A stretch of 64,000 bases of DNA from a virus, in the IMG/VR virus record IMGVR_UViG_3300044811_000010, positions 16,255 through 80,254 of that record; one strand, given 5' to 3'. The translations under genes and the position numbers were made by a program. Below the pieces are notes generated by a model that saw only the letters and a program-made list of their open reading frames with translations, was not told where the DNA came from and ran no database searches. Positions 1 to 64,000 of this stretch are shown piece after piece (the first letter of the stretch is position 1; each line of letters starts with the position of its first letter).

Positions 1-10
1 GACGCGGAGG

Positions 11-160
11 ATGACAGTTCCTTCATCGGTCGCTAGCTCTCTGTTGGCTTTCGGAGCCATCCTGACGGTCGTCTCCCCGGCCGCCGGGGTCATCGTTGCC
101 GGGCTCGGGCTGGCTTTCGAGCTGGTGCTGTTCGTCGTCAGTGCGACTGGGCAGCCCTGA
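11..160 (+). CDS. Small hydrophobic membrane protein
   Basis: A 49-residue frame opens with ATG directly after a GGAGG at 6-10 and ends in a TGA that overlaps the next ATG (TGATG). Almost the whole chain is hydrophobic, with two likely membrane spans near residues 9-24 and 26-45. The Shine-Dalgarno spacing is unusually tight, so the real start could lie left of the window. No family is recognised. The overlap with the next gene suggests one operon with the genes that follow. Confidence 0.45.
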   Translation: MTVPSSVASSLLAFGAILTVVSPAAGVIVAGLGLAFELVLFVVSATGQP

Positions 161-402
161 TGGCGATTGGCCGCCGCTGCTCGCTAGGTTGCGAATCGTG
201 GCCCGACGAGGCGCTATTCACGACCTGTCCGCAATGCGGCGAGCCTACGCAGAGGATGCGTAACCTGCATCCTCTCGCGGCCGACGAGGCTCACAACGTG
301 CTCGCCCATTACGAATTCGAGAAGTTCTACGTCCGCTATTGCAGGCAGCGCGGCCAGCGGGTCGAGGGGCCGCTTCTTGATGAGCCCAGTCCAGTTGGCT
401 AG
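160..402 (+). CDS. Small zinc-ribbon-like protein, unknown function
   Basis: 80 residues. Two cysteine pairs are visible: C7/C11 (CSLGC) and C23/C26 (CPQC), a pattern fitting a small zinc-binding domain. The rest is polar and charged. The start overlaps the previous stop by one base, and the following gene begins 23 bases before this one ends. Function unknown; a DNA- or protein-binding accessory role is a guess. Confidence 0.5.
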   Translation: MAIGRRCSLGCESWPDEALFTTCPQCGEPTQRMRNLHPLAADEAHNVLAHYEFEKFYVRYCRQRGQRVEGPLLDEPSPVG

Positions 403-574
403 ACTTCTGATTGGCACTTTCGAGGCCGTCGAGCTGGCAGATCGAGTCCTGAGCAGGGCGTTCCCGTACCGCTGGACTCGGGACGCTCTACTTGATACGA
501 TCCTAGGCCCCGCCGATAGCTTCGAGTACGTCAGCAGAACTGCCCCCGCAGGACCGCCGCCGACCATCTCATAG
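380..574 (+). CDS. Hypothetical protein (64 aa)
   Basis: The frame starts with ATG at 380 (a TTG codon sits just before it) and overlaps the end of the previous gene by 23 bases. The product is a mostly helical 64-residue protein with an aliphatic N-terminal half and no motif I recognise. It is the last gene before the ribonucleotide reductase. The moderate overlap and lack of a strong Shine-Dalgarno sequence keep confidence modest. Confidence 0.4.
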   Translation: MSPVQLARLLIGTFEAVELADRVLSRAFPYRWTRDALLDTILGPADSFEYVSRTAPAGPPPTIS

Positions 575-576
575 CC

Positions 577-593
577 GAGCGGAACACCCGCTC
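577..593 (+). terminator. Small hairpin, possible weak terminator
   Basis: A 6-bp perfect stem (GAGCGG/CCGCTC) with a 5-base loop lies between the stop of the preceding gene and the Shine-Dalgarno of the ribonucleotide reductase. No T-run follows, so it may only be an mRNA-stabilising or attenuating hairpin. Confidence 0.25.
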
Positions 594-622
594 ACAGCCT
601 GAATCCACAGGAGGATTACCCC

Positions 623-2341
623 TTGTCTGACATCTCCCCGTTCCAGACCGACTTCGCGCACTCGGTCATCAGCGCGAAGTACATGGCCCCGCACGGAGAG
701 CGCCATTGGTTCCAGACCGCTGACCGCGCCGTACTCCACCCGCTTGCCGCGCTCGAAGCGCGCACGGGCAAGTCCTACGCGCGAGAGCGTATCGCGCTAC
801 AGGCGCTCGTGCGCGCACGTCACTTCATGCCCGGCGGTCGTTACCTCTACGCGTCGGGCAACGATTTCCACCAAGTCCAGAACTGCCTGCTGCTGTCGTG
901 CGAGGATACTCGCGAGGGCTGGGCAGACCTGTCGTGGAAGTCTGAAATGTCGCTACTGACAGGCGCCGGCATCGGCGTCTACTATGGGGATGTACGCCCC
1001 AACGGAACGCTCGTCGGCCGCACTGGCGGCACGGCCAGCGGCCCCATCCCGAAGATGATTCAGGTCAACGAGACGGGCCGTGCCGCTGTTCAGGGCGGAG
1101 ATAGGCGGTCTGCGGTCTGGGCTGGGCTACCTTGGTGGCACGCGGACGTGTTCTGGTTCAACCGCGTCAAGGACTGGCCGCAGTACCTCAAGGACGCGAA
1201 GGCTGAGGACCCCAGCATCGCTGCGCCGATGGACATGACCAACATCTCCGTGTGCCTTGACGACGAGTTCTTCGAGCTGATGGACACGGGAACGCTCGAT
1301 GACCAGTCTTGGTTCTTGGAGAACGGCTACTCGGCCCCTGACGGCGGCACTTGGTCCGAATGGGCTCGGCGCGTCTACTGGGACGTAGTCAACCGGATGA
1401 CGCAGACCGGCGAGCCGGGCTTCTCTGTTGACCTTGGGGAGCACCGTGACGAGAAGCTGCGCAACGCTTGCACCGAAATCGTCTCGGCGGATGACTCTGA
1501 CATCTGCAACCTCGGGGGCATCGTCCTCTCGCGATTCACTAGCCCCAGCGACTTCGAGGAAGCGGTGCGGCTCGGGGTCCTGTACCTGACTGCCGGCACG
1601 GTCTACTCCGATCTTCCGTACGCGAAGGTTGGAGAGGTCCGTGAGAAGAATAGGCGCCTCGGTCTTGACCTGCTAGGAGTCCATGAGTTCCTGCTGATGC
1701 GTGGCCTCAAGTACGGAACCGACGACGCCTTCGAGGCGTTGGAGCCCTACATGGAGGTCTACGACCGGGCGTTGGAATACGCCCACGAGGCCCAGGCCGC
1801 CGCTGGGCTGTCGTTGTCGGTCGCGGCGACCTCCGGAGCCCCTACAGGCACGCGCGGCATCGGAGCTGAGACGACGACAGGCTGGGAGCCGGTCACCTAC
1901 ACGGCGTATAGCCGCTCCGTCATTACGTCCAAGGCCCACGCTCCGGACGAGCGCACGCTGCACTATGTCGTGGATCCGACGGTCGAACGGCTGATCAAGG
2001 AAGGCTACATCCTGCCCACCGACGATATTGAGGACTCGGCTACGCTGGCATACGACTACGAGAGCCGCTTCCGCATGCAGGCGTACGCTCAATCTCATAC
2101 CGATCAGGCGATCAGCATGACGATCAACCTCCCTCACGTCATGACTAGCGCGCAGGAGCGCAAGCAGTTCGGCGAGACGCTGTACCGCTACCTGCCCAAG
2201 CTGCGCGGCATCACGGTCTACCCGAACGGCGCGATCTCGGGGCAGCCGATCACGCGCGTACCTCTGGCCCAGGCGATGGGCTACGACTACGAGGTCACTG
2301 AGGACGCTGAGAAGTGCGCGACGGGGGTCTGCGGCATCTAG
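623..2341 (+). CDS. nrdJ: Ribonucleotide reductase, class II (adenosylcobalamin-dependent)
   Basis: Makes deoxyribonucleotides for phage DNA synthesis. The 572-residue chain shows NACTE at 281-285, with C283 as the likely thiyl-radical cysteine and E285 as the catalytic acid. C88 (QNC) and C295 (DICN) fit the redox-active pair, and C565/C570 near the C-terminus fit the shuttle cysteines. The absence of a neighbouring small subunit or activase gene and the compact length favour the monomeric B12-dependent class over classes I and III. It starts with TTG at 623, placed 8 bases after AGGAGG (609-614). Its position just upstream of the capsid genes, rather than with the replication genes, is unusual. 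Confidence 0.88.
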   Translation: MSDISPFQTDFAHSVISAKYMAPHGERHWFQTADRAVLHPLAALEARTGKSYARERIALQALVRARHFMPGGRYLYASGNDFHQVQNCLLLSCEDTREGWADLSWKSEMSLLTGAGIGVYYGDVRPNGTLVGRTGGTASGPIPKMIQVNETGRAAVQGGDRRSAVWAGLPWWHADVFWFNRVKDWPQYLKDAKAEDPSIAAPMDMTNISVCLDDEFFELMDTGTLDDQSWFLENGYSAPDGGTWSEWARRVYWDVVNRMTQTGEPGFSVDLGEHRDEKLRNACTEIVSADDSDICNLGGIVLSRFTSPSDFEEAVRLGVLYLTAGTVYSDLPYAKVGEVREKNRRLGLDLLGVHEFLLMRGLKYGTDDAFEALEPYMEVYDRALEYAHEAQAAAGLSLSVAATSGAPTGTRGIGAETTTGWEPVTYTAYSRSVITSKAHAPDERTLHYVVDPTVERLIKEGYILPTDDIEDSATLAYDYESRFRMQAYAQSHTDQAISMTINLPHVMTSAQERKQFGETLYRYLPKLRGITVYPNGAISGQPITRVPLAQAMGYDYEVTEDAEKCATGVCGI

Positions 2342-2358
2342 CATGTCGTAGTGGGCCG

Positions 2359-2364
2359 TAGGAT
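2359..2364 (+). promoter_or_regulatory. -10 box of a leaderless promoter
   Basis: TAGGAT lies 7 bases upstream of the ATG at 2372, so a transcript from it would start at or next to the start codon. An AGGA within the same stretch could alternatively serve as a weak Shine-Dalgarno sequence. No clear -35 is seen. Confidence 0.4.
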
Positions 2365-2371
2365 TTGTCCT

Positions 2372-2545
2372 ATGCCTCTCTCGAACTTGATGTCCAAGCC
2401 CGTCCGGACGAAGCCGGTAGTCGTCAAGACCCGAATCCTCCCGGCCGCCTATCCGGCGGGGCGCGGTGTCAACCAGCCGAGCGGCAAGATCAAGGTCACG
2501 CACCGTAACCCGCCGAAGAAGCACAGCGTCGGCCGCCCTAGCTGA
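2372..2545 (+). CDS. Small basic protein (57 aa)
   Basis: I chose the ATG at 2372 rather than the in-frame GTG at 2351, because TAGGAT precedes it by 7 bases and the coding character begins there. The product is rich in K, R, P and G (ends KKHSVGRPS) with no hydrophobic core, so it is probably disordered. It sits between the reductase and the prohead protease. Small basic proteins here may bind DNA or assembling capsid, but that is inference. Confidence 0.5.
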   Translation: MPLSNLMSKPVRTKPVVVKTRILPAAYPAGRGVNQPSGKIKVTHRNPPKKHSVGRPS

Positions 2546-2547
2546 GC

Positions 2548-3279
2548 ATGCAGTTCCCGGCTGACATCTTCGTCTCCCCGGTCGAGGGCCATGACGACCT
2601 GATCGCGTTCCGCTACGACTTCACGCTCGAAGGCAAGGCAGTCGATGGGGCGTCGCCGCAGATCATCACTGAAGACGAGAACGGCGACCTCATCATCGAG
2701 GGCTACGCCGCAGTCTTCGATGGGCTCGACCGGCAGCGCGAGAACTTCGCCGACGGCGCCTTCCAGCGAGGCATTAAGAGCTTCCTCGACGGCCAAGCCT
2801 CTCTGAACTTTCACCACAAGCACGATCATGGGATCGGCAAGGTTCTCGACCTCAAGGAAGAGGAGGGCAAGGGGCTGTGGATGAAGGCGCGCGTTGATCA
2901 TCAGCCTGAGTCCTCGCCGCTGCGCTACATCTACAACGCCGTCAAGAAGGGCACGTACAGCGCTCTCTCCGTGGGTGGGTTCTTCAAGCGTGCCCTCGTC
3001 GCTGGCGGCCAGAGGATCGTGGACTGCGACTTCACTGAAATCAGCGTCACTCCTGTTCCGGTTCACCCCGGAACAAGCTTCGCTGTCGTTGCCGGTAAGG
3101 CTCTCGCGAGCGACCTGCAGTCCGAGAACCTCAAGGTTCCGAAGCTGCCGGAAGACGAGATTCGCGACGATGACTTCTTCTCGGCGCAGTGCGCGCTTGA
3201 GACGCTGGACCGTATCTTCACGCAGCTCTCGAAGCGTGGAGCAGTCACTTCAACCTCGGATGCCGCAGCCGCTGCTTAG
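2548..3279 (+). CDS. Prohead protease (HK97 family)
   Basis: The serine protease that matures the procapsid by removing the capsid delta domain or scaffold. The 243-residue protein has the family layout: an N-terminal beta region with EGYAAVFDGLD at 51-61, the histidine motif FHHKHDHG at 88-95, and the serine motif YSALSVGG at 137-144 (S141 likely nucleophile), followed by ITEISVTPVPVHPG-like strands. It stands directly before the major capsid gene as in HK97-type phages. The C-terminal 60 residues are acidic and variable, which fits a scaffold-like tail. Confidence 0.92.
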   Translation: MQFPADIFVSPVEGHDDLIAFRYDFTLEGKAVDGASPQIITEDENGDLIIEGYAAVFDGLDRQRENFADGAFQRGIKSFLDGQASLNFHHKHDHGIGKVLDLKEEEGKGLWMKARVDHQPESSPLRYIYNAVKKGTYSALSVGGFFKRALVAGGQRIVDCDFTEISVTPVPVHPGTSFAVVAGKALASDLQSENLKVPKLPEDEIRDDDFFSAQCALETLDRIFTQLSKRGAVTSTSDAAAAA

Positions 3280-3311
3280 CGGTTGTCACTGGCGAAGGTA
3301 AGGTACCACTC

Positions 3312-4634
3312 ATGGATCTCAAGCAGCTCACCGACGCGATCTCCGCCCTGGAGACGAAGGCCAACGAGACGCTCGCCGCTGTCGAGGCTGGCGACAAGAC
3401 GGCCGAGGAAGCCAAGGCGCTCATCGCCGAGTGGCAGCCTCAGATCGAAACCCTCACGCGCGACCGTGAGTCTGCTCTGCAGGCCAAGGCGCTCGAAGAC
3501 CTGCGCGGCGAGTTCGGCACGCTGCAGTCCGTCATCGAAGACCTCCGCAAGCCCGCTGGTGAGTTCGTGCTTCCCACGGACGGCGAGGGCAAGTCGCTTC
3601 CCGAGGACGACCCCTACTCCGCAGGCAACTACTCCGTCTTCGCCGACATCCGCATGGCGAACAAGGGCCAGCAGGACGCCCGCGACCGTCTGACCAAGGG
3701 CTTCGAGGGTCTGACCCCCGAGGGCAAGGCTATGACGGAAGGTACCGACGCGCAGGGCGGCTACCTCGTTCGCCCGCAGATCGAGCGCCAGATCGTTGAG
3801 GCCCGCGAGCTGGACAACGTCCTTCGCACCCTCTGCTCCAAGCTGAACGTCACCACGACGAGCATTCAGCTCGACCAGATCGGCCTGACGACGACTGCCG
3901 GCTGGGTCGCCGAGCTGGCTCAGAAGCCTGAGTCGACCGGCATGACGCTGGCGACCGTCACGGCCAACGTCTTCACGGCGGCTGGCCTCGCGACGATCTC
4001 CAACCAGCTCCTGCAGGACTCCAACCCGGCCATCGACGGCCTCGTCACGGCTGACCTCGCCAAGCGCCTCGTCGCGCTGGAAGAGACGGCCTTCCTCAAC
4101 GGCTCCGGAACGGGACAGCCTCTCGGCATCCTGAACACTCCGGGCATCGGCGCAACGCCGCTGACGGCGACGGACATTCTCTCGCTGCTGGACTCGATCC
4201 TCGACTCCATCGCGACGGTCGAAACGGCGCACGGCGCCCCGACGGCCATCCTGATGCACCCGCGTACGTGGACTCGCATCCTGAAGTCCCGCGACTCGCA
4301 GGGCGCCTACTACATCGACCCGGTCGGCGGTCCTCAGGACCCCCGCACGGGACAGCGCGGCCCGGTCAAGTCCCTCTGGGGCTACCAGGTTGTCACGTCC
4401 AACCGAGTCCCGACCAACCTCGGAACGGGCACCAACGAGTCTCGCGTCATCATCGGCGACTTCGCCGAGGCGCTGATCCTCGACCGTCAGGGAATCACGG
4501 TGGACGAGTCGAGCCACGTCTTTTTCACCACGAACCAGACGGTGTTCCGCGCTGAGCAGCGAGTCGGCTTCACCGCCGCCCGCACCCCGTCCGCCTTCAA
4601 CGTGGTCGGTGGCGTCGGCCTGGCCAACGGCTGA
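3312..4634 (+). CDS. Major capsid protein (HK97 fold)
   Basis: Forms the icosahedral shell. Of 440 residues, about the first 110 are highly charged and helical, matching the delta domain that acts as internal scaffold and is then cleaved. The mature part begins near GTDAQGGYLVRPQIERQIV (about residues 144-162), a hallmark of HK97-type capsids. An SNQLLQDS motif and a C-terminal VFRAEQRVGFTAARTPSAF stretch follow, also typical. The GGTAAGG-type site before ATG 3312 and the preceding protease gene support the assignment. Confidence 0.93.
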   Translation: MDLKQLTDAISALETKANETLAAVEAGDKTAEEAKALIAEWQPQIETLTRDRESALQAKALEDLRGEFGTLQSVIEDLRKPAGEFVLPTDGEGKSLPEDDPYSAGNYSVFADIRMANKGQQDARDRLTKGFEGLTPEGKAMTEGTDAQGGYLVRPQIERQIVEARELDNVLRTLCSKLNVTTTSIQLDQIGLTTTAGWVAELAQKPESTGMTLATVTANVFTAAGLATISNQLLQDSNPAIDGLVTADLAKRLVALEETAFLNGSGTGQPLGILNTPGIGATPLTATDILSLLDSILDSIATVETAHGAPTAILMHPRTWTRILKSRDSQGAYYIDPVGGPQDPRTGQRGPVKSLWGYQVVTSNRVPTNLGTGTNESRVIIGDFAEALILDRQGITVDESSHVFFTTNQTVFRAEQRVGFTAARTPSAFNVVGGVGLANG

Positions 4635-4663
4635 TCAACCAGCCTCACTAGGAGAACTGACTA

Positions 4664-5071
4664 ATGGCACCCATTTCTACACCTGACAAGCCGGAGATCG
4701 TCGCTCAGGCTGGCGCCCTCATCGGTGACGAGGCAGTCAACGCTGCCCGCCACGTTGTCGAGCCCGAAGTCAACACCGAGCCCGTCGACGCGCAGGTCGC
4801 GCCCGAGCGCGACGCGGCGGCAGCGTCGGTCACCGTCCATGAGACGGTTGTCCACACCGACCGCGTGATCACGGATCCGTCCTCTCCGGAGGCCGTCCAG
4901 ATCCCCGACGCAGGTCGCGGCGACGCTCGTCTCCCGATCCATCAGCTCGGCGAGCCCACGCCGGAGCAGGTCTTCGCTGGTGAAGAGAAGGAGAGCGACG
5001 AAGCTCCCGCCTCCACGCCGGACGAGACTCCGACCTCCACGCCGGACGAGACTCCGACCAACAACGCCTAG
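4664..5071 (+). CDS. Acidic, probably disordered head-region protein
   Basis: 135 residues, rich in E, D, A, T and P. The end carries a perfect tandem repeat of STPDETPT. No fold is recognisable. An AGGAGAA site precedes the ATG and the gene follows the capsid gene directly; a strong hairpin after it (5100-5122) probably ends the head transcript. It could be a capsid decoration or accessory protein. That role is inferred from position only. Confidence 0.6.
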   Translation: MAPISTPDKPEIVAQAGALIGDEAVNAARHVVEPEVNTEPVDAQVAPERDAAAASVTVHETVVHTDRVITDPSSPEAVQIPDAGRGDARLPIHQLGEPTPEQVFAGEEKESDEAPASTPDETPTSTPDETPTNNA

Positions 5072-5099
5072 ACCACGCCCTACGACAGCCGTTTGTAAC

Positions 5100-5122
5100 G
5101 AGAGCCGCCAAGTGCGGCTCTC
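5100..5122 (+). terminator. Rho-independent-type terminator
   Basis: A perfect 9-bp stem (GAGAGCCGC/GCGGCTCTC) with loop CAAGT is followed by GTCGTTTCC. It lies in the gap after the capsid genes and just before a leaderless promoter, so it separates two transcription units. Confidence 0.65.
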
Positions 5123-5145
5123 GTCGTTTCCGGCGAGCCCCACTG

Positions 5146-5151
5146 TACCAT
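5146..5151 (+). promoter_or_regulatory. -10 box of a leaderless promoter
   Basis: TACCAT ends 7 bases before the ATG at 5159, and no Shine-Dalgarno precedes that ATG. Together with the terminator just upstream this marks the start of a new unit. Confidence 0.5.
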
Positions 5152-5158
5152 CTGACAC

Positions 5159-5935
5159 ATGCCCACTGCCCCGACCCCTAAGCCGCTTGTAGCCCTTTTC
5201 GGCAACAACAACCCGCAGATGCAGGTTGAGGGGCAGAGCGTCCCGGCAGAGCATCTGAACCAGAGCGTCACTCGCGTCGAGTTCTGGCCGGGCATCGACA
5301 ACATCGAGAACGTCGAGCACTCCCTTTCGACCAACAACGACCGGGTTCTCTCCATGATCGCTCGCGGTCTGGGGGACGCTCACCGTAAGTTCGCCATCGC
5401 GGTTGCTGAGGCCGAGCAGCTTCTCGGTATCCACGCCGCAGGCGACGCGCCCGCGTACATCAACTCCGAGGACCCTGACCTCGCGGCGGCTCTCTCCAAG
5501 CACTTCGACGTTCCGATCCTCGACCCGCAGGCGCTTCTGACCAGCGTAGGGCGCGACGCGCTTCACGCTCAGCATCTTGGATCCGCTGGATCCCCGACGC
5601 AGCCTGCACAGTTCGGCTACATGGCTGTCTCGGCCAACGCGACGGCCGCATCGACGGCGTCCACAACGCTTCCCGGCGAAATCACGACTGCCGGCGGCGG
5701 ACTTCTCCGCGCCCTCGCCACTTACGCCCACACCGCAGGTACGAACACGACGACGTTGACCAAGACCTTCACGGCCAACGGCTCTGACGCTCTGCCCGTG
5801 ACGCTGGCGAAGATCGGCATTCTCAACGCGTCTTCGGTCGGCACGCTCGGCTACGAAACGCTCCTGAGCGCCACGGCGACCCTCACGGTGTCCGGCGACA
5901 ACGTGACGATCACCTGGACCGACACAGCGGGCTAG
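5159..5935 (+). CDS. Putative head decoration or fibre protein
   Basis: 258 residues of unknown family. The first 110 residues are mixed; residues 145-258 are rich in A, T, S, G, V and N in alternating strands, like an Ig-like or jelly-roll decoration domain (for example TATLTVSGDNVTITWTD near the end). It has a leaderless start. Lying between capsid and connector genes, it is plausibly displayed on the virion. Structural prediction of the C-terminal half would settle this; from sequence alone the function is unproven. Confidence 0.5.
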   Translation: MPTAPTPKPLVALFGNNNPQMQVEGQSVPAEHLNQSVTRVEFWPGIDNIENVEHSLSTNNDRVLSMIARGLGDAHRKFAIAVAEAEQLLGIHAAGDAPAYINSEDPDLAAALSKHFDVPILDPQALLTSVGRDALHAQHLGSAGSPTQPAQFGYMAVSANATAASTASTTLPGEITTAGGGLLRALATYAHTAGTNTTTLTKTFTANGSDALPVTLAKIGILNASSVGTLGYETLLSATATLTVSGDNVTITWTDTAG

Positions 5936-5938
5936 TTC

Positions 5939-6292
5939 ATGATGTGGCGCGCGGTCGCCGCCGCATTCGTGCTCATCATGGTGGCTGGCGTGGGAACAGA
6001 CGCGGCTGGCGAAGCTCCAGGCCGCACTACGATCCTCAGGAACGGCGGAGCCGCCGGAGGAGACGCGCTGGTCATCCCGCGCGGTGACATTCTGAACGTC
6101 CGCAACATTCAAGGCGGGACCGCTAGTGACCCAAACCTCGACCTCGGCGCGGGCTCGTCCACGCACCGTGGCGTGCTGGCGCTGAACTACGACGTGGGTC
6201 GCTGCGTCGTCATCTACGACGGGCATCGACGACGCCTCGCTAAGTTCTGCCCCCACAAGATCGTCTTCTACGTCAAGCCGCAGGTGCGCTGA
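5939..6292 (+). CDS. Secreted or membrane-anchored protein (117 aa)
   Basis: The N-terminus MMWRAVAAAFVLIMVAG has the form of a signal peptide or anchor with a hydrophobic core near residues 5-20. The rest is a small, probably beta-rich domain with two cysteines (in GRCVV and KFCPHK) that could form a disulfide once exported. The start is 3 bases after the previous stop and the end overlaps the next gene by one base. An exported protein inside a structural operon is unusual. Function unknown. Confidence 0.55.
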   Translation: MMWRAVAAAFVLIMVAGVGTDAAGEAPGRTTILRNGGAAGGDALVIPRGDILNVRNIQGGTASDPNLDLGAGSSTHRGVLALNYDVGRCVVIYDGHRRRLAKFCPHKIVFYVKPQVR

Positions 6293-8157
6293 TGGCCGCC
6301 GCGTTCGTCAAGAACCACGGACAGGCGACCGGCAAGGCGGTCGCCCTCGGGACGATTCACCCCGTCACGACGATCCCCGTGGGCAACATGGCCCATGTGG
6401 TCCTGACTGCCAACGGCGCGGTAACTCTTTCTACCGTTGCGTCTATCTCCGACACTAAGGGAAACACGTGGGGCATCGACTACAGCCTTAGCAGCGCGAC
6501 GGGGTCGATCATCGTCTTCTCCAGCATCGTCACGGCCGCCATTCTAGCGACTGACAGCGTGAACCTGGCGTATAGCCCATCGTTGTCGGCGGCGGCCGCG
6601 TCGCTGAGTGAGTTCTCCGGGCTCACGCGCACGCTCGATGGAACCGTCGTCGCTGTGCAGAACAGCACCTCTCCGCAGCCGAGCAAGACGCCGACGGTGA
6701 CCGGTGACATGGCAATCACCGTCGGAGTAACCAACGCGAACGCGGGAAACTGGGCTGCGCCCTCGACGGGCTGGACGACAGTCGATGGCGTCACGGCGTC
6801 TACCGGCGGAAGCTCGTCCTCCAACACCGTCAACCAGGTCTACTGCCAGACAGCTACCTTGTCCTCCGTACTGGCGGCGTGGCCGGTTGGCTCGGCGGCG
6901 GGCAACGGCTTCCTCTTGCTCTACGAGGCTGCTGTCACCGGCACCAACTTCCCACGCACCGGGGCGGACACTGTCACGATTTCAGACTCTGCCGTCGCTG
7001 GAACGCGGGCACTTCTGCGAGCGGCCACTGATTCGGCGACGATCAGCGACGCAGCAACCCGGCAGGCTGGCCCTCATCCGCGAGCGATTGCCGACTCGGT
7101 GTCCGTGAGCGACGCCGTGAGCGCCCTCGTCGCACATTCCTACTCCGGAGCAGCGGCTGACTCCGTCTCGGTACTCGATTCCGCAGCAAGGCAGGCTGGC
7201 CCGCAGCCGCGATCCGCCTCGGACACGACGACTATCTCTGACGCTGCGGCGAGGTCTGCTATGGCCCGAATCCGGGCGGCTGTAGACGCCTTGACTGTCT
7301 CCGACGGCGCTCAGCGACAGGCTGGACCCCAGCCTCGCTCGGCTTCTGACACGCTTTCGGTTGCTGACGCGGCTGTGGGACAGCGAGGATCCACTAGGGT
7401 AGCGACCGACTCTGTGGCGCTTGCCGACGCAGCAGTCAGGCTGCTTGTGCTGGTGGGGCGTCCGGCTACTGATGCTGTGGTTCTCAGCGACGCGGCGACT
7501 CGTTCTCAGGCAAACGCAAGGGCCGCCAGCGACCTTATGTCGGTGTCAGACGCGGCAGTGCGCGCCGTGCTGGGGCGTATTCGGGCAAGCACCGACTCGC
7601 TGACGATTTCTGACGCCGCGACACGAGCGGCCCTCGCGGATCTGCGGACGGCGCAGGACGCCTTCGCCGTCGCCGACGCCGCAGTTCGTTCGGCATTGTC
7701 ACGCACGCGCACCGCCTCCGACTCCGTCGTCGTCTCTGACGCCGCCACTAGGCAGCTCGGCTCGTTGCTTCGGGCCGCCGCTGACTCGCTTGCTGTAGCC
7801 GACTCCGCAACACGGGCCGCCCTCGGGAAGCTGAGGGCGCCCGTCGATTCGTTCACTGTCGCCGACTCGACCGTCAGGCTGCTCAGTATGGTGAGGATCG
7901 CGGCTGATTCCGTCGCCATTTCTGATTCAGCAAGCGCAGTGTTGACGATGTATGCGTTGGTCCAGGCCAAGCTGCCTACGTCAGTAGCCCTCGAACTGCA
8001 CCACACAGTCGCGGCGCTCGTGACGATCCGCAGCTCGGCGGCAATCACCGCAGCCGCAGCCAAGGCGGCAATCGCCGCCCACGCCGCCAAGTCGGCGATT
8101 TCGCCCTACAAGAGCAAGGCCGAGGTCGCCGCGCCTGCAACAATGGTGGTGATCTAA
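6292..8157 (+). CDS. Large repeat protein, putative virion fibre
   Basis: 621 residues. An N-terminal beta-rich domain (about 1-215, V/T/S/G-rich) is followed by about 16 degenerate repeats with period about 20-25 residues. The core is D-[ST]-x-x-[VI]-[SA]-D, for example TDSATISDAATR, SDTTTISDAAAR and ADSLAVADSATR, ending near residue 555. The C-terminal 60 residues are alanine- and lysine-rich. Regular repeats of this type usually make elongated fibres, often trimeric. Its place between capsid and connector genes suggests a head or neck fibre; a tail fibre is the alternative. The start overlaps the previous stop by one base. Confidence 0.6.
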   Translation: MAAAFVKNHGQATGKAVALGTIHPVTTIPVGNMAHVVLTANGAVTLSTVASISDTKGNTWGIDYSLSSATGSIIVFSSIVTAAILATDSVNLAYSPSLSAAAASLSEFSGLTRTLDGTVVAVQNSTSPQPSKTPTVTGDMAITVGVTNANAGNWAAPSTGWTTVDGVTASTGGSSSSNTVNQVYCQTATLSSVLAAWPVGSAAGNGFLLLYEAAVTGTNFPRTGADTVTISDSAVAGTRALLRAATDSATISDAATRQAGPHPRAIADSVSVSDAVSALVAHSYSGAAADSVSVLDSAARQAGPQPRSASDTTTISDAAARSAMARIRAAVDALTVSDGAQRQAGPQPRSASDTLSVADAAVGQRGSTRVATDSVALADAAVRLLVLVGRPATDAVVLSDAATRSQANARAASDLMSVSDAAVRAVLGRIRASTDSLTISDAATRAALADLRTAQDAFAVADAAVRSALSRTRTASDSVVVSDAATRQLGSLLRAAADSLAVADSATRAALGKLRAPVDSFTVADSTVRLLSMVRIAADSVAISDSASAVLTMYALVQAKLPTSVALELHHTVAALVTIRSSAAITAAAAKAAIAAHAAKSAISPYKSKAEVAAPATMVVI

Positions 8158-8471
8158 TGGCCTCCCTTACTCTCAAGCAGCATGACAACTGGCCGCCCCT
8201 CAACGCGACCCTCTCCGACGCTGTCGGCCCTATGGATCTCACCGGAGCCACGGTCAAGCTGATCTTGGTTGGGGTCACAGTGACGATCACCGGAGCTTGC
8301 ACGCTGGTCGACGCGGTCAACGGCGTCGTACGCTACACATGGGCCAACGGGGATCTTGCTGTCGCTGGCGACTACAGCGGAGAGTTCGAGGTAACCTTCT
8401 CGACCGGCAAGATCGAGACGTTCCCCAGTGACTCCTACTTCACTCTGACCGTCAAGGCAGACCTCGGCTAA
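8157..8471 (+). CDS. Small BppU-N-like beta protein
   Basis: 104 residues. The pattern (opening strand, LNATLSD, PMDLTGATVKLIL, then GVVRYTWANGDLAVAGDYSG and a final FPSDSYFTLTV strand) matches the N-terminal domain of phage baseplate upper proteins (BppU type), usually a docking or assembly domain. Here it is a free-standing protein following the repeat fibre, so it may connect or cap that fibre. Both ends overlap their neighbours by one base. The family match is by eye. Confidence 0.55.
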   Translation: MASLTLKQHDNWPPLNATLSDAVGPMDLTGATVKLILVGVTVTITGACTLVDAVNGVVRYTWANGDLAVAGDYSGEFEVTFSTGKIETFPSDSYFTLTVKADLG

Positions 8472-9187
8472 TGCCTGTTACTCCGAACCCGCCCACTTAC
8501 GAAGATGTTGTCTCCACCGACCTCATCTCCCTTGAGGACTACAAGCTGCTGTCCGGAATCGACGCAACGGACACGCGCAAGGACGAGCAGCTCGCCCAGA
8601 TGATCTCGTGGGCGTCGGTTGCCGTTTCCAACTACGCCCAGCGCGGCTTCGGGCTCCCCGTGGTCACCGAAACTCGGCAGTTCGTCTACAACGACGACGA
8701 CGCTGGGTTCTTGGACATCGACGACACGGCCAGCGTCGCCACGGTCGCTCTCGTAGTACCGCACGGCACAGACCTCGCGCTGACGACCGACCAGTGGGTA
8801 GCACTGCCTCCGCGCCGCGCCGACTCCCACGTCTACACGTACATCGCCCTCGCAGGATTCCAAGCGACGGCTGCGTTCAGCTCGGCGATGGGATTCACGC
8901 GCAACCTCGATGTCTACGCCCGCGAGGGGCGCCTGCGCGGCATCCCCACGGTCATCAAGGTCACCGCCGACTGGGGCTGGCCGCTGGTTCCCTCCGATGT
9001 GTCGCTTGCTACGGCGTGGACCGTACAGGACTGGCTCAGCAAGCAGGACGGAGAAGGCTTGACTGCCGAATCCATCGAGAACTACTCGCGGGCTTGGGGC
9101 CGATCTGGCGCAACCGTGGCAGCCGCTCTGGCGATCCCGAACCGAGCGCGCGATCTGCTCACCGATTTCCAGCGGATCCCCGTCTGA
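8471..9187 (+). CDS. Head-tail connector (gp6/gp15-like adaptor)
   Basis: 238 residues. The N-terminal part LISLEDYKLLSGIDATDTRKDEQLAQMISWASVAVSNYAQRGFG is the helical pattern of the phage adaptor proteins that bind the portal ring (HK97 gp6, SPP1 gp15). Most of the rest is a beta domain plus a helical tail. It lies at the position expected for the first neck gene after the head genes, and overlaps both neighbours by one base. Confidence 0.75.
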   Translation: MPVTPNPPTYEDVVSTDLISLEDYKLLSGIDATDTRKDEQLAQMISWASVAVSNYAQRGFGLPVVTETRQFVYNDDDAGFLDIDDTASVATVALVVPHGTDLALTTDQWVALPPRRADSHVYTYIALAGFQATAAFSSAMGFTRNLDVYAREGRLRGIPTVIKVTADWGWPLVPSDVSLATAWTVQDWLSKQDGEGLTAESIENYSRAWGRSGATVAAALAIPNRARDLLTDFQRIPV

Positions 9188-9663
9188 TGGATGTCGCCGT
9201 CTCCAATCGGGTCGTTGCTCGAAACGGCATCGGCCGGTTCATCAGCGAGTGCGAGGCCGCCGGCCAGCGTACGGTGGAGAAGGCCGTACGCAAGGGCACT
9301 GAGCTGTCTCGTCGCCGAGCGCCTGTAGGGCACAAGCCCGACTCTCGCACGGTCACGCTCAAGGAGGGCATGTTCTACAAGATGACCAGCCGCACGTCGG
9401 GGTACTGGGGCAACACAGCCCGCCACGCAATGCCGGTCGAGTTCGGGGCCGCACCACACGACATCCCCGCGACCGTCAGCTTCTACTGGGAGAAGATGGG
9501 GCGCATGTGGATGGTCCCTGAGGAGTATCTGCGACGCACGGGATTCCCCGGCGCGGACCCGATTCACCACCCTGGAAACGCCTCGCAGCCCTACCTGCGC
9601 CCCGCCTACAAGCAGATCATGGGCGAGATCATGCAGATCGCGCGGCAGGAGTACCCGAACTGA
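9187..9663 (+). CDS. Head-tail joining protein (gp10/minor tail-like)
   Basis: 158 residues starting at the ATG that overlaps the previous stop (TGATG). A helical N-terminus with ECEAAGQRTVEKAVRKGTELSRRRAPVG precedes a section with YWGNTARHAMPVEFGAAPHDI and ends in RPAYKQIMGEIMQIARQEY. This HK97 gp10-like layout (short amphipathic helix, G..HA..VE.G.. core, C-terminal helix) belongs to neck or tail-completion proteins. Gene order supports it. Confidence 0.65.
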   Translation: MDVAVSNRVVARNGIGRFISECEAAGQRTVEKAVRKGTELSRRRAPVGHKPDSRTVTLKEGMFYKMTSRTSGYWGNTARHAMPVEFGAAPHDIPATVSFYWEKMGRMWMVPEEYLRRTGFPGADPIHHPGNASQPYLRPAYKQIMGEIMQIARQEYPN

Positions 9664-10118
9664 TGGCTGACTCTCCCTACGAAGCGGTCGCTACGGCGAT
9701 CAAGGCTGTCATCGACGCGGAGTTCGCGGCCGAGTCGATCACTGCGATTCAGGACAACATCCACGAGGCGCTAGGCCGCACGGGCGTCGCGGTCGGAATC
9801 GCACCTATCGAGGACTTGGTTCAGTCGTCCAACAACGTCGTGCAGGAGACGTGGGCCGAAGTCCGCTTCTTCGACCTGTGGGACGCCAAGATCGACCCGG
9901 AACAGGCCGTAAATCCCTTCAAGATCACGGCCTACGCCGACCGCTTTAGGCAGGCAATTCGCCGCGCCAGCGTGACAACTCCAGGCACCGGGCAGGTCTG
10001 GTACTTCGATCTTCAGCGGGTTCAGTACCCTAATGACCCCACCGGCAACAAGACGCGCTTCGTGGCAACGATTCGGGCCTACGGCAACAACAGCGGTCTG
10101 GTGGAGACTTCCGGCTAG
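9663..10118 (+). CDS. Tail completion / neck protein
   Basis: 151 residues, alpha-beta, with no catalytic motif. The small size and its slot immediately before the tail tube genes match the tail terminator or tail-completion protein that caps the tail before joining. It overlaps the previous gene by one base. The assignment is by gene order more than by sequence. Confidence 0.5.
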   Translation: MADSPYEAVATAIKAVIDAEFAAESITAIQDNIHEALGRTGVAVGIAPIEDLVQSSNNVVQETWAEVRFFDLWDAKIDPEQAVNPFKITAYADRFRQAIRRASVTTPGTGQVWYFDLQRVQYPNDPTGNKTRFVATIRAYGNNSGLVETSG

Positions 10119-10137
10119 AAGCTGGCAAGGAGCCCCG

Positions 10138-10143
10138 TAGTAT
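10138..10143 (+). promoter_or_regulatory. -10 box of a leaderless promoter
   Basis: TAGTAT lies exactly 7 bases before the ATG at 10151. The nearest Shine-Dalgarno-like AGGAG is too far upstream to serve that ATG. Confidence 0.5.
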
Positions 10144-10150
10144 ACCTCCT

Positions 10151-10585
10151 ATGGCTCGCATCGTTCCTTCCGATCTTGCACCGGCTGACACCGTTCATTA
10201 CACCTTCGCCGGTGTGGAGTTCGACCTCGGCGGCTCTGGCAAGGGCAGCTCCAAGTTCTACGAGACGCTCGACCGCGCCGCCCTGTCCAACGCCTCCGCT
10301 CACCCTTGGCTCGACGTTCAGTACGACGAGGCCGAGGCTGTTCCGGTTGTGTTTGCCAACAACCAGGTGAAGCCGGAAGACGACCCGCTGAGCGCGGTTG
10401 GCCCCAACGCCAACGCGCCGTTCGACCCCGCTGAGATCGCCAAGGTCGAAGAGGCCAAGGCGCAGGGCGCAACTACCCCGGTCGCCATCGACGCGGGACT
10501 CGACCAGACGACGGAAGTCTCGGAAGGCGAAGTCGCAGAGACAGTCGCTGCCGACGACGCCGCTGACACCAAGGACAAGAGCTAG
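10151..10585 (+). CDS. Hypothetical tail-region protein with acidic C-terminus
   Basis: 144 residues. The first 75 look folded (TVHYTFAGVEFDLGGSGKG), while the last 60 are acidic, A/E/D/T-rich and probably disordered. The gene directly precedes the major tail protein. Some phages place a short tail-tube-associated or decoration protein here, but I recognise no family. The start appears leaderless. Confidence 0.5.
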   Translation: MARIVPSDLAPADTVHYTFAGVEFDLGGSGKGSSKFYETLDRAALSNASAHPWLDVQYDEAEAVPVVFANNQVKPEDDPLSAVGPNANAPFDPAEIAKVEEAKAQGATTPVAIDAGLDQTTEVSEGEVAETVAADDAADTKDKS

Positions 10586-10587
10586 AC

Positions 10588-11562
10588 ATGGCCGGACTTC
10601 GAGGCAACACCGCGTGGCTGATGGCCCAGAAGCAGACGGCGAAGGGCGCCGTTGCTGTCCCTGCCGTCGCCAGCGCGTACAAGAACCCGTTTACGGGCGG
10701 CTCCATCGGCCCGGTTCGCGCTACCGACAACCTCGCCGAGACTGACGCGACGCGCGACCGTGGCGTTACCTTCATCGCCTCTTCTGGCGTCGAGGGCTCT
10801 CCCGAGTTCTACGTTCGAGACTCGTCCATCGGCTTCTGGCTCTTCGCGGCTCTTGGAGCCGACGCGGTCACGGGCACCATGCCCAACTTCTCGCACGTTC
10901 TCACGCCCGCCAACACGCTTCCCTACATCACCTGCTGGCGCGACATCGCCGACACGCTGTTCGAGCAGTACCTCGACTGCAAGGTCGACACGCTCACAAT
11001 CGCGGCCGAGGCTGGCGCACCCCTCACGGCCACCGCAGCGATCAACGGACTGCAGGCGACTCGTCTGACGGCGGACCCGTCGATCTCGCCCATCATCCCG
11101 CTGCAGTCGAGCACGGTCTACAACTACAACAACGCGACGGTGACCCTCGGCGGCAGCGCCACGGCGCTGATCCGCTCCTTCGAGCTGACCATCGCAAACA
11201 ACATCACTCGTCAGCAGACCGACGATGTCGTCCCCTACGACGTTGCGGAAGGCGTCCGCGAGGTATCGCTCGGGTTCGACCTGATCTTCGAGAACCTGAC
11301 CGAATACAACAAGTTCCACTACGGCGGCGCGGCGGGCACCTCGATCTCGTCTTCGGTCTTCACGACCTCGGCGCTGTTCAACTTCTCGCTCGGAGCCAAC
11401 AACTCCATCGCGTTCAACCTCCCGGCCATCGCGTACGAGGAGTTCCCTGTCGAGCCCAACGCCGGCGGCGACCCCATCGTCGCTTCCGTTCGTGCCTCGG
11501 CTCAGCGCGGAGCCTCGCCGGTCCTCACGGCCACGGTCGCCAACCAGGTCGCGTCCTACTAG
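10588..11562 (+). CDS. Major tail (tube) protein
   Basis: 324 residues, beta-rich. It begins MAGLRGNTAWLMAQKQTAKG, typical of actinophage major tail proteins, continues with an ETDATRDRG motif and ends with an A/V/T-rich domain. It is positioned between the neck genes and the tail assembly chaperones, as expected, and starts 3 bases after the previous stop. The tube protein polymerises around the tape measure. Confidence 0.8.
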   Translation: MAGLRGNTAWLMAQKQTAKGAVAVPAVASAYKNPFTGGSIGPVRATDNLAETDATRDRGVTFIASSGVEGSPEFYVRDSSIGFWLFAALGADAVTGTMPNFSHVLTPANTLPYITCWRDIADTLFEQYLDCKVDTLTIAAEAGAPLTATAAINGLQATRLTADPSISPIIPLQSSTVYNYNNATVTLGGSATALIRSFELTIANNITRQQTDDVVPYDVAEGVREVSLGFDLIFENLTEYNKFHYGGAAGTSISSSVFTTSALFNFSLGANNSIAFNLPAIAYEEFPVEPNAGGDPIVASVRASAQRGASPVLTATVANQVASY

Positions 11563-11574
11563 GAGAACTGACTC

Positions 11575-11742
11575 ATGCCTCGAATCAAGCCCGCCTACAA
11601 GACCCAAGCGGCCCCGAAGGTCGTCTCGCTCGGCTCGGTTTCCAAGCCGAAGAAGCTGGCGAAGTGGCGCCCCACGACACAGCCCGCGCAGGCAACCCCT
11701 CGCGTCGTCAACCCGTGGCCCAAGGACAACACCGGGCTCTAG
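11575..11742 (+). CDS. Small basic protein (55 aa)
   Basis: ATG at 11575 follows AGGAGAACTGACT, a clear Shine-Dalgarno. The product (starting MPRIKPAYKTQAAPKVVS) is rich in K, R and P with a central KPKKLAKWRP stretch and no hydrophobic core. It lies after the major tail gene and before a terminator. No family is recognised. Confidence 0.6.
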   Translation: MPRIKPAYKTQAAPKVVSLGSVSKPKKLAKWRPTTQPAQATPRVVNPWPKDNTGL

Positions 11743-11766
11743 GCCCGCCCGAACCCCTGCCGACAC

Positions 11767-11797
11767 CGGCCGCCCTCGTGGCGGTCGTTGTCGTTCT
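11767..11797 (+). terminator. Rho-independent-type terminator after the tail tube gene
   Basis: An 8-bp stem (CGGCCGCC/GGCGGTCG with one G-U pair), loop CTCGT, then TTGTCGTTCT. It separates the head and tail-tube unit from the chaperone and tape-measure unit. The 166 bases from 11743 to 11908 contain no convincing gene. Confidence 0.6.
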
Positions 11798-11896
11798 GAG
11801 AGGCGGTCTGCGCGCGAAAGGCGGCTAGGCAGGGTGCGCGCCTATCTTCACGCTCTCAGAGCCGCACACGAGCGCTCAGAGCGTCACAGCGGCATC

Positions 11897-11902
11897 TAGG
11901 CT
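11897..11902 (+). promoter_or_regulatory. -10 box of a leaderless promoter
   Basis: TAGGCT is separated by 6 bases from the GTG at 11909, which has no Shine-Dalgarno. Confidence 0.45.
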
Positions 11903-11908
11903 TGGTGG

Positions 11909-12097
11909 GTGAACGAGCTACATGCTGCGGCCGACAAGCTGTTCACCGAGGTTGACCATCTGGACCGAATCCTCGCCGGGCAGGATGACCCGTCTGAAGA
12001 ACAAGTCTCGTTGGCGCTCGGTGTGGCGAAGCGTGTCCGGCGCGACTGTACCATCCTTGTGCGGCTGCTAGCAGCCGCCCGTGACCAACAGCTATAG
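11909..12097 (+). CDS. Small acidic helical protein (62 aa)
   Basis: A GTG start placed 6 bases after TAGGCT suggests leaderless translation. The product is helical and leucine-rich with heptad-like spacing (AADKLFTEVDHLDRILAG, then VAKRVRRDCTILVRLLAAA), so a small helical hairpin is likely. It precedes the chaperone gene in the tail operon. Function unknown. Confidence 0.5.
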   Translation: MNELHAAADKLFTEVDHLDRILAGQDDPSEEQVSLALGVAKRVRRDCTILVRLLAAARDQQL

Positions 12098-12115
12098 CCT
12101 TAGGAGGCACAAGCT

Positions 12116-12574
12116 ATGTCGTACGACGCAGAGAATGACGAGCAGAAGCCCACCAGCGTTGCCGCTTGGAAGAAGGCTGCGGTCCACTACCCGCTGCTGC
12201 CCAGCGGCGTGCGGGTCGGAATCAAGATCCCCGACCTTCCGAGGCTGATCGAGGTCGGCACGATTCCCCAGCATCTTCTCGAAGCCGCCATCGGCGTCGC
12301 CAGCGGCCAGCAGGCGCTGCCCACGAAGGAGCTGATCGTCCAGCAGCGCGAGTTCACCGACCTGACGGTGCAGCTTACGGTGACGGAGCCCAAGCTCTCC
12401 GAAGCCGACGTGGAGGGACTCCCCTACGAGGACAAGGAGCTGATCGTCGCTCTTGCCACGCGTCAGCGTGACATCGACGCGGAGGGCGAGCACATCGCCG
12501 GGCTGTCTACGTCCGAGAAGTTCCGTAGGTTTCGTAAGCTCGGCGAGTTCGACTCGCCTCTGGGCGACCTGTAA
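12116..12574 (+). CDS. Tail assembly chaperone (upstream frame)
   Basis: 152 residues, acidic and helical. It lies directly between the tail tube and tape-measure genes, where siphoviruses encode the G/GT chaperones that coat the tape measure during tail assembly. A good AGGAGG precedes the ATG. Near its stop codon the sequence CTG GGC GAC CTG TAA contains GGGCGAC (12562-12568), and the frame that continues is reached by a +1 or -2 shift, not by -1. See the downstream-frame entry. Confidence 0.75.
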   Translation: MSYDAENDEQKPTSVAAWKKAAVHYPLLPSGVRVGIKIPDLPRLIEVGTIPQHLLEAAIGVASGQQALPTKELIVQQREFTDLTVQLTVTEPKLSEADVEGLPYEDKELIVALATRQRDIDAEGEHIAGLSTSEKFRRFRKLGEFDSPLGDL

Positions 12575-12737
12575 GGCAGGAGGGCGTCCTTGGCCGGTCC
12601 TCTGCGATGATGACGTAATCGACTTCATGGTCATGGAGGCGGTCGCGCTCAAGGCTCAGAAGGAGGAAGCGGCAGCGATCCAAGCGGCTAAGAAGAAGGA
12701 TTGGAAGAAGGACCGAGAACACCTGAAGAACCTGTAG
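12564..12737 (+). CDS. Tail assembly chaperone, frameshift extension (downstream frame)
   Basis: An open frame overlapping the end of the upstream chaperone continues about 55 codons past its stop and ends just before the tape measure. It is strongly helical, D/E then K/A-rich, ending KDWKKDREHLKNL, a typical T-domain tail. It has no plausible start codon or Shine-Dalgarno at the junction, so it is most likely made as a fusion by programmed frameshifting. The relation between the frames requires -2 (or +1); the -1 frame is closed after about 25 codons. The coordinate given is where a -2 shift after GGC would resume. Confidence 0.65.
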   Translation, partial: ATCKAGGRPWPVLCDDDVIDFMVMEAVALKAQKEEAAAIQAAKKKDWKKDREHLKNL

Positions 12738-12744
12738 AACCGCA

Positions 12745-15700
12745 ATGGACATCGCCCACGGCTCAGTCAAGATCGACCTCAACGACGCAGATGTCGTTGC
12801 TGGTCTGCGCAAGGTTGACGCCGAGTTCAGCCGGACGATGGACAAGATCGGCCGCGAGCAGGCGGTCGCGTCGATCAATGCGGACCTCGCGCCGCTTACC
12901 GATAAGGTCGAGAAGGCCAAGCGTAAGCTGCGCGAGCTGCAGGGCGAGAAGGCATCGGCGCGTGTAGACGCCAACACGGCCGAGCTGACACGCAAGATCA
13001 AGAACGCCGAGCGCGAGCTGAAGCGCCTCGACGGGCGCAAGGCGACTCTTGAGATCAAGCTGAAGGGCGCTGAGAAGGTACTCGCGGCCGAGGCTGCCCT
13101 TGAGGCGGCTGAGCACAAGCGCGCCAAGGCTGCGGAGGATGCGGGGCGCCGCATCGAATCTTCTCTGCGCCAGGAGGCCGCTGCTCGCCAGCGCGCCAGC
13201 CGCGAGAACCTGAACCGAGTCAACAGCGACGCGCGAGTCATGCGTTCGCTGGAAGACCAGCGGGTCAAGGAGCAGGCGGCTAGGATGCGTCAGGTCGAGA
13301 ACGACGCGCGCGTTTCGGTCTCCTTGGAACGCCAGCGCGTCAGTTCGATGCGTACTGCGGAGACAGAGGCGCACCGCATGGACGCCGCCTTCCAGAAGGC
13401 TGCCTACAACCGCGACGTGGGCTCGCGCCGCGAAGTCACGCGCATCCTCTCGCTGCAGAAGCAGTATGCCCGGCTGACCGATCAGCTCGAAGCCCTCTCC
13501 CGCAAGCACCCCGTCGGCCGCGAAGCCCGTGCCAAGGTCAACCTCGACGCTACCGGCGTGGTCGCGAAGATGGAGGCGCTGAAGGCGGAGCTGAACTTCC
13601 TCGGCGCGCACCCGCCCATCGACATCAAGGCGGACGTGAACAAGCGCGGCCTCGCGCGCGTCCAGCAGACCGTCACCGGGTTCGTCGCCGGGCTCGCCAA
13701 CAAGGCCAGCGGGCTCCAAGACCTTACCCTCCGACTCGGCCCCTTCACCACCTCGCTCCGGGGTCTGGGAGTAGCCCTAGGGTTCCTCGGGCCGTCGATC
13801 ACCGACCTTCTCGGGGCCGCTGGGTCGCTCGTCGGAGTCCTCGGCGCGGGCGTCGCCGGGGCCGCCGCGCTGGGCGCTGGCGCCGTCACTGGCCTCGCCG
13901 GGGACTTCCTCGGGCTGAAGTTCGCCACCCGCAACACATCGCAGGAGCTGGCACAGGCCCGCACGTCGATCAACGCGTACCAGAGCGCTGTTCTGAAGTA
14001 CGGAGCCGGTTCGGACAAGGCCATCGCCAAGCAGAAGGAGATGAACTCTGTCCTGCAGCAGATCAGCCCGCTCGCCCGCGAGGCGGCGCTCGGCACGGAA
14101 CGCTTCTTCAAGGGCTGGGACGCCTCGACCAAGCCGACGCAGAACAACCTCGGCACCATCGCCAAGCAGGGCTTCGAGGCGCTGAACAAGCTGCGCCCGA
14201 TGTGGGCGGCCTCGACCAACGAGATGTCCGGCGAGCTGCAGAAGGCGCTGGGCGGGGCGTTCAAGTTCCTCGGCGGCGCTCAGGGCCGCAACCTCCTCAG
14301 CGGGATCTTCGGCAACATCAACGCTCAGATCCCGACGCTGCTTCACGGGCTTGGGTCGCTTGGGCACGCGTTCCTGAACCTCGCTTCGGCCGGGGCCAGC
14401 AATTTCGGGTCGCTGGCTAACGGGTTCGACCACTTCGCAACCTCGATCCTGAACTTCACGCAGCAGGACTCCTTCGGGGCGACGGTCCACCGCTGGGTCA
14501 AGGACGCGGGCGACGTGATGCGCTTCTTCGGAGCCCTGACTCGCGTCCTCGTTCACTTCTTCGGCGACGGATCTCAGGCGGGCGACCGCTTCGTCAACAC
14601 GATGACCAAGGCGCTCAACCGCTGGGACACGTTCCTGACTTCGGTCAGTGGGCGTAACAAGGTGGGCGAGTTCTTCTCCAACTCGGTCGCCGGAGCCCAG
14701 CAGCTCTACTCGGCCCTGAAGCCGATCATCCAGCTCTTCGCTCTGTGGTCCATCGGACTTGAGCCCGCTGTCGCGGCGATCACCAGCATCGCCGCGTGGC
14801 TCACCAACGCCGCAGCTTCGCTGGGCAAGATCGTCGGCCTCGGTAACCCGCTGGCGACGCTTGGCACGACTCTCGGCGCCATGTTCGCTGTCAGCAAGAT
14901 CGGCTCTTTCGTTTCGCTGCTCGCACGCGCGGCGGGGCTCATCAAGGACATGGCAGCCGCCGGAGGGGCAGCAGGAGTCCTGAAGGGCGTCATGGGCGGA
15001 GGCTTGCTCGGAGGGCTCAAGGGCGGCGGCGGAATCGTCACAGCGGCCGAGGCAGGCGCGAACGCGATGCGGGCGGCGATTATCTCCGGCGCAACGGTCG
15101 GAGCGGCCGAGCTTCGTGCCGCGATGGTTGAGGGCGGCGCCGTCGGAGCGGCTGAGGGCGGCGCTGGCGGGGGAATCGTAGGCGCCGCGAAGAAGCTGAT
15201 TCTTCCGTCGGGCTTCGCAGCCGAAGCGGCGGGCGCCGAGGCTGCCATTGGCGGCATCAGCATCGCGGCCGGAGCAGCCACAATCGGCGTCTTGGCGCTG
15301 GGCGGCGGCCTGATCTACCTTGGCCTCAGCCTCGACCACCACAAGACTGCTGTCGACCGCGTCAACGACGCCTTGAAGGAGAACGCCAAGTCTCTGCAGA
15401 GCGACGCGACGTACACTCGGCTCTCTGCCGGGGCACAGGACAACGCAGCGAAGTCCCGCCATCAGGCCGCTGCAAGCATCAAGGCGCTGCGCACCGAAAT
15501 GCAGAACGCGACCAAGGGCACCGTCGCCTACCGCGATCTGCAGCTCAAGCTCTACGACGCGAACCAGAAGCTCAAGAACAGCACGGACGCGGGAGTCGAG
15601 TCGGCCCACCACAACCACGACGCGGCTCAGCAGACGATTGACGACGAGCGCAAGCGCATCAAGCTGATCAACGACAGGCTCGACGCGGCGAAGAAGGAAG

Positions 15701-18051
15701 CCGGCACTCACATGGGCTTCAACCCGAACGGGACGGTGAGCGATCAGCGGGCCAAGGCTCAGGCAGATGCCACGGCCGCTCTGACGGTTGAACAGCGGCG
15801 CCTCAACACGGCGTACAACGCACGCGCTGCGGCGGCCCTGAACGTAGGTCGCGCCGAGCGCGGAATGGGTGCTCTCGCGGGTAAGGCAGCTCAGCAGATG
15901 GGAGCCCTCGCGCGCCAGAGCGGCGGCGGTCAGAAGCTGGCCCAGACGATCTCGCTGAAGTACGAGAACCCCACCAATGCCGGCAACGTCGCGTCCGCAG
16001 CCAAGGCCGCTCTCGGCTCTGGCATCAAGGTCAAGACGGTCATGCAGATCGTCGCCGACTCGTCGGATGCCGACGCGGCGATCAAGCGCATCCGCTCGAT
16101 CACGCTGGCGAGGAAGATGCAGCAGGTCGGCATCACCGGCCACAACGGCGTGCTGAGCATGCTGAGCGCCATCGACCGTAAGGCGATCAGGCGCAAGATC
16201 GCGCGCATCATCGAGAACGGCGGCAACCCCACCATCGACAAGATCAACAAGATCATCTCGATGCAGATTCGCGACAAGCCCTTCTCGGTGACGGCCAACG
16301 TAAGCCAGGCGCTCGCTCAGATCAGCCTGATGCAGAGCGGCCTGAGCGCCATCCAGTCCAAGAGCATCGTCATCAGTGCGACCGTCCGCATGAAGGGCTA
16401 CCCGCACGCTAGCGGCGTAGGCCCCGGCGAGATGGGAACCCACGCGGCGCTCATCGGCGAGGGCGGCGCCCCGGAGTGGTACTACAACACCAAGCACGGT
16501 ATCGGCTACAAGACCGCCGGGCCTCAGTTCGCCCGCATCGGACCTGACGACGCAGTCATCCCGACCGAGCCGAAGTACAAGACTCGCGGCCGCGCCATCG
16601 TCTCTGAGATCGCAAGTGATCTTGGCATGCGCGCATACAAGACGGGCAAGAAGCCCGCGAAGAAGGCAAGCCCTAAGAAGGCGGCAGGGGCGCCGGGCGC
16701 AGTCAAGGTTCCGACAGGTGTCGCACAGGCTCAGCGGCTGGGAGTTCCCAACGTCTTCAAGAGCGGCGGCGTCGATGAGGGAACGCTGTCGACCGAGCTT
16801 GGCAACGCAGTCACCGCGTTCCGCAACCAGAACAGCCGCCTTGACACGGCCCGTCAGGCCGAGGCTCGGGCCAAGAAGGCGTACGACCGGGCCAAGGGCG
16901 AGAAGTGGGGCGCTGACGGAACCGCCAACGGCGTCAAGCACAAGAAGGGTCAGCGCAAGCCGGTACCGCAAGGCACCATCGACTCCTACGACCGCGCCAA
17001 GCGGATCGCCTACGTCTACGAGAACGGCGGCAGGCTCCCCGGCTCGCAGATCAGTCTGCCCACCCTCGCGGCCCTGAAGACCGAGGTCAGCGACATCCGC
17101 ACGGCCGACACGCAGGCGAAGCGCGCCAACCAGAACATCGACCACCTGACCACGCTCATCGGGCAAGAGCGTACGAACATGAGCAACGCGTCGTCCAGCT
17201 ACGCGGCGACCGGCGACTCCAAGTACCTCGACGCCTACAACACGGCCAAGCAGAACCGTGCGGACGACATCACGCAGGTGTCGTCGCTGCTCTCGACGGC
17301 CAAGGGGGTCGCCGATGCGCTGACGTCCAAGTACCCCGCCTCGGTTGTTCTGCAGCAGGTCGCCGACGGCATCAACAGCGCCATCGGCGACGTGCAGAGC
17401 TACACCGTTGACAACAACACCGACGCCATCGAGCAGCCCGCTGCCGCTGACATCCCCGCCTACGACCTGAATTGGCTGCTTGGCGCTGCTGGGCTCACGG
17501 ATCGCTACAACACCGCCCTCAAGGACGTAGCGGTCGGCAAGATCAACAACGTCAGCGACGACCCCAGCACCACGATCCGCGAAGATTTGGCGTCGCTGGC
17601 TGACGACCGCGCGGCGTCCGGAGAGATGGTAGGGGTCCTGAAGGACGCCTACACAGCGGCGCAGGGAACCGGCAACATCACGGCGATCACCAGCGCGGCC
17701 GACGCCTACAGCTCGGCCCTGTCCGACCAGCAGGGAATCGAGCAGCAGTTCAGCGACGCAGCCGCTGCTGCTGCTGCGGCAGCCGCTCCCGCCGTTTCAC
17801 AGGATTCGATGCTCAGCTCGGCGCGCGCCGATCTCTACTCCGCCTTCGGCAGCAACTACAGCCCGGTCTTCGCTGGCGCCCAGAGGGCCGCTGACATGGG
17901 CCTCGGAGGCGGGGCATTCGGCCCGAATGCCTCCTCGGACAGCGCCGGAGGATCCACGAGCGTCATCATCAACAACACCTTCCCGACACCGCCGGCCGAC
18001 CCGCACACCTGGTCGCAGGGAGTCGGCTGGGAACTGCAGACCGTGATCTAG
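12745..18051 (+). CDS. Tape measure protein
   Basis: At 1768 residues this is the largest gene of the window, and its length sets tail length. The first 310 residues are charged coiled coil (KVEKAKRKLRELQGEKA, then a long R/E/A-rich section). Glycine- and alanine-rich hydrophobic stretches near 335-375, 720-785 and 825-850 could cross membranes during DNA ejection. The remainder is helical with A/G-rich sections and a poly-alanine run near 1670. Placement after the chaperones and before the distal tail gene is canonical. Confidence 0.93.
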   Translation: MDIAHGSVKIDLNDADVVAGLRKVDAEFSRTMDKIGREQAVASINADLAPLTDKVEKAKRKLRELQGEKASARVDANTAELTRKIKNAERELKRLDGRKATLEIKLKGAEKVLAAEAALEAAEHKRAKAAEDAGRRIESSLRQEAAARQRASRENLNRVNSDARVMRSLEDQRVKEQAARMRQVENDARVSVSLERQRVSSMRTAETEAHRMDAAFQKAAYNRDVGSRREVTRILSLQKQYARLTDQLEALSRKHPVGREARAKVNLDATGVVAKMEALKAELNFLGAHPPIDIKADVNKRGLARVQQTVTGFVAGLANKASGLQDLTLRLGPFTTSLRGLGVALGFLGPSITDLLGAAGSLVGVLGAGVAGAAALGAGAVTGLAGDFLGLKFATRNTSQELAQARTSINAYQSAVLKYGAGSDKAIAKQKEMNSVLQQISPLAREAALGTERFFKGWDASTKPTQNNLGTIAKQGFEALNKLRPMWAASTNEMSGELQKALGGAFKFLGGAQGRNLLSGIFGNINAQIPTLLHGLGSLGHAFLNLASAGASNFGSLANGFDHFATSILNFTQQDSFGATVHRWVKDAGDVMRFFGALTRVLVHFFGDGSQAGDRFVNTMTKALNRWDTFLTSVSGRNKVGEFFSNSVAGAQQLYSALKPIIQLFALWSIGLEPAVAAITSIAAWLTNAAASLGKIVGLGNPLATLGTTLGAMFAVSKIGSFVSLLARAAGLIKDMAAAGGAAGVLKGVMGGGLLGGLKGGGGIVTAAEAGANAMRAAIISGATVGAAELRAAMVEGGAVGAAEGGAGGGIVGAAKKLILPSGFAAEAAGAEAAIGGISIAAGAATIGVLALGGGLIYLGLSLDHHKTAVDRVNDALKENAKSLQSDATYTRLSAGAQDNAAKSRHQAAASIKALRTEMQNATKGTVAYRDLQLKLYDANQKLKNSTDAGVESAHHNHDAAQQTIDDERKRIKLINDRLDAAKKEAGTHMGFNPNGTVSDQRAKAQADATAALTVEQRRLNTAYNARAAAALNVGRAERGMGALAGKAAQQMGALARQSGGGQKLAQTISLKYENPTNAGNVASAAKAALGSGIKVKTVMQIVADSSDADAAIKRIRSITLARKMQQVGITGHNGVLSMLSAIDRKAIRRKIARIIENGGNPTIDKINKIISMQIRDKPFSVTANVSQALAQISLMQSGLSAIQSKSIVISATVRMKGYPHASGVGPGEMGTHAALIGEGGAPEWYYNTKHGIGYKTAGPQFARIGPDDAVIPTEPKYKTRGRAIVSEIASDLGMRAYKTGKKPAKKASPKKAAGAPGAVKVPTGVAQAQRLGVPNVFKSGGVDEGTLSTELGNAVTAFRNQNSRLDTARQAEARAKKAYDRAKGEKWGADGTANGVKHKKGQRKPVPQGTIDSYDRAKRIAYVYENGGRLPGSQISLPTLAALKTEVSDIRTADTQAKRANQNIDHLTTLIGQERTNMSNASSSYAATGDSKYLDAYNTAKQNRADDITQVSSLLSTAKGVADALTSKYPASVVLQQVADGINSAIGDVQSYTVDNNTDAIEQPAAADIPAYDLNWLLGAAGLTDRYNTALKDVAVGKINNVSDDPSTTIREDLASLADDRAASGEMVGVLKDAYTAAQGTGNITAITSAADAYSSALSDQQGIEQQFSDAAAAAAAAAAPAVSQDSMLSSARADLYSAFGSNYSPVFAGAQRAADMGLGGGAFGPNASSDSAGGSTSVIINNTFPTPPADPHTWSQGVGWELQTVI

Positions 18052-18054
18052 GCT
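18049..18054 (+). promoter_or_regulatory. -10 box overlapping the tape-measure stop codon
   Basis: TAGGCT, whose TAG is the tape-measure stop codon, lies 7 bases before the ATG at 18062. That ATG has no Shine-Dalgarno, so the distal tail gene may have its own leaderless transcript. Confidence 0.4.
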
Positions 18055-18061
18055 GTAGCTG

Positions 18062-18955
18062 ATGAGTTTCGTCTACCCCAACGGCCCTGAGTACGGAGTC
18101 CCGTATGTCCTCACCGGACCCGACGGGTCGCGAGCGGTCTTCAACGACCAGACCGACGCCGACTACGTGGGGGCGCTGACCGACGCCACCGGCTTCGACT
18201 CGCCCGAGGTCCGCGAGTCGGCCGACAACCTCGTCGGCATGGACGGAGGCATCCATGGCAGCTTCTACTACGGCCGCCGCCCCGTAACGCTGAGCGGCAC
18301 GGTCTACAACGTAGCGACGGACGCCGTTCGCAACACTCGTCTGACCAAGCTGCAGCAGGCCAGCAACGCCGTGCGAGGCGACGCAACCCTGTCGTGGACG
18401 CCCGGTGGCGGCGTCGCGCAGCAGATCAAGGTTCGGCGACAGCAGCCGCTCCGCATCTCCGGCGGCTGGGTCAAGGACTTCCAGCTCAGCCTCGTGGCCG
18501 CCGACCCGCGCATCTACTCGGCCGTGCTCCACACGCAGAGCGTAGCGGCCTCCGGAACCCCGACCCCCAGCGGCCGTGGGTACGCCAAGGCGTACCCGGT
18601 CGTCTACGGCGGCGGCAGCATCCTCGGCCAGATGTTCGTAGTCAACAGCGGATCGGCGCTGTCCTACCCGATCCTTACCTTCACTGGGCCGGGTTCAAAC
18701 CCTAGCGCTCTAAACTTGACGACCGGCGAGCGCATTTCGCTGATCTACACGCTCGGCGCGGGCGACACCCTCACCGTAGACACCCTGAACCGGACTGTGG
18801 TCCTGAACGGCACGGCGTCTCGATACTCGGCTATTGACTTCACGAACACCGCTTGGTGGGGCTTGGTTCCGGGCTCCAACGACGTGCGACTGTCGTGGGG
18901 AGCGTACACAGCCGGGGCGAGCCTCACGGTACAGTACAGGGACGCTTGGCTCTAA
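18062..18955 (+). CDS. Distal tail protein (Dit-like)
   Basis: 297 residues, beta-rich. The N-terminal 150 residues carry patterns of siphovirus distal tail proteins: GSFYYGRRPVTLSGTV, then RLTKLQQASNA and GWVKDFQLSLVAADPRIYS. The C-terminal 130 residues form a carbohydrate-binding-like beta domain. Dit rings join the tail tube to the tip and receptor-binding complex. The gene follows the tape measure as in SPP1- and TP901-like phages. Confidence 0.75.
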   Translation: MSFVYPNGPEYGVPYVLTGPDGSRAVFNDQTDADYVGALTDATGFDSPEVRESADNLVGMDGGIHGSFYYGRRPVTLSGTVYNVATDAVRNTRLTKLQQASNAVRGDATLSWTPGGGVAQQIKVRRQQPLRISGGWVKDFQLSLVAADPRIYSAVLHTQSVAASGTPTPSGRGYAKAYPVVYGGGSILGQMFVVNSGSALSYPILTFTGPGSNPSALNLTTGERISLIYTLGAGDTLTVDTLNRTVVLNGTASRYSAIDFTNTAWWGLVPGSNDVRLSWGAYTAGASLTVQYRDAWL

Positions 18956-18983
18956 CGAGCGCCGCGACCGGAGTCACTAGAAC

Positions 18984-19931
18984 ATGGCACTTCTCACACC
19001 CGAGTATCTGCAGACCAAGACCTACGCGGCCTCCAAGGACCGCTACGCTTGGGCCACTTCGGCACTGCAGGCTGGCGTCTACGCGGCGACTGACTTTCTC
19101 GTAGTACAGCACACCGGAACGGCCAACATGACGGTCGACATCGGTGCGGGGGCGGCTTGGGTTGCTGGCACGTCGGTAGCTCGCCAGGGCCTCTACCACA
19201 TCGTCAACGACGCGGCCGTGCTGTCGGCCGTTACGCTCAACGCCTCGAACGTCACCAACCCGCGCCTCGACAAGATCTACGTCGTGATTCACGACTCGAC
19301 CGACGCGGGTTCGTCTGACGACATCCCCGTGTTCGGCGTCGCGACCGGGACTCCGGTAGGCGGCACCACGCTCGACAACGGCAACACCAACGGCTCGGCT
19401 GCCGCCCTGCCGGCCAACGCCCTGCTGCTGGCTGACGTGCTCGTACCCGCGTCTTCTACGACCGTCACGACGGCCAATATTCGCGACCGTCGGGCATGGG
19501 CTCGCGGTGCCAATTGGAGCACTATCCGCAACAACGCCGGAGGCGACTACATCGTAACGGTGACGACCATGACGGCGTTGGACACTACGAATCTTCGTGC
19601 GCGCATCGAATGCACAGGTAACCCAATCAAGCTTACCCTGACCGGGGCTGCTGCTGCGCCTTCGACCGGCCAAGGCGCGCTTGGTTTTATGGTAGACGGC
19701 ACGGTCTATGCGTCGGGCGAAGGCGCACCGCACGCTCTGAACCTCGGGAACTCGGCTCTTTCCGTTCCGTTCGGATTTTCGGACGTAGTCATCCCGGCGG
19801 CTGGCTCACATGTCTTCGATGCTGCCGCAGCATCGGGGGCTGGCACGGGATTCCGCGTCTACGCCCAGGCTGGTATTCTTCTGCGGTTCGCCGTGGAGGA
19901 GATCGTACGACAGAACGCGAACAACAACTGA
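18984..19931 (+). CDS. Minor tail protein, probable tip or receptor-binding component
   Basis: 315 residues. The start MALLTPEYLQTKTYAASKDRYAW and a DIGAGAAWVAGTSVARQGLYH motif resemble baseplate or appendage proteins that begin with an attachment domain and end in a beta-sandwich. The C-terminal half is T/A/G-rich with alternating strands. A GGAG lies before the ATG. It sits between the distal tail gene and other tip genes. Host binding is plausible but not shown. Confidence 0.55.
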   Translation: MALLTPEYLQTKTYAASKDRYAWATSALQAGVYAATDFLVVQHTGTANMTVDIGAGAAWVAGTSVARQGLYHIVNDAAVLSAVTLNASNVTNPRLDKIYVVIHDSTDAGSSDDIPVFGVATGTPVGGTTLDNGNTNGSAAALPANALLLADVLVPASSTTVTTANIRDRRAWARGANWSTIRNNAGGDYIVTVTTMTALDTTNLRARIECTGNPIKLTLTGAAAAPSTGQGALGFMVDGTVYASGEGAPHALNLGNSALSVPFGFSDVVIPAAGSHVFDAAAASGAGTGFRVYAQAGILLRFAVEEIVRQNANNN

Positions 19932-20269
19932 TGCCCTACCTACGAGATGCACACACCAGCGAGGCGATCTTCGAGGGCACCCCCGAGGAGCTTGCCCTGC
20001 TCGCCAACGAGCTTGGTCGCGACGAAGTTCTGTTCGACGGAGTCGGCCTCGCATTCGACCCTGACGCGGTACTCTCCGCCCGGCAGGAGAACATCGACGC
20101 CAACAAGAAGCTGGCGGCTTCGACGGCCAAGGCCATCACTGCTGACATCAAGGACGCGGCGAAGGCTGCCGTTGCAGCCGCAACGGAGCAGGAAGACAAC
20201 GTCAAGGCCGCCGCTCCCGACGCCCAGACGCTGCTGGACGAAGCACGAGCGCGCCGTGAGGCGGGCTAG
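19931..20269 (+). CDS. Small tail-region protein (112 aa)
   Basis: The N-terminal 55 residues look like a compact domain (SEAIFEGTPEELALLANELG). The remainder is an alanine-, lysine- and aspartate-rich helix. It overlaps the previous gene by one base and is followed 3 bases later by the next tail gene. No family is recognised. Confidence 0.55.
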   Translation: MPYLRDAHTSEAIFEGTPEELALLANELGRDEVLFDGVGLAFDPDAVLSARQENIDANKKLAASTAKAITADIKDAAKAAVAAATEQEDNVKAAAPDAQTLLDEARARREAG

Positions 20270-20272
20270 CGT

Positions 20273-21397
20273 GTGGCTGTCTGGTCCTTCCAACTGACGG
20301 ACCTGAACTTCCTGCCACTCGGGGAAGTTCTCAACGCACCGACGCGTAGCGTGGTGCTGCCGCTGAACAAGGTACCGACGGCGAGCCTCGTCGTTCGACT
20401 CGATAACCCCCTCGCCCCGATCATGGCGAGTGGCCTCGGCTACATCAAGGCGTACCGCAACGCGGCCTTGCAGTTCTTCGGACCCATCGTCACCGCTGAG
20501 ATCGACGCAACCCGCGAGGACGCCACTCTCGCCGTCAACGCCGCCGGGGTCGCTTGGAACCTCGCGCACCGGCTGGCCGGCAAGACCGTCGCCGGAATCT
20601 CGTTCGCCTCGGCCGACCGGGCCGTGATCAGCAAGAGCCTGATCGACACAGCGAACGGTGAAGACGAGACGCACATCGACACGTCGCTGGTGTCTCCCGC
20701 GTACCAGTCGTCCAACGGAACCTCGATCTCCGCCAACTCCGCGACCGCGTACGCGGCGAGCCCCTTCAAGCCCATCTCCGAGTGCCTGCTCGACCTCGCA
20801 GGGACGCTTGACGGCTTCGACTGGCGCGTGACCCCGCTAGAGAACTACGTCAACAACGCCGTCATCTCTCAGAAGATCGGGCGCTTCGAGGCGTACCCGG
20901 TCATGGGCATCGCTCAGCCTGAAGCGGTCTTCGAGTGGGGCACCGGCCGCAACAACGTCGTTTCGTTCAAGCGCACGCTGTCGCGCGACACGCAGGCCAA
21001 CAAGGTCTACAACTACACCAGCGCTGGGCCGGACGCTCCCGGCGCGCCCACCGTCGTCCAGACCGACGCGACCAGCATCACGACGTGGGACTTGATGGAG
21101 GCTCTAGCTCAGGCCGACATCCTCGATAACACGCTGCGCCAGCGCCTCGTAGACGAGCACGTCCGAGTGCGCAAGGGGCCTCGCCAGGTAGTCGAGTTCC
21201 AGCCTCACTTGGACGACGGGCGAGGCAGGGTGCCTCAGTATGGCACCGACTTCCTCGTCGGCGACAGCCTGCGGGGCCGCATCTGCTACAACGGCTCGAT
21301 GATCCTCGACGCCGCTGTGCGCTGCTGGGGCGCCCAGTTCGACATCAGCTCCGAGAATCAGGAGTCGATCACACTCACACTGTCGGATGACACCTGA
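20273..21397 (+). CDS. Minor tail protein, ReqiPepy6 gp37-like
   Basis: 374 residues starting at GTG 20273. The opening WSFQLTDLNFLPLGEV with NKVPTASLVVRLDNP, then GYIKAYRN and FFGPIVTAEID, matches the family named after Rhodococcus phage ReqiPepy6 gp37, a tail-tip protein related to tail-associated (Tal/gpD-like) hubs. The gene order distal tail, appendage, gp37-like is common in actinophages. No peptidase motif is visible in it. Confidence 0.7.
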   Translation: MAVWSFQLTDLNFLPLGEVLNAPTRSVVLPLNKVPTASLVVRLDNPLAPIMASGLGYIKAYRNAALQFFGPIVTAEIDATREDATLAVNAAGVAWNLAHRLAGKTVAGISFASADRAVISKSLIDTANGEDETHIDTSLVSPAYQSSNGTSISANSATAYAASPFKPISECLLDLAGTLDGFDWRVTPLENYVNNAVISQKIGRFEAYPVMGIAQPEAVFEWGTGRNNVVSFKRTLSRDTQANKVYNYTSAGPDAPGAPTVVQTDATSITTWDLMEALAQADILDNTLRQRLVDEHVRVRKGPRQVVEFQPHLDDGRGRVPQYGTDFLVGDSLRGRICYNGSMILDAAVRCWGAQFDISSENQESITLTLSDDT

Positions 21398-21627
21398 TGC
21401 CGACGCTGCTGGAACCCCGCGCCATCGACTCGGACGCCCGGCTGGCCCAGAAGATCGCTGCCTTGGAGCAGCGAATCAACGACTTGGAGCGAACACAGGC
21501 CAGCATCCCCGTCGTCGGCGGTGCCCCGACTTCAGTGTCGGGCGACGGTCAGATGGCCGGCGATTCCGTCAACACCCGTCTGTGGCTCCGCGTCAGTGGC
21601 ACATGGCGCTACGTGACGCTAACCTAG
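21397..21627 (+). CDS. Small coiled-coil tail protein
   Basis: 76 residues. A short coiled coil (ARLAQKIAALEQRINDLERT, about residues 12-31) is followed by a glycine/serine-rich beta tail ending LRVSGTWRYVTLT. This is the layout of small trimeric tip or collar proteins. It overlaps the previous gene by one base. Function inferred from position. Confidence 0.55.
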   Translation: MPTLLEPRAIDSDARLAQKIAALEQRINDLERTQASIPVVGGAPTSVSGDGQMAGDSVNTRLWLRVSGTWRYVTLT

Positions 21628-21631
21628 CTGG

Positions 21632-21637
21632 TACACT
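21632..21637 (+). promoter_or_regulatory. -10 box of a leaderless promoter (lysis genes)
   Basis: TACACT ends 6 bases before the ATG at 21644, which lacks a Shine-Dalgarno. It would give the lysis cassette its own start. Confidence 0.5.
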
Positions 21638-21643
21638 AGAGCC

Positions 21644-22162
21644 ATGGCTCGCAGCCGCCTGAGCATCCTCTACCCGGCCTACCACACCGTCACCTTCGAC
21701 GGCGTGCCGATGTTCCGCGCGCAGGCGTGGGCGCTGCTGGACGCTCGTCGCTCAGGGGTTCGCTTCTCAGTGGCCTCGGCCGACAGGCGACAGGGCGTGG
21801 CCGAGAAGTACGGCCACCAGTCGCAGTTCGCGCTGTATCAGGGATGGCTTCGCCGCCTTCCCGGCTACTACCCGGCAAACCCGCCCGGCTACAGCTCCCA
21901 CGAGCTGCGCTCGGATGGAAGCGCCGTCTACCGAGTCCGGCGCGGAGCTGCGATTCCGAAGTTCATGCTGGGAATCGACGCCAACGACGCTGGGGCCTCG
22001 AACTCCTGCGAACATCTGGTCCGGTGGCTCAACGCTCACGGCTACCACGCAGTCCGACCCTACAGCGCAGGCTCGGAAGCTCACCACTTCAGCTTCACCA
22101 AGTCTCCCGCGTATAACGCGCGACGCCGCATCGCGGCGCAGAACCGAAAGGCACGACGATGA
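21644..22162 (+). CDS. Endolysin component, peptidase M15-like
   Basis: 172 residues. Residues fitting the zinc site of the M15 / D-Ala-D-Ala carboxypeptidase fold are visible: S85-H86 in YSSHELRSDG, D112 in LGIDAND, and E145 with H147/H148 in SEAHHFSF. Such enzymes cut peptide bridges of peptidoglycan. No cell-wall-binding domain is present, so it is a catalytic domain alone. It overlaps the next lysis gene by 4 bases (ATGA). A paired peptidase and glycosidase fits an actinobacterial host wall. Confidence 0.65.
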   Translation: MARSRLSILYPAYHTVTFDGVPMFRAQAWALLDARRSGVRFSVASADRRQGVAEKYGHQSQFALYQGWLRRLPGYYPANPPGYSSHELRSDGSAVYRVRRGAAIPKFMLGIDANDAGASNSCEHLVRWLNAHGYHAVRPYSAGSEAHHFSFTKSPAYNARRRIAAQNRKARR

Positions 22163-22689
22163 GCCTCGCATCAGACCTCAGGCTGGCTGCACGCGCTAAG
22201 CTGCACGGCGCAAACTACGCGCTCCGCATCATTCGCGAATCACGCGGCCACGGCATTCCGATCAGCGCGGGCTTCGCGTTGGTTCAGAAGGAGACGTATT
22301 TCCGCAACATCTTCGGCCACGACGGCACCACGTCGATCCCGAACTCGTGGAAGGGCGGCGCAGTCACCAAGAGCCGCTACGCCTACTACAAGGCGCGCCG
22401 TCCCACGCACGGCATGCAGGGCGTCGGGCCGACGCAGTTGACGTGGTACAGCTTCCAGGATGAGGCCGACAAGCTTGGCGGCTGCTGGCGCCCCGGCATC
22501 AACATCCACGTCGGACTGCGCAACTTCTCCGCGTCCTTCAAGACCTACGTCGCACGAGGACAGACCCGCCGCACGGCGCTGCAGTCGGCAGCTCACGACT
22601 ACAACGGCACGGGCGCGGCGGCTGACGCTTACGGCCGCGACTTCCTTGTCCAGATGGACAAGTGGCACAACATCCTGAACACCAAGTAG
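22159..22689 (+). CDS. Endolysin component, lysozyme/transglycosylase-fold
   Basis: 176 residues. The pattern ALVQKETYFRNIFGHD (E45 likely catalytic acid), HGMQGVGPTQLTW and HDYNGTGAAADAYG is that of SLT-type or goose-type lysozyme domains, which cut the glycan strands of peptidoglycan. It overlaps the M15-like gene by 4 bases and is followed 11 bases later by the holin. The short length means it is essentially one catalytic domain. Confidence 0.65.
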   Translation: MSLASDLRLAARAKLHGANYALRIIRESRGHGIPISAGFALVQKETYFRNIFGHDGTTSIPNSWKGGAVTKSRYAYYKARRPTHGMQGVGPTQLTWYSFQDEADKLGGCWRPGINIHVGLRNFSASFKTYVARGQTRRTALQSAAHDYNGTGAAADAYGRDFLVQMDKWHNILNTK

Positions 22690-22700
22690 AGGAGATCCTC

Positions 22701-23012
22701 ATGGCAACGACCCCCACACCTACGCAGGACGCAACCGAGGTAGCCGGCATCCTCACGCAAGACGCCAAGCTCGGCACGCCTGTCGTCAACACGTTTCTCC
22801 ATGACGCTCCTGTCGTCATCGCAGACGTGAAGGCGGGCTACAAGACGACCGAGTTCTGGATCGCCGGCATCGGCATCCTGCTCACGCAGCTCGGGGCTCT
22901 CCATCTGCCCGGCAAGTACGGGGACACGATCACCACGGCCGCGCTCGCGCTGTCGTACATCCTGTCTCGCGGCTTCGCCAAGGCAGGTGCTTCCAAGGGA
23001 GTCGTGGCCTAG
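22701..23012 (+). CDS. Holin
   Basis: 103 residues starting at the ATG after GAGGAGATCCTC. A polar N-terminal 45 residues is followed by two membrane spans (about 49-66, FWIAGIGILLTQLGAL, and 75-92) and a short basic tail. Size, topology and position directly after two wall hydrolases fit a class II holin that permeabilises the membrane. It is the last gene before a strong terminator. Confidence 0.75.
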   Translation: MATTPTPTQDATEVAGILTQDAKLGTPVVNTFLHDAPVVIADVKAGYKTTEFWIAGIGILLTQLGALHLPGKYGDTITTAALALSYILSRGFAKAGASKGVVA

Positions 23013-23061
23013 GGCAGCCGCCACGCTCCCTCGTCCGAGGGGGTGGTCCTAAATCTCGCTC

Positions 23062-23083
23062 AGAGCCCGCTTCGGCGGGCTCT
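23062..23083 (+). terminator. Strong terminator after the lysis cassette
   Basis: A perfect 9-bp stem (AGAGCCCGC/GCGGGCTCT) closed by a TTCG tetraloop. It closes the structural and lysis transcript. Confidence 0.75.
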
Positions 23084-23099
23084 CTGCGTGCTGGTGGGC

Positions 23100-23128
23100 T
23101 TGCGTCCCTAGGGTTGCTGTGGTAGCCT
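23100..23128 (+). promoter_or_regulatory. Promoter TTGCGT-N17-TAGCCT, leaderless
   Basis: -35 at 23100-23105, -10 at 23123-23128, spacer 17. The GTG start of the next gene lies 6 bases after the -10, so the mRNA should begin at the start codon. Confidence 0.6.
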
Positions 23129-23134
23129 CGCGGG

Positions 23135-23329
23135 GTGAGCCATTCTGGAACCAAGAACAGGCACCAGCGCATCACCGCGCGAATGGGCCGTAAGAAGTTC
23201 CGGGCCGCCGAGAAGCGAGTGCTGCATGGCGATAACATCCGCACGAGCAGATACTCGCACCGATGGGGCGGAATGGGCGCGATGAAGCAGGACGACATCC
23301 CGATTGACCCTAAGGAGGAAACACCATGA
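23135..23329 (+). CDS. Small basic protein (64 aa)
   Basis: GTG start, apparently leaderless. The product is rich in R, K, H and G (KNRHQRITARMGRKKFRAAEKR), then acidic at the end. Its stop overlaps the next ATG by 4 bases. It may be a small nucleic-acid-binding protein, but no family is recognised. Confidence 0.5.
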   Translation: MSHSGTKNRHQRITARMGRKKFRAAEKRVLHGDNIRTSRYSHRWGGMGAMKQDDIPIDPKEETP

Positions 23330-23466
23330 AGATCCGTCGCCAGCGCAACGCCAACAAGCGCCTCGCCGTCCGTCAAGCGGGCCACGACACCCGCAAGAGC
23401 GCGGGCTCGGTCAACCCCAAGGCGTTCACGCGGCCGGGCTCTCAGAACCCGCACAAGCAGGGATGA
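23326..23466 (+). CDS. Small basic protein (46 aa)
   Basis: ATG at 23326 follows AAGGAGGAAACACC, an excellent Shine-Dalgarno lying inside the previous gene. The product is strongly basic (K/R/N/H-rich, starting MKIRRQRNANKRLAVRQ), with no hydrophobic core. Both ends overlap neighbours by ATGA. Too short for a family call. Confidence 0.6.
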   Translation: MKIRRQRNANKRLAVRQAGHDTRKSAGSVNPKAFTRPGSQNPHKQG

Positions 23467-23846
23467 TGCACCACGTTCTCGTCACGGGCGACCGAAACTG
23501 GACCGACGCTTGGGCCGTCAGCACCCAGATTCTGCGCCTCGTGGACACCCACGGCGCTCGAAACGTCCTCTTGATCGCCGGCGGCTGCCGAGGACTGGAC
23601 CTCATGGCCGAGAAGATCGCCAAGGACCACGGAATCCATGTGGCGCGCATCGACGCGCTCTGGGACTCCTACCACCGGGGCGCGGGGCCAATCCGCAACG
23701 GCGTCATGCTGACGCTTCACCCGAACGAGGTTCTCGCCTTCCATAACGACATCGAGAACAGCTCAGGCACCGCCAACTGCATCAAGCAGGCTCGGGAACT
23801 TGGGGCTGATATCACGATGATCACTTCAGAGACGCGGCCCGGATGA
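23463..23846 (+). CDS. SLOG-family protein (DUF2493/YspA-like)
   Basis: 127 residues. The motifs HHVLVTGDRNWTD, LIAGGCRGLDLMAEKIAK and RGAGPIRNGVML with LAFHNDIENSSGTANCIKQA are those of the DUF2493 branch of the SLOG Rossmann-like superfamily, which binds nucleotides or nucleotide-derived ligands. SLOG proteins are often found in phages and in nucleotide-signalling or conflict systems; the exact ligand here is unknown. It starts at 23463, overlapping the previous stop. Confidence 0.75.
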   Translation: MMHHVLVTGDRNWTDAWAVSTQILRLVDTHGARNVLLIAGGCRGLDLMAEKIAKDHGIHVARIDALWDSYHRGAGPIRNGVMLTLHPNEVLAFHNDIENSSGTANCIKQARELGADITMITSETRPG

Positions 23847-23947
23847 CCGGCTACCGGACGTGCGAGCGTTGCCCTCTGCCGCTGACGTGGTGGGAGCGGC
23901 TCCGCAACCTCACGCTCTGCGCCGACTGTCGACGCTGGGGTCGCTGA
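23843..23947 (+). CDS. Tiny zinc-ribbon protein (34 aa)
   Basis: The product has two CxxC pairs (C7/C10 in CERC and C27/C30 in CADC), a minimal zinc ribbon around a W/R/L-rich middle. ATGA and TGATG overlaps join it to both neighbours, which supports it as translated despite its size. Confidence 0.5.
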   Translation: MTGYRTCERCPLPLTWWERLRNLTLCADCRRWGR

Positions 23948-24165
23948 TGCAGGGTCCGCATTTCATCCACCTGACGAACGCCTATGTCGAAGCTCTAGGC
24001 TTGGAGAAGTTCGTCTACCAGCACTCTGGGCGCTACAGTTGTGTCTTCATCACCGAGGACTCGGTGTTACCTTTCGAAGCTCGTGGGTTCGATCTGGCCG
24101 TCGCCTACAACCACTGTCTGTACCTGCGGGCTTCTGACGGGCTCTCATGGGACCTCAAGCGATGA
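23947..24165 (+). CDS. Hypothetical protein (72 aa)
   Basis: Starts at the ATG overlapping the previous stop (TGATG) and ends overlapping the next ATG. A small alpha-beta protein with YSCVFITEDSVLPF and FDLAVAYNHCLYL strands; no recognised family. It is part of the coupled post-lysis operon. Confidence 0.5.
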   Translation: MQGPHFIHLTNAYVEALGLEKFVYQHSGRYSCVFITEDSVLPFEARGFDLAVAYNHCLYLRASDGLSWDLKR

Positions 24166-24338
24166 TCACTGACACGACCCGCGTCGTGGCCGAGATGATG
24201 GACGGCGTCAACAAGATGACCGGCGCCCCTCCCGACGCAATCATCGACATCGCCCGGCACGCGACTAAGCGCGCTGGTCTGGATGACGATACTGTGGACG
24301 AGGCGCTCCGCTACCTGCGCGAGCAGGATCGGCTGTGA
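24162..24338 (+). CDS. Hypothetical helical protein (58 aa)
   Basis: ATG 24162 overlaps the previous stop. Two to three helices ending ALRYLREQDRL; acidic overall. It is followed by an HNH nuclease gene starting within its stop (GTGA). No family is recognised. Confidence 0.5.
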   Translation: MITDTTRVVAEMMDGVNKMTGAPPDAIIDIARHATKRAGLDDDTVDEALRYLREQDRL

Positions 24339-24589
24339 GCCACCCCTCGAAGACCATTCGAGGAAAGCGCCGCAAGCTGGTCCGGCTGCTCGTGCGCGAC
24401 GGCTTCAACTGCCACATCTGCAAGGAACCCCTGAACCTCCGGGCCGAGAACAACGCTCCTGACCAGCCCTCCATTGACCACGTTCTGCCCCGAAGCGAGG
24501 GCGGAGGCCACGAGCTGTCGAACCTGAGGCTGGCTCATCGCGAGTGCAACTCGCGGCGAGGTAGTGCGCCAATCGAACCTGTACTATAG
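24335..24589 (+). CDS. HNH endonuclease
   Basis: 84 residues. A compact HNH domain: CHIC (C26/C29), SIDHVLPRSEGG with the catalytic His in DHV, LSNLRLAHRECNSRRG with the Asn and final His/Cys. In HK97-type phages a small HNH protein lies next to the terminase and is needed for DNA packaging and cos cleavage. Here the terminase genes are adjacent but on the other strand. A role in packaging is therefore likely; homing activity is the alternative. Confidence 0.85.
   Translation: MSHPSKTIRGKRRKLVRLLVRDGFNCHICKEPLNLRAENNAPDQPSIDHVLPRSEGGGHELSNLRLAHRECNSRRGSAPIEPVL
24582..24587 (+). promoter_or_regulatory. -10 box of a leaderless promoter
   Basis: TACTAT lies 6 bases before the GTG at 24594, overlapping the end of the HNH gene. 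No Shine-Dalgarno precedes the GTG. Confidence 0.5.
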
Positions 24590-24593
24590 GTCC

Positions 24594-24731
24594 GTGATCA
24601 TTGCAGCCCTCCTTGCCGTCGTAATCGCCGCCCTCGTCTACTGGGTGGCTGTCCGCCTTGGGCTCCCGCAGCTCATCGCCATCATCGCTGCGATCCTAGT
24701 GATCCTAGGGATTCTTGGGCCGTACACCTAA
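24594..24731 (+). CDS. Small hydrophobic membrane protein (45 aa)
   Basis: The GTG-started frame encodes an almost wholly hydrophobic chain with spans near residues 3-19 (IAALLAVVIAALVYWVA) and 24-41 (LIAIIAAILVILGIL), forming a membrane hairpin. It ends tail-to-tail with the terminase gene, overlapping it by 4 bases. It resembles small holin- or antiholin-like peptides in form only. Translation is supported by the leaderless -10 box. Confidence 0.5.
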   Translation: MIIAALLAVVIAALVYWVAVRLGLPQLIAIIAAILVILGILGPYT

Positions 24732-26278
24732 CGCAGCCACACGTCGGGAGACGTGAGCAGCTCGGAGATAGTCGGCGGCGTCCGGAAGTCGGTCAGCCCG
24801 ATGGCGTCAGCCGCCTCCTCGTCGGTCAGCCCAGCATCCTCTTCAACCCCGTAGTAGTCCTCGTCGGGGTCGTCCGGGTCGTGGATGTCCCAAGGGTCGC
24901 TGTCGTCGGACTGGCCGCCCTCTCCAGGATCCGTGCTCAGAACCTGAACGTCAGGGACGCCCTCGTTGACGAGGCCCCAATGCTGCAGCATCTTCGCGGA
25001 GACAACGTCGTCGTGCTCCCCTTCGGGAGCCGAGTACGTCATCTTCCCGGCAGGGCTCATCGTCATCGTGTAGTTCTCGAACTCGTCCCGGCCGCTCGGA
25101 ACGAGGAACGCGCGGTTCTCTTCCAAGTCCTTCGCAAGCAGCCGGACCATGTTGGTCTTGTGCGTCGTGAAGTTGATCGGGACCACGTCGTAGCCCTCGA
25201 CCTCCATGTCCTCCACGATGGGGTCGCCGACGCCGGTCGAGTCCATTACGAGCATGACGTTCTCGGCGCCCGCCTTCATCAGCGTCCTGACGGCCCTTCG
25301 GATGCGGCGCTTCTGCTCGGGCCAAGTGATCGCCTGCATGCGTTCGAAGTAGACGTTGCGCCGGTCGCGAGCGCGGGCTCCGTAGAGGACTGTCCAGTCG
25401 TTCGTGCGCGCGAGGTCGATCCCGAGTACGACGTAGCCTGCCGGCAGGATGACCTTGCCGCTGTCGGGGTCGGCGAGCAGGCCATCAGAGCGGACGATAA
25501 CGTCCTGCTCGGCCCGGTTGCCAATGAGGAAGGTGCTCGATCCGGCCGCGAGGAACTTCGCCAATACCTCCTGCTCGAACTCCAAGCGCGGCATGGCGCC
25601 GCGCATGCGCTCGACTTCGCCCTCGGGAAGCGTGGGGTTGTCAGCCGACGTGAACGTCCAGCTCTCCCAGTCCTCGCGGTCGGGGTCTTGGCCCATCCTC
25701 CACACCTGATAGAACCAGTTGCGCCCTCGGGGCGTGCTGATCATCAGCGCGCCACCGCGACGGTCCATAAGGGTCGGGGAGACGATCTGGTTCCAGATGC
25801 GGCCCGGCATGGTAGCGGCCTCGTCCAAGACGGCGAAGTCGACGCCTTCTCCCAGCATGCCCTCAGGGCGCTCAGCGGAGTAGAACTCCATCCGCGTGCC
25901 GTTCTTGAAGCGCAGGATGACGGAGCGTCCCGCGTCGAAGTTGGTTTCGGGCGGAGGATCGTGGACCAGCACGCCGTCGGGTAGCTGGCGCAGGACTTCA
26001 GCGTAGCCACGCTTGACGATCTTGTACGTCGGCGCGACCCACCACAGCATCTGCTTGGGCTTTCGAGCCTTCCCGACGATGATCTTGGCGGCGATCTTCG
26101 TCTTACCGAAGCGGCGGCCCGCGTTCATCACCTTGAATCGCGCGTTGGAGCGGACCACCGGGAGCTGGGCCGGGTGCGGGTAGACGACCTTGTCCTTGAG
26201 GCTGGCGATGAGCCTCCGGAACTGCTCAGGGTCGTTCTCCGCAAGCTCCTGCAGCCGGTCGAATGCCTTGTCGGCCAT
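24728..26278 (-). CDS. terL: Terminase large subunit
   Basis: 516 residues; the motor and nuclease that package DNA. The ATPase domain has Walker A NAGRRFGKT (about 52-60) and Walker B VDFAVLDEA (about 146-154), with a coupling STPRGR motif. The nuclease domain shows VLGIDLARTNDW (about 280-291) and MLVMDSTGVGDP (about 351-362), two of the RNase H-like aspartate motifs. It follows the small subunit by 2 bases. It is transcribed opposite to the head genes and 20 kb away, an unusual arrangement. Confidence 0.93.
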   Translation of the reverse strand: MADKAFDRLQELAENDPEQFRRLIASLKDKVVYPHPAQLPVVRSNARFKVMNAGRRFGKTKIAAKIIVGKARKPKQMLWWVAPTYKIVKRGYAEVLRQLPDGVLVHDPPPETNFDAGRSVILRFKNGTRMEFYSAERPEGMLGEGVDFAVLDEAATMPGRIWNQIVSPTLMDRRGGALMISTPRGRNWFYQVWRMGQDPDREDWESWTFTSADNPTLPEGEVERMRGAMPRLEFEQEVLAKFLAAGSSTFLIGNRAEQDVIVRSDGLLADPDSGKVILPAGYVVLGIDLARTNDWTVLYGARARDRRNVYFERMQAITWPEQKRRIRRAVRTLMKAGAENVMLVMDSTGVGDPIVEDMEVEGYDVVPINFTTHKTNMVRLLAKDLEENRAFLVPSGRDEFENYTMTMSPAGKMTYSAPEGEHDDVVSAKMLQHWGLVNEGVPDVQVLSTDPGEGGQSDDSDPWDIHDPDDPDEDYYGVEEDAGLTDEEAADAIGLTDFRTPPTISELLTSPDVWLR

Positions 26279-26280
26279 GA

Positions 26281-26727
26281 CTACTCCGAGGCGGCTGCTG
26301 CGATGCCTTCAGGCACTTCGCCGCCCTCGAAGAGCTGCGCGAGCTTCTCAGCGAGGTCCGGATCGCGCTCCATCGCCTCGACCGCCTGCGTGATCGTCTC
26401 TTCGTCGGCCTTCTCGGTCTGGGCACGCAGCGCTCCACCGAGGAACTCCTTGCGGACGGCGAGAAGCTCGGTGATCGTCATTTCGCTGGCATGCTCAAGG
26501 CGCTCGGCGATGACGCCGTCGACCTTGCGGGTGACCTGAAGAACGCGGTCTTCGATGAGGCGCAGAGCGCGGCCCTTGACGCGGGGGTCCTTGCGCCACC
26601 GTGTGATGGTTGCGCTGTCCTTGACTCCGAACAGCTCGCACATGTCGGCGCGCGAGGCGCCGCTGGCGAACGCCTCGGCGACCTGCTGAGCGAAGTCGGG
26701 GTCTGCGAGAGGGTTTGGGCGAGCCAT
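26281..26727 (-). CDS. terS: Terminase small subunit
   Basis: 148 residues. The N-terminal helix-turn-helix DPDFAQQVAEAFASGASRADMCELFGVKDSATITRWRKDPRVKGRAL is the DNA-recognition module of small terminases, followed by a helical oligomerisation region and an acidic tail. It lies immediately upstream of the large subunit. The ATG is 6 bases after TAGAAT with no Shine-Dalgarno, so a leaderless transcript is likely. Confidence 0.82.
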   Translation of the reverse strand: MARPNPLADPDFAQQVAEAFASGASRADMCELFGVKDSATITRWRKDPRVKGRALRLIEDRVLQVTRKVDGVIAERLEHASEMTITELLAVRKEFLGGALRAQTEKADEETITQAVEAMERDPDLAEKLAQLFEGGEVPEGIAAAASE

Positions 26728-26731
26728 GAGG

Positions 26732-26872
26732 CTATTCTACCCCGTTATTCGACACGGGCTTGTTGCCGGGATCGGCGCAATCATGGGGCGGAGAGTAGTC
26801 CCAGTGCCCCGGCTCGGGGTGCCCGAGATAGACACGCCCTCCGCACTTCGGGCACACCATGGCGATAGCCAC
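26732..26872 (-). CDS. Small zinc-ribbon protein (46 aa)
   Basis: Starts at a GTG overlapping the stop of the helix-turn-helix gene (TAGTG); an ATG four codons on (26860) is the alternative. The product shows CPKCGG near its start and HPEPGH...PHDC later, a plausible zinc site. It lies between a DNA-binding protein and the terminase genes. Confidence 0.5.
   Translation of the reverse strand: MAIAMVCPKCGGRVYLGHPEPGHWDYSPPHDCADPGNKPVSNNGVE
26734..26739 (-). promoter_or_regulatory. -10 box of a leaderless promoter (terminase)
   Basis: On the minus strand TAGAAT is separated by 6 bases (AGCCTC) from the ATG of the small terminase gene, and it overlaps the last codons of the zinc-ribbon gene upstream. 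Confidence 0.5.
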
Positions 26873-27186
26873 TACTCGACCACCTGAATCGCCACTGTGC
26901 CGTCCGGCCACACCAGCCGGCAGCTAGAGATGTGGGAGTCCGATGCGACGCACAGCCGATCCGCGAGGTCGAGGCTGATCGTAGGCTTGGACTCGTCCGG
27001 GTTTAGCACGCGGTAGACCGTGCGCGTCGACACTCGCGCCTTGTGGGCAATCAGGGACACGCTCTCGCCAGCCTCGTCGCTACCGGGCCGGATGATCCGC
27101 TGCAGTATCGCCTGCACGTCCGCTGTCACCACTCGGGGCTCCGGCCCCTCGTGGCGTTCGATCTCGTTGTCCAGTAGTGTCGCCAT
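26872..27186 (-). CDS. Helix-turn-helix DNA-binding protein
   Basis: 104 residues. A HTH of XRE-like form is visible: GESVSLIAHKARVSTRTVYRVLNPDESKPTISLDLADRLCVA, with the recognition helix near STRTVYRVL. The C-terminal section DSHISSCRLVWPDGT may bind a partner. CTAGGGAGACAG precedes the ATG. It could control the adjacent terminase and late genes or act in packaging-site recognition; neither is shown by sequence. Confidence 0.65.
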   Translation of the reverse strand: MATLLDNEIERHEGPEPRVVTADVQAILQRIIRPGSDEAGESVSLIAHKARVSTRTVYRVLNPDESKPTISLDLADRLCVASDSHISSCRLVWPDGTVAIQVVE

Positions 27187-27358
27187 CTGTCTCCCTAGGT
27201 TCGGTCTGGACGTGTGACGGTCCAGGGAGACTTGTGTGCTGAACGCCGAAGAGGAACTTCTCGTACAACGCCTTGTCGGTGACCCTGAGAGTGAAGGTGA
27301 CTCCGACGCCGTCGACCTCCGATGAGACTACTTCGAATCCGGGCGGCAGGCTAACCAT
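27080..27358 (-). CDS. Hypothetical protein overlapping the HTH gene
   Basis: 92 residues. The ATG at 27358 overlaps the stop of the upstream gene (TGATG), so translational coupling supports the start. The first 57 residues look folded (GFEVVSSEVDGVGVTFTLRV). The last 35 are read out of frame over the start of the HTH gene and are low-complexity (G/A/D/R-rich). The 107-base overlap is much larger than others here. It could be a genuine overlap or a frameshift or sequence error. Confidence 0.45.
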   Translation of the reverse strand: MVSLPPGFEVVSSEVDGVGVTFTLRVTDKALYEKFLFGVQHTSLPGPSHVQTEPRETDGDTTGQRDRTPRGAGAPSGDSGRAGDTAADHPAR

Positions 27359-27918
27359 CAGGATCGCCTAAGTCGGCCAAGGAGCGTCCGAGTGGAGCGC
27401 TTCTCGGCCCGTCGCGTCCGAAGCCACTCGTTGATGAGGTCCGCAGACCAGCCGCGCTGTAGCCAATGCTTGATCTGGCTTAGCTCCTCGGGAGTCAGGT
27501 GGTCCGTCTCGATGATCGTCGGCCTGTCGCGGTAGAGATCCAGCGAGCTGAAGGTCGCGGCGACGTGGGGGCTGTCCTTGTCCACGATCTCGATGCCGAG
27601 CGCGGTGGGGACGATGGAGGCAACTTCGGTGTGCCCCTCATCCAAGATCAGAGCGGTCTTGAACCCGCGTCCGTTGAGGTATCGCTCGATGTCGAGCAGG
27701 TGCTCCCGGTCGCGCGCCTCCATGACCAGTTTCATGTAGTGGCCGCCCTTGTACCACTGGTTGACGAGGCCCGTCTCGATCAGGTGCCCGAAGCCTTCCT
27801 CGCCGTGTCGGCAGGAGATTCGGTACGCCTCGACCGCCGCGTGGCTGGCCTGAGCGGCCGCCTTGCCGGTCGACATGCCGAGCCCCTTGTTGAGCACGAT
27901 GTACATTGCTGGCCTCAT
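27358..27918 (-). CDS. PTH2-type peptidyl-tRNA hydrolase fusion
   Basis: 186 residues. The N-terminal 120 residues match the archaeal/eukaryotic-type peptidyl-tRNA hydrolase 2 fold: MYIVLNKGLGMSTGKAAAQASHAAV, then YMKLVMEARDREHLLDIERYL and TALILDEGHTEVA.P..T..GI. The family recycles peptidyl-tRNA. Bacteria normally use the unrelated Pth1, so a PTH2 in a phage is notable. The C-terminal 65 residues (TPEELSQIKHWLQRGWSADLINEWLRTRR) form an added helical, basic domain. Starts at the ATG overlapping the upstream stop. Confidence 0.75.
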   Translation of the reverse strand: MRPAMYIVLNKGLGMSTGKAAAQASHAAVEAYRISCRHGEEGFGHLIETGLVNQWYKGGHYMKLVMEARDREHLLDIERYLNGRGFKTALILDEGHTEVASIVPTALGIEIVDKDSPHVAATFSSLDLYRDRPTIIETDHLTPEELSQIKHWLQRGWSADLINEWLRTRRAEKRSTRTLLGRLRRS

Positions 27919-28079
27919 GGCCGCCTCGCCTCGCAGAACTGGGTCCAGTATTGGCCGACGCAGACGCCGAAGAAGAACACCCAGCCGCTGCCCCAATCGT
28001 ACGCCATCGCCAAGGTGGCTAGCGCTACAGAGATTGACAGCAAGGCCGCTGTTGCCCAGCGCTGAGTGCGTCGAGACAT
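27915..28079 (-). CDS. Small membrane protein (54 aa)
   Basis: Begins at the ATG within the stop of the upstream gene (TGATG). A basic N-terminus (MSRRTQRW) precedes two spans, about 9-24 (TAALLSISVALATLAM) and 31-45 (GWVFFFGVCVGQYW). It ends overlapping the PTH2 gene by ATGA. Function unknown. Confidence 0.55.
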   Translation of the reverse strand: MSRRTQRWATAALLSISVALATLAMAYDWGSGWVFFFGVCVGQYWTQFCEARRP

Positions 28080-28315
28080 CAGTCGGGCCATCCTGGACCG
28101 CAGGTGACCCGCACGCGATGCGGGCACATTACATTCATGCAGGTCGTCCCCAGAGGGCACCCGCATTGAGGCATCAGCAGCCCGCCGGGGAGGGGCTCGT
28201 AGGGTCCTCGCTCAGCCTCACGAACGAACCTCTCCATAATCTCTGACAAGCTCTCTCCTTCGCAGGCGAGCCGCACGTCGTCAGCGAACTCCAAGAGTTC
28301 CTCAGGCGACAGCAC
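28079..28315 (-). CDS. Small acidic protein with Cys-rich tail (78 aa)
   Basis: A GTG at 28315, within the end of the upstream resolvase gene, starts a frame beginning MLSPEELLEFADDVRLACEG. The C-terminus CGCPLGTTCMNVMCPHRVRVTC holds five closely spaced cysteines and a histidine, fitting a metal site. The overlap with the upstream gene is 14 bases. No family is recognised. Confidence 0.5.
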   Translation of the reverse strand: MLSPEELLEFADDVRLACEGESLSEIMERFVREAERGPYEPLPGGLLMPQCGCPLGTTCMNVMCPHRVRVTCGPGWPD

Positions 28316-28853
28316 TGGGCGCTCCCGGCAACGTCTTGAGGTCGATCCCGGCCTTGAGGCCGAGCAGCTCAGTCTGGGTGTAGAAGACGAAGTGCTGGAT
28401 CGCGTCGTTCTGGTGACGGTTCTCCTTGAGCGGCTTGTAGTACAGCTCTTCCGCGCCCGCCGCCTGCGCCGCCTTCTTGATGGCGGCCGGTTGAAGCACC
28501 AGCGGGATCTCGAAGTGGCGGCACAGGAACGTGATCGCCCCAATGACCCTAGCGGTCCTGCATTGATCCCACTTCAAGAACTTCAGCTTCTCGGGGTACA
28601 GCCGCCAGTCCTCGCAGACCACGCGTCCGATGGGGCCAGTGTTGTCCTCGGCCGTGACTCCGTCACGAGCGTAGGCGTCCCCGTTGAAGATCGAGGCGTG
28701 AGGGTCGCTAGGGTTGCTCAGCGCCTCCCACATCTCGTCAGCGGTGACCCACATCTTCTCTGTCCCGCCCGCAAGCAACCGCGTGTGGCGGCCGACAGCC
28801 CACCCGAAGTCCTCGCCGGGGTCGCAGTAGAGGGTGCGGAAGTCCTCAGACAC
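28302..28853 (-). CDS. RuvC-like Holliday junction resolvase
   Basis: 183 residues with the RNase H-like pattern of RuvC-type resolvases: YCDPGEDFGW (D11), RVVCEDWRLYP (E81) and NRHQNDAIQHF (D150), the acidic residues expected to bind metal. It resolves branched DNA before packaging or during recombination. A GTG start at 28853 overlaps the upstream gene. Its place in the replication operon near the terminase fits branched-DNA trimming. Confidence 0.8.
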   Translation of the reverse strand: MSEDFRTLYCDPGEDFGWAVGRHTRLLAGGTEKMWVTADEMWEALSNPSDPHASIFNGDAYARDGVTAEDNTGPIGRVVCEDWRLYPEKLKFLKWDQCRTARVIGAITFLCRHFEIPLVLQPAAIKKAAQAAGAEELYYKPLKENRHQNDAIQHFVFYTQTELLGLKAGIDLKTLPGAPSAVA

Positions 28854-29115
28854 TGGGAGCCTCTACGAAGCGGCGCCGAGTCGACAGCTTGATCGGCAGC
28901 GAGGCGCGGACTGAGGTCGTTGCGGCGTTGAAGGCAATCTGCCCGACGTAGTTAGCGAGGTCGCCCCGCTTGCCGAAGTCCTCGGCGGCCTCTACCATCA
29001 TGGCTTCGGGAACAGGCACGGCGATGAAGAGGTCGTTGTACCCATCGGCCCTGTTGTAGCCGGGCAACAGCCGCTTCAACGCCCTACGGCGCCACCAACG
29101 GCGCCACCAGCTCAT
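28846..29115 (-). CDS. Hypothetical protein (89 aa)
   Basis: The N-terminus is strikingly W/R-rich (MSWWRRWWRRRALKRLLPGY), like an amphipathic membrane- or nucleic-acid-binding helix. The rest is a small alpha-beta domain with FIAVPVPEAMMVEAAEDF. Overlaps both neighbours. No family is recognised. Confidence 0.55.
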   Translation of the reverse strand: MSWWRRWWRRRALKRLLPGYNRADGYNDLFIAVPVPEAMMVEAAEDFGKRGDLANYVGQIAFNAATTSVRASLPIKLSTRRRFVEAPSV

Positions 29116-29399
29116 GTCTGCACCGTGAGCGTGTCGCGCAGGTGAGCCGGAACGGCGATGACGACCGGAACGGCCTCAGGCTTTCCGTCCTTGCCTCGGA
29201 TGGTGTATTCGCCGTAGCCGACCTTGTGGCTCTCAGAGCGCAGCTTGCCGCCTAGGATCAGGAGCCGTGCCTCGCGCTTGGTGCGGGCATGGCCGCGCGA
29301 GACGATGAACTCGACCGGGTCGATGAATGCGGGAAGCTCGCGGCGAAGCAGCTTGCGCAGCTTCGCGATCTTCTTGGCCTGAACAGGTCGATGGCTCAT
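29112..29399 (-). CDS. Hypothetical basic protein (95 aa)
   Basis: The first 55 residues are basic and helical with RGHARTKREARLLILGGKLR, resembling an S4-like or small nucleic-acid-binding helical pair. A short beta section (YGEYTIRGKDGKPEAVPVVIAVP) follows. Overlaps the next gene by ATGA. Unknown family; RNA or DNA binding is a guess from the S4-like look. Confidence 0.5.
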   Translation of the reverse strand: MSHRPVQAKKIAKLRKLLRRELPAFIDPVEFIVSRGHARTKREARLLILGGKLRSESHKVGYGEYTIRGKDGKPEAVPVVIAVPAHLRDTLTVQT

Positions 29400-29403
29400 T
29401 TCT

Positions 29404-29916
29404 CTAGATCACCGAGGTCTGGACGGGCTGGCCCGTGTCCTCGACACCGGCCTCAGGCGAGACGGGTCCGAGCGGGCCATCGCTGGGCTTCGGACGAGGA
29501 TCGACCAGCGGGCTCTCGGCGGCTGCCTTGATGGCGCCCGGCCGACGCGGCGCGTCAGGGTCGCCAGGAGCCTCCTTGGCGAAGATTTCCTCAGGCGTCG
29601 GGCCAGCGTCGCCGGTCGTGGGCGAAATGACGCGAACCTGCGGCCGAGCGTCTACGAGAACCTCAGGCACGGAGACGACCGTGTAGAGAGCCTGCAGCTT
29701 CCCCAGCGGCTCATCCAACGTCGAGCCGAAGTTGGACTCGGGCGTGATGATCACGCCAGCGCCGGCAGCCCCGGACCACTCGGATTGAGCACCAGCCCCA
29801 TGGTTGATCGGGGACGGGCCGACGACCTTGACCCGGTTGTACGGGAAGACCTCGTCAGTCTCGGAGTCATTGGGTCGCTGGTCGTTGAGTTCGAGGATGG
29901 TTCCGGGCGTGTACAT
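29404..29916 (-). CDS. Hypothetical protein with disordered tail (170 aa)
   Basis: AGGAGGTCTGACCCAC precedes the ATG. The first 95 residues could fold (beta-rich, TILELNDQ, VFPYNRVKVVG). The remainder is rich in P, E, D, G and A and probably disordered. No domain is recognised. It belongs to the leftward replication operon. Confidence 0.55.
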   Translation of the reverse strand: MYTPGTILELNDQRPNDSETDEVFPYNRVKVVGPSPINHGAGAQSEWSGAAGAGVIITPESNFGSTLDEPLGKLQALYTVVSVPEVLVDARPQVRVISPTTGDAGPTPEEIFAKEAPGDPDAPRRPGAIKAAAESPLVDPRPKPSDGPLGPVSPEAGVEDTGQPVQTSVI

Positions 29917-29921
29917 GTGGG

Positions 29922-30128
29922 TCAGACCTCCTGGGTCAGCTTGTCGCGAATGACGGACGACCGCCTGAGCAGCCTGTCCAGTTCAGCAGAGAGCGCGATG
30001 TGGTCTACCGGCCAGAGCCGGGCGTCAATCGAGTTCAGAGAAATCTCGACCTTTCGGACGCTGCGATTGACTTCGGCGTACCGACGCCAGAGGCGACGAC
30101 GGAACCATGCGCGAATGAAGTAGGGCAT
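29922..30128 (-). CDS. Small basic helical protein (68 aa)
   Basis: I chose the ATG at 30128 (a TTG lies two codons earlier). The product MPYFIRAWFRRRLWRRYAEV... is basic at the start, then a helical region with leucine spacing. TACAGT 9 bases upstream could be a -10 box. Function unknown. Confidence 0.5.
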   Translation of the reverse strand: MPYFIRAWFRRRLWRRYAEVNRSVRKVEISLNSIDARLWPVDHIALSAELDRLLRRSSVIRDKLTQEV

Positions 30129-30147
30129 CTGCAAGGAACTGTACCAG

Positions 30148-30564
30148 CTATTCCTTGTAGGCGTCGTAAAGCTGACGAGCGACGCGGTCTACGAAGCCCT
30201 CGCGTCGCTGATCCACGGTTTCCTTGAAGTCCTCGTACGTCTGCTCGGGCATCCACGACTCGACCGCGTGTAGTGACACATCGAAGTCTCGCATCGCCAC
30301 ATGTACCCATTCGTGGATGATCGTCTGGTCGAGTTCGTGCTGGTCGGCCTCGTCCACGAAGTCGTTGTCGAAGTAGAAGTGACAGGAGTCGTAGAGAACC
30401 GAAGTCTGCACAGCAGCCACGGCAGACAAGCCTCCCCTACACGGAACGTCGTCCGTCGTCGTCACGCACTTGATGTCGAAGTGCCCGATGGCTAGCATCG
30501 GCAGCCTCTTCTGCCAGAACTCGATACGCTTGGCTAGCTTGACAGCTCCCCGGCTGGTCATCAA
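30148..30564 (-). CDS. Putative zinc metallopeptidase (HExxH)
   Basis: 138 residues containing TIIHEWVHVAM, an HExxH zinc motif (H84, E85, H88) in a helix, as in SprT- or ImmA-like phage metallopeptidases. Likely third ligands are downstream (E101 or H98). Three cysteines in the first half may stabilise the fold. The start overlaps the AAA gene stop. Substrate unknown; a role in clearing a host or DNA-bound protein is inference. Confidence 0.6.
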   Translation of the reverse strand: MMTSRGAVKLAKRIEFWQKRLPMLAIGHFDIKCVTTTDDVPCRGGLSAVAAVQTSVLYDSCHFYFDNDFVDEADQHELDQTIIHEWVHVAMRDFDVSLHAVESWMPEQTYEDFKETVDQRREGFVDRVARQLYDAYKE

Positions 30565-31220
30565 GCGAGTTCACTCTCAACTTCAGTCACGATCTGCTCG
30601 ACGTGGTCTGTCGTGGTGCTCATGTTGAGTTCCAGACAAGGTAGCTCGTAGGCGTCCAGCATGTCCTTGATGCGCAGGTCGAGGTTCTGTGCCTCGATCT
30701 CGGACTGAGATCGGCCCTTAGGGTTGTAGGGCCGTTCGATGTTGCGGCGCAGGAACACGTTGAGCGTCCGGCGGGCACGCCAGTCAGCGACGATCCACTG
30801 GTGGAACGCAAGATCGCGGAGCGGCGAATCGCTGGACTTACTGTAAATCAGCGAGAGCATCGTTGATGTGTCAGTAATGATGGCGTCGACTTGACCGTGG
30901 AGCCGGTCGTAGCGGAACATCTGCTTGGCAGCGACGTAGGGCTGATGGGCCAGCGCGCGATGCCGCTGCTCCCACGTCAAGTCCTTCGCAACTTCGTGGA
31001 CCAGCTCGACGTTGTGGCCGTGCTGCTTCAGCGCGCCGAATACCAGCGAAGCCGTCGTTGACTTACCCGTGCCGGGGCCTCCGTAGAGCGCCACCAGCAG
31101 CGGCTGAAGGCGCCCCTCGGCCCGGTCGATGTCCTGCTGCAAGCTTCCGATGATGGGCGGGCGGCTAGGAGGAAGGACGAACGGAACCTCGCGTACGCAC
31201 GGCTGAGGACCAGCGACCAT
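30561..31220 (-). CDS. P-loop NTPase/kinase, NadR- or AAA_28-like
   Basis: 219 residues. Walker A YGGPGTGKST (about 46-55), a VHEVAKDLTWEQRH section, VDAIITDTSTMLS (Walker B-like), and a lid with FLRRNIERPYNPKGRSQSE. This is the pattern of the NadR ribosylnicotinamide-kinase-like ATPases found in phages. Possible substrates are nucleosides or NMN-type molecules. It is coupled to a MazG-like gene (TGATG), suggesting nucleotide-pool work. Confidence 0.7.
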   Translation of the reverse strand: MVAGPQPCVREVPFVLPPSRPPIIGSLQQDIDRAEGRLQPLLVALYGGPGTGKSTTASLVFGALKQHGHNVELVHEVAKDLTWEQRHRALAHQPYVAAKQMFRYDRLHGQVDAIITDTSTMLSLIYSKSSDSPLRDLAFHQWIVADWRARRTLNVFLRRNIERPYNPKGRSQSEIEAQNLDLRIKDMLDAYELPCLELNMSTTTDHVEQIVTEVESELA

Positions 31221-31498
31221 CAGGCGGCCTTCCGGTCGAGGGCTTCAATCCACGCCAGCGCGACAGCGGCTACATGGACGACTTCCTCACGAAGCTCGCC
31301 ATGGCCCTTGCCGGCCGATCCGAACTGGGCGGTGAGAATCTCCTGCGCCGCCTCGCCAACCTCTTCGCTGAGGATCGCCAACCACGTCAAGTCGAGATGA
31401 TTCTGCTCGCCCCACTTGTCGCTCTGCCTGCCGCGCTCCTTGCGCACAGACTCGAAGGCTTCGTAGGCATATTCGGGTACATAAACGGGCTCGTTCAT
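31220..31498 (-). CDS. MazG-like NTP pyrophosphohydrolase
   Basis: 92 residues, all helical. The metal motif is SEEVGEAAQEI (E45, E46, E49) with a second acidic pair LREEVVHVAAVALAW (E71, E72). This is the all-alpha NTP-PPase fold. Phage MazG-like proteins hydrolyse (d)NTPs or alarmones and may blunt host starvation signalling. It overlaps both neighbours. Confidence 0.75.
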   Translation of the reverse strand: MNEPVYVPEYAYEAFESVRKERGRQSDKWGEQNHLDLTWLAILSEEVGEAAQEILTAQFGSAGKGHGELREEVVHVAAVALAWIEALDRKAA

Positions 31499-31803
31499 CA
31501 GTTCTCCTTAGGAGGTCGTGGGGCGTCGTATTGGGGACGCCGTAGGCGATGGACCACGAAGTTCTTACCGCTGCCGCGACATCCTCCGCAAGACTGTCGA
31601 GTGCCATACTCGTCGCTGTAGCTGTCGTAGTGCGGCCTGCCGTAAGAGCCCGAGCAGGGAACGAACTCCCCGAAGCGCTCGAAGGCCCGCCCGTCATTCG
31701 ACCACTGGATGCCGTGGCTCATGCAGCGGGACTCGACTTCCTTCTCGAACTCTTCACGGTCGATCTTGTCGGCCTCTGCTCGCAGCTCTGCTGCCGTACT
31801 CAT
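31498..31803 (-). CDS. Zinc-knuckle-like small protein (101 aa)
   Basis: The start ATG overlaps the stop of the DNA polymerase gene (ATGA). Cysteines at C27 (SRCMSHG), C50 (VPCSGSYG) and the pair in SCGGCRGSGK near 72-75 fit a DnaJ-like CxxCxGxG zinc site. The protein may be a polymerase-linked accessory factor, judged only from coupling. Confidence 0.55.
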   Translation of the reverse strand: MSTAAELRAEADKIDREEFEKEVESRCMSHGIQWSNDGRAFERFGEFVPCSGSYGRPHYDSYSDEYGTRQSCGGCRGSGKNFVVHRLRRPQYDAPRPPKEN

Positions 31804-33965
31804 GCGGCCACCGGGCGCTTCTCGCCGCCTGCCCACTCGGGAGTGAACAGGTACTCGGAGCCGTCGGAGTCCTTGAGATGCTTAGCGTCTGACCAGCGCT
31901 GCACGATGTCAGCGTCGGCCCTTAGCGGCACGATGTCCTTGAGCCCCTCGAACTCGGTCATCCTCGTCTCAATCAGCTTCCCAACCTCGGGAGCGTCCGC
32001 AGTCGGGACGTGGGCCACGATCTCGTCGTGGACCAGAGCGACCATAGGGACGCCGTCCTCGTGCAGTTTGACGACCGCGTACTTCAGCAGCGCGGCTGCT
32101 GTGCCTTGGACGAGGTAGTTCGTCGCCTTGTAGGCGTCGCGGGGGTCGACGCGGAAGCGCCGTCCGCTGATCAGCTTGTCCTGAATGTAGCCGTCGTCCT
32201 GCAGCCTGTACTCGATCCGCGTCTGCAGCCTCTGAACCTCGGGGTACGCATCATCGAACCGGCGCTTGAGCAACCGGGCCTCGTCCATCGTGCAGCGGAA
32301 CTGGCGCCGGATGGTCCGGAGGCCGCCGCCGTAGACGCGCGAGAAGTTGTACGTCTTGCCGAGCTGGCGGGCCGTCTCGACGCCGCCCCCCATCCGCTTA
32401 CGGTCGCGGAGGCCCAGCATCTGAGCCGTCAGCGTGTGGAGGTCATCCCCGCGCTTGACGGCGTTCAGCAGGCGGCCCTCGCCGCAGTAGGCCGCGAACA
32501 GCACCATTTCGATGTTCGAGAGGTCGCAGGTGACCAGCGAGAAGCCTGGGTCTGCCACGATGTTGTAGCGCAGCCTCAGGTCGTCTCGCGGCTGATTCTG
32601 CATGTTGGGGTCCGAGCAGCTCATTCGGCCCGTCCGGGCCCCGACCTGCCTGTAGTTGGCGTGGATGCGGCTGTCGCCCGCGATGAACGGCTCCTTGTAG
32701 GTGTTCATCGACGTGACGTAGGACCGCCCGATCATGGGACGAACGTAGGTGCTCAGCACCTTGTACTCGGATCGGAACTTCAGGATCGCGACCGCCAGCT
32801 CGTCATCGACAGCCAGCAGGTTGTCCTTGTCGGCCGACAGCGCTCCGTTCTTCTCGGACATGAATGACATGTCGGCGCCCCGAGACTTCAGGGCCGCGAG
32901 AATCTGCGGGGTCGAGTTCGGGTTGAACTCCGGAACGCCGCCCTTGTAGGAGACGATCTCTGCGCCGTTCCCGTTGTCTTCGACCTCCACTTCGATCCCG
33001 AGCGCCTTGGCGTAGACCTTCGGGTCGCCCTCGGACGCAAGCGCATGCACGCGGTCTTCGAGGGTTTCGAGGTTGCCGATGACCTCCTGTTCGAGCTTCA
33101 GGTATTCCTCGCGACGTGCGGGGAGCCCGCGCTTCTCGATGGCGAACAGCGCGTCCATCGCCTTGCGCTCGAATTCGTAAACGCCGGCGAGGTCGGGCTG
33201 GTTCTCCAACGTCGCCTCGTACACGTCACAGACCTTGCGTGTCAGGATCACGTCGTCCAGCGCGTAGGGCTCCATGATCTCCATGGGCACGTCGGCGAAA
33301 TTGGCGTAAGAGAAGGTCCCATCCTCGCGACGATACTGGGACGCCTCCGCGAGCACGTCGCGGACTTCCTCGTCCGTGGCCTTGCGCTTGCGGTTCTTCT
33401 CGACTCCCGGCAGGCCGCAGGTGACGCACAGATCGCCGCCGCCCTCCCACTTCTGGGGACAAGCTTCGCAGACGTACTCGACGTAGTCGATCTTGAGCGT
33501 CCCTGCCTCGGCCTTCTCGGCCTGCTTCTCGACGTGGCGGCGGCGCTTGTTCTCGTCGTTGAGCCAGCCCTTGACCTTCTTCTGCTCGTCGGCCGCGTCC
33601 TCGCCGAAGAGCTGAGCGGCGACCGCCTTCAGGGCGACCGAGCGGCGCTCGTCAATCGCGTGAGCAACGAGCATCCCATCGTGCCAGCGCCCGTCGCCGG
33701 GTACCGTGAACTGGCAGGCCGTCTCAGCGAAGGCGCGGTCGAACTTGGCGTTCCACGCACGAATCCCGTCAGGGTCGGCGATGGCCTCGTTGAACCACTC
33801 CTGAATCCTGTCGTGCGCAGCGCCGTCAGGGTCGCTGGGGAGGTACTCGATGGCCTCGGCGCGGTCGCCGTCGGCGCTCAGGAAGATCCAGAGGAACGCC
33901 TCGTTCCCGTCGCTGTAGGGCTGAAGCCCGGTCGTCTCACAATCGAACTCAATAATGGCTATCAC
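31800..33965 (-). CDS. polA: DNA polymerase I, family A, with zinc-ribbon insertion
   Basis: The replicative polymerase. I start it at GTG 33965, which overlaps the upstream stop (GTGA) and gives 721 residues. The 3'-5' exonuclease domain has EFDCETTG (D8/E10), WNAKFDRAF (D76) and YALDD (Y234/D238). Inside it, about residues 125-225 are an insertion carrying C166/C169 and C180/C183 (CEAC, CVTC), a zinc ribbon not usual in family A. Polymerase motifs follow: DLSNIEMVLFAAY (A), RQLGKTYNFSRVYGGG (B) and LVHDEIVAH (C). Confidence 0.9.
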   Translation of the reverse strand: MIAIIEFDCETTGLQPYSDGNEAFLWIFLSADGDRAEAIEYLPSDPDGAAHDRIQEWFNEAIADPDGIRAWNAKFDRAFAETACQFTVPGDGRWHDGMLVAHAIDERRSVALKAVAAQLFGEDAADEQKKVKGWLNDENKRRRHVEKQAEKAEAGTLKIDYVEYVCEACPQKWEGGGDLCVTCGLPGVEKNRKRKATDEEVRDVLAEASQYRREDGTFSYANFADVPMEIMEPYALDDVILTRKVCDVYEATLENQPDLAGVYEFERKAMDALFAIEKRGLPARREEYLKLEQEVIGNLETLEDRVHALASEGDPKVYAKALGIEVEVEDNGNGAEIVSYKGGVPEFNPNSTPQILAALKSRGADMSFMSEKNGALSADKDNLLAVDDELAVAILKFRSEYKVLSTYVRPMIGRSYVTSMNTYKEPFIAGDSRIHANYRQVGARTGRMSCSDPNMQNQPRDDLRLRYNIVADPGFSLVTCDLSNIEMVLFAAYCGEGRLLNAVKRGDDLHTLTAQMLGLRDRKRMGGGVETARQLGKTYNFSRVYGGGLRTIRRQFRCTMDEARLLKRRFDDAYPEVQRLQTRIEYRLQDDGYIQDKLISGRRFRVDPRDAYKATNYLVQGTAAALLKYAVVKLHEDGVPMVALVHDEIVAHVPTADAPEVGKLIETRMTEFEGLKDIVPLRADADIVQRWSDAKHLKDSDGSEYLFTPEWAGGEKRPVAA

Positions 33966-34573
33966 GCCTCCTTGATGGCAGTGTTGGCGGGGAACTCCAA
34001 GATCAGCTCGCGAGTTACGGAGAACCACTCCTGCAGCACGTTGTTGTGGCTGTACTTGGCGTGCAGCTTACGCTCGTCGTCCTCAGTACCCGGCATAGCG
34101 TACAACACTTGCAGCGGGCGCGGGTTTCCCGTCTGCAGCTCGGCCACGCGCTTCTCCGGGTTGGTAGAGAACCCAATCTTCCCGTAGTTGATCCCGCCGC
34201 CGGGCAGCTTCTCGATGATCAGGTAGACGAAGCCCTGAACGCCCGCCTTCTGAGCCTTGTAGTCGCGCAGGACCCCCAGCGCATCCTTGACCTCTTGAGG
34301 CAAGGGCTGAGAGGAACGCGAGGGTCGCTTGTGGCCTGCGGACTTCAGCTTGGTGGCAGACCACACGTCCGGGTTGCCGTTGGCATAGTCGCAGTAGTCC
34401 TGCGCCGCCTCAAGCGCAGTAGCACGCTGCGGACCCCACCACGCGTGCCCCGCACGCGTCAGCTTGCCGCCATAGGCTTGCGCATGGTAGAACGCGCCGC
34501 CGTTGTGGATGTTGACGTGCTTGTAGCCGCTCTTGAGCGCGGTGTTCCGGATGTCGGCGGGCTTCAGAGTCAC
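33962..34573 (-). CDS. AP2-like plus GIY-YIG (T5orf172-type) protein
   Basis: 203 residues with two modules. Residues 15-66 (GYKHVNIHNGGAFYHAQAY, then GPQRATALEAAQDYCDYANG) look like an AP2/ERF DNA-binding domain as found in phage HNH and integrase-type proteins. Residues 113-190 (GFVYLIIEKL, YGKIGFSTNPEKRVAELQTGNP, and a DDERKLHAKY helix) match the T5orf172 branch of GIY-YIG nucleases. It overlaps the polymerase start. It may be a homing-type nuclease adapted to replication or a repair nuclease. Confidence 0.65.
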   Translation of the reverse strand: MTLKPADIRNTALKSGYKHVNIHNGGAFYHAQAYGGKLTRAGHAWWGPQRATALEAAQDYCDYANGNPDVWSATKLKSAGHKRPSRSSQPLPQEVKDALGVLRDYKAQKAGVQGFVYLIIEKLPGGGINYGKIGFSTNPEKRVAELQTGNPRPLQVLYAMPGTEDDERKLHAKYSHNNVLQEWFSVTRELILEFPANTAIKEA

Positions 34574-35217
34574 AGCGTTTCCAGCGCGGTGACGACGCGG
34601 CCTTCGAGAACGTCGAGGTCGCCATCGTTGATGATCTTGTAGTCGACCAGATACGGCGGCAGCGGCGTCTCTGTCGCGTGGCCGTCGCTTTCGGTGCCGG
34701 GGCGTAGGACTTCCCAGACGACGCCGCCGAGCGCCTTGACGCGCTGAGCCTCGTTGGGGTAACGCACGTCGGTCACGCAGACGAGGTCTGCGTCCGGGTA
34801 CATGAGCGGCAGCGGATCCAGGCCGCCGGCAAACGCCGGGTAGGGCAGGATCTGGTCGATCCAGAAGTTGTCGCCGAACACGTCGCGGGCCTTCGCTCCG
34901 AAGAGCTGCAGGTACTCACGGCCGCTCAGCGTCTTGATGCTGGCCGGGTCGCCGAGCATCGTGTCGTCGGGGCCGTTGCCCTCGTACTGATTGAGCTGCG
35001 TGACGATGCGCCCGCGTGCCTTGAAGTCGTCCATGTGGTCGATCAGCTCCTGCGGAGGCCCTTCGTAGCCGAGCACCAAGGCCGCCATGATCTTCAGCTT
35101 GTCGGCGAACGCTACGCGCTGAACGAACGCGTCACCATCGCCGTAGACGTGGCTGAGGATCGTGTAGGTGGTGTCCTTGCCTGAGGTCTTGAACCCGTTG
35201 ATGCCGATGAGTGTCAT
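34570..35217 (-). CDS. Deoxynucleoside monophosphate kinase
   Basis: 215 residues from the ATG at 35217. P-loop GINGFKTSGKDT (5-16), then YLQLFGAKARDVFGDNFW and VCVTDVRYPNEAQRVKALGG, the motif set of phage dNMP kinases (T4 gp1-like). It phosphorylates dNMPs for replication. It lies between the polymerase cluster and unknown genes and overlaps the next gene by 4 bases. Confidence 0.82.
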   Translation of the reverse strand: MTLIGINGFKTSGKDTTYTILSHVYGDGDAFVQRVAFADKLKIMAALVLGYEGPPQELIDHMDDFKARGRIVTQLNQYEGNGPDDTMLGDPASIKTLSGREYLQLFGAKARDVFGDNFWIDQILPYPAFAGGLDPLPLMYPDADLVCVTDVRYPNEAQRVKALGGVVWEVLRPGTESDGHATETPLPPYLVDYKIINDGDLDVLEGRVVTALETL

Positions 35218-35218
35218 G

Positions 35219-35584
35219 TTAGAACACGTCTCCGTTCTGTTGGATCTTGTCGTCCTCATAGGGAGCGACGATGTCGTTGTAGTAGCCGTCCAGCACGGTG
35301 TTGAGCACGTAGTGGGCGACGAGGCTATCTGTGGGGCGCCGCCTGATGAACTCGCGCCTAGCACACTCCAAGCACCCTACCACGGACGACAGGAGCGCGT
35401 AGGAGAGCTTCTTAGCGCCGAGGTAGTCGGCGATCTCCTGCTTGATCGCCACGACGAGGTAGGTGTCGTAGTGGTCCAGCATCAACAGGTGAGCAGTGAC
35501 GACGTAGGTCAGCTCGCCGGGAGTCTCGGCTGTGCGATACCCATGGTCGAGAGAGTCCTTGGTGGCCTGATCGACGTAGGGCAT
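35219..35584 (-). CDS. Hypothetical protein (121 aa)
   Basis: ATG overlaps the previous stop (TGATG). The protein starts MPYVDQATKDSLDHGYRTAETPGELTYV and is largely helical with a CLECARREF segment. Its opening resembles a conserved phage protein family of unknown function that begins MPYI..E.R..L. No catalytic motif is visible. Confidence 0.6.
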   Translation of the reverse strand: MPYVDQATKDSLDHGYRTAETPGELTYVVTAHLLMLDHYDTYLVVAIKQEIADYLGAKKLSYALLSSVVGCLECARREFIRRRPTDSLVAHYVLNTVLDGYYNDIVAPYEDDKIQQNGDVF

Positions 35585-35742
35585 CAGCGCATGACCATCG
35601 CGGAGGCGTCCCCGACTGAAAGGAGCGGCCAGAGAACTCGACGCGCCTCGTTGGTTGCCGTGACGGCGCTGCTCATACGCCGCTCGTCCATGATGAAGGC
35701 GGCGAGTGCTGCTACAGCGTCATCGAAGTCGATCTTCGCCAT
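35584..35742 (-). CDS. Small helical protein (52 aa)
   Basis: Frame starting MAKIDFDDAVAALAAFIMDE, linked by overlapping start and stop codons to both neighbours. Helical, slightly acidic at the start and basic in the middle. No family. Confidence 0.5.
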   Translation of the reverse strand: MAKIDFDDAVAALAAFIMDERRMSSAVTATNEARRVLWPLLSVGDASAMVMR

Positions 35743-36365
35743 CAGACGGCCCTCCGGCCGCGCGGAATGTCGAGGCCGGGGCGATGCTCGCCCAACGTCC
35801 GCTGAGAGCGTGAGAGGCCCAGCGGGTCGAGTTCCAGCCTTCCGACGCGGTAGGGGCTCTCAGGGAGCGGCGGGGCCTCACGCATGGCCTCCAACAGCTT
35901 GCTGTTCTCGTGGTGCTTGATCGCCTCGTCACGGTCAATCTCCATGAGCACGAACGCCGTGTCCTCAGGACGAATCCACGCATCCTCGATGAAGAGGTAG
36001 ATAGGCCGCTTGAACCGCTTGGCGATGAACGTCTCGATCTGAGCGCCGAAGCTATCCTCCCAGCCCTTCAGGCAGATCACGCCAACGCAGCGAGGGTGCA
36101 TCACGATGTTCACGTCGCGCCGCAGAAGAGCTAGCCCAACAGGCGCGTCGGAGCGCAGATGCTCCTGCGTGCCGTCGCCGTCCATGACCTCGTCGTAGAT
36201 CGGGGCGTCGAGGTCAGCCGGGGAGCAGATCGTGTAGTGCGCCTTGGTGAGCTTCTCTGAAACGCGCTGGAACTCGGGGAAGTTGTGCTGTGGGTAACCC
36301 GTCATCGGCCCGGCGAGGTAATAGAACTCCCCGTACGGCACTGGCACGTCGATTGTGATGCTCAT
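35742..36365 (-). CDS. Nucleoside 2-deoxyribosyltransferase-like (DUF4406)
   Basis: 207 residues. YYLAGPMTGYPQHNFPEFQRVSEKL is the signature of DUF4406 proteins, relatives of nucleoside 2-deoxyribosyltransferases. The central GVICLKGWEDSFGAQIETFIAKRF helix carries the expected late acidic residues. The C-terminal 60 residues are an extra charged section. These enzymes act on the N-glycosidic bond of (deoxy)nucleosides; the exact substrate is unknown. Overlaps both neighbours. Confidence 0.7.
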   Translation of the reverse strand: MSITIDVPVPYGEFYYLAGPMTGYPQHNFPEFQRVSEKLTKAHYTICSPADLDAPIYDEVMDGDGTQEHLRSDAPVGLALLRRDVNIVMHPRCVGVICLKGWEDSFGAQIETFIAKRFKRPIYLFIEDAWIRPEDTAFVLMEIDRDEAIKHHENSKLLEAMREAPPLPESPYRVGRLELDPLGLSRSQRTLGEHRPGLDIPRGRRAV

Positions 36366-37537
36366 AGCTTGATACCTCCGAAATCCTCGTTGTCGCTAGA
36401 CGGCAACCTATACCGTACACCAGTCGAGCCATTCTGTCCACTCACAGATGGCATCTTCTTCACGCGCTTCTCGTCTACGAGCTGCGCCATGATCGGCCGC
36501 AGCTTGGAGCGTGTCTCGCCTGTCTCGTCGGCGATGCCGGCCAGGTTCATGGGCTCGTCGTCGGACTCGCGCAACACAGCCAACACGCCGTCGGCGATGG
36601 AAGAGGTAGGAACCCACTTGTACCAGCCCGTCTCACGCTCCCACTCCATGCGCACAGGGGTCGGGCCGGGGAGATAGCGGGCCTTGCTCCACGTCATTTC
36701 CCTGTACTCGTTGTTCTTGACGCTCTCGAAGTTCTCCATGACCGCAACGACGCCTTCGAGCACGGTCGATCCTCGCCCGGCGCTCATCTTCTCGCCGTCG
36801 TCTCCGACGCCGCCCTTGCGCTCATGGTGGCTAAGAATGACCGCACACTGAAACTCGGTGGCGAGCGCCACGAGGTTGTCCACGACGACGGCCATATCGG
36901 TGGCCGAGTTCTCGTCGCCGCTCCACAGCGACCGGAAGGGCTCGATGAAGACGATGTCCGGCGAGCACTTGTCGACAGCCGCCCTCAGCTTGTTCAGCCC
37001 CTCCGGCTTGTCGAGCTTCATACCTGAGTAGCCGCCGTCGCCGTGGATCCAGAGATTGTCCTTGATCAGCTCGCGGTGGTCCTTTTCCAGCGGCCCGTTG
37101 TTGAGTAGGATTCCGACCTTCTGGTGGAACATCCCAGCGTTGCCTTCGTTCTCGGCGATCAGCGTCTTGAGCGGCTTCTCGGGCTGCAGGTAGGTGTTGC
37201 CGTCGTGGTCTGTCCAGCCGGGGAACAGCGCCAGCCCGGCCGCCCACGCGAAGATGCGGTTCAGGTTCATCGTCGTCTTGCCCTTGCCGGCGCGTCCCAG
37301 CGTTGTGGTGATCTCACCGCGAACGGCGATGGTCGGCCACACCAGCGAGGGCGGAATCGGAATTTCACGGAGTAGGTAGTCCCGCAGCAGCGTCACGTCG
37401 GGCTCGAAGGCTTCCTCGGGCGCGATGTTCACGGCCCGCATCTTGACCTGAGCGAGCAGGCGCTCGCGCTCGGCCTCGTCGGTGATGGATGCGAAGTGTC
37501 GAATGAACCCGTCGATGGCGGGGTTGGCTGTGCTCAT
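36362..37537 (-). CDS. RecA/DnaB-like ATPase (replicative helicase or RepA-like)
   Basis: 391 residues. Walker A TLGRAGKGKTTMNL (80-93), Walker B DIVFIEPFRSLW (about 211), and a sensor motif QCAVILSHHERKGG, the AAA_25 / RepA pattern. Residues 315-385 form a winged helix (PMNLAGIADETGETRSKLRPIMAQLV). This layout fits a primary replicative helicase or helicase loader in phages without a canonical DnaB. It lies next to the primase gene, which supports a replisome role. Confidence 0.75.
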   Translation of the reverse strand: MSTANPAIDGFIRHFASITDEAERERLLAQVKMRAVNIAPEEAFEPDVTLLRDYLLREIPIPPSLVWPTIAVRGEITTTLGRAGKGKTTMNLNRIFAWAAGLALFPGWTDHDGNTYLQPEKPLKTLIAENEGNAGMFHQKVGILLNNGPLEKDHRELIKDNLWIHGDGGYSGMKLDKPEGLNKLRAAVDKCSPDIVFIEPFRSLWSGDENSATDMAVVVDNLVALATEFQCAVILSHHERKGGVGDDGEKMSAGRGSTVLEGVVAVMENFESVKNNEYREMTWSKARYLPGPTPVRMEWERETGWYKWVPTSSIADGVLAVLRESDDEPMNLAGIADETGETRSKLRPIMAQLVDEKRVKKMPSVSGQNGSTGVRYRLPSSDNEDFGGIKL

Positions 37538-37959
37538 CAGGAGCTGGGCACTAGCGACGTGATCACGACGACCCGGTCGACGTTCTTGAGCGACACGACG
37601 CGGTTGGGGTCGAAGATCGCGCTCTGAGTAGAGCCCTCGCGCGTCCGTCGGACACGAAGCATGTACGCCTTGGAGTCATCGCGCACGAAGTCTCCGTACA
37701 CGCGTCCAATCTTGTTCATCGGGTGAGCGGCGCCGGGATCCCAGCGGCCGGGAATGAGGCGCCTCACGTAAGGCTTCGCCGCGTCACCGGGGATCGACCC
37801 GCGCCGGTTCTTCGGGTCGGCAGGGTCCTCAGGTGTGATCGGGATGATCTCGGTCACGACGCCTTGGTTGAGGTCGGCGGCAGAGCTACCGCTGCAGGTC
37901 GGGTAGACGATGCTATCTCCGACTGCGATGCAGTTCCCCAGATAGTCTGTGTAGTTCAT
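37537..37959 (-). CDS. Hypothetical replication-region protein (140 aa)
   Basis: A beta-rich protein starting MNYTDYLGNCIAVGDSIVYP, followed by an apparent loop-rich middle and an ending NVDRVVVITSLVP. The opening resembles small SH3-like domains found in several phage replication proteins. Lies between primase and helicase-like genes. Confidence 0.55.
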   Translation of the reverse strand: MNYTDYLGNCIAVGDSIVYPTCSGSSAADLNQGVVTEIIPITPEDPADPKNRRGSIPGDAAKPYVRRLIPGRWDPGAAHPMNKIGRVYGDFVRDDSKAYMLRVRRTREGSTQSAIFDPNRVVSLKNVDRVVVITSLVPSS

Positions 37960-37962
37960 GGA

Positions 37963-38931
37963 TTAGCTCCTTGGATGGGCGATGGGGCAGTTGGGATGCG
38001 CGTACGGCAGGAACAAGGGATCGTCGCACCCAGTGGAAGTGTACTGGCCTCGCTCAGCGTTCGCGAGGATACGTCGTAGCTCGGAGTCCGGGGCCTTGTC
38101 GGGGGACGCCTCGCTGACCGAGCGCAGGATGTCGAGCGCCTCGTCGTGGTTGACGAGTCGCCAGTTCGTGAGCTGCTTGGCGAGCGCGAAGTAGACCGCG
38201 TTGCGATGGCCGTCGAGTACCGGGTTGTCCTCGGCGTGCTCGATGACGTGTTCGGCGCAGATGTGCAGGTTCTCCTGCTGGCCGAAATCTGTGCGCTCAG
38301 CACGCGCTTCACGCGGGTCGGTAAGCATCATCCACGAGGCACGCTTGCGCCAGTCGCGCGGGTCGTTCATGGACGCCTCAGCGTCGTCCAAGAACATGGG
38401 CAGCTCGGTGGCGAGGTCGTACCAGTCGCCCTCGTGCTCGGCGCCCTGCATCTGGATCGGGCGCCTGTCGCCATGCCACGGAAGGTTGATGTAGTTGCCC
38501 AGCTTGACGCGGGTGAAGTCGGGGTTCTTAGGGAAGACCTCGACTCCCTTCTTGCCGGCCGCTACGACCGCCTCCTTCAGAATCCCCATCGGAATCCACG
38601 CCTCGATGGCGTCTGAGAAGAAGACCCAGACGTGTGCGTTCCCCGACCGGGAACTCTCGATCCATGACGTGCCGGGGATGTACTGCTGCATATCGCGGGC
38701 AGCCGCGAAATCAGGCTCGTCCAGGTCGATAGCTGCGAAGCGCACGGTGCTGTCGGCGCGCAGGGGCGCGATGCCCATGCCCGGACCATCGCCGCGCAGG
38801 TGCTTCAGCCAGTCCTCGGGCTGCGGGGGTCGCTTGATCCACTCACCGTTCCCGGTCCCGAACGCAACCCGGAGGCCATCGAACAGCGCCGTGAATCGGG
38901 GCTGCAGTTCATAGAGGTCGCCTGAAGTCAC
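37963..38931 (-). CDS. Archaeo-eukaryotic-type primase / primase-polymerase
   Basis: I start it at GTG 38931, which overlaps the upstream stop (GTGA), giving 322 residues. The catalytic pattern is VRFAAIDLDEPDF (D69/D71) with SRSGNAHVWVFF (H100 in the S-x-H position), then a KLGNYINLPWHG section, as in AEP primases including those of TOTE-type elements. It synthesises primers or lesion-bypass DNA. The C-terminal helical region (NAVYFALAKQLTNW, then RSVSEASPDKAPDSELRRI) resembles primase C-terminal domains. Confidence 0.8.
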   Translation of the reverse strand: MTSGDLYELQPRFTALFDGLRVAFGTGNGEWIKRPPQPEDWLKHLRGDGPGMGIAPLRADSTVRFAAIDLDEPDFAAARDMQQYIPGTSWIESSRSGNAHVWVFFSDAIEAWIPMGILKEAVVAAGKKGVEVFPKNPDFTRVKLGNYINLPWHGDRRPIQMQGAEHEGDWYDLATELPMFLDDAEASMNDPRDWRKRASWMMLTDPREARAERTDFGQQENLHICAEHVIEHAEDNPVLDGHRNAVYFALAKQLTNWRLVNHDEALDILRSVSEASPDKAPDSELRRILANAERGQYTSTGCDDPLFLPYAHPNCPIAHPRS

Positions 38932-39098
38932 GCGAGTGCAACCCCGAGGCAGGCCGCGAGAAAATAGACCGTAGCGACGATGGCGTAAAACACGCCGAAC
39001 CAGAAGACGGTCGGGCTGTCGGCGCGCACCATGTTGTAGAGAGCGCAGCCGGACGCCAGCAGCCCGAATACGCCGGCAAGGTAGAACAGCCCGATCAT
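38928..39098 (-). CDS. Small membrane protein (56 aa)
   Basis: From the ATG at 39098, overlapping the upstream stop: two spans, about 2-18 (IGLFYLAGVFGLLASGC) and 34-54. The end overlaps the primase GTG. Function unknown. Confidence 0.55.
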   Translation of the reverse strand: MIGLFYLAGVFGLLASGCALYNMVRADSPTVFWFGVFYAIVATVYFLAACLGVALA

Positions 39099-39304
39099 GA
39101 CTGGCGCTCCGCTGCACGCATCAGCATCGCACGGCCGACAGGGCGAGGGAGGATACCCTTGAAGGCACGTCGCATCGCCTTGTCCCACGCAATCGCGACC
39201 TTCTCGGCCTCCGACATCGCGGCCGCCTCGGTCGACTTGCGCTGCAGAGCTGCTGCGCGGGCTACCTTCGAAAGATCGACTGCGTTCCTAGGGTCGATGG
39301 TCAT
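39095..39304 (-). CDS. Small basic helical protein (69 aa)
   Basis: Helical, alanine- and arginine-rich (SKVARAAALQRKSTEAAAMSEAEKV), ATGA overlaps at both ends. No recognised family. Confidence 0.5.
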   Translation of the reverse strand: MTIDPRNAVDLSKVARAAALQRKSTEAAAMSEAEKVAIAWDKAMRRAFKGILPRPVGRAMLMRAAERQS

Positions 39305-39534
39305 GCGGTGACCTCCTTGATGTAGCGCCGCATGACGATGTCGCGCGTCGCGCGAAGGCCGGTGCGGTCCTTATCCTCTCGCTCGTCGCCACGGTCAAGC
39401 TGCTCGTGGATGTAGTCGATCTTCCGTACATCCTCGGCAGGCATGGACTTACGAACAGAGGCGATCTCCTTGCGGAGTTCCTTCTCTCGCTGGGCGGCGC
39501 GCTCTACTGCACGCTCTGCTGCGGTCTTAGGGAT
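39301..39534 (-). CDS. Small coiled-coil protein with apparent ATC start (77 aa)
   Basis: A clear coding frame ends in TGA overlapping the next ATG, yet has no ATG, GTG, TTG or CTG upstream of residue 31 in a plausible place. A perfect AAGGAGG lies 6 bases before an ATC codon at 39534, so initiation on ATC is the simplest reading; the internal ATG at 39444 is the alternative. The product is a charged coiled coil (AERAVERAAQREKELRKEI), then acidic-basic helices. Sequence error at the start codon is possible. Confidence 0.5.
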   Translation of the reverse strand: MPKTAAERAVERAAQREKELRKEIASVRKSMPAEDVRKIDYIHEQLDRGDEREDKDRTGLRATRDIVMRRYIKEVTA

Positions 39535-39625
39535 GGTAGACCTCCTTCTCTTGGATGATGTAGTGCCGGGTCGCCTCCGCCGCGCTCCCGGCCAACGGCT
39601 GCTAGGCCGCTCCCTCCGCGCCTCG

Positions 39626-39802
39626 CTAGAAGCGCTTGGACTTGATGGCCGCTGCCGCCAGCGCGAAGATCACGAGCGCGAAGACGAGCCCGACACCCCC
39701 CACGATCAGCAGGATCGCTCCGACCGTTGCCGCCCCGGTGAACCAAGACGACCCGGCGAGCAGCAGCACCAGCCCGGCGATGATGAACAGGAAGGCGGGC
39801 AT
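39626..39802 (-). CDS. Small membrane protein (58 aa)
   Basis: ATG overlaps the stop of the 278-aa gene (TGATG). Two hydrophobic spans, about 3-20 (AFLFIIAGLVLLLAGSSW) and 24-48, and a basic end KSKRF. The 91 bases after its stop up to the next gene show only that gene's Shine-Dalgarno. Confidence 0.6.
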   Translation of the reverse strand: MPAFLFIIAGLVLLLAGSSWFTGAATVGAILLIVGGVGLVFALVIFALAAAAIKSKRF

Positions 39803-40638
39803 CAGACTCCCAGCCCACCCTTCGCGTCCGGCTCGACGGGCTTGTCGCCTGTCGCAGCGGCGACCGCGTTGTCCGACACGCGACCTGCGGCTACGGCCTG
39901 CGCCAGCTCGACGGCCTGCGACCGCTCTTCCGGAGTCGTCTCGCGACCCAGCGTCGCGTTCAGCAGGTGCGCGGAGCCCCTGTCAAACGTGCGCTTCTCC
40001 GTGGACAGGTCGTAGACCTTGTCCCAGAACGGACGGTTGCGCAGCGACGCCTTCTTCAGCGTCAGGATCTTGCGGACAGCGGGCATGTTGGTCCGCTGCA
40101 GCGATAGACGAACCGGCTGCAGCTCGTCCTCGTCATCGCTTCCCTCGACCGCGCTGATGACAGCGAGCCCAGTGAAGTTGTGGGTGGTCGAAATCAGCGG
40201 GCCCTTGCCCCACTCGATCTCCTTGGCGTTGACGCGCTTCTTGAACGTCTCTTCGGCGTCCGGGTGCTCCGAGAACGGAGTCCCGACGAACTGCTCGCCG
40301 ACGAGGTCAGCCCACGCCTCGGGGATGGAGTCGCCGAAGGCGACGTAGGCGCGACCGGAGTCGCGGTCGGCCGCGAAGCGGCCCTTCTGGTAGAAGGAGA
40401 CGATGAACTCCAACTTGTCTCCGATGCCCTGACCAGTCAGGGTGTTGATGAACTCGCCGGCCTCGGCCTGCTCGTTCTGAACCTCACGGGTGAGGGGCTG
40501 ACCGATCTTGAGGATCGGTGTCTGGAACAGGTCGGAGTCGATCTCCGAGTCCTGCTGGGCCTGAAGAGCCTGCAGCTCTTCCGGCGAGATAAGAGCGCCT
40601 GCGCTCTCGGGGGCTTCCACGTCGGTTGACGGGGTCAT
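39802..40638 (-). CDS. Candidate ssDNA-binding protein
   Basis: 278 residues. A disordered acidic N-terminus leads to DLFQTPILKIGQPLTREV, then a beta-rich core with KLEFIVSFYQKGRFAADRDSG and VRLSLQRTNMPAVRKILTLKK, then a charged helical end. It is the first gene after a strong promoter at the head of the replication operon, where many phages place an SSB or annealing protein. I recognise no definite motif, so the role is inferred from position and basic beta core. Confidence 0.4.
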   Translation of the reverse strand: MTPSTDVEAPESAGALISPEELQALQAQQDSEIDSDLFQTPILKIGQPLTREVQNEQAEAGEFINTLTGQGIGDKLEFIVSFYQKGRFAADRDSGRAYVAFGDSIPEAWADLVGEQFVGTPFSEHPDAEETFKKRVNAKEIEWGKGPLISTTHNFTGLAVISAVEGSDDEDELQPVRLSLQRTNMPAVRKILTLKKASLRNRPFWDKVYDLSTEKRTFDRGSAHLLNATLGRETTPEERSQAVELAQAVAAGRVSDNAVAAATGDKPVEPDAKGGLGV

Positions 40639-40685
40639 GCTGATGATGCCTCCTATCGTTGGTTTCTGCGTCTGAGCGGAAGAAC

Positions 40686-40728
40686 CGCGCGACCCACTGA
40701 GAGTAGCAGCTCAGTGGGTCGCGCGCAA
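40686..40728 (-). promoter_or_regulatory. Promoter TTGCGC-N17-TACTCT inside a 16-bp inverted repeat
   Basis: -35 at 40723-40728 and -10 at 40700-40705 (minus strand), spacer 17. A perfect 16-bp inverted repeat (40686-40701 and 40710-40725, core ACCCACTGAG/CTCAGTGGGT) spans the spacer and the region just after the -10, leaving the -10 in the 8-base centre. This is the layout of a repressor operator over a promoter. It drives the replication operon. Confidence 0.65.
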
Positions 40729-40731
40729 GTG

Positions 40732-41133
40732 CTAGCCGGTGTGCAGGTTGAAGTCCGGAATGATGTTCTGCGGCTTGAGGACGATCTCCGTGTGGTACTC
40801 GCTGACGTTGAGCCCTTCGAGCTGCGTAGCGACGAAGAACATGTTGTCGGCGAGGCCGAAGTAGTGCTTCTTGAAGTCGTGCAGACCCTGCTGGCAGGTG
40901 ACCACCAGCGCCCGGATGCCCGGAAGACTGTCGGAGCCCTCGATGGAGCAGCGGCCGACAACCTCGAACTCCACCTTGTCGGTGATTCCGTTGACGCCGA
41001 TGATTCGGCGCTGGCAGTTGAACTTCTCGCATTCGGTGCTGATGTTCTTCGACACCTTGTCGGCGTTCGACGCACAACCAGCGAGCGGGACGATGAAGAC
41101 GACAGCGAGAAGAAGTGCGATGGTGCGCTTCAT
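40732..41133 (-). CDS. Lipoprotein, beta-sandwich type
   Basis: 133 residues. MKRTIALLLAVVFIVPLAGC is a lipoprotein signal with a lipobox ending at C20. The mature part (about 110 residues, four more cysteines) is beta-rich with VEFEVVGRCSIEG and IRALVVTCQQG, like the lipoproteins annotated in several actinophages. Lipid-anchored phage proteins at the cell surface often block superinfection; that is a family-based inference. It has its own promoter at 41176-41204. Confidence 0.75.
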   Translation of the reverse strand: MKRTIALLLAVVFIVPLAGCASNADKVSKNISTECEKFNCQRRIIGVNGITDKVEFEVVGRCSIEGSDSLPGIRALVVTCQQGLHDFKKHYFGLADNMFFVATQLEGLNVSEYHTEIVLKPQNIIPDFNLHTG

Positions 41134-41175
41134 GAGTATGGATCCTCCTTCGTTGGGATACAGATGACGCGAGGG

Positions 41176-41204
41176 ACGCTACAGCACGCCCCTCGCGATG
41201 TCAA
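41176..41204 (-). promoter_or_regulatory. Promoter TTGACA-N17-TAGCGT
   Basis: -35 41199-41204, -10 41176-41181 on the minus strand. An 8-bp inverted repeat CGCGAGGG/CCCTCGCG (41168-41175, 41190-41197) flanks the -10. It serves the lipoprotein gene, which has AGGAGG before its ATG. Confidence 0.7.
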
Positions 41205-41207
41205 GCG

Positions 41208-41627
41208 TCAGCTCTTCTGCTTCGTGATGCTCACGAAGCGGCGCTGGTAGAAGTCAAGGCCGGGCGGCAGCTTCTCGCCCTGCTCAACAGCGTCGCGCAC
41301 CAGCTCATTGACGCGAGCCATAACGAACTTCGGCTCGCTGACTTCCTCGACCATCTGGCGCTGCTCGAAGTATTCCTGCGCTTCGTCGGCGTCGATGACG
41401 CGGCCGTAGATCGTCTCGCGAGCTTGGAAGCTGACCTTGCCCCACGGCTCGCCAAGGTCGATGTTGTTGAGCCTGTCCATCGGGCCTTCATCGAGAGCTT
41501 CGTACACGTCAGCCTCTGCCTCGCGGTACGCCTTCTCGTCAATCTCGGCCTGCTTCTTGGACTCGTCCCGGCGCTGCCTCAGCTCCATGAGCCTGCGGAG
41601 CTTCTGCAGGCTGTCTTCACCGATCAT
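41208..41627 (-). CDS. Coiled-coil hypothetical protein (139 aa)
   Basis: The N-terminal half is a long charged coiled coil (LRRLMELRQRRDESKKQAEIDEKAYREAEADVYEAL). The second half is a small domain ending LPPGLDFYQRRFVSITKQK. This type of protein is often encoded beside phage SNF2-type helicases, as here (ATGA overlap). Possible partner of that ATPase; function unknown. Confidence 0.6.
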   Translation of the reverse strand: MIGEDSLQKLRRLMELRQRRDESKKQAEIDEKAYREAEADVYEALDEGPMDRLNNIDLGEPWGKVSFQARETIYGRVIDADEAQEYFEQRQMVEEVSEPKFVMARVNELVRDAVEQGEKLPPGLDFYQRRFVSITKQKS

Positions 41628-43489
41628 GCTGCGCCCTCCTTGATCTCGTCCTTAGGAATCACGGTCTTGACGATGCCTTCCTTGAGCGTGTTGGTCGGCT
41701 CGACGTTGTTGGTCGACACGGTGTTGCGCGGGAGCGGGATGTAGATGCGGACCAGCTCCTGCTGGCCGAGCCGGTCGCAACGCGACTCCCACTGCTCGTT
41801 GGTCGCTGGCACCCAGGCCCGCGTGAGCTGGTACATCGAATGGCCGCTCGTGAGGGTGATGCCTTCCTTCGTGGCGTCGAGCGTGCCGACGATCACGTCC
41901 AGCTCGCCGCGCTGAAAGGCGTCCTCCATCTTCGTGCGGTCCTCCGGCGGCGTGTCCCCAGTGTACACGCCCACGTCGGCGTTGTACTTGGACCGCAGCC
42001 GAGCGGCGAGGATGTTGCAGGACTCCTTGAACTTGCACGCCACAACCCACTGAGTAGGCCGCGAGTCGATGAACTTCTGCTCGAAGTCATCCATCAGCGC
42101 CGAGTCGTCCTCACCGCCGAGGATCGCCGGGTTCTCAAGGATCTGCTGGCAGCGAATCATGCGGGCGGCGCCGTTGGGGATGTTGTAGAGCATCCCGACC
42201 GGGTCTACCGCCTGCTCGATCTGCAGCGCTGTGGTGTCTCCGGCCGCCGCGTCCTTCTTGACTTCGAGCCACATGACCTTCTCGGCCTCGTCGTAGAGCT
42301 TGCGCTGCTTGGGGTTCAAGTCGACTTCGTACCGAATCCGCTTGCGCCCCTTGAGGCCGAGGATCGCAGCGGTGCGCCGGATCAGCTTCCCACGCAGCAC
42401 GAACCGCAGCGCGTCCGGGTTCTTGACGCCAGTGACGACCTTGCGCTTGTACTGATCCTCCCAGTAGTCAACGTAGTCCTCGTAGAACGCCCAGTAGGCG
42501 ACGCGGGGGTGGCCTGCGGGGTTCTTGGCCGAGCGCGGGGTGGAGTTCCCGTACTCGTCCGGCCACAGCCAGCGGAGGATGGACCACAGCTCGTCGGGGG
42601 AGTTCATCAGCGGCGTGCCGGTGAGCCCGAGCATCATCTGCCCCTTGACGCGCCAGAGTCCCTGCGTCTGCTGAGACTTACGGTTCTTGGCGCGGTGGAC
42701 CTCGTCGGCGATGGTTGCGAGCCATTCAGTGTCCTCGAACAGCGGCTCCTTCAGCATCGTGACCGTCTTCCGGCCGCCGTTCTTGAGCAGTACCTTCTCC
42801 TTCTTGACGCGTAGCTGCTCCCAGTTGACGATGGTCCACGCCGATTCCTCGATGGCTGCTTCGAGCTGCTTGGACCGTGCCGCCGGCGACTTGGCGTCAA
42901 CGATCTGGTGTGGAGCGTCTTCAAGCCACCGGCTGATCTCGCGAGCCCAGCCGCCCAGCACCGAGTTCGGCGCAACGACCAGCTTCGGCCCGTCGATCTG
43001 TCCGTTGCGTAGCGCGAACTCTTCGACCGCGCTGATCGCCTCGAACGTCTTTCCGAGCCCCATGTCGTCGGCGAGGATAGCTCGCGTCGAGGCCGCCATT
43101 GCTGAGACTGCGGCTCGCTGGTAGTCCAGCAGCCCGTCGTACTTCTCGTCGTTGACGTACTCGGGCTGCCACGGCATGCGCTTAGTCGCCCACGGAACCA
43201 GCAGGTCTGCGGCGTCGTCGGGCAGCTCGGTCGTCAGCGACTCCTCCGCTCCGCCCTTGGCCTCCTTGATCCACTGGATGATCTCAGGGTCGCACTCCGG
43301 GCGCAGCGTCTTGAGTACGCGCTCTGCGTTCTGGACCGTCGCCGGGACGATCCACAGCTTCGTGTCCCAGTCGAACCGGCGTCCGGGGATGTCGCTGACC
43401 TTGTCCTTGGCATCCTGGAATTCCATGCCACGGCAGCCCGATAGGGCCAGTTCCAGCGAGTCTCCGTTTCGCGTCAGGACAGGCGGCAT
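41624..43489 (-). CDS. SNF2-family DNA-dependent ATPase/helicase with HARP-like N-terminus
   Basis: 621 residues. Residues 1-80 (DSLELALSGCRGMEFQDAKDK, FDWDTKLWIVP) resemble the HARP domain of SMARCAL1-type annealing helicases. The motor has motif I LADDMGLGKT (139-148), motif II ADEVH (261-265), GLTGTPLMNS (III), and the second lobe with YNADVGVYTGDTPPEDR and YQLTRAWVPATNEQWESRCDRLGQ (VI region). It probably remodels replication forks or recombination intermediates. Coupled to a coiled-coil gene downstream. Confidence 0.88.
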   Translation of the reverse strand: MPPVLTRNGDSLELALSGCRGMEFQDAKDKVSDIPGRRFDWDTKLWIVPATVQNAERVLKTLRPECDPEIIQWIKEAKGGAEESLTTELPDDAADLLVPWATKRMPWQPEYVNDEKYDGLLDYQRAAVSAMAASTRAILADDMGLGKTFEAISAVEEFALRNGQIDGPKLVVAPNSVLGGWAREISRWLEDAPHQIVDAKSPAARSKQLEAAIEESAWTIVNWEQLRVKKEKVLLKNGGRKTVTMLKEPLFEDTEWLATIADEVHRAKNRKSQQTQGLWRVKGQMMLGLTGTPLMNSPDELWSILRWLWPDEYGNSTPRSAKNPAGHPRVAYWAFYEDYVDYWEDQYKRKVVTGVKNPDALRFVLRGKLIRRTAAILGLKGRKRIRYEVDLNPKQRKLYDEAEKVMWLEVKKDAAAGDTTALQIEQAVDPVGMLYNIPNGAARMIRCQQILENPAILGGEDDSALMDDFEQKFIDSRPTQWVVACKFKESCNILAARLRSKYNADVGVYTGDTPPEDRTKMEDAFQRGELDVIVGTLDATKEGITLTSGHSMYQLTRAWVPATNEQWESRCDRLGQQELVRIYIPLPRNTVSTNNVEPTNTLKEGIVKTVIPKDEIKEGAA

Positions 43490-43611
43490 CAGGAGCGCGT
43501 CGAGCCGCCGCCGTAGCGGCGTTCGTAGGCCGCCTTCTTAGCCAGCTCGTCAGCGAGGATCGTGACCTGCTTGATCAAGCTGATGATGGCGTGCTCTAGA
43601 GCCATGCTCAT
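43489..43611 (-). CDS. Tiny helical protein (40 aa)
   Basis: ATG at 43611 overlaps the upstream stop and the TGA overlaps the SNF2 ATG. Sequence MSMALEHAIISLIKQVTILA then a basic, glycine-rich end. The double overlap supports translation. Confidence 0.45.
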   Translation of the reverse strand: MSMALEHAIISLIKQVTILADELAKKAAYERRYGGGSTRS

Positions 43612-43826
43612 TCGACGCGCTCGGCTTCCATGGCAGAGATGTTCTGGGGGTTGACGTAGAGGATCTTCACGGGTAGTCCTTCGAGCTTGACGCGCTCTTC
43701 AGCGATAAGCGCGGGGATTCCGTACGTCTCCTCGTTGACGAGGCTGATGTAGTTGATCCCCGAAAACTCGATGGGCTCCCCTGTTTCGTCAGCGGCGGGA
43801 AAGACCCGTACGTTGATCGTGTTCAT
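43608..43826 (-). CDS. Hypothetical protein (72 aa)
   Basis: GAAAGGAGCACC precedes the ATG. A small beta-rich acidic protein (TINVRVFPAADETGEP, KLEGLPVKILYVNP). First gene behind the promoter at 43943-43971 and its structured leader. No family is recognised. Confidence 0.6.
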   Translation of the reverse strand: MNTINVRVFPAADETGEPIEFSGINYISLVNEETYGIPALIAEERVKLEGLPVKILYVNPQNISAMEAERVE

Positions 43827-43865
43827 GGGTAATGGTGCTCCTTTCGGGGCGAGTGATGTTGTAGA

Positions 43866-43936
43866 TGGGCCTCCGGCTTACACGACGCCGCCACATAGGA
43901 CGCACGCCCCTCCATCCTCATCCAACCGGAGGCCCA
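43866..43936 (-). promoter_or_regulatory. Structured 5' leader (stem begins at predicted +1)
   Basis: An 11-bp perfect inverted repeat (43866-43876 TGGGCCTCCGG and 43926-43936 CCGGAGGCCCA) encloses 49 bases with a smaller GGATG/CGTCC hairpin inside. The predicted transcription start, 7 bases after the -10 at 43943-43948, falls at the first base of the stem. This may be a regulatory leader or a stabilising 5' structure. Confidence 0.5.
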
Positions 43937-43942
43937 CCAAGA

Positions 43943-43971
43943 ACGGTAGCAGACGATGCCGTCTGCGTCAA
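43943..43971 (-). promoter_or_regulatory. Promoter TTGACG-N17-TACCGT
   Basis: -35 43966-43971, -10 43943-43948 on the minus strand. The spacer contains a perfect GCAGACG/CGTCTGC inverted repeat. The -35 overlaps the last codons of the upstream gene. Confidence 0.65.
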
Positions 43972-44297
43972 ACCTTGGGAGGCTTGCGCGGGTTGAATCC
44001 TGCGGCCCTCGCGAGGACGCCAAGCCGCGTCCGGAGGTTCTTCACGTCCTGCTCGGCGGCCTTGAACTGCCGGCCCTGAGGGGTGCCCTCCCAGCCCGGC
44101 GCGTCCGCATCCTCAGCACGTAGTAGCTGCCGCTCCATCTCGGCGTTGCGGGCCATCACGTCGGCGCTTGCGAGCGAGTCCGTGAGCAGGTCCACCAGCG
44201 CCAGCGACTGCCTTGCGGCGCGCTCGGCGACTTCGAACGGGTCGCCGTCGAAGTCGCGAGGGTCGCTGATGGAGAAGTTCTTGATCCTTGGTCCCAT
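43968..44297 (-). CDS. Hypothetical helical protein (109 aa)
   Basis: I start it at ATG 44297, which has TTAGGAGGCAGTGAA before it. Mostly helical: VAERAARQSLALVDLLTDSLASADVMARNAEMERQLL, then RTRLGVLARAAGFNPRKPPK. Likely a small coiled-coil protein. It is divergent from the plus-strand membrane cassette. Confidence 0.6.
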   Translation of the reverse strand: MGPRIKNFSISDPRDFDGDPFEVAERAARQSLALVDLLTDSLASADVMARNAEMERQLLRAEDADAPGWEGTPQGRQFKAAEQDVKNLRTRLGVLARAAGFNPRKPPKV

Positions 44298-44317
44298 TTC
44301 ACTGCCTCCTAAGTCCG

Positions 44318-44323
44318 TAGACT
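44318..44323 (+). promoter_or_regulatory. -10 box upstream of the membrane-protein island
   Basis: TAGACT lies 8 bases before ATG 44332 (in-frame GTG and TTG at 44326 and 44329 are nearer). The same hexamer precedes the gene at 44690. Confidence 0.35.
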
Positions 44324-44331
44324 GAGTGTTG

Positions 44332-44517
44332 ATGTCTGCGCCTGAAGCCAAGAAGAGGTCGTTGTTCCCATGGTTCTATGCGACGCGTGGGCTGGGTGTA
44401 GTGTTCTTGCTCTACGGGTTGCTTCATGACCACTCCGGAGATCGGGGCACCATCATCCTCACGGGCGCTGGCCTGATCGGAGTCGACAAGGTGGCTCGTT
44501 CAGAACCCGGAAAGTAA
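44332..44517 (+). CDS. Small membrane protein (61 aa)
   Basis: Start taken at ATG 44332; GTG 44326 or TTG 44329 in the same frame are possible. Spans near 14-33 (FYATRGLGVVFLLYGLL) and 39-51. First of five plus-strand membrane genes in an otherwise leftward region. Function unknown. Confidence 0.55.
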   Translation: MSAPEAKKRSLFPWFYATRGLGVVFLLYGLLHDHSGDRGTIILTGAGLIGVDKVARSEPGK

Positions 44518-44521
44518 AGAC

Positions 44522-44671
44522 ATGGTCCCACAGGATTGCGAAGAAGTCAAGCGACGTGATGGTCACGCAGCATTGATCTCCTGGATTGAGTGCCATCCGC
44601 GCACGGGCTGGTACATCGCGGTCCTGACCACGCTGAACGTGGTCCTGAACCTTCTCGGCCTGTTCCACTGA
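44522..44671 (+). CDS. Small membrane protein (49 aa)
   Basis: ATG 4 bases after the previous stop (TAAAGACATGG). The N-terminus is charged (CEEVKRRDGHAALISW) and the C-terminal 20 residues (YIAVLTTLNVVLNLLGLFH) form one span, a tail-anchored layout. Second gene of the membrane cassette. Confidence 0.5.
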   Translation: MVPQDCEEVKRRDGHAALISWIECHPRTGWYIAVLTTLNVVLNLLGLFH

Positions 44672-44676
44672 CACGA

Positions 44677-44682
44677 TAGACT
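44677..44682 (+). promoter_or_regulatory. -10 box of a leaderless promoter
   Basis: TAGACT is 7 bases before the ATG at 44690, which lacks a Shine-Dalgarno. Confidence 0.45.
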
Positions 44683-44689
44683 GGTACTG

Positions 44690-45184
44690 ATGCCCCAATT
44701 GACCGAAGATCAGCTCGACTTCTTCTCCCAGCAGACGGAACGCGCGGCTCGTAAGGCGGTGCGGCGCTACCGTCGGAGCGCGGTTGTTGGCTTCGCTGTC
44801 TTGGCGCTCGGAATCGGGGCACAGCAGTACACGACGAACCACGATGCGAATAGCTCTAGGCAGGCAATCGTGGTCACGACGCGCGACGTTGCCACAGCTA
44901 GCTGCAACGGGCGCTTCCTCGACCGGCAGGTTCTTCGTGAAATCGTAGAGGCCCAGAGGCCGGTTATCGCCGGTTATGTCAAGGACGGCACTCTGACCTT
45001 GGGCCAAGGCACGCAGGCCATCAAGCAGCTCAACGAGACACTGACTCTCCTACGCCTCCCCGACTGCCGGCGCGCTGCAGAGATCATCACCGATGATCCG
45101 ACGCATGCTGCCCCTAACACGCCTCCGGCGCTGTACCCCGGCGCCCCCGCTGCGGGCGGCTTCACCTACAAGGCCATCGGATAG
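44690..45184 (+). CDS. Membrane-anchored extracytoplasmic protein (164 aa)
   Basis: An N-terminal cytoplasmic helix (LDFFSQQTERAARKAVRRYRR), one span at about 31-46 (AVVGFAVLALGIGAQQ), then a soluble domain of 115 residues with two cysteines (SCNG, DCRR) and a P/A-rich end. The positive-inside rule places the C-terminal domain outside the membrane. No family is recognised; superinfection control or a lysis-accessory role is possible. Confidence 0.6.
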   Translation: MPQLTEDQLDFFSQQTERAARKAVRRYRRSAVVGFAVLALGIGAQQYTTNHDANSSRQAIVVTTRDVATASCNGRFLDRQVLREIVEAQRPVIAGYVKDGTLTLGQGTQAIKQLNETLTLLRLPDCRRAAEIITDDPTHAAPNTPPALYPGAPAAGGFTYKAIG

Positions 45185-45187
45185 CTC

Positions 45188-45361
45188 ATGCTGCTCGTTG
45201 CATACATCGCCATCATGGGCTCAGCGCTCACCCTCAGCGCGTCCGGCCTCTTCGTTCCGGCGCTCGTGCTTGGGATCGTGGGGTCGATGTTGGCGTACCG
45301 CTGGACCATCGTGGCGGCTGCACACCGGGTCAAGACGCAAGCATCCCGGTCGCGCTCTTGA
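45188..45361 (+). CDS. Small membrane protein (57 aa)
   Basis: Two spans (about 2-17 LLVAYIAIMGSALTL and 21-42) and a basic end (HRVKTQASRSRS). The stop overlaps the TTG start of the next gene. Confidence 0.5.
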   Translation: MLLVAYIAIMGSALTLSASGLFVPALVLGIVGSMLAYRWTIVAAAHRVKTQASRSRS

Positions 45362-45780
45362 TCGACCATCTGCGCAGCATCCGATGGTGGGACGCCACGG
45401 TCTTCGTGATTCTAATTGCGGCGATCATCTTCGCCATCCACACCCAACAGTCAGTGACGCGGGTCGAGCGCCACATCACAACCATCACGAGGGCTGGCGC
45501 GCGTGGTCGTCCGGGTAAGTCTTGCGTGGTCATCGTGCGGCGGCCTGTGGCCGTGGGGCCGCTTCAGCGCCGCGTGCTTCCCAGCCACGCTAGAAGGTCA
45601 AGCGCGCTAGGCACAGCTCGCCGCCCTAGCGGCGCAAGTCCGGGGCGAACGAAGGGCCACGCTCGAACCAAGAGCACAGCGGGCAAGGCACGCAAGCGCG
45701 ACGTGACTCGCAAGCACGCTGCCAAGCACCACGGTCGGCATCTAGGCCACAAGAAGCATCACGGCCACAAGAAGCACTAG
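45358..45780 (+). CDS. Membrane protein with Lys/His-rich tail (140 aa)
   Basis: TTG start at 45358 overlapping the upstream stop (TTGA). One span at about 14-28 (TVFVILIAAIIFAIH), then 110 residues that are extremely basic, with K/R/A repeats and a histidine-rich end (HHGRHLGHKKHHGHKKH). The tail could bind polyanions (DNA, teichoic acid) or metals. It is the last gene of the plus-strand cassette and converges on the leftward genes 8 bases away. Confidence 0.55.
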   Translation: MIDHLRSIRWWDATVFVILIAAIIFAIHTQQSVTRVERHITTITRAGARGRPGKSCVVIVRRPVAVGPLQRRVLPSHARRSSALGTARRPSGASPGRTKGHARTKSTAGKARKRDVTRKHAAKHHGRHLGHKKHHGHKKH

Positions 45781-45787
45781 GCGAGAC

Positions 45788-45964
45788 TCAGCCCGCCACG
45801 ACGGCGATGGACAGGCCCAGTGTCGTAAACGACAGAAGCACGACGCAGATGATGTAGAACGTAGAGTTCCACGTCCGCGTGATCGGCTGGTCGGCGAACT
45901 CCCAGACGAACCCGATTACGTTCCAGACGATGATGACCCACGCCAGCCAATGAGCGGTGTTCAT
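45788..45964 (-). CDS. Small membrane protein (58 aa)
   Basis: ATG overlaps the stop of the collagen-like gene (ATGA). Two spans, about 5-22 (HWLAWVIIVWNVIGFVW) and 36-57. No family. Confidence 0.55.
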   Translation of the reverse strand: MNTAHWLAWVIIVWNVIGFVWEFADQPITRTWNSTFYIICVVLLSFTTLGLSIAVVAG

Positions 45965-46530
45965 CCTGTCACCGCGCAGATGGCCGTGACCACGACGTTC
46001 GCCGGAGTGGTCGTGTCGGTGTTAGAGATACGCGCCGTCCATGAGTCAGTGCCGCCGGGACCTGACGCCTGAATAGCCGTCGCCGAGGCGGAAGACGCTC
46101 CACCGCCTAGGACGTGTTGCCCGGCATCGCACACGGCCGAGAGGGTAGCCACCTGCAGCGGCCCAATCGAGGCTGACGCCTGCGGATAGGTCACCTGCGT
46201 TACGCCCGGCGAGCCCTGTGGGCCAGCAGGTCCCTGCGCTCCGGGGTCGCCCTTCTCGCCATGAACGGTGATGTTGATGCCGCTCGCCGGGTCGCTCAAG
46301 ACCTCAGTGATAGCGTCGCGCAGATTCGTCTTCGTGATCGCATGTGCCGGCGGCCTGGCCGACGGCGCAAGGTCACGAACGCGCACCGAGCGGTCGTGAA
46401 TGGCGCGCGTGCCTACGGCGCCGGTCCTGATCTGGTTCGGGCCGACCTGAGTGGCCGCGTAGCCCACGCCGCCGCTCGCCAATACGAGCGCGAGGACGGA
46501 GAGGGCCGTGGACGGCGAGGGGAGCCTCAT
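45961..46530 (-). CDS. Secreted collagen-like protein of actinobacterial type
   Basis: 189 residues. A signal peptide (about 1-26, STALSVLALVLASGGVGYAA) is followed by GPNQIRTGAVGTRAIHDRSVRVRDLA, the repetitive section seen in many secreted proteins of Actinobacteria, especially Thermoleophilia. A collagen-like G-x-y run lies at 91-109 (GEKGDPGAQGPAGPQGSPG), then a beta domain with AVCDAGQHVLGGG. Such proteins are usually chromosomal, so this looks captured from a host. It may be displayed on the cell surface or virion. Confidence 0.7.
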   Translation of the reverse strand: MRLPSPSTALSVLALVLASGGVGYAATQVGPNQIRTGAVGTRAIHDRSVRVRDLAPSARPPAHAITKTNLRDAITEVLSDPASGINITVHGEKGDPGAQGPAGPQGSPGVTQVTYPQASASIGPLQVATLSAVCDAGQHVLGGGASSASATAIQASGPGGTDSWTARISNTDTTTPANVVVTAICAVTG

Positions 46531-46973
46531 GCGACCGAAACCTCGCCCTTCATGCGGTCCACGCGATAGGCGCGCGGCTCGTCGCGGTCGGGGTCGTAGC
46601 CCGTGAACGTGACGTGGCCTGCGACCTCCTTGACCTCCGTGGGCTGCAGGGTGCGCGTCTCGATGACGGCGCCGTCGCCCTTGGCGTAGCGGAATGTCAC
46701 GGTCTTGCTGTGGACAGCCGCGAGGCGCAACAGCCCCTCGTTGAAGCTGATCTGCGAAGCCAGAGGAACTCCGTCGAGCTTGACGCTCTGGGGGTGCTCA
46801 GCAGCATCGCCCAAGAATTCGTTGCAGGCGCTGCGCAGCGCACGCACGCCGTCCGTCTGCGCTTCCTGGAACTGGAAGCTGGAAACGTCCCGGTCGCCAT
46901 TGAGGTCGAGGGAGCCTGTCGCCGCGTGAATCTGCAGAACGTCGCCGCAACAGTCTGTGATGTTTACGTGCAT
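46527..46973 (-). CDS. WYL-like domain protein A
   Basis: 148 residues. The C-terminal 60 residues (KTVTFRYAKGDGAVIETRTL, then TFTGYDPDRDEPRAYRVDRM) match the end of WYL domains, which bind nucleic acids or nucleotide-like ligands in regulators. The N-terminal part has CCGDVLQIHAATGSLDLNG. There is no HTH in the chain. CCTAGGAGGTCAACC precedes the ATG. A second gene at 47249-47752 ends the same way. Confidence 0.55.
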   Translation of the reverse strand: MHVNITDCCGDVLQIHAATGSLDLNGDRDVSSFQFQEAQTDGVRALRSACNEFLGDAAEHPQSVKLDGVPLASQISFNEGLLRLAAVHSKTVTFRYAKGDGAVIETRTLQPTEVKEVAGHVTFTGYDPDRDEPRAYRVDRMKGEVSVA

Positions 46974-47009
46974 GGTTGACCTCCTAGGGTCGTTGGGATA
47001 GCTGAAAGT

Positions 47010-47039
47010 CTAGCAGTAGTTGGCTCGCCGTCGCGTCAA
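47010..47039 (-). promoter_or_regulatory. Possible promoter (TTGACG with weak -10)
   Basis: TTGACG at 47034-47039 on the minus strand, 18 bases from TGCTAG (47010-47015). It lies at the end of the upstream gene and before the WYL-like gene, like the clearer promoters in this arm. Confidence 0.35.
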
Positions 47040-47252
47040 CGCGGCCAGCTTCGGGCGGTGCTCGTGCTCGTGGATCGCCGCGCGGACGATCAGATCGCGC
47101 TCGTCCTTGGGGAGCAGCAGGTTGCAGACGATCAGAGCGTCGCTGGGAGCCTCGGGGTGGAACTGGTAATCGCTCCACCTAGGGTTGGTGGGGTAGCCGC
47201 CGTGGGATGGCGTCGAGAAGTAGCCCACGTCGTCCTCGTCCTCGTAGATCAC
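47010..47252 (-). CDS. Hypothetical acidic protein (80 aa)
   Basis: GTG at 47252 overlaps the stop of the second WYL-like gene. Sequence MIYEDEDDVGYFSTPSHGGY, then a VCNLLLPKDERDLIVRAAIHEHEH helix. Unknown family. Confidence 0.5.
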   Translation of the reverse strand: MIYEDEDDVGYFSTPSHGGYPTNPRWSDYQFHPEAPSDALIVCNLLLPKDERDLIVRAAIHEHEHRPKLAALTRRRANYC

Positions 47253-47752
47253 AACTCCCACAGCCTTTCGATGCGATCCATCCTGAACGTGCGGGGCTCG
47301 TCCTTCGCCACGTCGAGCGCGACGAGATAGTCGGTCTGGAATCCGAGGCCGGCGCGGCGCTGCTCGACCCTGATCGGGACGATGGCGCGCGAGGACTCGA
47401 TTCCGTTTTCGGTGCTATAGCCGAGCTGCATCTGGGGAACGTCATCGAGGCTCAGAACCTCGATAAGCAGCTCCTTGATGCGCTCCGTGCTGGCCGCTCC
47501 ACGCTTGATGCGGGCCGTGGACGGCGTGGAGTGGGGCTCGACTGAGTCGCGCTGGTGAGGGACCACAACGTCGGGGCCGATGATGAACGGCTGTGTCTTG
47601 TTGTAGTAGGCATTCATCGCCTCCATGACAGCGTTTCGCTCAGAGACTCCGCCTCCGCAGGCGCCGCTGGACAGCAGCTCGCTGGACTCGCAGACGAAGG
47701 CGACGGTTCCGCCACCCTCGCGCACGAACGTCTCGACAAGGAGCCGCGTCAT
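47249..47752 (-). CDS. WYL-like domain protein B
   Basis: 167 residues from ATG 47752 (overlaps upstream stop). The C-terminal part (STERIKELLIEVLSLDD..., QTDYLVALDVAKDEPRTFRMDRIERL) is a WYL-type ending with the RTFRMDRI signature. The N-terminal half is a separate small domain with a GACGGGVSERNAV segment. Likely a paralogue of the WYL-like gene downstream. Confidence 0.55.
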   Translation of the reverse strand: MTRLLVETFVREGGGTVAFVCESSELLSSGACGGGVSERNAVMEAMNAYYNKTQPFIIGPDVVVPHQRDSVEPHSTPSTARIKRGAASTERIKELLIEVLSLDDVPQMQLGYSTENGIESSRAIVPIRVEQRRAGLGFQTDYLVALDVAKDEPRTFRMDRIERLWEL

Positions 47753-47883
47753 GACTTCGTCTGGTTGCTGCCGAGGAACTGCAGCACGGCGATCACGAAC
47801 AGCGCGATGAACCAGCCGGACCACGGATGCCCTAGATCGGGGTTGGACCCGCACAGCGCCCAGATGAGAAGAAAGAGAAGCAT
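47749..47883 (-). CDS. Small membrane protein (44 aa)
   Basis: AAGGAGGTCGC precedes the ATG. Spans near 2-11 (LLFLLIWALC) and 24-39 (WFIALFVIAVLQFLG). ATGA overlap with the WYL-like gene. First gene behind the promoter 47916-47944. Confidence 0.55.
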   Translation of the reverse strand: MLLFLLIWALCGSNPDLGHPWSGWFIALFVIAVLQFLGSNQTKS

Positions 47884-47915
47884 GCGACCTCCTTGGATAG
47901 CTCTATGTCTGAAAC

Positions 47916-47944
47916 AGACTACAGCGTCTGGGGCGGCTTGTCAA
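47916..47944 (-). promoter_or_regulatory. Promoter TTGACA-N17-TAGTCT
   Basis: -35 47939-47944, -10 47916-47921 on the minus strand. The TAG of the -10 is the stop codon of the gene at 47919-48095. A CAGAC/GTCTG repeat brackets the -10. Confidence 0.7.
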
Positions 47945-48095
47945 CTGCGGGCGCCGGCAATTCCCAGGTGCGCTCGATCTGCTCCGCCTTGGCGATGAAC
48001 GTCGCCGCCTGCTGGATGTGATACTTCGCGTCGCGGCGGGCGTCGGCTGCACGCTTGGCTGCGGCCTGCTGGCGCTTGGGGTCGATGGGCGTCAT
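47919..48095 (-). CDS. Small helical protein (58 aa)
   Basis: Starts with ATG overlapping the upstream stop. Alanine-, arginine- and lysine-rich helix (PKRQQAAAKRAADARRDAKY), then AEQIERTWELPAP. Its stop codon forms part of the next promoter. Confidence 0.5.
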   Translation of the reverse strand: MTPIDPKRQQAAAKRAADARRDAKYHIQQAATFIAKAEQIERTWELPAPAVDKPPQTL

Positions 48096-48313
48096 GGCAG
48101 CTTCTCCCCGACCACGTCAACCGCCTCGATCCAGACGCGCGTGCCGTCTTGTCGCGGTGCCCCGTAGGTGATGATCGCGTCGGACAACAGGGCGCGGCAA
48201 TAGCTCTCGACGCGGCCTGTCTTCGTGTCCTCGACCCGCACGGGCTCGGCGTCTGCGCCCGTGGGCGTATGGTCGAGCAGGGCGCGATCCACGCTGACGA
48301 CATAGCGCCTCAT
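48092..48313 (-). CDS. Hypothetical protein (73 aa)
   Basis: Small beta-rich protein (MRRYVVSVDRALLDH, VRVEDTKTGRVESYC, TRVWIEAVDVVG). Overlaps both neighbours. No family. Confidence 0.5.
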   Translation of the reverse strand: MRRYVVSVDRALLDHTPTGADAEPVRVEDTKTGRVESYCRALLSDAIITYGAPRQDGTRVWIEAVDVVGEKLP

Positions 48314-48813
48314 GCGCGTTGGCCGGGGAAGGTGTCGAGCAGCACGTCTCCGACTTCATCGAAGAACTCCACGTCGGCGGTGTGCATCAGGGCGTTCGCC
48401 GCCGCGAGGGCGCCGTTAGGGTTGCCTCCGGTGAGCGCCATCAGCACCAGCGCGGTGGCGTAGCTCTCAGCCGAGAACGTCTCGTCGCCCTCGTCCTCAG
48501 GGACGCCGTTCGCAGGGGTCCTGAGCGTCGCGTCGAAGACCTGCTCTGGCGTAAGGTCGATGGCCGCCTTGGCACCACCAACCGAATCAGCTTCGAGCGC
48601 ACGCGCGGCCTTGTGGACCAACGACAGGTCGGCGTGGCGGCCAATGAGAACGGGCTGCTGACCGTTGGCCTTGAACTGGTCCACAGTCGCCACCGAGCGC
48701 TGTAGCGTGGACCCCAGCTCGTCACCGAGAACTTCGCGGGCGCGCCGGATGCCGACGACGACCTGAACTCGGCGGTTCACGTCGCAATCGACCATGTGGA
48801 GCGTGTGGGTCAT
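48310..48813 (-). CDS. Hypothetical protein (167 aa)
   Basis: From ATG 48813. N-terminal section with VDCDVNRRVQVVVGIRRAREV, a middle with VLIGRHADLSLVHKAARALEA, and an acidic helical end. No motif recognised. Coupled by ATGA overlaps. Confidence 0.55.
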   Translation of the reverse strand: MTHTLHMVDCDVNRRVQVVVGIRRAREVLGDELGSTLQRSVATVDQFKANGQQPVLIGRHADLSLVHKAARALEADSVGGAKAAIDLTPEQVFDATLRTPANGVPEDEGDETFSAESYATALVLMALTGGNPNGALAAANALMHTADVEFFDEVGDVLLDTFPGQRA

Positions 48814-49040
48814 GCGTCCTCCTGTCCGGTTACGAAGCCAGCATTGCTCCACGCCGCGAGGTCGTCCTCGGTCAGCGCGTTCTGAGTCACGATAGCGGAT
48901 AGCTCCGCAAGTCGCAGCCGGATGCGCTCAACGGTGTCGATGCGCAGCACGACGTGCCGCGCGTGACGGTCGTTCTCCTTCGAGGCGATGTAGTCCTCCA
49001 GGTCGCCGGCGTGATGTGGGATGCCTCGGAACTCGTCCAT
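48810..49040 (-). CDS. Hypothetical acidic protein (76 aa)
   Basis: Helical, H- and D/E-rich at the start (MDEFRGIPHHAGDLEDYIAS), then RIRLRLAELSAIV. Overlaps both neighbours; carries one GGATAGCT site (48897-48904). Confidence 0.5.
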   Translation of the reverse strand: MDEFRGIPHHAGDLEDYIASKENDRHARHVVLRIDTVERIRLRLAELSAIVTQNALTEDDLAAWSNAGFVTGQEDA

Positions 49041-49192
49041 CAGCGGTACTCCTTCCTCAGCTTGGCGCGCTCAGTCGGGCGCCGCTGCTTGGCGGTCTTG
49101 CGGACGACGCTGGGTCGCTCGGTGAGCACGGGCTTAGGGCCGCGCTTGGCGGATCGCGCCGGAGCCTCGTGGCGTCGGTGGGTGCGGCTCAT
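49040..49192 (-). CDS. Small basic protein (50 aa)
   Basis: Very basic (MSRTHRRHEAPARSAKRGPK, ending RAKLRKEYR), disordered. TGATG and ATGA overlaps join it to the methyltransferase gene and the next gene. Confidence 0.5.
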   Translation of the reverse strand: MSRTHRRHEAPARSAKRGPKPVLTERPSVVRKTAKQRRPTERAKLRKEYR

Positions 49193-49869
49193 ACCACCGC
49201 CCTCCGCAACTGTCGCCCGAGGTAGCGCGTGTAGGCGGGCGGGATCGCCTCGTTGATCTCCTTCTTCGTCATCCAGTCGATGCCCATAGCGTCCTGCGCG
49301 TTCGCAACGGTGCAGTTGCCGCCGCCCGTCACCTGCACGAACGCGGTGTTCTGATCGAGGCGGCCGTAGTGCGCCTTACGCCTGTCATGCGTGAACACGA
49401 GAGGATGCCGTCGGGGGTGGCGTGGTGGCGTCAGCGGCACGGTGCTCTCGAACAAACGGTGTCGAATCACGCGAAGCTCGGGGAACATGGTGCCACATAG
49501 CATCGTAGGTCTGCGGAGGGGCGCTCCCTCCACGTTCTCGATGATGTACGGAAGCCCCAGCGCCTGCAGCCGCGCCCGCACGGGCGGGATGAAGTCTTCG
49601 TAGACGCGCTTGTTCTGCTTCTGCAGGTCGCTGAACGCCTGACAGGGAGGCGAGGCGTGGATCGCCGAGTAGCGAAGCTTGAAGCCCGGCCGCGACTGCA
49701 ACGCAATGAGCGAGTCGAGGAAGCTCAGCGCGTTGTCCTGAGTGAAGTGGAACGGGTAGCGGGGCTGCGGGTGGATGTCCACGCCGACTACCTCGAAGCC
49801 GGCATCCTGGTACCCGCGACCCGCGCCGCCCGCCCCGCAGAACAGGTCAAGGATGACCGGGCGGCTCAC
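49189..49869 (-). CDS. DNA (cytosine-5) methyltransferase
   Basis: 226 residues, compact. Motif I LDLFCGAGGAGRGYQDAGF (7-25), motif IV ASPPCQAFS with catalytic C76, motif VI IIENVEGAP (about 112), and a HRLFES section as in phage and bacterial C5 enzymes. The target-recognition region is very short. It probably protects phage DNA from host restriction; sequence specificity cannot be read off. Confidence 0.82.
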   Translation of the reverse strand: MSRPVILDLFCGAGGAGRGYQDAGFEVVGVDIHPQPRYPFHFTQDNALSFLDSLIALQSRPGFKLRYSAIHASPPCQAFSDLQKQNKRVYEDFIPPVRARLQALGLPYIIENVEGAPLRRPTMLCGTMFPELRVIRHRLFESTVPLTPPRHPRRHPLVFTHDRRKAHYGRLDQNTAFVQVTGGGNCTVANAQDAMGIDWMTKKEINEAIPPAYTRYLGRQLRRAVV

Positions 49870-50081
49870 GCGGGCGGCGTGGCTAGGAGGGCGGCTACGT
49901 CGGGCGGCGTAGGAAGCAACGCGGCCACGGCGACGTGGTGACGCTTGGACTCGTAGAGAGCTTCCAGCAGAGTCGCGGGGAGAACGCCATAGCGCTGGAC
50001 CGTGTGGGCCAGCGCCTTGTCATGTGGCTCGTCCTGCTCACGCAAGTGGAGGTAATGATTTACTGGAAGTCGTGTGTCCAT
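49866..50081 (-). CDS. Hypothetical protein (71 aa)
   Basis: From ATG 50081 with GGGAGGGCACC before it. Begins MDTRLPVNHYLHLREQDEP and has a helix HTVQRYGVLPATLLEALYE, then an alanine- and proline-rich end. First gene after a structured 220-base gap. Confidence 0.55.
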   Translation of the reverse strand: MDTRLPVNHYLHLREQDEPHDKALAHTVQRYGVLPATLLEALYESKRHHVAVAALLPTPPDVAALLATPPA

Positions 50082-50300
50082 GGTGCCCTCCCTTACTGTA
50101 AGTACGGAGCCCGGAGGACCGGGCAAGACGTGGTATCGAACGGGTGTGTTGAGGGAACTCGCTCGACCGTCCTCCGGGCTGGGGTAGGCGCTCCGAAGAG
50201 CCTAGGGCTAGAGCGTTGCCGCTCAGGCTCGCCTCGGGTTCGGAGCGCCTACCTCAACCCCTCAGCCCGCCACCGCGCGGACTGAGAGGGAGGCTTGTGG
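50082..50300 (-). ncRNA. Structured intergenic region with three stem-loops
   Basis: A non-coding gap inside the leftward region. On the minus strand it first holds a terminator-like hairpin (50261-50286, CTCAG/CTGAG with inner CCGC/GCGG). Then comes a long rod with a 15-bp perfect stem (50183-50197 with 50239-50253), an inner GAGCCT/AGGCTC stem and a GAGCG-TTGC-CGCTC apex. A 12-bp perfect stem (50108-50119 with 50169-50180) encloses 49 bases. Candidate small RNA, processing site or double terminator. No tRNA model fits. Confidence 0.5.
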
Positions 50301-51503
50301 TCAGCCGCTGAAGCGGCCAGTTGAGGCGTCGCGCGACGAGCCGGGGCGGCCGTTGGAGAAGCGGCCCTTGTCGTCCTGCGCAGGGTTGCGGCCGTTACCC
50401 TTAGTGGCCTGCGAGGTCGGGCCGCCCTTGCCATGGATCTTCGCGAGCTGGTACGAGTAGACCGGCTCGACACCGAAGTTCTCGTTGTCGTACTCGACTA
50501 CGGGGTCGCCCTCGGAGTCGAAGTCCACCACGGTCCCCTGATCGCCGTCGTCGTCCTCGACGCGGTCGCCAACCTCGAACTCGTCATCGAGGGAGTCGAA
50601 GGACAGGTCGATGCCGACGCGGCTCTCTTCTGTCACCTGCTCGCGGGTCTGGTAGACAGGGACGCTCAGCGGCTCGTCCACCGGACGGATGACCGTGTAG
50701 CGGCAGACGCGCAGCTTCCACGCCGAGTTGCTGTCGGGGAGCGAGACGATGTCACGGGGCGAGAACTCCACCAGCATGACGGTGTCGCCCTGAAACCCGT
50801 TGGCGTAGCCCCACGTACCGATGTGGAGGCCGTCGCCACACGCCTGCGAGGGGGCGTTGAGCACCTTCGAGCGCGGCATTTCGACCACGTCGCCGGCAAC
50901 CTGCTCGATGAACTCGGAGGCCGTCACGTCGCGGCCGTTGACGATGCCCTCGCCGCGTCGCGACGGGCGGTAGACGGTCGTCTCGTCCGTGCGCCACTCT
51001 GGCGTCGCGGAGTGAACCGACTTGTAGCCGAGGATGTTGCCCTCCGGTGTGATCGTCAGCGGGCCGTCCTTGCGGCCGCCGTCGATCCAGTCGTACAGAC
51101 CGTCGCGCACGTCGCCCAGCGGGTTCGTGAGCAGCTTCTCGTAGAAGTTGACCAGCGGCCCGAAGTCCTCGCCTGCGCTCAGGAAGTCGAGGATCTGCTC
51201 CTGCAGGGTGCCGTGGACGGGGTCGCCGTCGAGCAGGACGTTGTCGCCCTTGACCGTCACGCGGTCGGAGAGGCGCTGGAACTTGCGGGTGATCGTGGCA
51301 CCGATGTCGAACAGGTCGATCAGCTCGGCCTCATCGACGGACTCGCCCTTCATCGACGCCATGCACGCGCCGAGGATGGCCTTGTAGCTCGGGTGATCCG
51401 ACGCGACCGGAGGCTGAAGCCCCTTGCCCGGAATGAACACGACGACGTGGTCGGGCTGGCTCTCGGACTCGGTCTTGATGTGGCTGAACTGGATAGGACT
51501 CAT
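50301..51503 (-). CDS. RIIB-like protein
   Basis: 400 residues. The body resembles phage RIIB-like proteins: LQEQILDFLSAGEDFGPLVNFYEKLLTNP, then GGRKDGPLTITPEGNILGYKSV and ACGDGLHIGTWGYANGF. An acidic linker (EVGDRVEDDDGDQGTVVDFD) and a G/R/S/N-rich disordered end follow. It lies directly downstream of the RIIA-like gene as in T4. T4 rII proteins are membrane-associated and affect lysis timing and exclusion by lambda rex; here the role is inferred. Confidence 0.72.
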   Translation of the reverse strand: MSPIQFSHIKTESESQPDHVVVFIPGKGLQPPVASDHPSYKAILGACMASMKGESVDEAELIDLFDIGATITRKFQRLSDRVTVKGDNVLLDGDPVHGTLQEQILDFLSAGEDFGPLVNFYEKLLTNPLGDVRDGLYDWIDGGRKDGPLTITPEGNILGYKSVHSATPEWRTDETTVYRPSRRGEGIVNGRDVTASEFIEQVAGDVVEMPRSKVLNAPSQACGDGLHIGTWGYANGFQGDTVMLVEFSPRDIVSLPDSNSAWKLRVCRYTVIRPVDEPLSVPVYQTREQVTEESRVGIDLSFDSLDDEFEVGDRVEDDDGDQGTVVDFDSEGDPVVEYDNENFGVEPVYSYQLAKIHGKGGPTSQATKGNGRNPAQDDKGRFSNGRPGSSRDASTGRFSG

Positions 51504-51537
51504 GATGACCTCCTAGGTCGAATGCGGTGTGTTAGGA

Positions 51538-51566
51538 ACACTACAGTACGGGCGGGTGTTTGTCAA
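51538..51566 (-). promoter_or_regulatory. Promoter TTGACA-N17-TAGTGT (rIIB-like)
   Basis: -35 51561-51566, -10 51538-51543 on the minus strand. The TGA of the -35 is the stop codon of the RIIA-like gene. A GTGTT/AACAC repeat overlaps the -10 and the start region. Confidence 0.72.
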
Positions 51567-53605
51567 GCGAACTGGCCGGCGTCAACCAGGTTCAGGTAGC
51601 TGTAGACGTGGGCTGCGTTGCTCCGCGTATAGCACGAGCTGTAGAGCGGGTACTTAGTCAGCGGGTTCTTGAACACCGCCTTCGACGCGGCTGCGGTGTT
51701 CACGACGCGCCGGAACTCACGCCTCGACTCGATCAGCGGGCTCACGTTCACCTTGGAGTCGCGGATAGCTTGCCTGAGCAGCTTGTCCGTGACCTTGGTC
51801 GGGTCAAGCACCTTGAACTCGTTGGTGAGGTTTGCGTCGTAGATAGCGATGGCCGCCCGCTGCGCGCGGCTCAGCCCCTTGAACCACTTGTCGTAGACAG
51901 CGGTGCAGCCCTCAGTGACGCGCTTGGCGGTCGGCAGCTCGCGGCAGAACTTCTCGATGCGGTTGCCGGGGAGACAGACCAGCGTGAAGGCTGGCATATG
52001 CCCGGCCAGCACCGCCGCGTACTCGGAGCAGCTATAGCGGTTTCCCTGATGCCAGAACACGGGGTTGCGCAGGTTGATCTTGTCGCCGGGGACGCCATGC
52101 GAGAACTCAGCCCGCGCCTCGCCCCGCTTCTTCGTCCACAGATCGAAGCTGCCGGCGATGCGGGCTGGGCGCCCGTTGATCGTCGTGTTCACGGCGAGCT
52201 TGATCGCCTTGATCGTCGTCCAGTCCACCACCATCTTGGGGTCGATGAACACGGACACGGGCGCCGGGCCGCGCACCAGCGCGAACTGGGAAACCACGTT
52301 CGGCGCCTCGGTCCCGAACTGCTGCCCGGCCCAGACGTGCAGCTTGTCCTTGTGCTGCGCGGTGAACTTGGCCGGGTCGAAGCCTGCGACCCAGACGGTC
52401 GTAGGCCAGTCGTGGATGGATAGCGTCCCGAACTTGGACGTGTTCGAGCGCGTGCGGCCGTGGTTGCGGTACGGCGCAACCTCGATAAGCGCGGGGAGCT
52501 GCGCGCCGCGATAGTCGAGCTTCGGGTTGCCCAGCACGTCCACCTGCGGGGGCGGGGTGAACCCGACCGGGAGCGGTGTTCCCTTGTAGGTGTAGTTGGA
52601 CACAGCCTGGTTGCCGGCCACGTACTTGTTCCACTTGACGATGATCCGGACGGCGGCCTGCGGCGTCGGCGCCGCGTCAACCTCCCGCTGGATCGCGTTG
52701 TTGATTTCGCGTCCGAAGTCGCCTTCGATCCGCTTGATCGTGGCCTTCGTCTTGTCTGTGTCCATCAGCGCCTCGCGGCTCGGCGCGAAGTTCACGTCTC
52801 CGATGGCGACGTGAGCCATCACCTCCACGTCGGAGTAGTTGCCGTAGCCCCGGCCCGCCCTATTGCCATAGCGCGTCGAGACGTGGGGCAGATCGAACAC
52901 GGCCGGGTAGGTCACGCCGCCCATGACGATGTAGCTCTGAGAGTCCTCAATGATGTAGAGGTCGTCGGTTAGCCGCAGACCCTCGAACGGCTTAGGCGTC
53001 TCGCCGTCGAGCAGCACCGTGCCCTTCGCCCAGACCGAGAAGAACCGCTCCGCCTTGGCGCGAATGTCGTTGCCGCGCTTGGCCGGGATCTGAACCTCGG
53101 TACCGTCACGCTGATCCGTGCTCGACGTGTCGAGCACGGTCATCGACCCAGCGCCGTCAGCGTCGCGGGCGACCACGACGGTCACCATGACGCCATCCTT
53201 GACCGAGACGACCGTGAACTGGTCGCAGTAGGTCAGGGCGCTCTTGCAGCCGAGTCCGAGCATGCCGTTGAAGTCGTTGCTGTTGCGCTTCGTGGACGTG
53301 CCGTACTGGCTGTAGATCGTGTGAATGTCATCGACCGTCAGTCCGATGCCGTAATCGCGGATCTTCAGGAACGGCGAGAAGGCCGTCGGGGTCGTGACCT
53401 CGATGGGGTCGTTGCGCCCCGCCTCGACGGTCGCGTCGCGGCCGTTGGTGCTGTACTCACGGATGACCGCCAGCTCGGGGTCCGAGTACAAGTCAGTCAG
53501 GATGTTCATGATGTGCGCCATCGCGGCCGGGTCGATGCCCATGGCGACCTTGTCGCCGCCGAGCGTGCTCTGGACCTGAATGCCGTTGTTACGGTCTGCG
53601 ATCAT
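51563..53605 (-). CDS. RIIA-like protein with GHKL ATPase domain
   Basis: 680 residues. The N-terminal GHKL ATP-binding motifs are clear: IREYSTNGRDATVEAG (N box, about 48-63), FLKIRDYGIGLTVDDI (G1, about 80-95) and NGMLGLGCKSALTYC (G2). A second beta-rich section includes DVEVMAHVAIGDVNFAPSREAL (as in RIIA-like proteins). The C-terminal 150 residues are helical. It pairs with the RIIB-like gene, each with its own promoter. Probable role in host takeover, lysis timing or exclusion. Confidence 0.78.
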   Translation of the reverse strand: MIADRNNGIQVQSTLGGDKVAMGIDPAAMAHIMNILTDLYSDPELAVIREYSTNGRDATVEAGRNDPIEVTTPTAFSPFLKIRDYGIGLTVDDIHTIYSQYGTSTKRNSNDFNGMLGLGCKSALTYCDQFTVVSVKDGVMVTVVVARDADGAGSMTVLDTSSTDQRDGTEVQIPAKRGNDIRAKAERFFSVWAKGTVLLDGETPKPFEGLRLTDDLYIIEDSQSYIVMGGVTYPAVFDLPHVSTRYGNRAGRGYGNYSDVEVMAHVAIGDVNFAPSREALMDTDKTKATIKRIEGDFGREINNAIQREVDAAPTPQAAVRIIVKWNKYVAGNQAVSNYTYKGTPLPVGFTPPPQVDVLGNPKLDYRGAQLPALIEVAPYRNHGRTRSNTSKFGTLSIHDWPTTVWVAGFDPAKFTAQHKDKLHVWAGQQFGTEAPNVVSQFALVRGPAPVSVFIDPKMVVDWTTIKAIKLAVNTTINGRPARIAGSFDLWTKKRGEARAEFSHGVPGDKINLRNPVFWHQGNRYSCSEYAAVLAGHMPAFTLVCLPGNRIEKFCRELPTAKRVTEGCTAVYDKWFKGLSRAQRAAIAIYDANLTNEFKVLDPTKVTDKLLRQAIRDSKVNVSPLIESRREFRRVVNTAAASKAVFKNPLTKYPLYSSCYTRSNAAHVYSYLNLVDAGQFA

Positions 53606-53648
53606 GCGGTGGACCTCCTTGGGATGCGGTGGACTGCTGTATGTCTAC

Positions 53649-53677
53649 AGTGTAAGGGACGGCAGGGCGGATTACAA
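53649..53677 (-). promoter_or_regulatory. Promoter TTGTAA-N17-TACACT (rIIA-like)
   Basis: -35 53672-53677, -10 53649-53654 on the minus strand. A CTGTA/TACAG repeat follows the -10. CCAAGGAGGTCC precedes the RIIA ATG. Confidence 0.65.
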
Positions 53678-53694
53678 GCCCTGGCTGCCGGCGG

Positions 53695-53916
53695 TCACGC
53701 GCTCGCCGTCTTGACCCACGCTTCGACCAGCGCCTTGTCCGCGTCGGTGGCTCCGGGGTCGAAGTCGATTGCTCCGCCCGGCTCCCACTGGCGCCAGCGC
53801 ACGGTGTACTTGCGCATGTGGGGAAGCTCGATGAACGCCGCGTTGTGGTCCATCAGGAGCGTAGGCCACGCCCAGATGACGCCTCCGACGAGGACGCCGC
53901 GCCATGCGGGCCTCAT
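53695..53916 (-). CDS. Hypothetical protein (73 aa)
   Basis: ATGA overlap with the upstream gene. One hydrophobic stretch (GVLVGGVIWAWPTLLM, 8-23), then a basic-acidic domain ending DKALVEAWVKTASA. Possibly membrane-associated. Confidence 0.5.
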   Translation of the reverse strand: MRPAWRGVLVGGVIWAWPTLLMDHNAAFIELPHMRKYTVRWRQWEPGGAIDFDPGATDADKALVEAWVKTASA

Positions 53917-54182
53917 GGCTTCGCCGCCGCGTCGAGCACGATCACAACCTCGCGCACGGTGCCATTTTCCTGCACCTTGAAGCTACGCGCGCCGCCGAGC
54001 GGCTCGATCACGTACTGCTCGCCGGGAGTGGGCGCGGTGTTCCAGCGGTCGTTGGCCGCCCGGATCAGATCGAAGGCGCCCTCGCGGTTGTCCTCGATGA
54101 CGATGCCGGCGGCGTACTTGTCGTCGGGCTCGCTACCGTCGTGGCAGGCGACCAGCGAGACGCGCCAGAGGCGGCGGCTCAT
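53913..54182 (-). CDS. Hypothetical protein (89 aa)
   Basis: Small alpha-beta protein (LWRVSLVACHDGSEPD, GAFDLIRAANDRWNTAP, TVREVVIVLDAA). Overlaps the ligase and the next gene by ATGA. No family. Confidence 0.5.
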   Translation of the reverse strand: MSRRLWRVSLVACHDGSEPDDKYAAGIVIEDNREGAFDLIRAANDRWNTAPTPGEQYVIEPLGGARSFKVQENGTVREVVIVLDAAAKP

Positions 54183-55108
54183 GCTCCGGCCTCACGCCAG
54201 CCGAGGAACACCGGGTGGCGCGGCTTGTCCTTGACGCCGATGGGGAAGCACTTGACCTTGGCGACGCGGCCGTTCAGGCCGTTACCGCTCCCCAGATCGG
54301 GGTAGTGCTTCGTGTCGGCGTCGGCCCAGAGCGCAACGCGGGCGGCGTGGTCGAAGCCGGTCCCGCAGCGGAACTCGACGCCTTCCCAGCCACTGTTGAG
54401 GCCACGCAGGATCAGGCCGCCCAGCGTGCCCTTGCCGGTCTTGTTCGCCTGCACGGACGAACGCTCGGTGCGGCCGAGAGCGTTGGTGACCGCCTCGTTG
54501 CCGTTGTGCTGTTCCTCGTAGACCCCGATCACCTCCGCCTCGAAGTCCTCGAAGCGCTTGATCTTGCCCAGCTCACCCACCGTGGCAGACGCGCGGCCGA
54601 ACTTGTAGAAGGAGTCGGGGTCGCGGACGACCACGCCCTCATGGCCCTCAGCCACGCATCGCTGCTCGATGACTTCAAGAGCGGCTGCGGTTGCCGCGCG
54701 CCACGTCGTGACGAGGTTCAGGTGGGGGGTTTCCTCGTAGTCGTTGACGACCGCATCGGCAGCGAGGTAGCGCTCCGAGAACGTGCCGACCCTGTCCCAC
54801 TTGTCGAAGACGTGGAAGGTCCAATCCGCGCCGGTCTTGTTCGGCGCCATGACGAAGCTCGTCGTCTTGCGGTAGCAGTCGTCAGCGGTCGGCTCGCCAA
54901 CCAGAATCTCGCCGTCGAGCCCTTCGAACTCGGGGCGGCTGAGGAAGTCGAAGACCTCGCGGTTCGGGACCTCCTTCAGCGTGCGCGTGAGGGCGCGGCC
55001 CTCCACGATGCAGACGCGGATGCCGTCGAGCTTGGGCTGCACTGAGAGCGGGAACCGCAGCTTGGCCGGGTTGACCTTACTGGCGAGCATCGGCTTGAAC
55101 GCGCTCAT
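54179..55108 (-). CDS. ATP-dependent DNA ligase
   Basis: 309 residues. Nucleotidyl-transferase motif I SVQPKLDGIRV with K26 as the adenylated lysine, motif III GLDGEILVG, IIIa FHVFDKWD, IV EGHEGVVVRD, and V GKIKRFEDFEAEVIGV, then an OB-fold C-terminal domain. It seals nicks during phage replication and recombination. It stands far from the polymerase operon, among small unknown genes. Confidence 0.88.
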   Translation of the reverse strand: MSAFKPMLASKVNPAKLRFPLSVQPKLDGIRVCIVEGRALTRTLKEVPNREVFDFLSRPEFEGLDGEILVGEPTADDCYRKTTSFVMAPNKTGADWTFHVFDKWDRVGTFSERYLAADAVVNDYEETPHLNLVTTWRAATAAALEVIEQRCVAEGHEGVVVRDPDSFYKFGRASATVGELGKIKRFEDFEAEVIGVYEEQHNGNEAVTNALGRTERSSVQANKTGKGTLGGLILRGLNSGWEGVEFRCGTGFDHAARVALWADADTKHYPDLGSGNGLNGRVAKVKCFPIGVKDKPRHPVFLGWREAGA

Positions 55109-55449
55109 GAGCGGTTACCTCGCTGGTCGCGGGCGCGGCATGTCGGAGGAATCTCGATCAGCTTGCCGGTGGTGCCGATGCTGTCCTGCCGGTGACCAAG
55201 ACCGCGCCCATGCGGACCCTTGGCGACGAGCGTGCTCACCGTGCCGCGCGCCACGTCGACCCAACGCCCCGACGTGCTCGGGTAGTCGGTGGTCGGGTAG
55301 TCGGTGGTCGGGTCTGTGATCCAGACGTTGCCGTTGTCAGCGACCACGATGAACTGCTTGGCCGGGAGCTGGGGCGCAGGGGTCAGCGTGACGTTCTCGC
55401 CGTTGGCGAGGGCTGCGGCCTGCTCCTGCGAAATCTCGATTGTCGGCAT
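55105..55449 (-). CDS. Small protein, paralogue pair member A (114 aa)
   Basis: CCTAGGAGGTTTCA precedes the ATG. The first 45 residues (MPTIEISQEQAAALANGENV, then FIVVADNGNVW) parallel those of the gene at 56985-57305. A short tandem DYPTTDYPSTS comes from a 13-base DNA repeat. The C-terminus is basic. Function unknown. Confidence 0.55.
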   Translation of the reverse strand: MPTIEISQEQAAALANGENVTLTPAPQLPAKQFIVVADNGNVWITDPTTDYPTTDYPSTSGRWVDVARGTVSTLVAKGPHGRGLGHRQDSIGTTGKLIEIPPTCRARDQRGNRS

Positions 55450-55482
55450 TGAAACCTCCTAGGGAGTTGATCTGATACGGGT

Positions 55483-55511
55483 ATCTTACAGAGCGCGGGG
55501 CGGCTTGTCAA
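55483..55511 (-). promoter_or_regulatory. Promoter TTGACA-N17-TAAGAT
   Basis: -35 55506-55511, -10 55483-55488 on the minus strand. The TGA of the -35 is the stop codon of the upstream gene. GATAC/GTATC follows the -10. Drives the ligase-containing operon. Confidence 0.78.
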
Positions 55512-55756
55512 GGTCCAGGCGCCGGCGAGTTGGGCACCGTTCCGTGTGCAGCTCGGCGCCGAACTTTTCGCGTCCGCAGGTACATCGCGCTGCCAGCCCC
55601 GCCCCGCGCCGCTTCGCGCCTCTCTCGACGCTGACCAGCCCGGACGTGGCGCCCCTGCCAGTAGCCCTCGATGTCGAAGTGCAGCGCGCAGATCATCGCC
55701 GCCAGCGAGCAGGCGAAGTCGAGCAGTCCAGCGCCGACCCATTCAAGCGGGGTCAC
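55508..55756 (-). CDS. Small hydrophobic-then-basic protein (82 aa)
   Basis: GTG start overlapping the upstream stop (GTGA). A hydrophobic first 25 residues (LEWVGAGLLDFACSLAAMI), then a strongly basic section (RRERREAARGG). The stop codon lies within the next promoter. Function unknown. Confidence 0.45.
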   Translation of the reverse strand: MTPLEWVGAGLLDFACSLAAMICALHFDIEGYWQGRHVRAGQRRERREAARGGAGSAMYLRTRKVRRRAAHGTVPNSPAPGP

Positions 55757-55860
55757 GGCCGCATCGCCATACTGGCGCGAGCGCAGCGGCAGGCTTCATC
55801 GGCGCCACAACCGAGCGACCTGTAGAACCGGAACCAATCTCCGAAGACGAGCACGGTCAT
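55753..55860 (-). CDS. Tiny cysteine-containing protein (35 aa)
   Basis: ATG overlaps the upstream stop and its own stop overlaps the next GTG. Sequence MTVLVFGDWFRFYRSLGCGA then DEACRCARAS; three cysteines. Supported only by coupling. Confidence 0.35.
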   Translation of the reverse strand: MTVLVFGDWFRFYRSLGCGADEACRCARASMAMRP

Positions 55861-56099
55861 GCCGGCACCAAGGCAACCTGCCCGGATTCCTCGGTTTCGA
55901 GCTTCCAGCCGTCCGTTCTATCGGGGAGTTCCCGCAACGTCGGAATCTCAACCTCCCACACGTACCCGGTGCAGCCGTTCCCGGTTTGCTGAGCGGCGAG
56001 AGCAGCCGCCTCTGCCTGATTGAAGTAGACGACGCTAGGGTCGCTCACCGGCTCGGTGGGGTCGTAGTGGTAGTGGCGCACGACGATGTAGCCGATCAT
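55857..56099 (-). CDS. Hypothetical acidic protein (80 aa)
   Basis: From ATG 56099. A small domain (MIGYIVVRHYHYDPTEPVSD, then VVYFNQAEAAALAAQQ, GYVWEVEIPTLREL) resembling short phage proteins of the DUF-type with a final strand-helix. Overlaps both neighbours. Confidence 0.5.
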   Translation of the reverse strand: MIGYIVVRHYHYDPTEPVSDPSVVYFNQAEAAALAAQQTGNGCTGYVWEVEIPTLRELPDRTDGWKLETEESGQVALVPA

Positions 56100-56701
56100 G
56101 CTGTCACCAGCCCGGCCGTATACCCCGCCTTGCAGTACGCCTCGAAGTGCTCGTTCTCCCAGAGGCAGAATGTGATGTCGAGCGGGCCGGTGAAGTAGCG
56201 CGCAGCCTCCATGGCGATGGCCGCCGCGCCCGCGACCGGGTAGCCGAAAATGCCGCAGGAGATTGCCGGGACGGCGAGACGTGTCCAGCCACACTCGGCC
56301 GCAGCCATGAACGCCTCGTAGTGAGCTGAGTAGAGCAGGTCTGGCTCGCAGAACTGGCCGCCGCCCCAGACCGGGCCGACCGCGTGGATGACGCCCTTGA
56401 GTGGCAGCATCCCCGCCGACGTGACGTAGCAATCGCCCGTAGCGACGAGGGGAGCCCCGGAGTGATCCGCCTTCCAGTCCCCTACCTTGCGGCTCCACAG
56501 ATCGAGGGCGGCCCGCTTCTCGGCCTCGGTCATCGTCGTGCCCTCAGCGGTTCCGTCAGGCCAGGTTGCCGGCCACTGCAAGGCGGCGCTGTCGATCTTC
56601 GCCGCCAATCCTCCGCCGTGGCGAAGGTGGCTGTTCGCGGGGTTGACGATGGCGTCAGCCTCGACCGTGAGGATGTCCGTCTGCCGGATCTGGACGCTCA
56701 T
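56096..56701 (-). CDS. Macro-domain protein (ADP-ribose binding)
   Basis: 201 residues from ATG 56701. The macro-domain landmarks are visible: ILTVEADAIVNPANSHLRHGGGLAAKI (about 9-35), GVIHAVGPVWGGG, and LAVPAISCGIFGYPVAGAAAIAM with the G-I-F-G-[YF]-P loop that binds the diphosphate. Macro domains bind or hydrolyse ADP-ribose adducts. In a phage this may reverse ADP-ribosylation or handle NAD-derived defence signals. Part of a short operon with unknown genes. Confidence 0.85.
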   Translation of the reverse strand: MSVQIRQTDILTVEADAIVNPANSHLRHGGGLAAKIDSAALQWPATWPDGTAEGTTMTEAEKRAALDLWSRKVGDWKADHSGAPLVATGDCYVTSAGMLPLKGVIHAVGPVWGGGQFCEPDLLYSAHYEAFMAAAECGWTRLAVPAISCGIFGYPVAGAAAIAMEAARYFTGPLDITFCLWENEHFEAYCKAGYTAGLVTA

Positions 56702-56985
56702 GCGAGCCTCCCGGCGACACGCCATCCCGAGTCCACACGACGCTTGGTCCTGACTGTGCGGGTCACGGGCGGGGGAACGCGGACCTCCACGTCCTCGATG
56801 GCAACCTCGCCGTCGTGCCACTGGATCAGTAGACGGTACTGGCCCGCGTCGAGCTGCGCCGACTCGACAGCCTGCTCCACGAGTTCGGAGGTACCAGAAA
56901 TCTCCGCGCTGTTGAGCAGTTCGATGATCGGCTCGTGCCAGCCGCCCGCCTTGGGGGCGGCGCTGAGGTTGTAGACGCGGATCAT
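56698..56985 (-). CDS. Hypothetical protein (95 aa)
   Basis: Small beta-rich acidic protein (MIRVYNLSAAPKAGGWHEP, QYRLLIQWHDGEVAIEDVEV) with a basic end. Lies between the macro-domain gene and the paralogue B gene. Confidence 0.5.
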   Translation of the reverse strand: MIRVYNLSAAPKAGGWHEPIIELLNSAEISGTSELVEQAVESAQLDAGQYRLLIQWHDGEVAIEDVEVRVPPPVTRTVRTKRRVDSGWRVAGRLA

Positions 56986-57305
56986 CAGGCGTCGCGTCCG
57001 GCGAGGGGGATTTCGGTGAAGGTCCCGCGTCCGGACAGCCAGCCCTCCTGAGTGTGGCCGAGCAGGCGTCTGTGCTGACCCCTAGCGATCAGCCGACACT
57101 CGCCGGTGACCGAGACAGTCTCGTCGAGCACGCCCGTCCTCGTGAGGACGGGCGGCGAGGGCGCCAGCACGTCGTAGACGTTGCCGGTCTTAGTGAGGAC
57201 CACGATGAAGCGCCGCTTGACTTGGGGCGGATCGGACTTGATCGTGATGTCTTCGCCGTTTGCGAGCTGGCAAGCCTGTACGGCGGTGATGGTGATGGAA
57301 GGCAT
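56985..57305 (-). CDS. Small protein, paralogue pair member B (106 aa)
   Basis: The first 45 residues (MPSITITAVQACQLANGEDI, then RRFIVVLTKTGNVY) parallel the gene at 55105-55449, including QA-x2-LANGE and FIVV-x-x-x-GNV; the C-terminal parts also share a G-H-R/T-Q-x loop and a final EIP. GAAAGGACACTCCGC precedes the ATG. Function unknown. Confidence 0.55.
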   Translation of the reverse strand: MPSITITAVQACQLANGEDITIKSDPPQVKRRFIVVLTKTGNVYDVLAPSPPVLTRTGVLDETVSVTGECRLIARGQHRRLLGHTQEGWLSGRGTFTEIPLAGRDA

Positions 57306-57335
57306 GCGGAGTGTCCTTTCGTTCGGTATGGCTAC

Positions 57336-57364
57336 AAGCTAGCCTAGGGTTCCGGGGTTGTCAA
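57336..57364 (-). promoter_or_regulatory. Promoter TTGACA-N17-TAGCTT
   Basis: -35 57359-57364, -10 57336-57341 on the minus strand; GGCTA/TAGCC repeat around the -10. It drives the macro-domain operon. Confidence 0.75.
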
Positions 57365-57841
57365 GGGCTGGGCGGCCTGGTGCCGGCAGCTCTCGGTGGT
57401 GATGGGGTAGTGCTCGATGCCGTCTGTCACCCAGTAGCAGCTCGCGCAGGGCTTCTCGCACGGATCAAGGCGGAACCGTGTCGCGTAACCGTAGCGATCT
57501 GGCGGGCGCAGTAGCGCGTCAGCGACCGCAGGCAGGCTGTCCATGGCGCTCGTGAAGACTTCGGTTGGCATCTTGTCGGAGGCGTGCTGCTCGTAGAGGT
57601 ACGTGAGAGCGGCCGTGAGCCCTGCTAGCAGGTCGGGAGGGGCGGGGACGGCCTCGGAGTAGGGTTCGGGCTTAGGCGCGCTTAGAGAGGCTGAGGGCGC
57701 CGGAGCCCAGAGGACTGACGAAGCTGCGGCGAGTGCGAGGCCCATGCCAATCGCCGTCCCGAACTCGGACAGGGATAGCTCGATGAGTACGAGTCCCGCG
57801 CCTGTCATCAGCAGCCGAACTACCATCCTGATCGTGTTCAC
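57344..57841 (-). CDS. Membrane protein with Cys-rich C-terminus (165 aa)
   Basis: Two spans at about 7-23 (VVRLLMTGAGLVLIELSL) and 28-45, a P/A-rich linker, and a C-terminal domain with CEKPCASC and a later C near the end, suggesting a metal site. GAAAGGAGGCACC precedes the start. First gene left of the AT-rich control block. Function unknown. Confidence 0.6.
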   Translation of the reverse strand: MNTIRMVVRLLMTGAGLVLIELSLSEFGTAIGMGLALAAASSVLWAPAPSASLSAPKPEPYSEAVPAPPDLLAGLTAALTYLYEQHASDKMPTEVFTSAMDSLPAVADALLRPPDRYGYATRFRLDPCEKPCASCYWVTDGIEHYPITTESCRHQAAQPLTTPEP

Positions 57842-58247
57842 TAGGTGCCTCCTTTCAGCAGCCGAACATGCGTTCGTCTATCGGTCTAATCTTCATACCT
57901 TCCAGCGGCCGAGATAGAGCATTGTCGGACACACCTGTCCCTCTCTAGAGAGGGACGACGGTGTACGTCCGAAATCCTCAACAAACACGGGCCATAAAGT
58001 TGGGACATTCGTACCACTTACATAGGCTTCGTACCACCTTAGGGGTACTTTCCTAAAGCCCAGCTAAAGATCTGGTATGAATCTGGTATGTAAGTCCCGT
58101 GCTTACTGGGTATCTCGGACATTCGTACCAGTCTAGGAAAGTTAGATAAACGTGACCGTTTTTCTGGCTCCGAAAACCTAATCCCCAGTAAGCACGGGAC
58201 TTGTGGCGCGTTGCCACTCAAATTTATGCCCGGAAGTGGTACGACCG
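57842..58247 (-). other. AT-rich control block: candidate origin or operator cluster
   Basis: No gene fits here. The block is distinctly AT-richer than its surroundings. It holds a 20-bp perfect palindrome (57937-57956, centre CTCTAGAG), two copies of GGACATTCGTACCA (58003-58016 and 58117-58130), and further TTCRTACCA-type sites in both orientations (58028-58036, 58073-58081, 58237-58244, plus a variant at 57892-57900). It also has tandem ATCTGGTATG at 58070 and 58081, and a 19-bp perfect inverted repeat (58092-58110 with 58184-58202). This fits iterons of a replication origin or a multi-operator promoter region. Confidence 0.55.
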
Positions 58248-58508
58248 TTAGTCAGTCGCCCCGAGGGCTCTCGTGAGCGCCCTCGACCCCTTCATCGCGG
58301 CTGCGTTGAGCACCTGCGCGACGCCATTGGCCGACGCTGCGGTGTCCCGATGTGCGACCTGCCGGCCGCTCACATTGTCGATCACGTCGTGGCCGTCGAT
58401 GGTGGCGAGGATGCCGAACTTCTGCGGACTCGGCCGCGCGGTCAGCTTGGCGACCTCACGGTCGATGATGCGGTCGCGGGCGTGGTTGGTCTGCGCTGCG
58501 TAGTGCAT
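58248..58508 (-). CDS. Hypothetical protein (86 aa)
   Basis: CAGGAGGACTACT precedes the ATG. Starts MHYAAQTNHARDRIIDREVA, has GILATIDGHDVIDNVSGR and an alanine-rich end. Last gene before the AT-rich block. Its start lies inside the overlapping upstream gene. Confidence 0.5.
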   Translation of the reverse strand: MHYAAQTNHARDRIIDREVAKLTARPSPQKFGILATIDGHDVIDNVSGRQVAHRDTAASANGVAQVLNAAAMKGSRALTRALGATD

Positions 58509-58638
58509 AGTAGTCCTCCTGTGTTGAGGGATTAGATAGCTCCTGCGCCTTGCGGTAGCCGTCTGCGTGCCCGAGAAGGTACGCGGCCAGTAGCAGGATC
58601 ATGAGGATGGTTGCTGCGAGGGCTTCGGAATCGGTCAT
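58456..58638 (-). CDS. Small membrane protein (60 aa)
   Basis: From ATG 58638, overlapping the phosphoribosyltransferase stop. One span at about 9-24 (TILMILLLAAYLLGHA), then a charged, proline-rich tail that overlaps the next gene by 53 bases in another frame. Confidence 0.5.
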   Translation of the reverse strand: MTDSEALAATILMILLLAAYLLGHADGYRKAQELSNPSTQEDYYALRSADQPRPRPHHRP

Positions 58639-59045
58639 GCGTCCTCCCACCTTCCCTGAGCGTCGTTGTAGAGGTAGCAGCCGATGTGCTTGGTCTTGTG
58701 GTCGTATTGCGCGGCGAGCCCGTCGATGGCCTCCTTCGTGCGCTTCAGTGTCGCGCCTGAGTCGATCAGGTCGTCCACGAAGACCCAGCGGTGGCCCAGC
58801 GTCCCCTCAGCCTGACGGAAGGAGTGCGTTCCGTCCCCCGGCTTGCGGACGATCATCCAGTTGGTCTTCAGCGACGCGGCGAGCCGAGGCACGATGATCC
58901 CGCCTGACAGCCCCGTGCCTACGAGAGTGTCGTAGTCCCGACCAGCGAGGAACAGTTTGGCCTGAGCAACGACTGCGCGCCACGGCCCGAAAGCGTGTCT
59001 CATGTAGCTGGTGTGGAGGCGTAGTAGCCCATCATCGCCGGTCAT
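58635..59045 (-). CDS. Phosphoribosyltransferase (type I)
   Basis: 136 residues. The PRPP-binding motif VFVDDLIDSGATLKRT (about 88-103) and the earlier LVGTGLSGGIIVPRLA loop define the type I PRTase fold. Such enzymes attach ribose-5-phosphate to a nitrogen base; the substrate is not evident. It would work with the phage nucleotide enzymes or with NAD salvage. Confidence 0.8.
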   Translation of the reverse strand: MTGDDGLLRLHTSYMRHAFGPWRAVVAQAKLFLAGRDYDTLVGTGLSGGIIVPRLAASLKTNWMIVRKPGDGTHSFRQAEGTLGHRWVFVDDLIDSGATLKRTKEAIDGLAAQYDHKTKHIGCYLYNDAQGRWEDA

Positions 59046-59170
59046 TCAGGGACCAGCGCGTTCGGGTACTCGCGGAGGGCGGCCGCGATGGAGGGGAACC
59101 AGATGCTCTCCTGCTCATCGTTGAACACTCGCACGCCGTTGGGACACCTGATGATGACCGTCTCGCTCAC
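59042..59170 (-). CDS. Tiny hypothetical protein (42 aa)
   Basis: GTG start overlapping the upstream stop (GTGA), stop overlapping the PRTase ATG. Sequence MSETVIIRCPNGVRVFNDEQ, then an IAAALREYPNALVPE helix. Coupling supports it. Confidence 0.5.
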   Translation of the reverse strand: MSETVIIRCPNGVRVFNDEQESIWFPSIAAALREYPNALVPE

Positions 59171-59379
59171 GCGATCACCGCGTTGCTGCCGGCAGCTTGG
59201 ATTGCGGCGGCCTTCGAGCCGACGCCCGTGAAGATGTCGATGAGTCGTCCGTCCTTGACGGCGGCCCAGCCGCCGCTGTTCGTGCGCCGAATGCCGGTGT
59301 GAGTCGTAGTCGCGAGGACTGCGAGCTGCTCGTCAGCGGATTCGTCACGGATGATCTTCGGACCCAAGGTGGTCGTCAT
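59167..59379 (-). CDS. Hypothetical protein (70 aa)
   Basis: AGGAGCTATCC precedes the ATG (this includes a GGATAGCT site read on the other strand). Small alpha-beta protein (LAVLATTTHTGIRRTNSGGW, KDGRLIDIFTGVGSKAAAI). First gene behind a promoter and structured leader. Confidence 0.5.
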   Translation of the reverse strand: MTTTLGPKIIRDESADEQLAVLATTTHTGIRRTNSGGWAAVKDGRLIDIFTGVGSKAAAIQAAGSNAVIA

Positions 59380-59408
59380 GGATAGCTCCTATCTTGTAGC
59401 TTATGATC

Positions 59409-59486
59409 CGAGGCTGGGCCGGACACTGGCTTTCGGCCGGGCCGAAATGGCCGCCCTAATTGCGCTCGTCCGGCTGCTCAGCCTCG
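59409..59486 (-). promoter_or_regulatory. Structured 5' leader (stem begins at predicted +1)
   Basis: Nested inverted repeats: CGAGGCTG/CAGCCTCG (59409-59416, 59479-59486), GCCGGAC/GTCCGGC (59418-59424, 59468-59474) and an apical TTTCGGC-CGG-GCCGAAA (59431-59447). The predicted start, 7 bases after the -10 at 59495-59500, lies 2 bases before the outer stem. Same architecture as 43866-43936. Confidence 0.5.
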
Positions 59487-59494
59487 TACTGTAT

Positions 59495-59523
59495 ACCTTA
59501 TGCGACGTGGGGCGTCTTGTCAA
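59495..59523 (-). promoter_or_regulatory. Promoter TTGACA-N17-TAAGGT
   Basis: -35 59518-59523, -10 59495-59500 on the minus strand. The TAA of the -10 is the stop codon of the gene at 59498-59740. Confidence 0.78.
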
Positions 59524-59740
59524 GGGAGAGCGCCGGCAGCGACTCCCGCTTGAACCAGACCAACACGTCTCGGCGGTCGTGAAGGCAGAGCAGCAGCGCC
59601 GCCGCGCCCAGCAGCTTGCGGTGCCGATTCCGAGCGACGGCTAGTAGTACGGCGCCGGTCGCCCCATGGTGGAGCCGCTGCCCCGCGACCCAAACGCGCG
59701 GCCCATGCGGATAGCTCCGGACAGTGACCAGCCGAGTCAT
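59498..59740 (-). CDS. Hypothetical protein (80 aa)
   Basis: ATGA overlap with the upstream gene. TVRSYPHGPRVWVAGQRLHHGATGA, then a hydrophobic helix (KLLGAAALLLCLHDRRDVL) and a W/K/R section. The HGxxxAxxL...HD pattern looks like a small conserved phage family of unknown function. Confidence 0.55.
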   Translation of the reverse strand: MTRLVTVRSYPHGPRVWVAGQRLHHGATGAVLLAVARNRHRKLLGAAALLLCLHDRRDVLVWFKRESLPALSLDKTPHVA

Positions 59741-60018
59741 CGACGCCCGGCCCTATCGGCGCGGCATGCTGCGCAGAAACATGGCCCGGTGCCAGCGTTG
59801 CGAGTGCATGCGCCCTTCATCCCGGCGGGTGGGTCGAACGTGCCGTCAGGGTGAACCACCAGCACGGGGCGGTCGGGCGCCCTCACAATCAGTACATCGC
59901 TAGCCGCCTCCGCTGAGGCTGCTACTGCCGCTCGGCGCGCAGTCGTCATGTGCTGAGCTTCGCTCAGAGCATTGAGCGGATAGCTGCCATCGTGGTTGAG
60001 CGGGTAGACGCGGAACAT
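59737..60018 (-). CDS. Hypothetical protein with Cys cluster (93 aa)
   Basis: Starts MFRVYPLNHDGSYPLNALSE; middle VLIVRAPDRPVLVVHPDGTF; end CTRN..GPCFCAACRADR with four cysteines, a likely zinc site. Overlaps the next gene. Confidence 0.5.
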   Translation of the reverse strand: MFRVYPLNHDGSYPLNALSEAQHMTTARRAAVAASAEAASDVLIVRAPDRPVLVVHPDGTFDPPAGMKGACTRNAGTGPCFCAACRADRAGRR

Positions 60019-60021
60019 AGG

Positions 60022-60162
60022 TTAGAGCCTACGGTTCGACCGCGCACGCTGGCGCGCGTGGTGTTCAGTGTAATCCCAGCCGCCCTTAGGCGCAAGGTGG
60101 GAGGCGATGAACGCCGGCACCAGGATTCCGACTGCCACGCCGATGGTGACCAGCGCGATCAT
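60022..60162 (-). CDS. Small membrane protein (46 aa)
   Basis: ATG overlaps the methyltransferase-like stop. One span at about 2-18 (IALVTIGVAVGILVPAF), then a basic tail. Confidence 0.5.
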   Translation of the reverse strand: MIALVTIGVAVGILVPAFIASHLAPKGGWDYTEHHARQRARSNRRL

Positions 60163-60713
60163 GCGCCCCACTGGTCCGCCATCGCAGCAGCGATTCCGGG
60201 GAACGTCTTGCTGCGCTCCTTCCAGCGGTCAGGTCCGGGCGGCAGCTTCCAGACGCGCGGCTCGCGCCCCTCGACAATGTCGGTAGGCACCAGCTTGGGA
60301 AGGTTCTGTAGCCAGAGACAGGTACGCTTGACTTCGCCGTGCCCGAACTGCCACGGCTGGATGGTCTGATCTGGCTTGCGGATAGCTGTGCTGATGATGC
60401 TCACCGGATTCTCGATGGCGATGCGCTCGACGGGCGCGGCCATGATTCTGCGGACGAAGTCCAGCGCGGCTTGCTGGCGACCGTCGGCGCGCTTCTCGGG
60501 GAACCACCGAGCGCCGCTGACCGCAAGGTGCGTGCATGGCGGGAAGGCGATCAGTAGGTCGAACTTGGATAGCTCCAAGTCGAACATATCGCCCTCGTGG
60601 TGCGGGCCGGGCGAATCGGTCGGCAGGAAGTCACACGACATAGCGTCGTGGCCTCGCGCGAGGAACGCATCGCGGACGGCGCCGCTGTACTCGCATGCGA
60701 CTAGCACCCTCAT
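60159..60713 (-). CDS. Cytosine-methyltransferase-like protein
   Basis: 184 residues from ATG 60713. MRVLVACEYSGAVRDAFLARGHDAMSCDF (motif I-like), LLIAFPPCTHLAVSGARWF (PPC at 58-60), and IENPVSIIST with WQFGHGEVKRTCLWL. This belongs to a phage family usually annotated as DNA methylase; the PPC replaces the usual PPCQ context and the target domain is absent. It may be active with a partner or may bind SAM for another reaction. Confidence 0.6.
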   Translation of the reverse strand: MRVLVACEYSGAVRDAFLARGHDAMSCDFLPTDSPGPHHEGDMFDLELSKFDLLIAFPPCTHLAVSGARWFPEKRADGRQQAALDFVRRIMAAPVERIAIENPVSIISTAIRKPDQTIQPWQFGHGEVKRTCLWLQNLPKLVPTDIVEGREPRVWKLPPGPDRWKERSKTFPGIAAAMADQWGA

Positions 60714-60928
60714 CGCTGAGCCTCGCATGGGGCGGGGACAGGCTCGATGCGGCCCGCACCGTACAAGCTGCGGCCGAGGCTGTAGTGCGCGGTCAGGGTG
60801 CAGGTAGACCAGCCCTTGCGGCGGGTACGGTCGCATCCGACGACAGCGCAGCGAGTAGCGGCGTGCTTCCAATGAGGCGCAGGGCTTGCCGGCACGTTCG
60901 GCCAATCGGTGTGGTCGTGGATGCTCAC
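60710..60928 (-). CDS. Hypothetical protein with two Cys (72 aa)
   Basis: ATGA overlap downstream. W/P/H-rich start (MSIHDHTDWPNVPASPAPHW), then CAVVGCDRTRRKGW, reminiscent of a small zinc-binding or RNA-binding unit. Unknown. Confidence 0.5.
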   Translation of the reverse strand: MSIHDHTDWPNVPASPAPHWKHAATRCAVVGCDRTRRKGWSTCTLTAHYSLGRSLYGAGRIEPVPAPCEAQR

Positions 60929-61173
60929 TTGACGGTCACCGTACCCTCAGCGGTAACCGTCAGGGTGCCGTAGAACTTGCGGCTGGTGTAGGGGTCAGGC
61001 CCGACGAAGTGATAGCTCCCGACCGGGGCATCGGACAGCGGGCCATCGTACTCGTTGCCGAATAGGGAGGTCGCCTCGATCCCGATAGGTGCGCTGATGC
61101 CGTGCGCTGCTACGGAATCCTTGATCGCCTTCTTAGAGGCGGGGCGGCTGTAGTTCAGGTAAAGCCCTTGCAT
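60925..61173 (-). CDS. Hypothetical protein (82 aa)
   Basis: CTAGGAGATAATC precedes the ATG. Small beta-rich protein: MQGLYLNYSRPASKKAIKDS, then GSYHFVGPDPYTSRKFYGTL and a VTVTAEGTVTVK end. Behind the promoter at 61213-61240. Confidence 0.55.
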   Translation of the reverse strand: MQGLYLNYSRPASKKAIKDSVAAHGISAPIGIEATSLFGNEYDGPLSDAPVGSYHFVGPDPYTSRKFYGTLTVTAEGTVTVK

Positions 61174-61212
61174 GATTATCTCCTAGGTGTTTGTGTGCTG
61201 CGGGATTGGTAC

Positions 61213-61240
61213 ATGATACTGCGGGATAGCCGGTAGTCAA
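61213..61240 (-). promoter_or_regulatory. Promoter TTGACT-N16-TATCAT
   Basis: -35 61235-61240, -10 61213-61218 on the minus strand, spacer 16. Confidence 0.65.
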
Positions 61241-61244
61241 GCGG

Positions 61245-61517
61245 TCAGTCTGATGAATCCCTGAACGCAAGCATCGGCAAGGTGTAGAGCCCGACCGCGC
61301 GCGTGGTGTAGATCCGAAGTGGGCCGAGCCGCGCTGGCATACCGGGATCGTTGGCGGCCCATAGGTCGCCATAGCCGGGCTGCCCGGTCACGCTGCCTTC
61401 GCGAATGTAGGCCACGGTTGAGCCTTCCGCGTCGAGCAGCGCATGCACGGCCCAAGATGCCGGCACGGATAGCTCCGCCTTTTCATCGTTTCCTAGCAGT
61501 CGCGCGCTGGCGAACAT
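61245..61517 (-). CDS. Hypothetical protein (90 aa)
   Basis: Alpha-beta protein (FASARLLGNDEKAELSVP, AVHALLDAEGSTVAYIREG, LRIYTTRAVGLYTLPML). Starts at the base where the next gene ends upstream. No family. Confidence 0.5.
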   Translation of the reverse strand: MFASARLLGNDEKAELSVPASWAVHALLDAEGSTVAYIREGSVTGQPGYGDLWAANDPGMPARLGPLRIYTTRAVGLYTLPMLAFRDSSD

Positions 61518-61648
61518 TACTTCGCCTCCCTGATTGCACGCTTGGCCGCGCGCTGACGCTTGCGGTCGATGGTCTTGGACTTCGCCGCGTGCGTTCGCTT
61601 GCGGTCGCGCATGGGCCGGTCTTCGTTCGTGCGTTCGGTGCGTCTCAT
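61517..61648 (-). CDS. Small basic protein (43 aa)
   Basis: ATG at 61648 preceded by AAGCGAGCTATCCAGCA. Extremely basic (MRRTERTNEDRPMRDRKRTH, ending KRAIREAK). The leader nearly repeats that of the gene at 61913. Confidence 0.5.
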   Translation of the reverse strand: MRRTERTNEDRPMRDRKRTHAAKSKTIDRKRQRAAKRAIREAK

Positions 61649-61691
61649 TGCTGGATAGCTCGCTTTCGGTGTAGCAGGGATTTGTGTTAGC

Positions 61692-61913
61692 TCAGCCGCC
61701 GCGCGGCTTGCCGGAAAGGATGCGCGACTGACGGTGGATGGTGGCGCCGACGTTTTCGACGGCGTCCCATGCATCGCGCGTTGCCTGATTGGCACACTCC
61801 GGGTCAGCGGCCGTTGCGCGGTCAGCCGCCGCTAGCAGGGCTTCGATTCGCGCGGCGGCTTCGCGAATCTTCGCAACGCGCTTGGCGGTCGGCATGGGTG
61901 CTCGGTTGCTCAT
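61692..61913 (-). CDS. Small helical protein (73 aa)
   Basis: ATG at 61913 preceded by AAGCGAGCTATCCCAA. Helical, alanine-rich (TAKRVAKIREAAARIEALLA, then AVENVGATIHRQSRIL). No family. Confidence 0.5.
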   Translation of the reverse strand: MSNRAPMPTAKRVAKIREAAARIEALLAAADRATAADPECANQATRDAWDAVENVGATIHRQSRILSGKPRGG

Positions 61914-61956
61914 TTGGGATAGCTCGCTTTCGGGATAGCTGACTGTGTGGACGGTA

Positions 61957-62718
61957 CTACGCGCTCCGGACGAATCCGGAGCGGTCACGCTTGGCCCGGC
62001 CCTTAGCCCGCAGACCGACAATGACTCCGCTAGGGTCAAGGAATCGTAGGTCTGTTGAGTCACCATCGACTACCGGGCGCCCCATGTACTCAGCGGGCAG
62101 GGTATGGCCCTTACCAGTGTCGAACACTGCCGCGACGTTGAGCCCGGCGCGCAGCGCGTCGAGCGCCTTTAGATCGTTTGACTCCGCGAGACTGAACGTA
62201 AGAGAGTAGTTCGGGATGCTCGCGACCAACGGCCGCAAACGCGCGGGCCATTTCGTGTAATCGTAGAACGTGATTGCCGGGAACGCGGCCATGATGTTGG
62301 CGAACGTCTCGCCGTTGCGCTCCACCGGGAACCGTTCCCATGGCAGGTCCGACGTTCCGTTGAGCCTCACGGCCGGATTGAATCCATGCCGCGCGGCCGC
62401 CTTCTCATGCTTCGCGACTTCCGCGACCAACGTAGCCAGAAAGCTGGCGCGGTCGGCGTGGAAAAACCGCGTCCGGCGAATCCGCGCAGCCTGAATCATG
62501 TTCAGTCCGTCGGAATCGAGCCCGATTCCGCCGCGACCTGCCGTATTCAGGCAAGCCGCCGCACAACCTGCCGTTGCATGCGGGCAGACATTCCGGCCGG
62601 ACACCTTCTCCGGAGCAAGGTGCATGATCGCGGTCAGATAACCGCGACCCTCACCCTTCGCCGTTTTCGGATTGCCCATAGTGAGCAATGCGAGGGGCGG
62701 AGCGTTCAGGTCGAACAT
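61957..62718 (-). CDS. gp88-family phage protein with Cys motif
   Basis: 253 residues from ATG 62718 (overlaps upstream stop). GNPKTAKGEGRGYLTAIMHL, then NVCPHATAGCAAACLNTAGRGG, and VRLNGTSDLPWE with ITFYDYTKW are the signature of a widespread phage family named gene product 88 in mycobacteriophages. The C-x7-C-x3-C cluster suggests a metal or Fe-S site. Function is not established; the conserved NGTSD and YDYTK motifs look catalytic. Confidence 0.72.
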   Translation of the reverse strand: MFDLNAPPLALLTMGNPKTAKGEGRGYLTAIMHLAPEKVSGRNVCPHATAGCAAACLNTAGRGGIGLDSDGLNMIQAARIRRTRFFHADRASFLATLVAEVAKHEKAAARHGFNPAVRLNGTSDLPWERFPVERNGETFANIMAAFPAITFYDYTKWPARLRPLVASIPNYSLTFSLAESNDLKALDALRAGLNVAAVFDTGKGHTLPAEYMGRPVVDGDSTDLRFLDPSGVIVGLRAKGRAKRDRSGFVRSA

Positions 62719-62870
62719 CACGCGCCGAGCCCTGCCGCGCGTAGAAAGCGCACGCGGTCGAAGCGGGGATTGGCGGCCGCGCAGACGTTCGCGACCGCGA
62801 CGATTGAGTCCGTGCTAGCCTCGCTCGACTTCAGCGCAGCCGCTAGGGATTCGAAATGCTTTCTGGTCAT
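62718..62870 (-). CDS. Small helical protein (50 aa)
   Basis: Starts MTRKHFESLAAALKSSEAST, continues VAVANVCAAANPRFDRVRFL, a form common among short proteins next to gp88-like genes in actinophages. Overlaps both neighbours. Confidence 0.6.
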   Translation of the reverse strand: MTRKHFESLAAALKSSEASTDSIVAVANVCAAANPRFDRVRFLRAAGLGA

Positions 62871-63028
62871 TTCCGCACTTTCTGTACAGTCACGCGGTAG
62901 ACTTCGCCGCTGGGAAGGTGAACCGTCATTGTTCCGTCAGCGGATTGCCGACAGCCGGCGTCCAGCACTTCTTCCGCGACGCACTCCGCGCCATCGAGTA
63001 AGTGATTCTGGACTTCTTGCTTGCTCAT
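62867..63028 (-). CDS. Small protein (53 aa), first of the leftward region
   Basis: Start at ATG 63028, 7 bases after a CATACT -10 box and without Shine-Dalgarno, so probably leaderless. MSKQEVQNHLLDGAECVAEE, then DGTMTVHLPSGEVYRVTVQKV. Reads toward the small helical gene with ATGA overlap. Confidence 0.55.
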   Translation of the reverse strand: MSKQEVQNHLLDGAECVAEEVLDAGCRQSADGTMTVHLPSGEVYRVTVQKVRK

Positions 63029-63035
63029 GGGCCGT

Positions 63036-63150
63036 AGTATGACGACTCGCCGGAGTCCGTCAAGTGCCATTGTTCGATTCCTTACATTCGCCGGCGCATG
63101 TTCGATTCCTTACATTTGCACTTGACGCGGCTCGGGCAAGCTGGGATGTT
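63036..63150. promoter_or_regulatory. Divergent promoter region with two 18-bp direct repeats
   Basis: Leftward promoter: -35 TTGACG (63058-63063) and -10 CATACT (63036-63041), spacer 16. Rightward promoter: -35 TTGACG (63122-63127) and -10 GATGTT (63145-63150), spacer 17. Between the two -35 boxes lie two identical 18-bp repeats TGTTCGATTCCTTACATT at 63071-63088 and 63099-63116 (28-bp spacing), well placed for a regulator acting on both promoters. Confidence 0.65.
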
Positions 63151-63156
63151 GTGCGC

Positions 63157-63207
63157 ATGGAAACACCGATTGTCCATGAAATCCCGAGCAGTCGAAAGGT
63201 CAAGTAA
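63157..63207 (+). CDS. Leader peptide (16 aa), leaderless
   Basis: ATG lies 6 bases after the rightward -10. The 16-residue frame METPIVHEIPSSRKVK ends in TAA overlapping the ATG of the secreted protein, so it could couple or tune its translation. Confidence 0.4.
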   Translation: METPIVHEIPSSRKVK

Positions 63208-63581
63208 TGAACTACCGTCGAGCAACCCTTGCCGCGTTCGTCTACGCGCTCCTATGGGTCGCCTTCTCTGCGGCCATCCTTCCGGCCCTTGCATCGGCCC
63301 GGCCCGTGAATCTGACGGACGCTACCTACGCGCCGTCGCGACTCGTGTACTTGCAGCCTCACATGGCCGCTACGTTCGACGTTGACCAGTGCCCGCGCGG
63401 AACCTACTTCTCCGAGGTCAGTGCGTATCGGTGGAATGGTCACGCGCTCAGCGCTCAGCGCTGGAACGCTGACCATACGGTCACGTATTGGAGCTACGGC
63501 CGCGAGCGCATTACGTTCGACGGAATCACGTTCCGCAACGCTACGCACCACCACGTACTAGTGGCGGGATGGTGCGAGTAA
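63207..63581 (+). CDS. Secreted protein (124 aa)
   Basis: Signal peptide about 1-31 (AAFVYALLWVAFSAAILPALASA). Mature domain about 90 residues, beta-rich with W/Y/H content (GTYFSEVSAYRWNGHALSAQ, TYWSYGRERITFDG) and two cysteines (QCPRG, GWCE) likely bridged. GAAAGG precedes the ATG. Extracellular role unknown. Confidence 0.6.
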   Translation: MNYRRATLAAFVYALLWVAFSAAILPALASARPVNLTDATYAPSRLVYLQPHMAATFDVDQCPRGTYFSEVSAYRWNGHALSAQRWNADHTVTYWSYGRERITFDGITFRNATHHHVLVAGWCE

Positions 63582-63775
63582 TGCTCTATCGCGTTGACAC
63601 CGAATCAGGACCAGTGCGCGATATGCTCGGCGTTCGGCTTATCAGTAGGTGGGCTATCGCGCGACGTATCGCTATGGAGGCCCATGAGCGCACGCAAGAG
63701 ACAGTGACCATCACGCGCATTGGTCGCGCGGGTCATTTGTCGCATGCGCTGACTATTCCTAGGACGGGCGCATGA
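63581..63775 (+). CDS. Hypothetical protein (64 aa)
   Basis: ATG overlaps the secreted protein's stop. Small basic alpha-beta protein (MLYRVDTESGPVRDMLGVRL, then MEAHERTQETVTITRIGRAG). Ends overlapping a possible 24-aa frame. Confidence 0.5.
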   Translation: MLYRVDTESGPVRDMLGVRLISRWAIARRIAMEAHERTQETVTITRIGRAGHLSHALTIPRTGA

Positions 63776-63846
63776 TGCGCGCATGGATTCGCGAAGTGCT
63801 CGCCGCCATCGGGCGCATGGAGCATGAGCGCAGTAGGTATCTCTGA
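63772..63846 (+). CDS. Possible 24-aa peptide
   Basis: A short frame (MMRAWIREVLAAIGRMEHER, R/E-rich helix) coupled by ATGA. Too short to be sure. Confidence 0.3.
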   Translation: MMRAWIREVLAAIGRMEHERSRYL

Positions 63847-63871
63847 ACCGTCGCACCCCTCACGTTCCACA

Positions 63872-63928
63872 ATCCCTAGCGACCCTCGCACCGATTCCCG
63901 CGTGAGCATCCCTAGGGTCGCTAGGGAT
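63872..63928 (+). terminator. Large hairpin, probable terminator
   Basis: 15-bp perfect inverted repeat (63872-63886 and 63914-63928, ATCCCTAGCGACCCT). An alternative 9-bp hairpin GCATCCCTA/TAGGGATGC lies within, so two folds compete. It ends the short plus-strand operon. The remaining bases to 64000 show no gene. Confidence 0.5.
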
Positions 63929-64000
63929 GCTGGTACGTCGGGCCGAAAGAATCGCGAATCCGCCGGCGGACCCTGGCGGGATACGCGGTGGTGCTCCCAC

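Follow-up and report, generated by a model that had tools for sequence, protein, structure and literature searches.

A 406-bp gap between two genes that read in the same direction raises the question of what such a stretch of non-coding DNA does in a phage genome. The gap lies in G000, an 80,254-base IMG/VR virus record, of which bases 16,255 to 80,254 (64,000 nucleotides) form the stretch here called the window. Its GC content is 50.2%, against 64.3% for the window, and the lowest-GC 300-bp stretch of the whole contig (48%) falls inside it. The sequence-only reading had delimited the gap, described it as non-coding and AT-rich between leftward genes, and placed in it at least six TTCRTACCA-type sites in both orientations, a perfect 20-bp palindrome, and a 19-bp inverted repeat, also perfect, whose arms are separated by 73 bp. 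All of this was borne out, the sites being counted as four exact and three with one mismatch (Table 1). Of its further proposal, a replication origin or a master operator, the operator half is supported, since seven phages carry the sites at promoter positions in a divergently transcribed region and leaderless −10 elements contain them too. The origin half, addressed through indirect evidence, is not supported, given the GC skew, the dispersal of the sites, and the presence of only a site pair at the syntenic G006 place. The sequence-only reading did not include the second copy outside the window, the conservation in relatives, or the longer bulged stem to which the palindrome belongs. The likeliest role for the gap is that of a control region in an uncultured phage, and, judging from the sequence, the block within it is probably a transcription control hub, in which boxes at −10 and −35 positions would be bound by a regulator and a bulged stem-loop forms a separate element.

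The two flanking open reading frames are each preceded by a strong Shine-Dalgarno sequence, and family searches with both genes gave no match. The 86-aa protein aligned with its G006 counterpart over 58 aa at 34% identity (BLASTP, E = 2e-9 in a single comparison). The block and the surrounding 24 kb showed no DNA similarity to known phages, and viral contigs queried with both flanking genes yielded no relatives.

TABLE 1 Features of the gap and associated loci (window positions unless a contig is named)
Feature	Position	Strand	Remarks
AT-rich non-coding block, putative control region	57842..58247	.	Between two leftward genes
Flanking gene, downstream, 165 aa	57344..57841	-	No family match
Flanking gene, upstream, 86 aa	58248..58508	-	Homologous to the gene at the same place in G006
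Degenerate site TTCATACCT	57892..57900	+	1 mismatch; weakest member
Bulged stem-loop (predicted)	57926..57971	+	Apical palindrome, 2-nt 3' bulge, outer stem ACACC/GGTGT
Perfect 20-bp palindrome GTCCCTCTCTAGAGAGGGAC	57937..57956	.	Apical part of longer stem
80-bp module	57942..58022	+	88%-identical copy at G000:C1 13103-13181 (-), upstream of portal gene
Degenerate copy of CCCAGTAARCACGGG element, reads CCTCAACAAACACGGG	57974..57991	+	Sequence comparison
Site TTCGTACCA, pair member 1, context ACATTCGTACCACTT	58008..58016	+	Exact; pair spacing 20 bp
Site TTCGTACCA, pair member 2	58028..58036	+	Exact; pair kept at syntenic G006 place
Site TTCATACCA	58073..58081	-	Exact TTCRTACCA
Site TACATACCA	58084..58092	-	1 mismatch; 11 bp from 58073 site
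19-bp inverted repeat, left arm = CCCAGTAAGCACGGG element	58092..58110	-	Perfect
Site TTCGTACCA, context GGACATTCGTACCAG	58122..58130	+	Exact TTCRTACCA
19-bp inverted repeat, right arm = CCCAGTAAGCACGGG element	58184..58202	+	Perfect; gap 73
Site GTCGTACCA (= GTGGTACGAC on + strand)	58237..58245	-	1 mismatch
HTH protein, 104 aa	26872..27186	-	Between terminase genes and peptidyl-tRNA hydrolase-like gene

A single 123-bp part of the gap accounts for every exact TTCRTACCA match in the 64-kb window, four in number. When one mismatch is allowed, the whole window holds 15 matches against an expectation of 8.6 ± 3.0; the excess over chance therefore lies in how the sites cluster and in the exact matches, not in the total count. 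The form GTGGTACGAA occurs nine times in G000 at one mismatch or fewer, and its reversed control does not occur. In G006, the reversed-control pattern was as common as the motif (seven against five), and therefore only exact sites are counted there.

The second copy of the module lies outside the window, where the portal gene (rightward from 13,273; assigned by tblastn matches to proteins annotated as portal) and a leftward gene with its start at 13,060 leave a gap. With the portal protein and DNA patterns as queries, scans of viral contigs recovered six relatives, namely, L011 (from the same contig as L009), L012, L013, L014 (from the same contig as L010), L015, and L063, the last on G006, an 80,397-base contig from a near-complete relative; these are other uncultured phages. 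The exact pattern GGGACATTCGTACCAC led to two true relatives, along with a coding match due to chance (L008), and of 10 matches to the pair pattern CGTACCAC-N12-CGTACCAC two were true (L063 and the already known L013 contig). The portal-upstream architecture is common to all six relatives, with its elements in an unchanged order. Read leftward, site 1 (GTGGTACGAA) lies by the portal start and is followed by a perfect or near-perfect palindrome and then by site 2 (CATTCGTACCACTT) and site 3 (TGTGGTACGATTCC), placed 2 to 5 nt ahead of the leftward gene's start codon.

The block itself has a counterpart in G006, at 70,718 to 70,763 (E = 2.7e-6), where two boxes are spaced 20 bp apart like those at 58008 and 58028. 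The two loci lie at similar distances, since the portal-upstream region is 19.1 kb from the block in G000 and 19.7 kb in G006 if the contigs are circularly permuted; the permutation is supported by a like match in the distance from the portal-upstream region to the HTH gene (50.9 kb in G006 and 50.1 kb in G000). The sites are thus conserved in related phages, both upstream of the portal gene and at the syntenic position. The sequence-only reading had named the lack of a skew switch together with a lack of conserved repeats as grounds for its refutation; the first was found and the second was not. The G006 block contains just two exact or near-exact boxes, with no matching stem, and the pair stands immediately upstream of TTGACA-17-TAGATT-6-ATG, a canonical sigma70-like leaderless promoter. 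The gap of G006 that corresponds to the block also holds some five tandem copies of a roughly 27-bp unit (GGAACGAGAGGAGGCGCAGGGAACCCA, L070:4245-4370).

The boxes recur at promoters. In G000, non-coding DNA, which makes up 13% of the genome, contains the heptamer GTGGTAC 14 times and coding DNA 5 times (P = 2.6e-9), and GTGGTACGA was non-coding in all eight occurrences, a bias absent from other 7-mers of comparable makeup; these fractions are approximate because the gene calls came from a simple script. The longer form GTGGTAYNNT occurred 18 times in about 82 kb of the relatives' loci (a few overlapping records included) where 2.6 occurrences were expected, and a start codon followed at 5 to 8 nt in 11 of those 18 and in 3 of 8 cases in G000, compared with about 12 to 13% in permuted controls. 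This placing clearly points to a leaderless extended −10 element; a sigma70-type example at G000 914 reads TTGACT-17-TACGAT. At the portal promoter, the reversed box TTCGTACCAC ends 16 to 18 nt before a NANNCT −10 hexamer, which in turn lies 6 to 8 nt before the portal start codon, in all seven phages; the fixed spacing indicates that the box replaces the −35 element. The same box is thus found at two defined promoter positions, −35 (portal, 7/7) and −10 (leaderless genes).

It could be argued from these data that every site is an extended −10 element read directly by RNA polymerase, of the host or modified by the phage, that no separate regulator exists, and that the block is a bidirectional promoter cluster that includes antisense promoters. 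GTGGTAYNNT does form a clear leaderless −10 class, and switching to extended −10 promoters is known in phages, as in P23-45 with gp39 (PMC7403470). However, the copies in the block and at sites 1 and 2 read TACGAA, in which position 6 is not T, and inspection showed no conserved −35 upstream of them. Site 1 is moreover inverted and, in seven of seven phages, stands at the portal promoter's −35 position. We therefore consider this explanation unlikely and continue to favor a hub at which a regulator acts.

The palindrome is the tip of a bulged stem of 47 nt. The window copy folds at −27.4 kcal/mol (z = −4.8), and in most copies an inner stem of 8 to 10 bp is joined to an outer stem of 4 to 6 bp that is offset by a 1- to 3-nt bulge or internal loop on the 3' side. 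In a gap-free alignment of the six relatives and the window copy, placed by hand-trimming and with the window copy padded by one N in an unpaired loop column, 89.8% of cells were paired, 27 cells were changed on both sides compared to a shuffle mean of 10.3, and the covariation score was 0.741, against 0.258 in shuffled alignments and at most 0.255 in slid ones; these statistics come from only seven sequences, whose kinship inflates the shuffle tests. No G-U pairs were found across the seven aligned copies. The independent test of the stem is that a covariance model built from the six relatives alone recovers the window copy (24.8 bits, E = 0.003 in 130 kb). In G006, the model finds one stem alone, at the portal. 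It misses the portal-upstream copy of G000, which has a 2-nt loop, and so the membership of that copy rests on the 88% identity of the module and on its own perfect stem.

As to what the stem does, no credible Rfam covariance-model match was obtained for either copy, and the window stem-loop does not have the GC-rich stem plus U-tract of an intrinsic terminator, although it may be a tailless one. The one terminator-like site in the block (58199-58183, with 0.5 expected by chance) is separate from it. The two copies within one genome have near-identical flanks, yet both arms of the stem have been swapped for a different complementary sequence. Replacement of the arms with full complementarity retained and with no G-U intermediates points to selection on DNA shape or to turnover of a copying type. 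It is possible, although we advance it only tentatively, that the stem-loop represents a cis element of a new kind, in which a double-stranded or cruciform DNA shape is selected (or the arms turn over by a copying mechanism), and that it is coupled to a regulator-box array that serves an undescribed phage family as its lytic switch.

Covariation confined to Watson-Crick pairs is what is expected of an element acting as DNA, and together with the direct repeats, low GC content, and palindrome it would suit a replication origin, with the sites as iterons for an initiator, the AT-rich DNA as an unwinding element, and the palindrome as a structural signal. The sequence-only reading had proposed cumulative GC skew as a check; the cumulative skew of the contig has its maximum at 12,878, at the portal-upstream switch of gene strand, and its minimum at 50,547, with none at the block (74.1 to 74.5 kb of the contig). 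The primase, polymerase, and helicase genes are 14 to 26 kb away (replication genes at 31.8 to 43.5 kb of the window). Measured against an iteron array, the block offers seven boxes of mixed orientation in DNA of 50% GC, and identical boxes overlap −10 and −35 elements at promoters in many other places instead of forming one cluster. The syntenic block of G006 keeps the site pair alone, directly upstream of a sigma70-like promoter and without the stem. On this indirect evidence an origin is, in our judgment, quite improbable.

A site for packaging (pac/cos), recombination, or partition, to which terminase, resolvase, or a ParB-like protein would bind, is very improbable, since, although one copy lies upstream of the portal gene and the palindromes keep their form and not their sequence, the terminase genes are elsewhere (window 24.7 to 26.7 kb), the scanned genes include no ParA/ParB or integrase and a single gene with an RDF-like profile match, and the boxes are found at ordinary leaderless promoters too. 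In the window, a leftward gene at 40732-41133 (-) matches the PHROGs recombination directionality factor profile (E = 8e-37; Pfam Phage_VG64).

For the proposed transcription control hub, what the data show is sequence conservation, position relative to −10 elements, −35 elements, and start codons, and covariation; protein binding, the sign of its action, and cooperation between the loci are inferred. A phage-encoded or phage-modified DNA-binding regulator would recognize an asymmetric box of about 12 bp, AAGTGGTACGAA (= TTCGTACCACTT). Copies 20 and 11 bp apart share one face of the DNA, which suggests cooperative loading. Where the box lies over the −10 element (GTGGTACGAT, leaderless genes), the regulator would repress; where it takes the −35 place, 16 to 18 bp before the −10 of the portal promoter, the regulator could repress or activate. 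With the box at either position, one protein could therefore shut one class of promoter and gate or activate the other. The multisite block, part of the leftward arm, would control the adjoining leftward operon; it may also act together with the region upstream of the portal gene, at a distance of 19 kb on the permuted genome. A second, separate cis element would be the bulged stem-loop, acting as RNA (a leader or a terminator/antiterminator) or as a DNA structure. Against the hub reading, a search of the block itself for a strong sigma70 promoter found none, and GTGGTACGAA sites, which lack the −10 T, are not necessarily read by the same factor as the GTGGTACGAT promoters.

The HTH protein is the only conserved candidate for the regulator; its homolog in G006 is 53% identical and stands in the same gene order. 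The 105-aa protein by the portal gene, downstream of site 3, was considered as an autoregulated repressor; it is conserved, and it was rejected as an obvious regulator because it is predicted to be a helical bundle and no HTH was inferred. A WYL protein (window 46527-46973) is not conserved, being absent from G006 and from the fragments. The rIIA- and rIIB-like genes of the window lie at 51563-53605 and 50301-51503 (-), and Streptomyces phages encode the nearest rIIA homologs (35% identity); G006 lacks both RIIA and the GP88-like protein at the search sensitivity used.

A number of phage systems invite comparison. The stoperators of Cluster A mycobacteriophages (L5, TipsytheTRex repressor) are short asymmetric boxes spread genome-wide at promoters and intergenic gaps and are read by a monomeric two-domain repressor (PMC9283540). 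The likeness is in the short, asymmetric, repeated boxes at promoters and intergenic gaps, whereas the boxes described here are clustered in two hubs and overlap −10 and −35 elements. To our knowledge, the Cluster A consensus is unrelated to the box of this phage. No member of the stoperator-repressor family was found among the Pfam and PHROGs matches of the scanned genes. In Cluster K, the start-associated SAS is a conserved element of about 13 bp just before start codons, overlying the ribosome-binding site, and the ESAS is an upstream inverted repeat near putative SigA promoters, with arms that lack base-pairing support (PMC3203893, PMC11373665); here, instead, the element is the −10 of leaderless genes, and compensatory change in the stem is strong. 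Middle and late promoters of P23-45 have an extended −10 without a −35 (PMC7403470). Our sole link to that phage is a DNA polymerase with 25% identity, and the promoter likeness is drawn from the literature. In T4 middle promoters, the MotA box takes the −35 place, like the portal box. The put antitermination RNA of HK022 forms bulged stem-loops close to the start of two operons, which is alike in form and placing, but the stem sequence here turns over completely. A literature search with the box string gave only unrelated papers among the best-ranked results. Stoperators, SAS/ESAS, MotA boxes, and P23-45 extended −10 promoters are the nearest known kinds, by likeness and not by any claim of homology.

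No phage in the collection searched is a close DNA relative of this family, and the present data offer a sequence-level map of its possible promoter control, with a leaderless extended −10, a box that replaces the −35, and two hubs 19 kb apart. If the regulator were found, a reporter strain could be used to reconstruct the system, and the box would allow further family members to be recognized from DNA alone.

A third possible control spot is present at G000:C1 361-438 (L006), where boxes at 361 and 386 are followed by TACGAT 6 nt before an ATG; a similar AAAGTGGTACGAAGCCC is present in G003, close to a matching CCCTAG palindrome. A promoter-like GTGGTACGAT element also stands right after the tRNA cluster in two related phages (G000:C1 11096 [L006:11096] and L072:11629), and a hairpin within about 70 to 100 nt beyond it in both may mark a small RNA gene.
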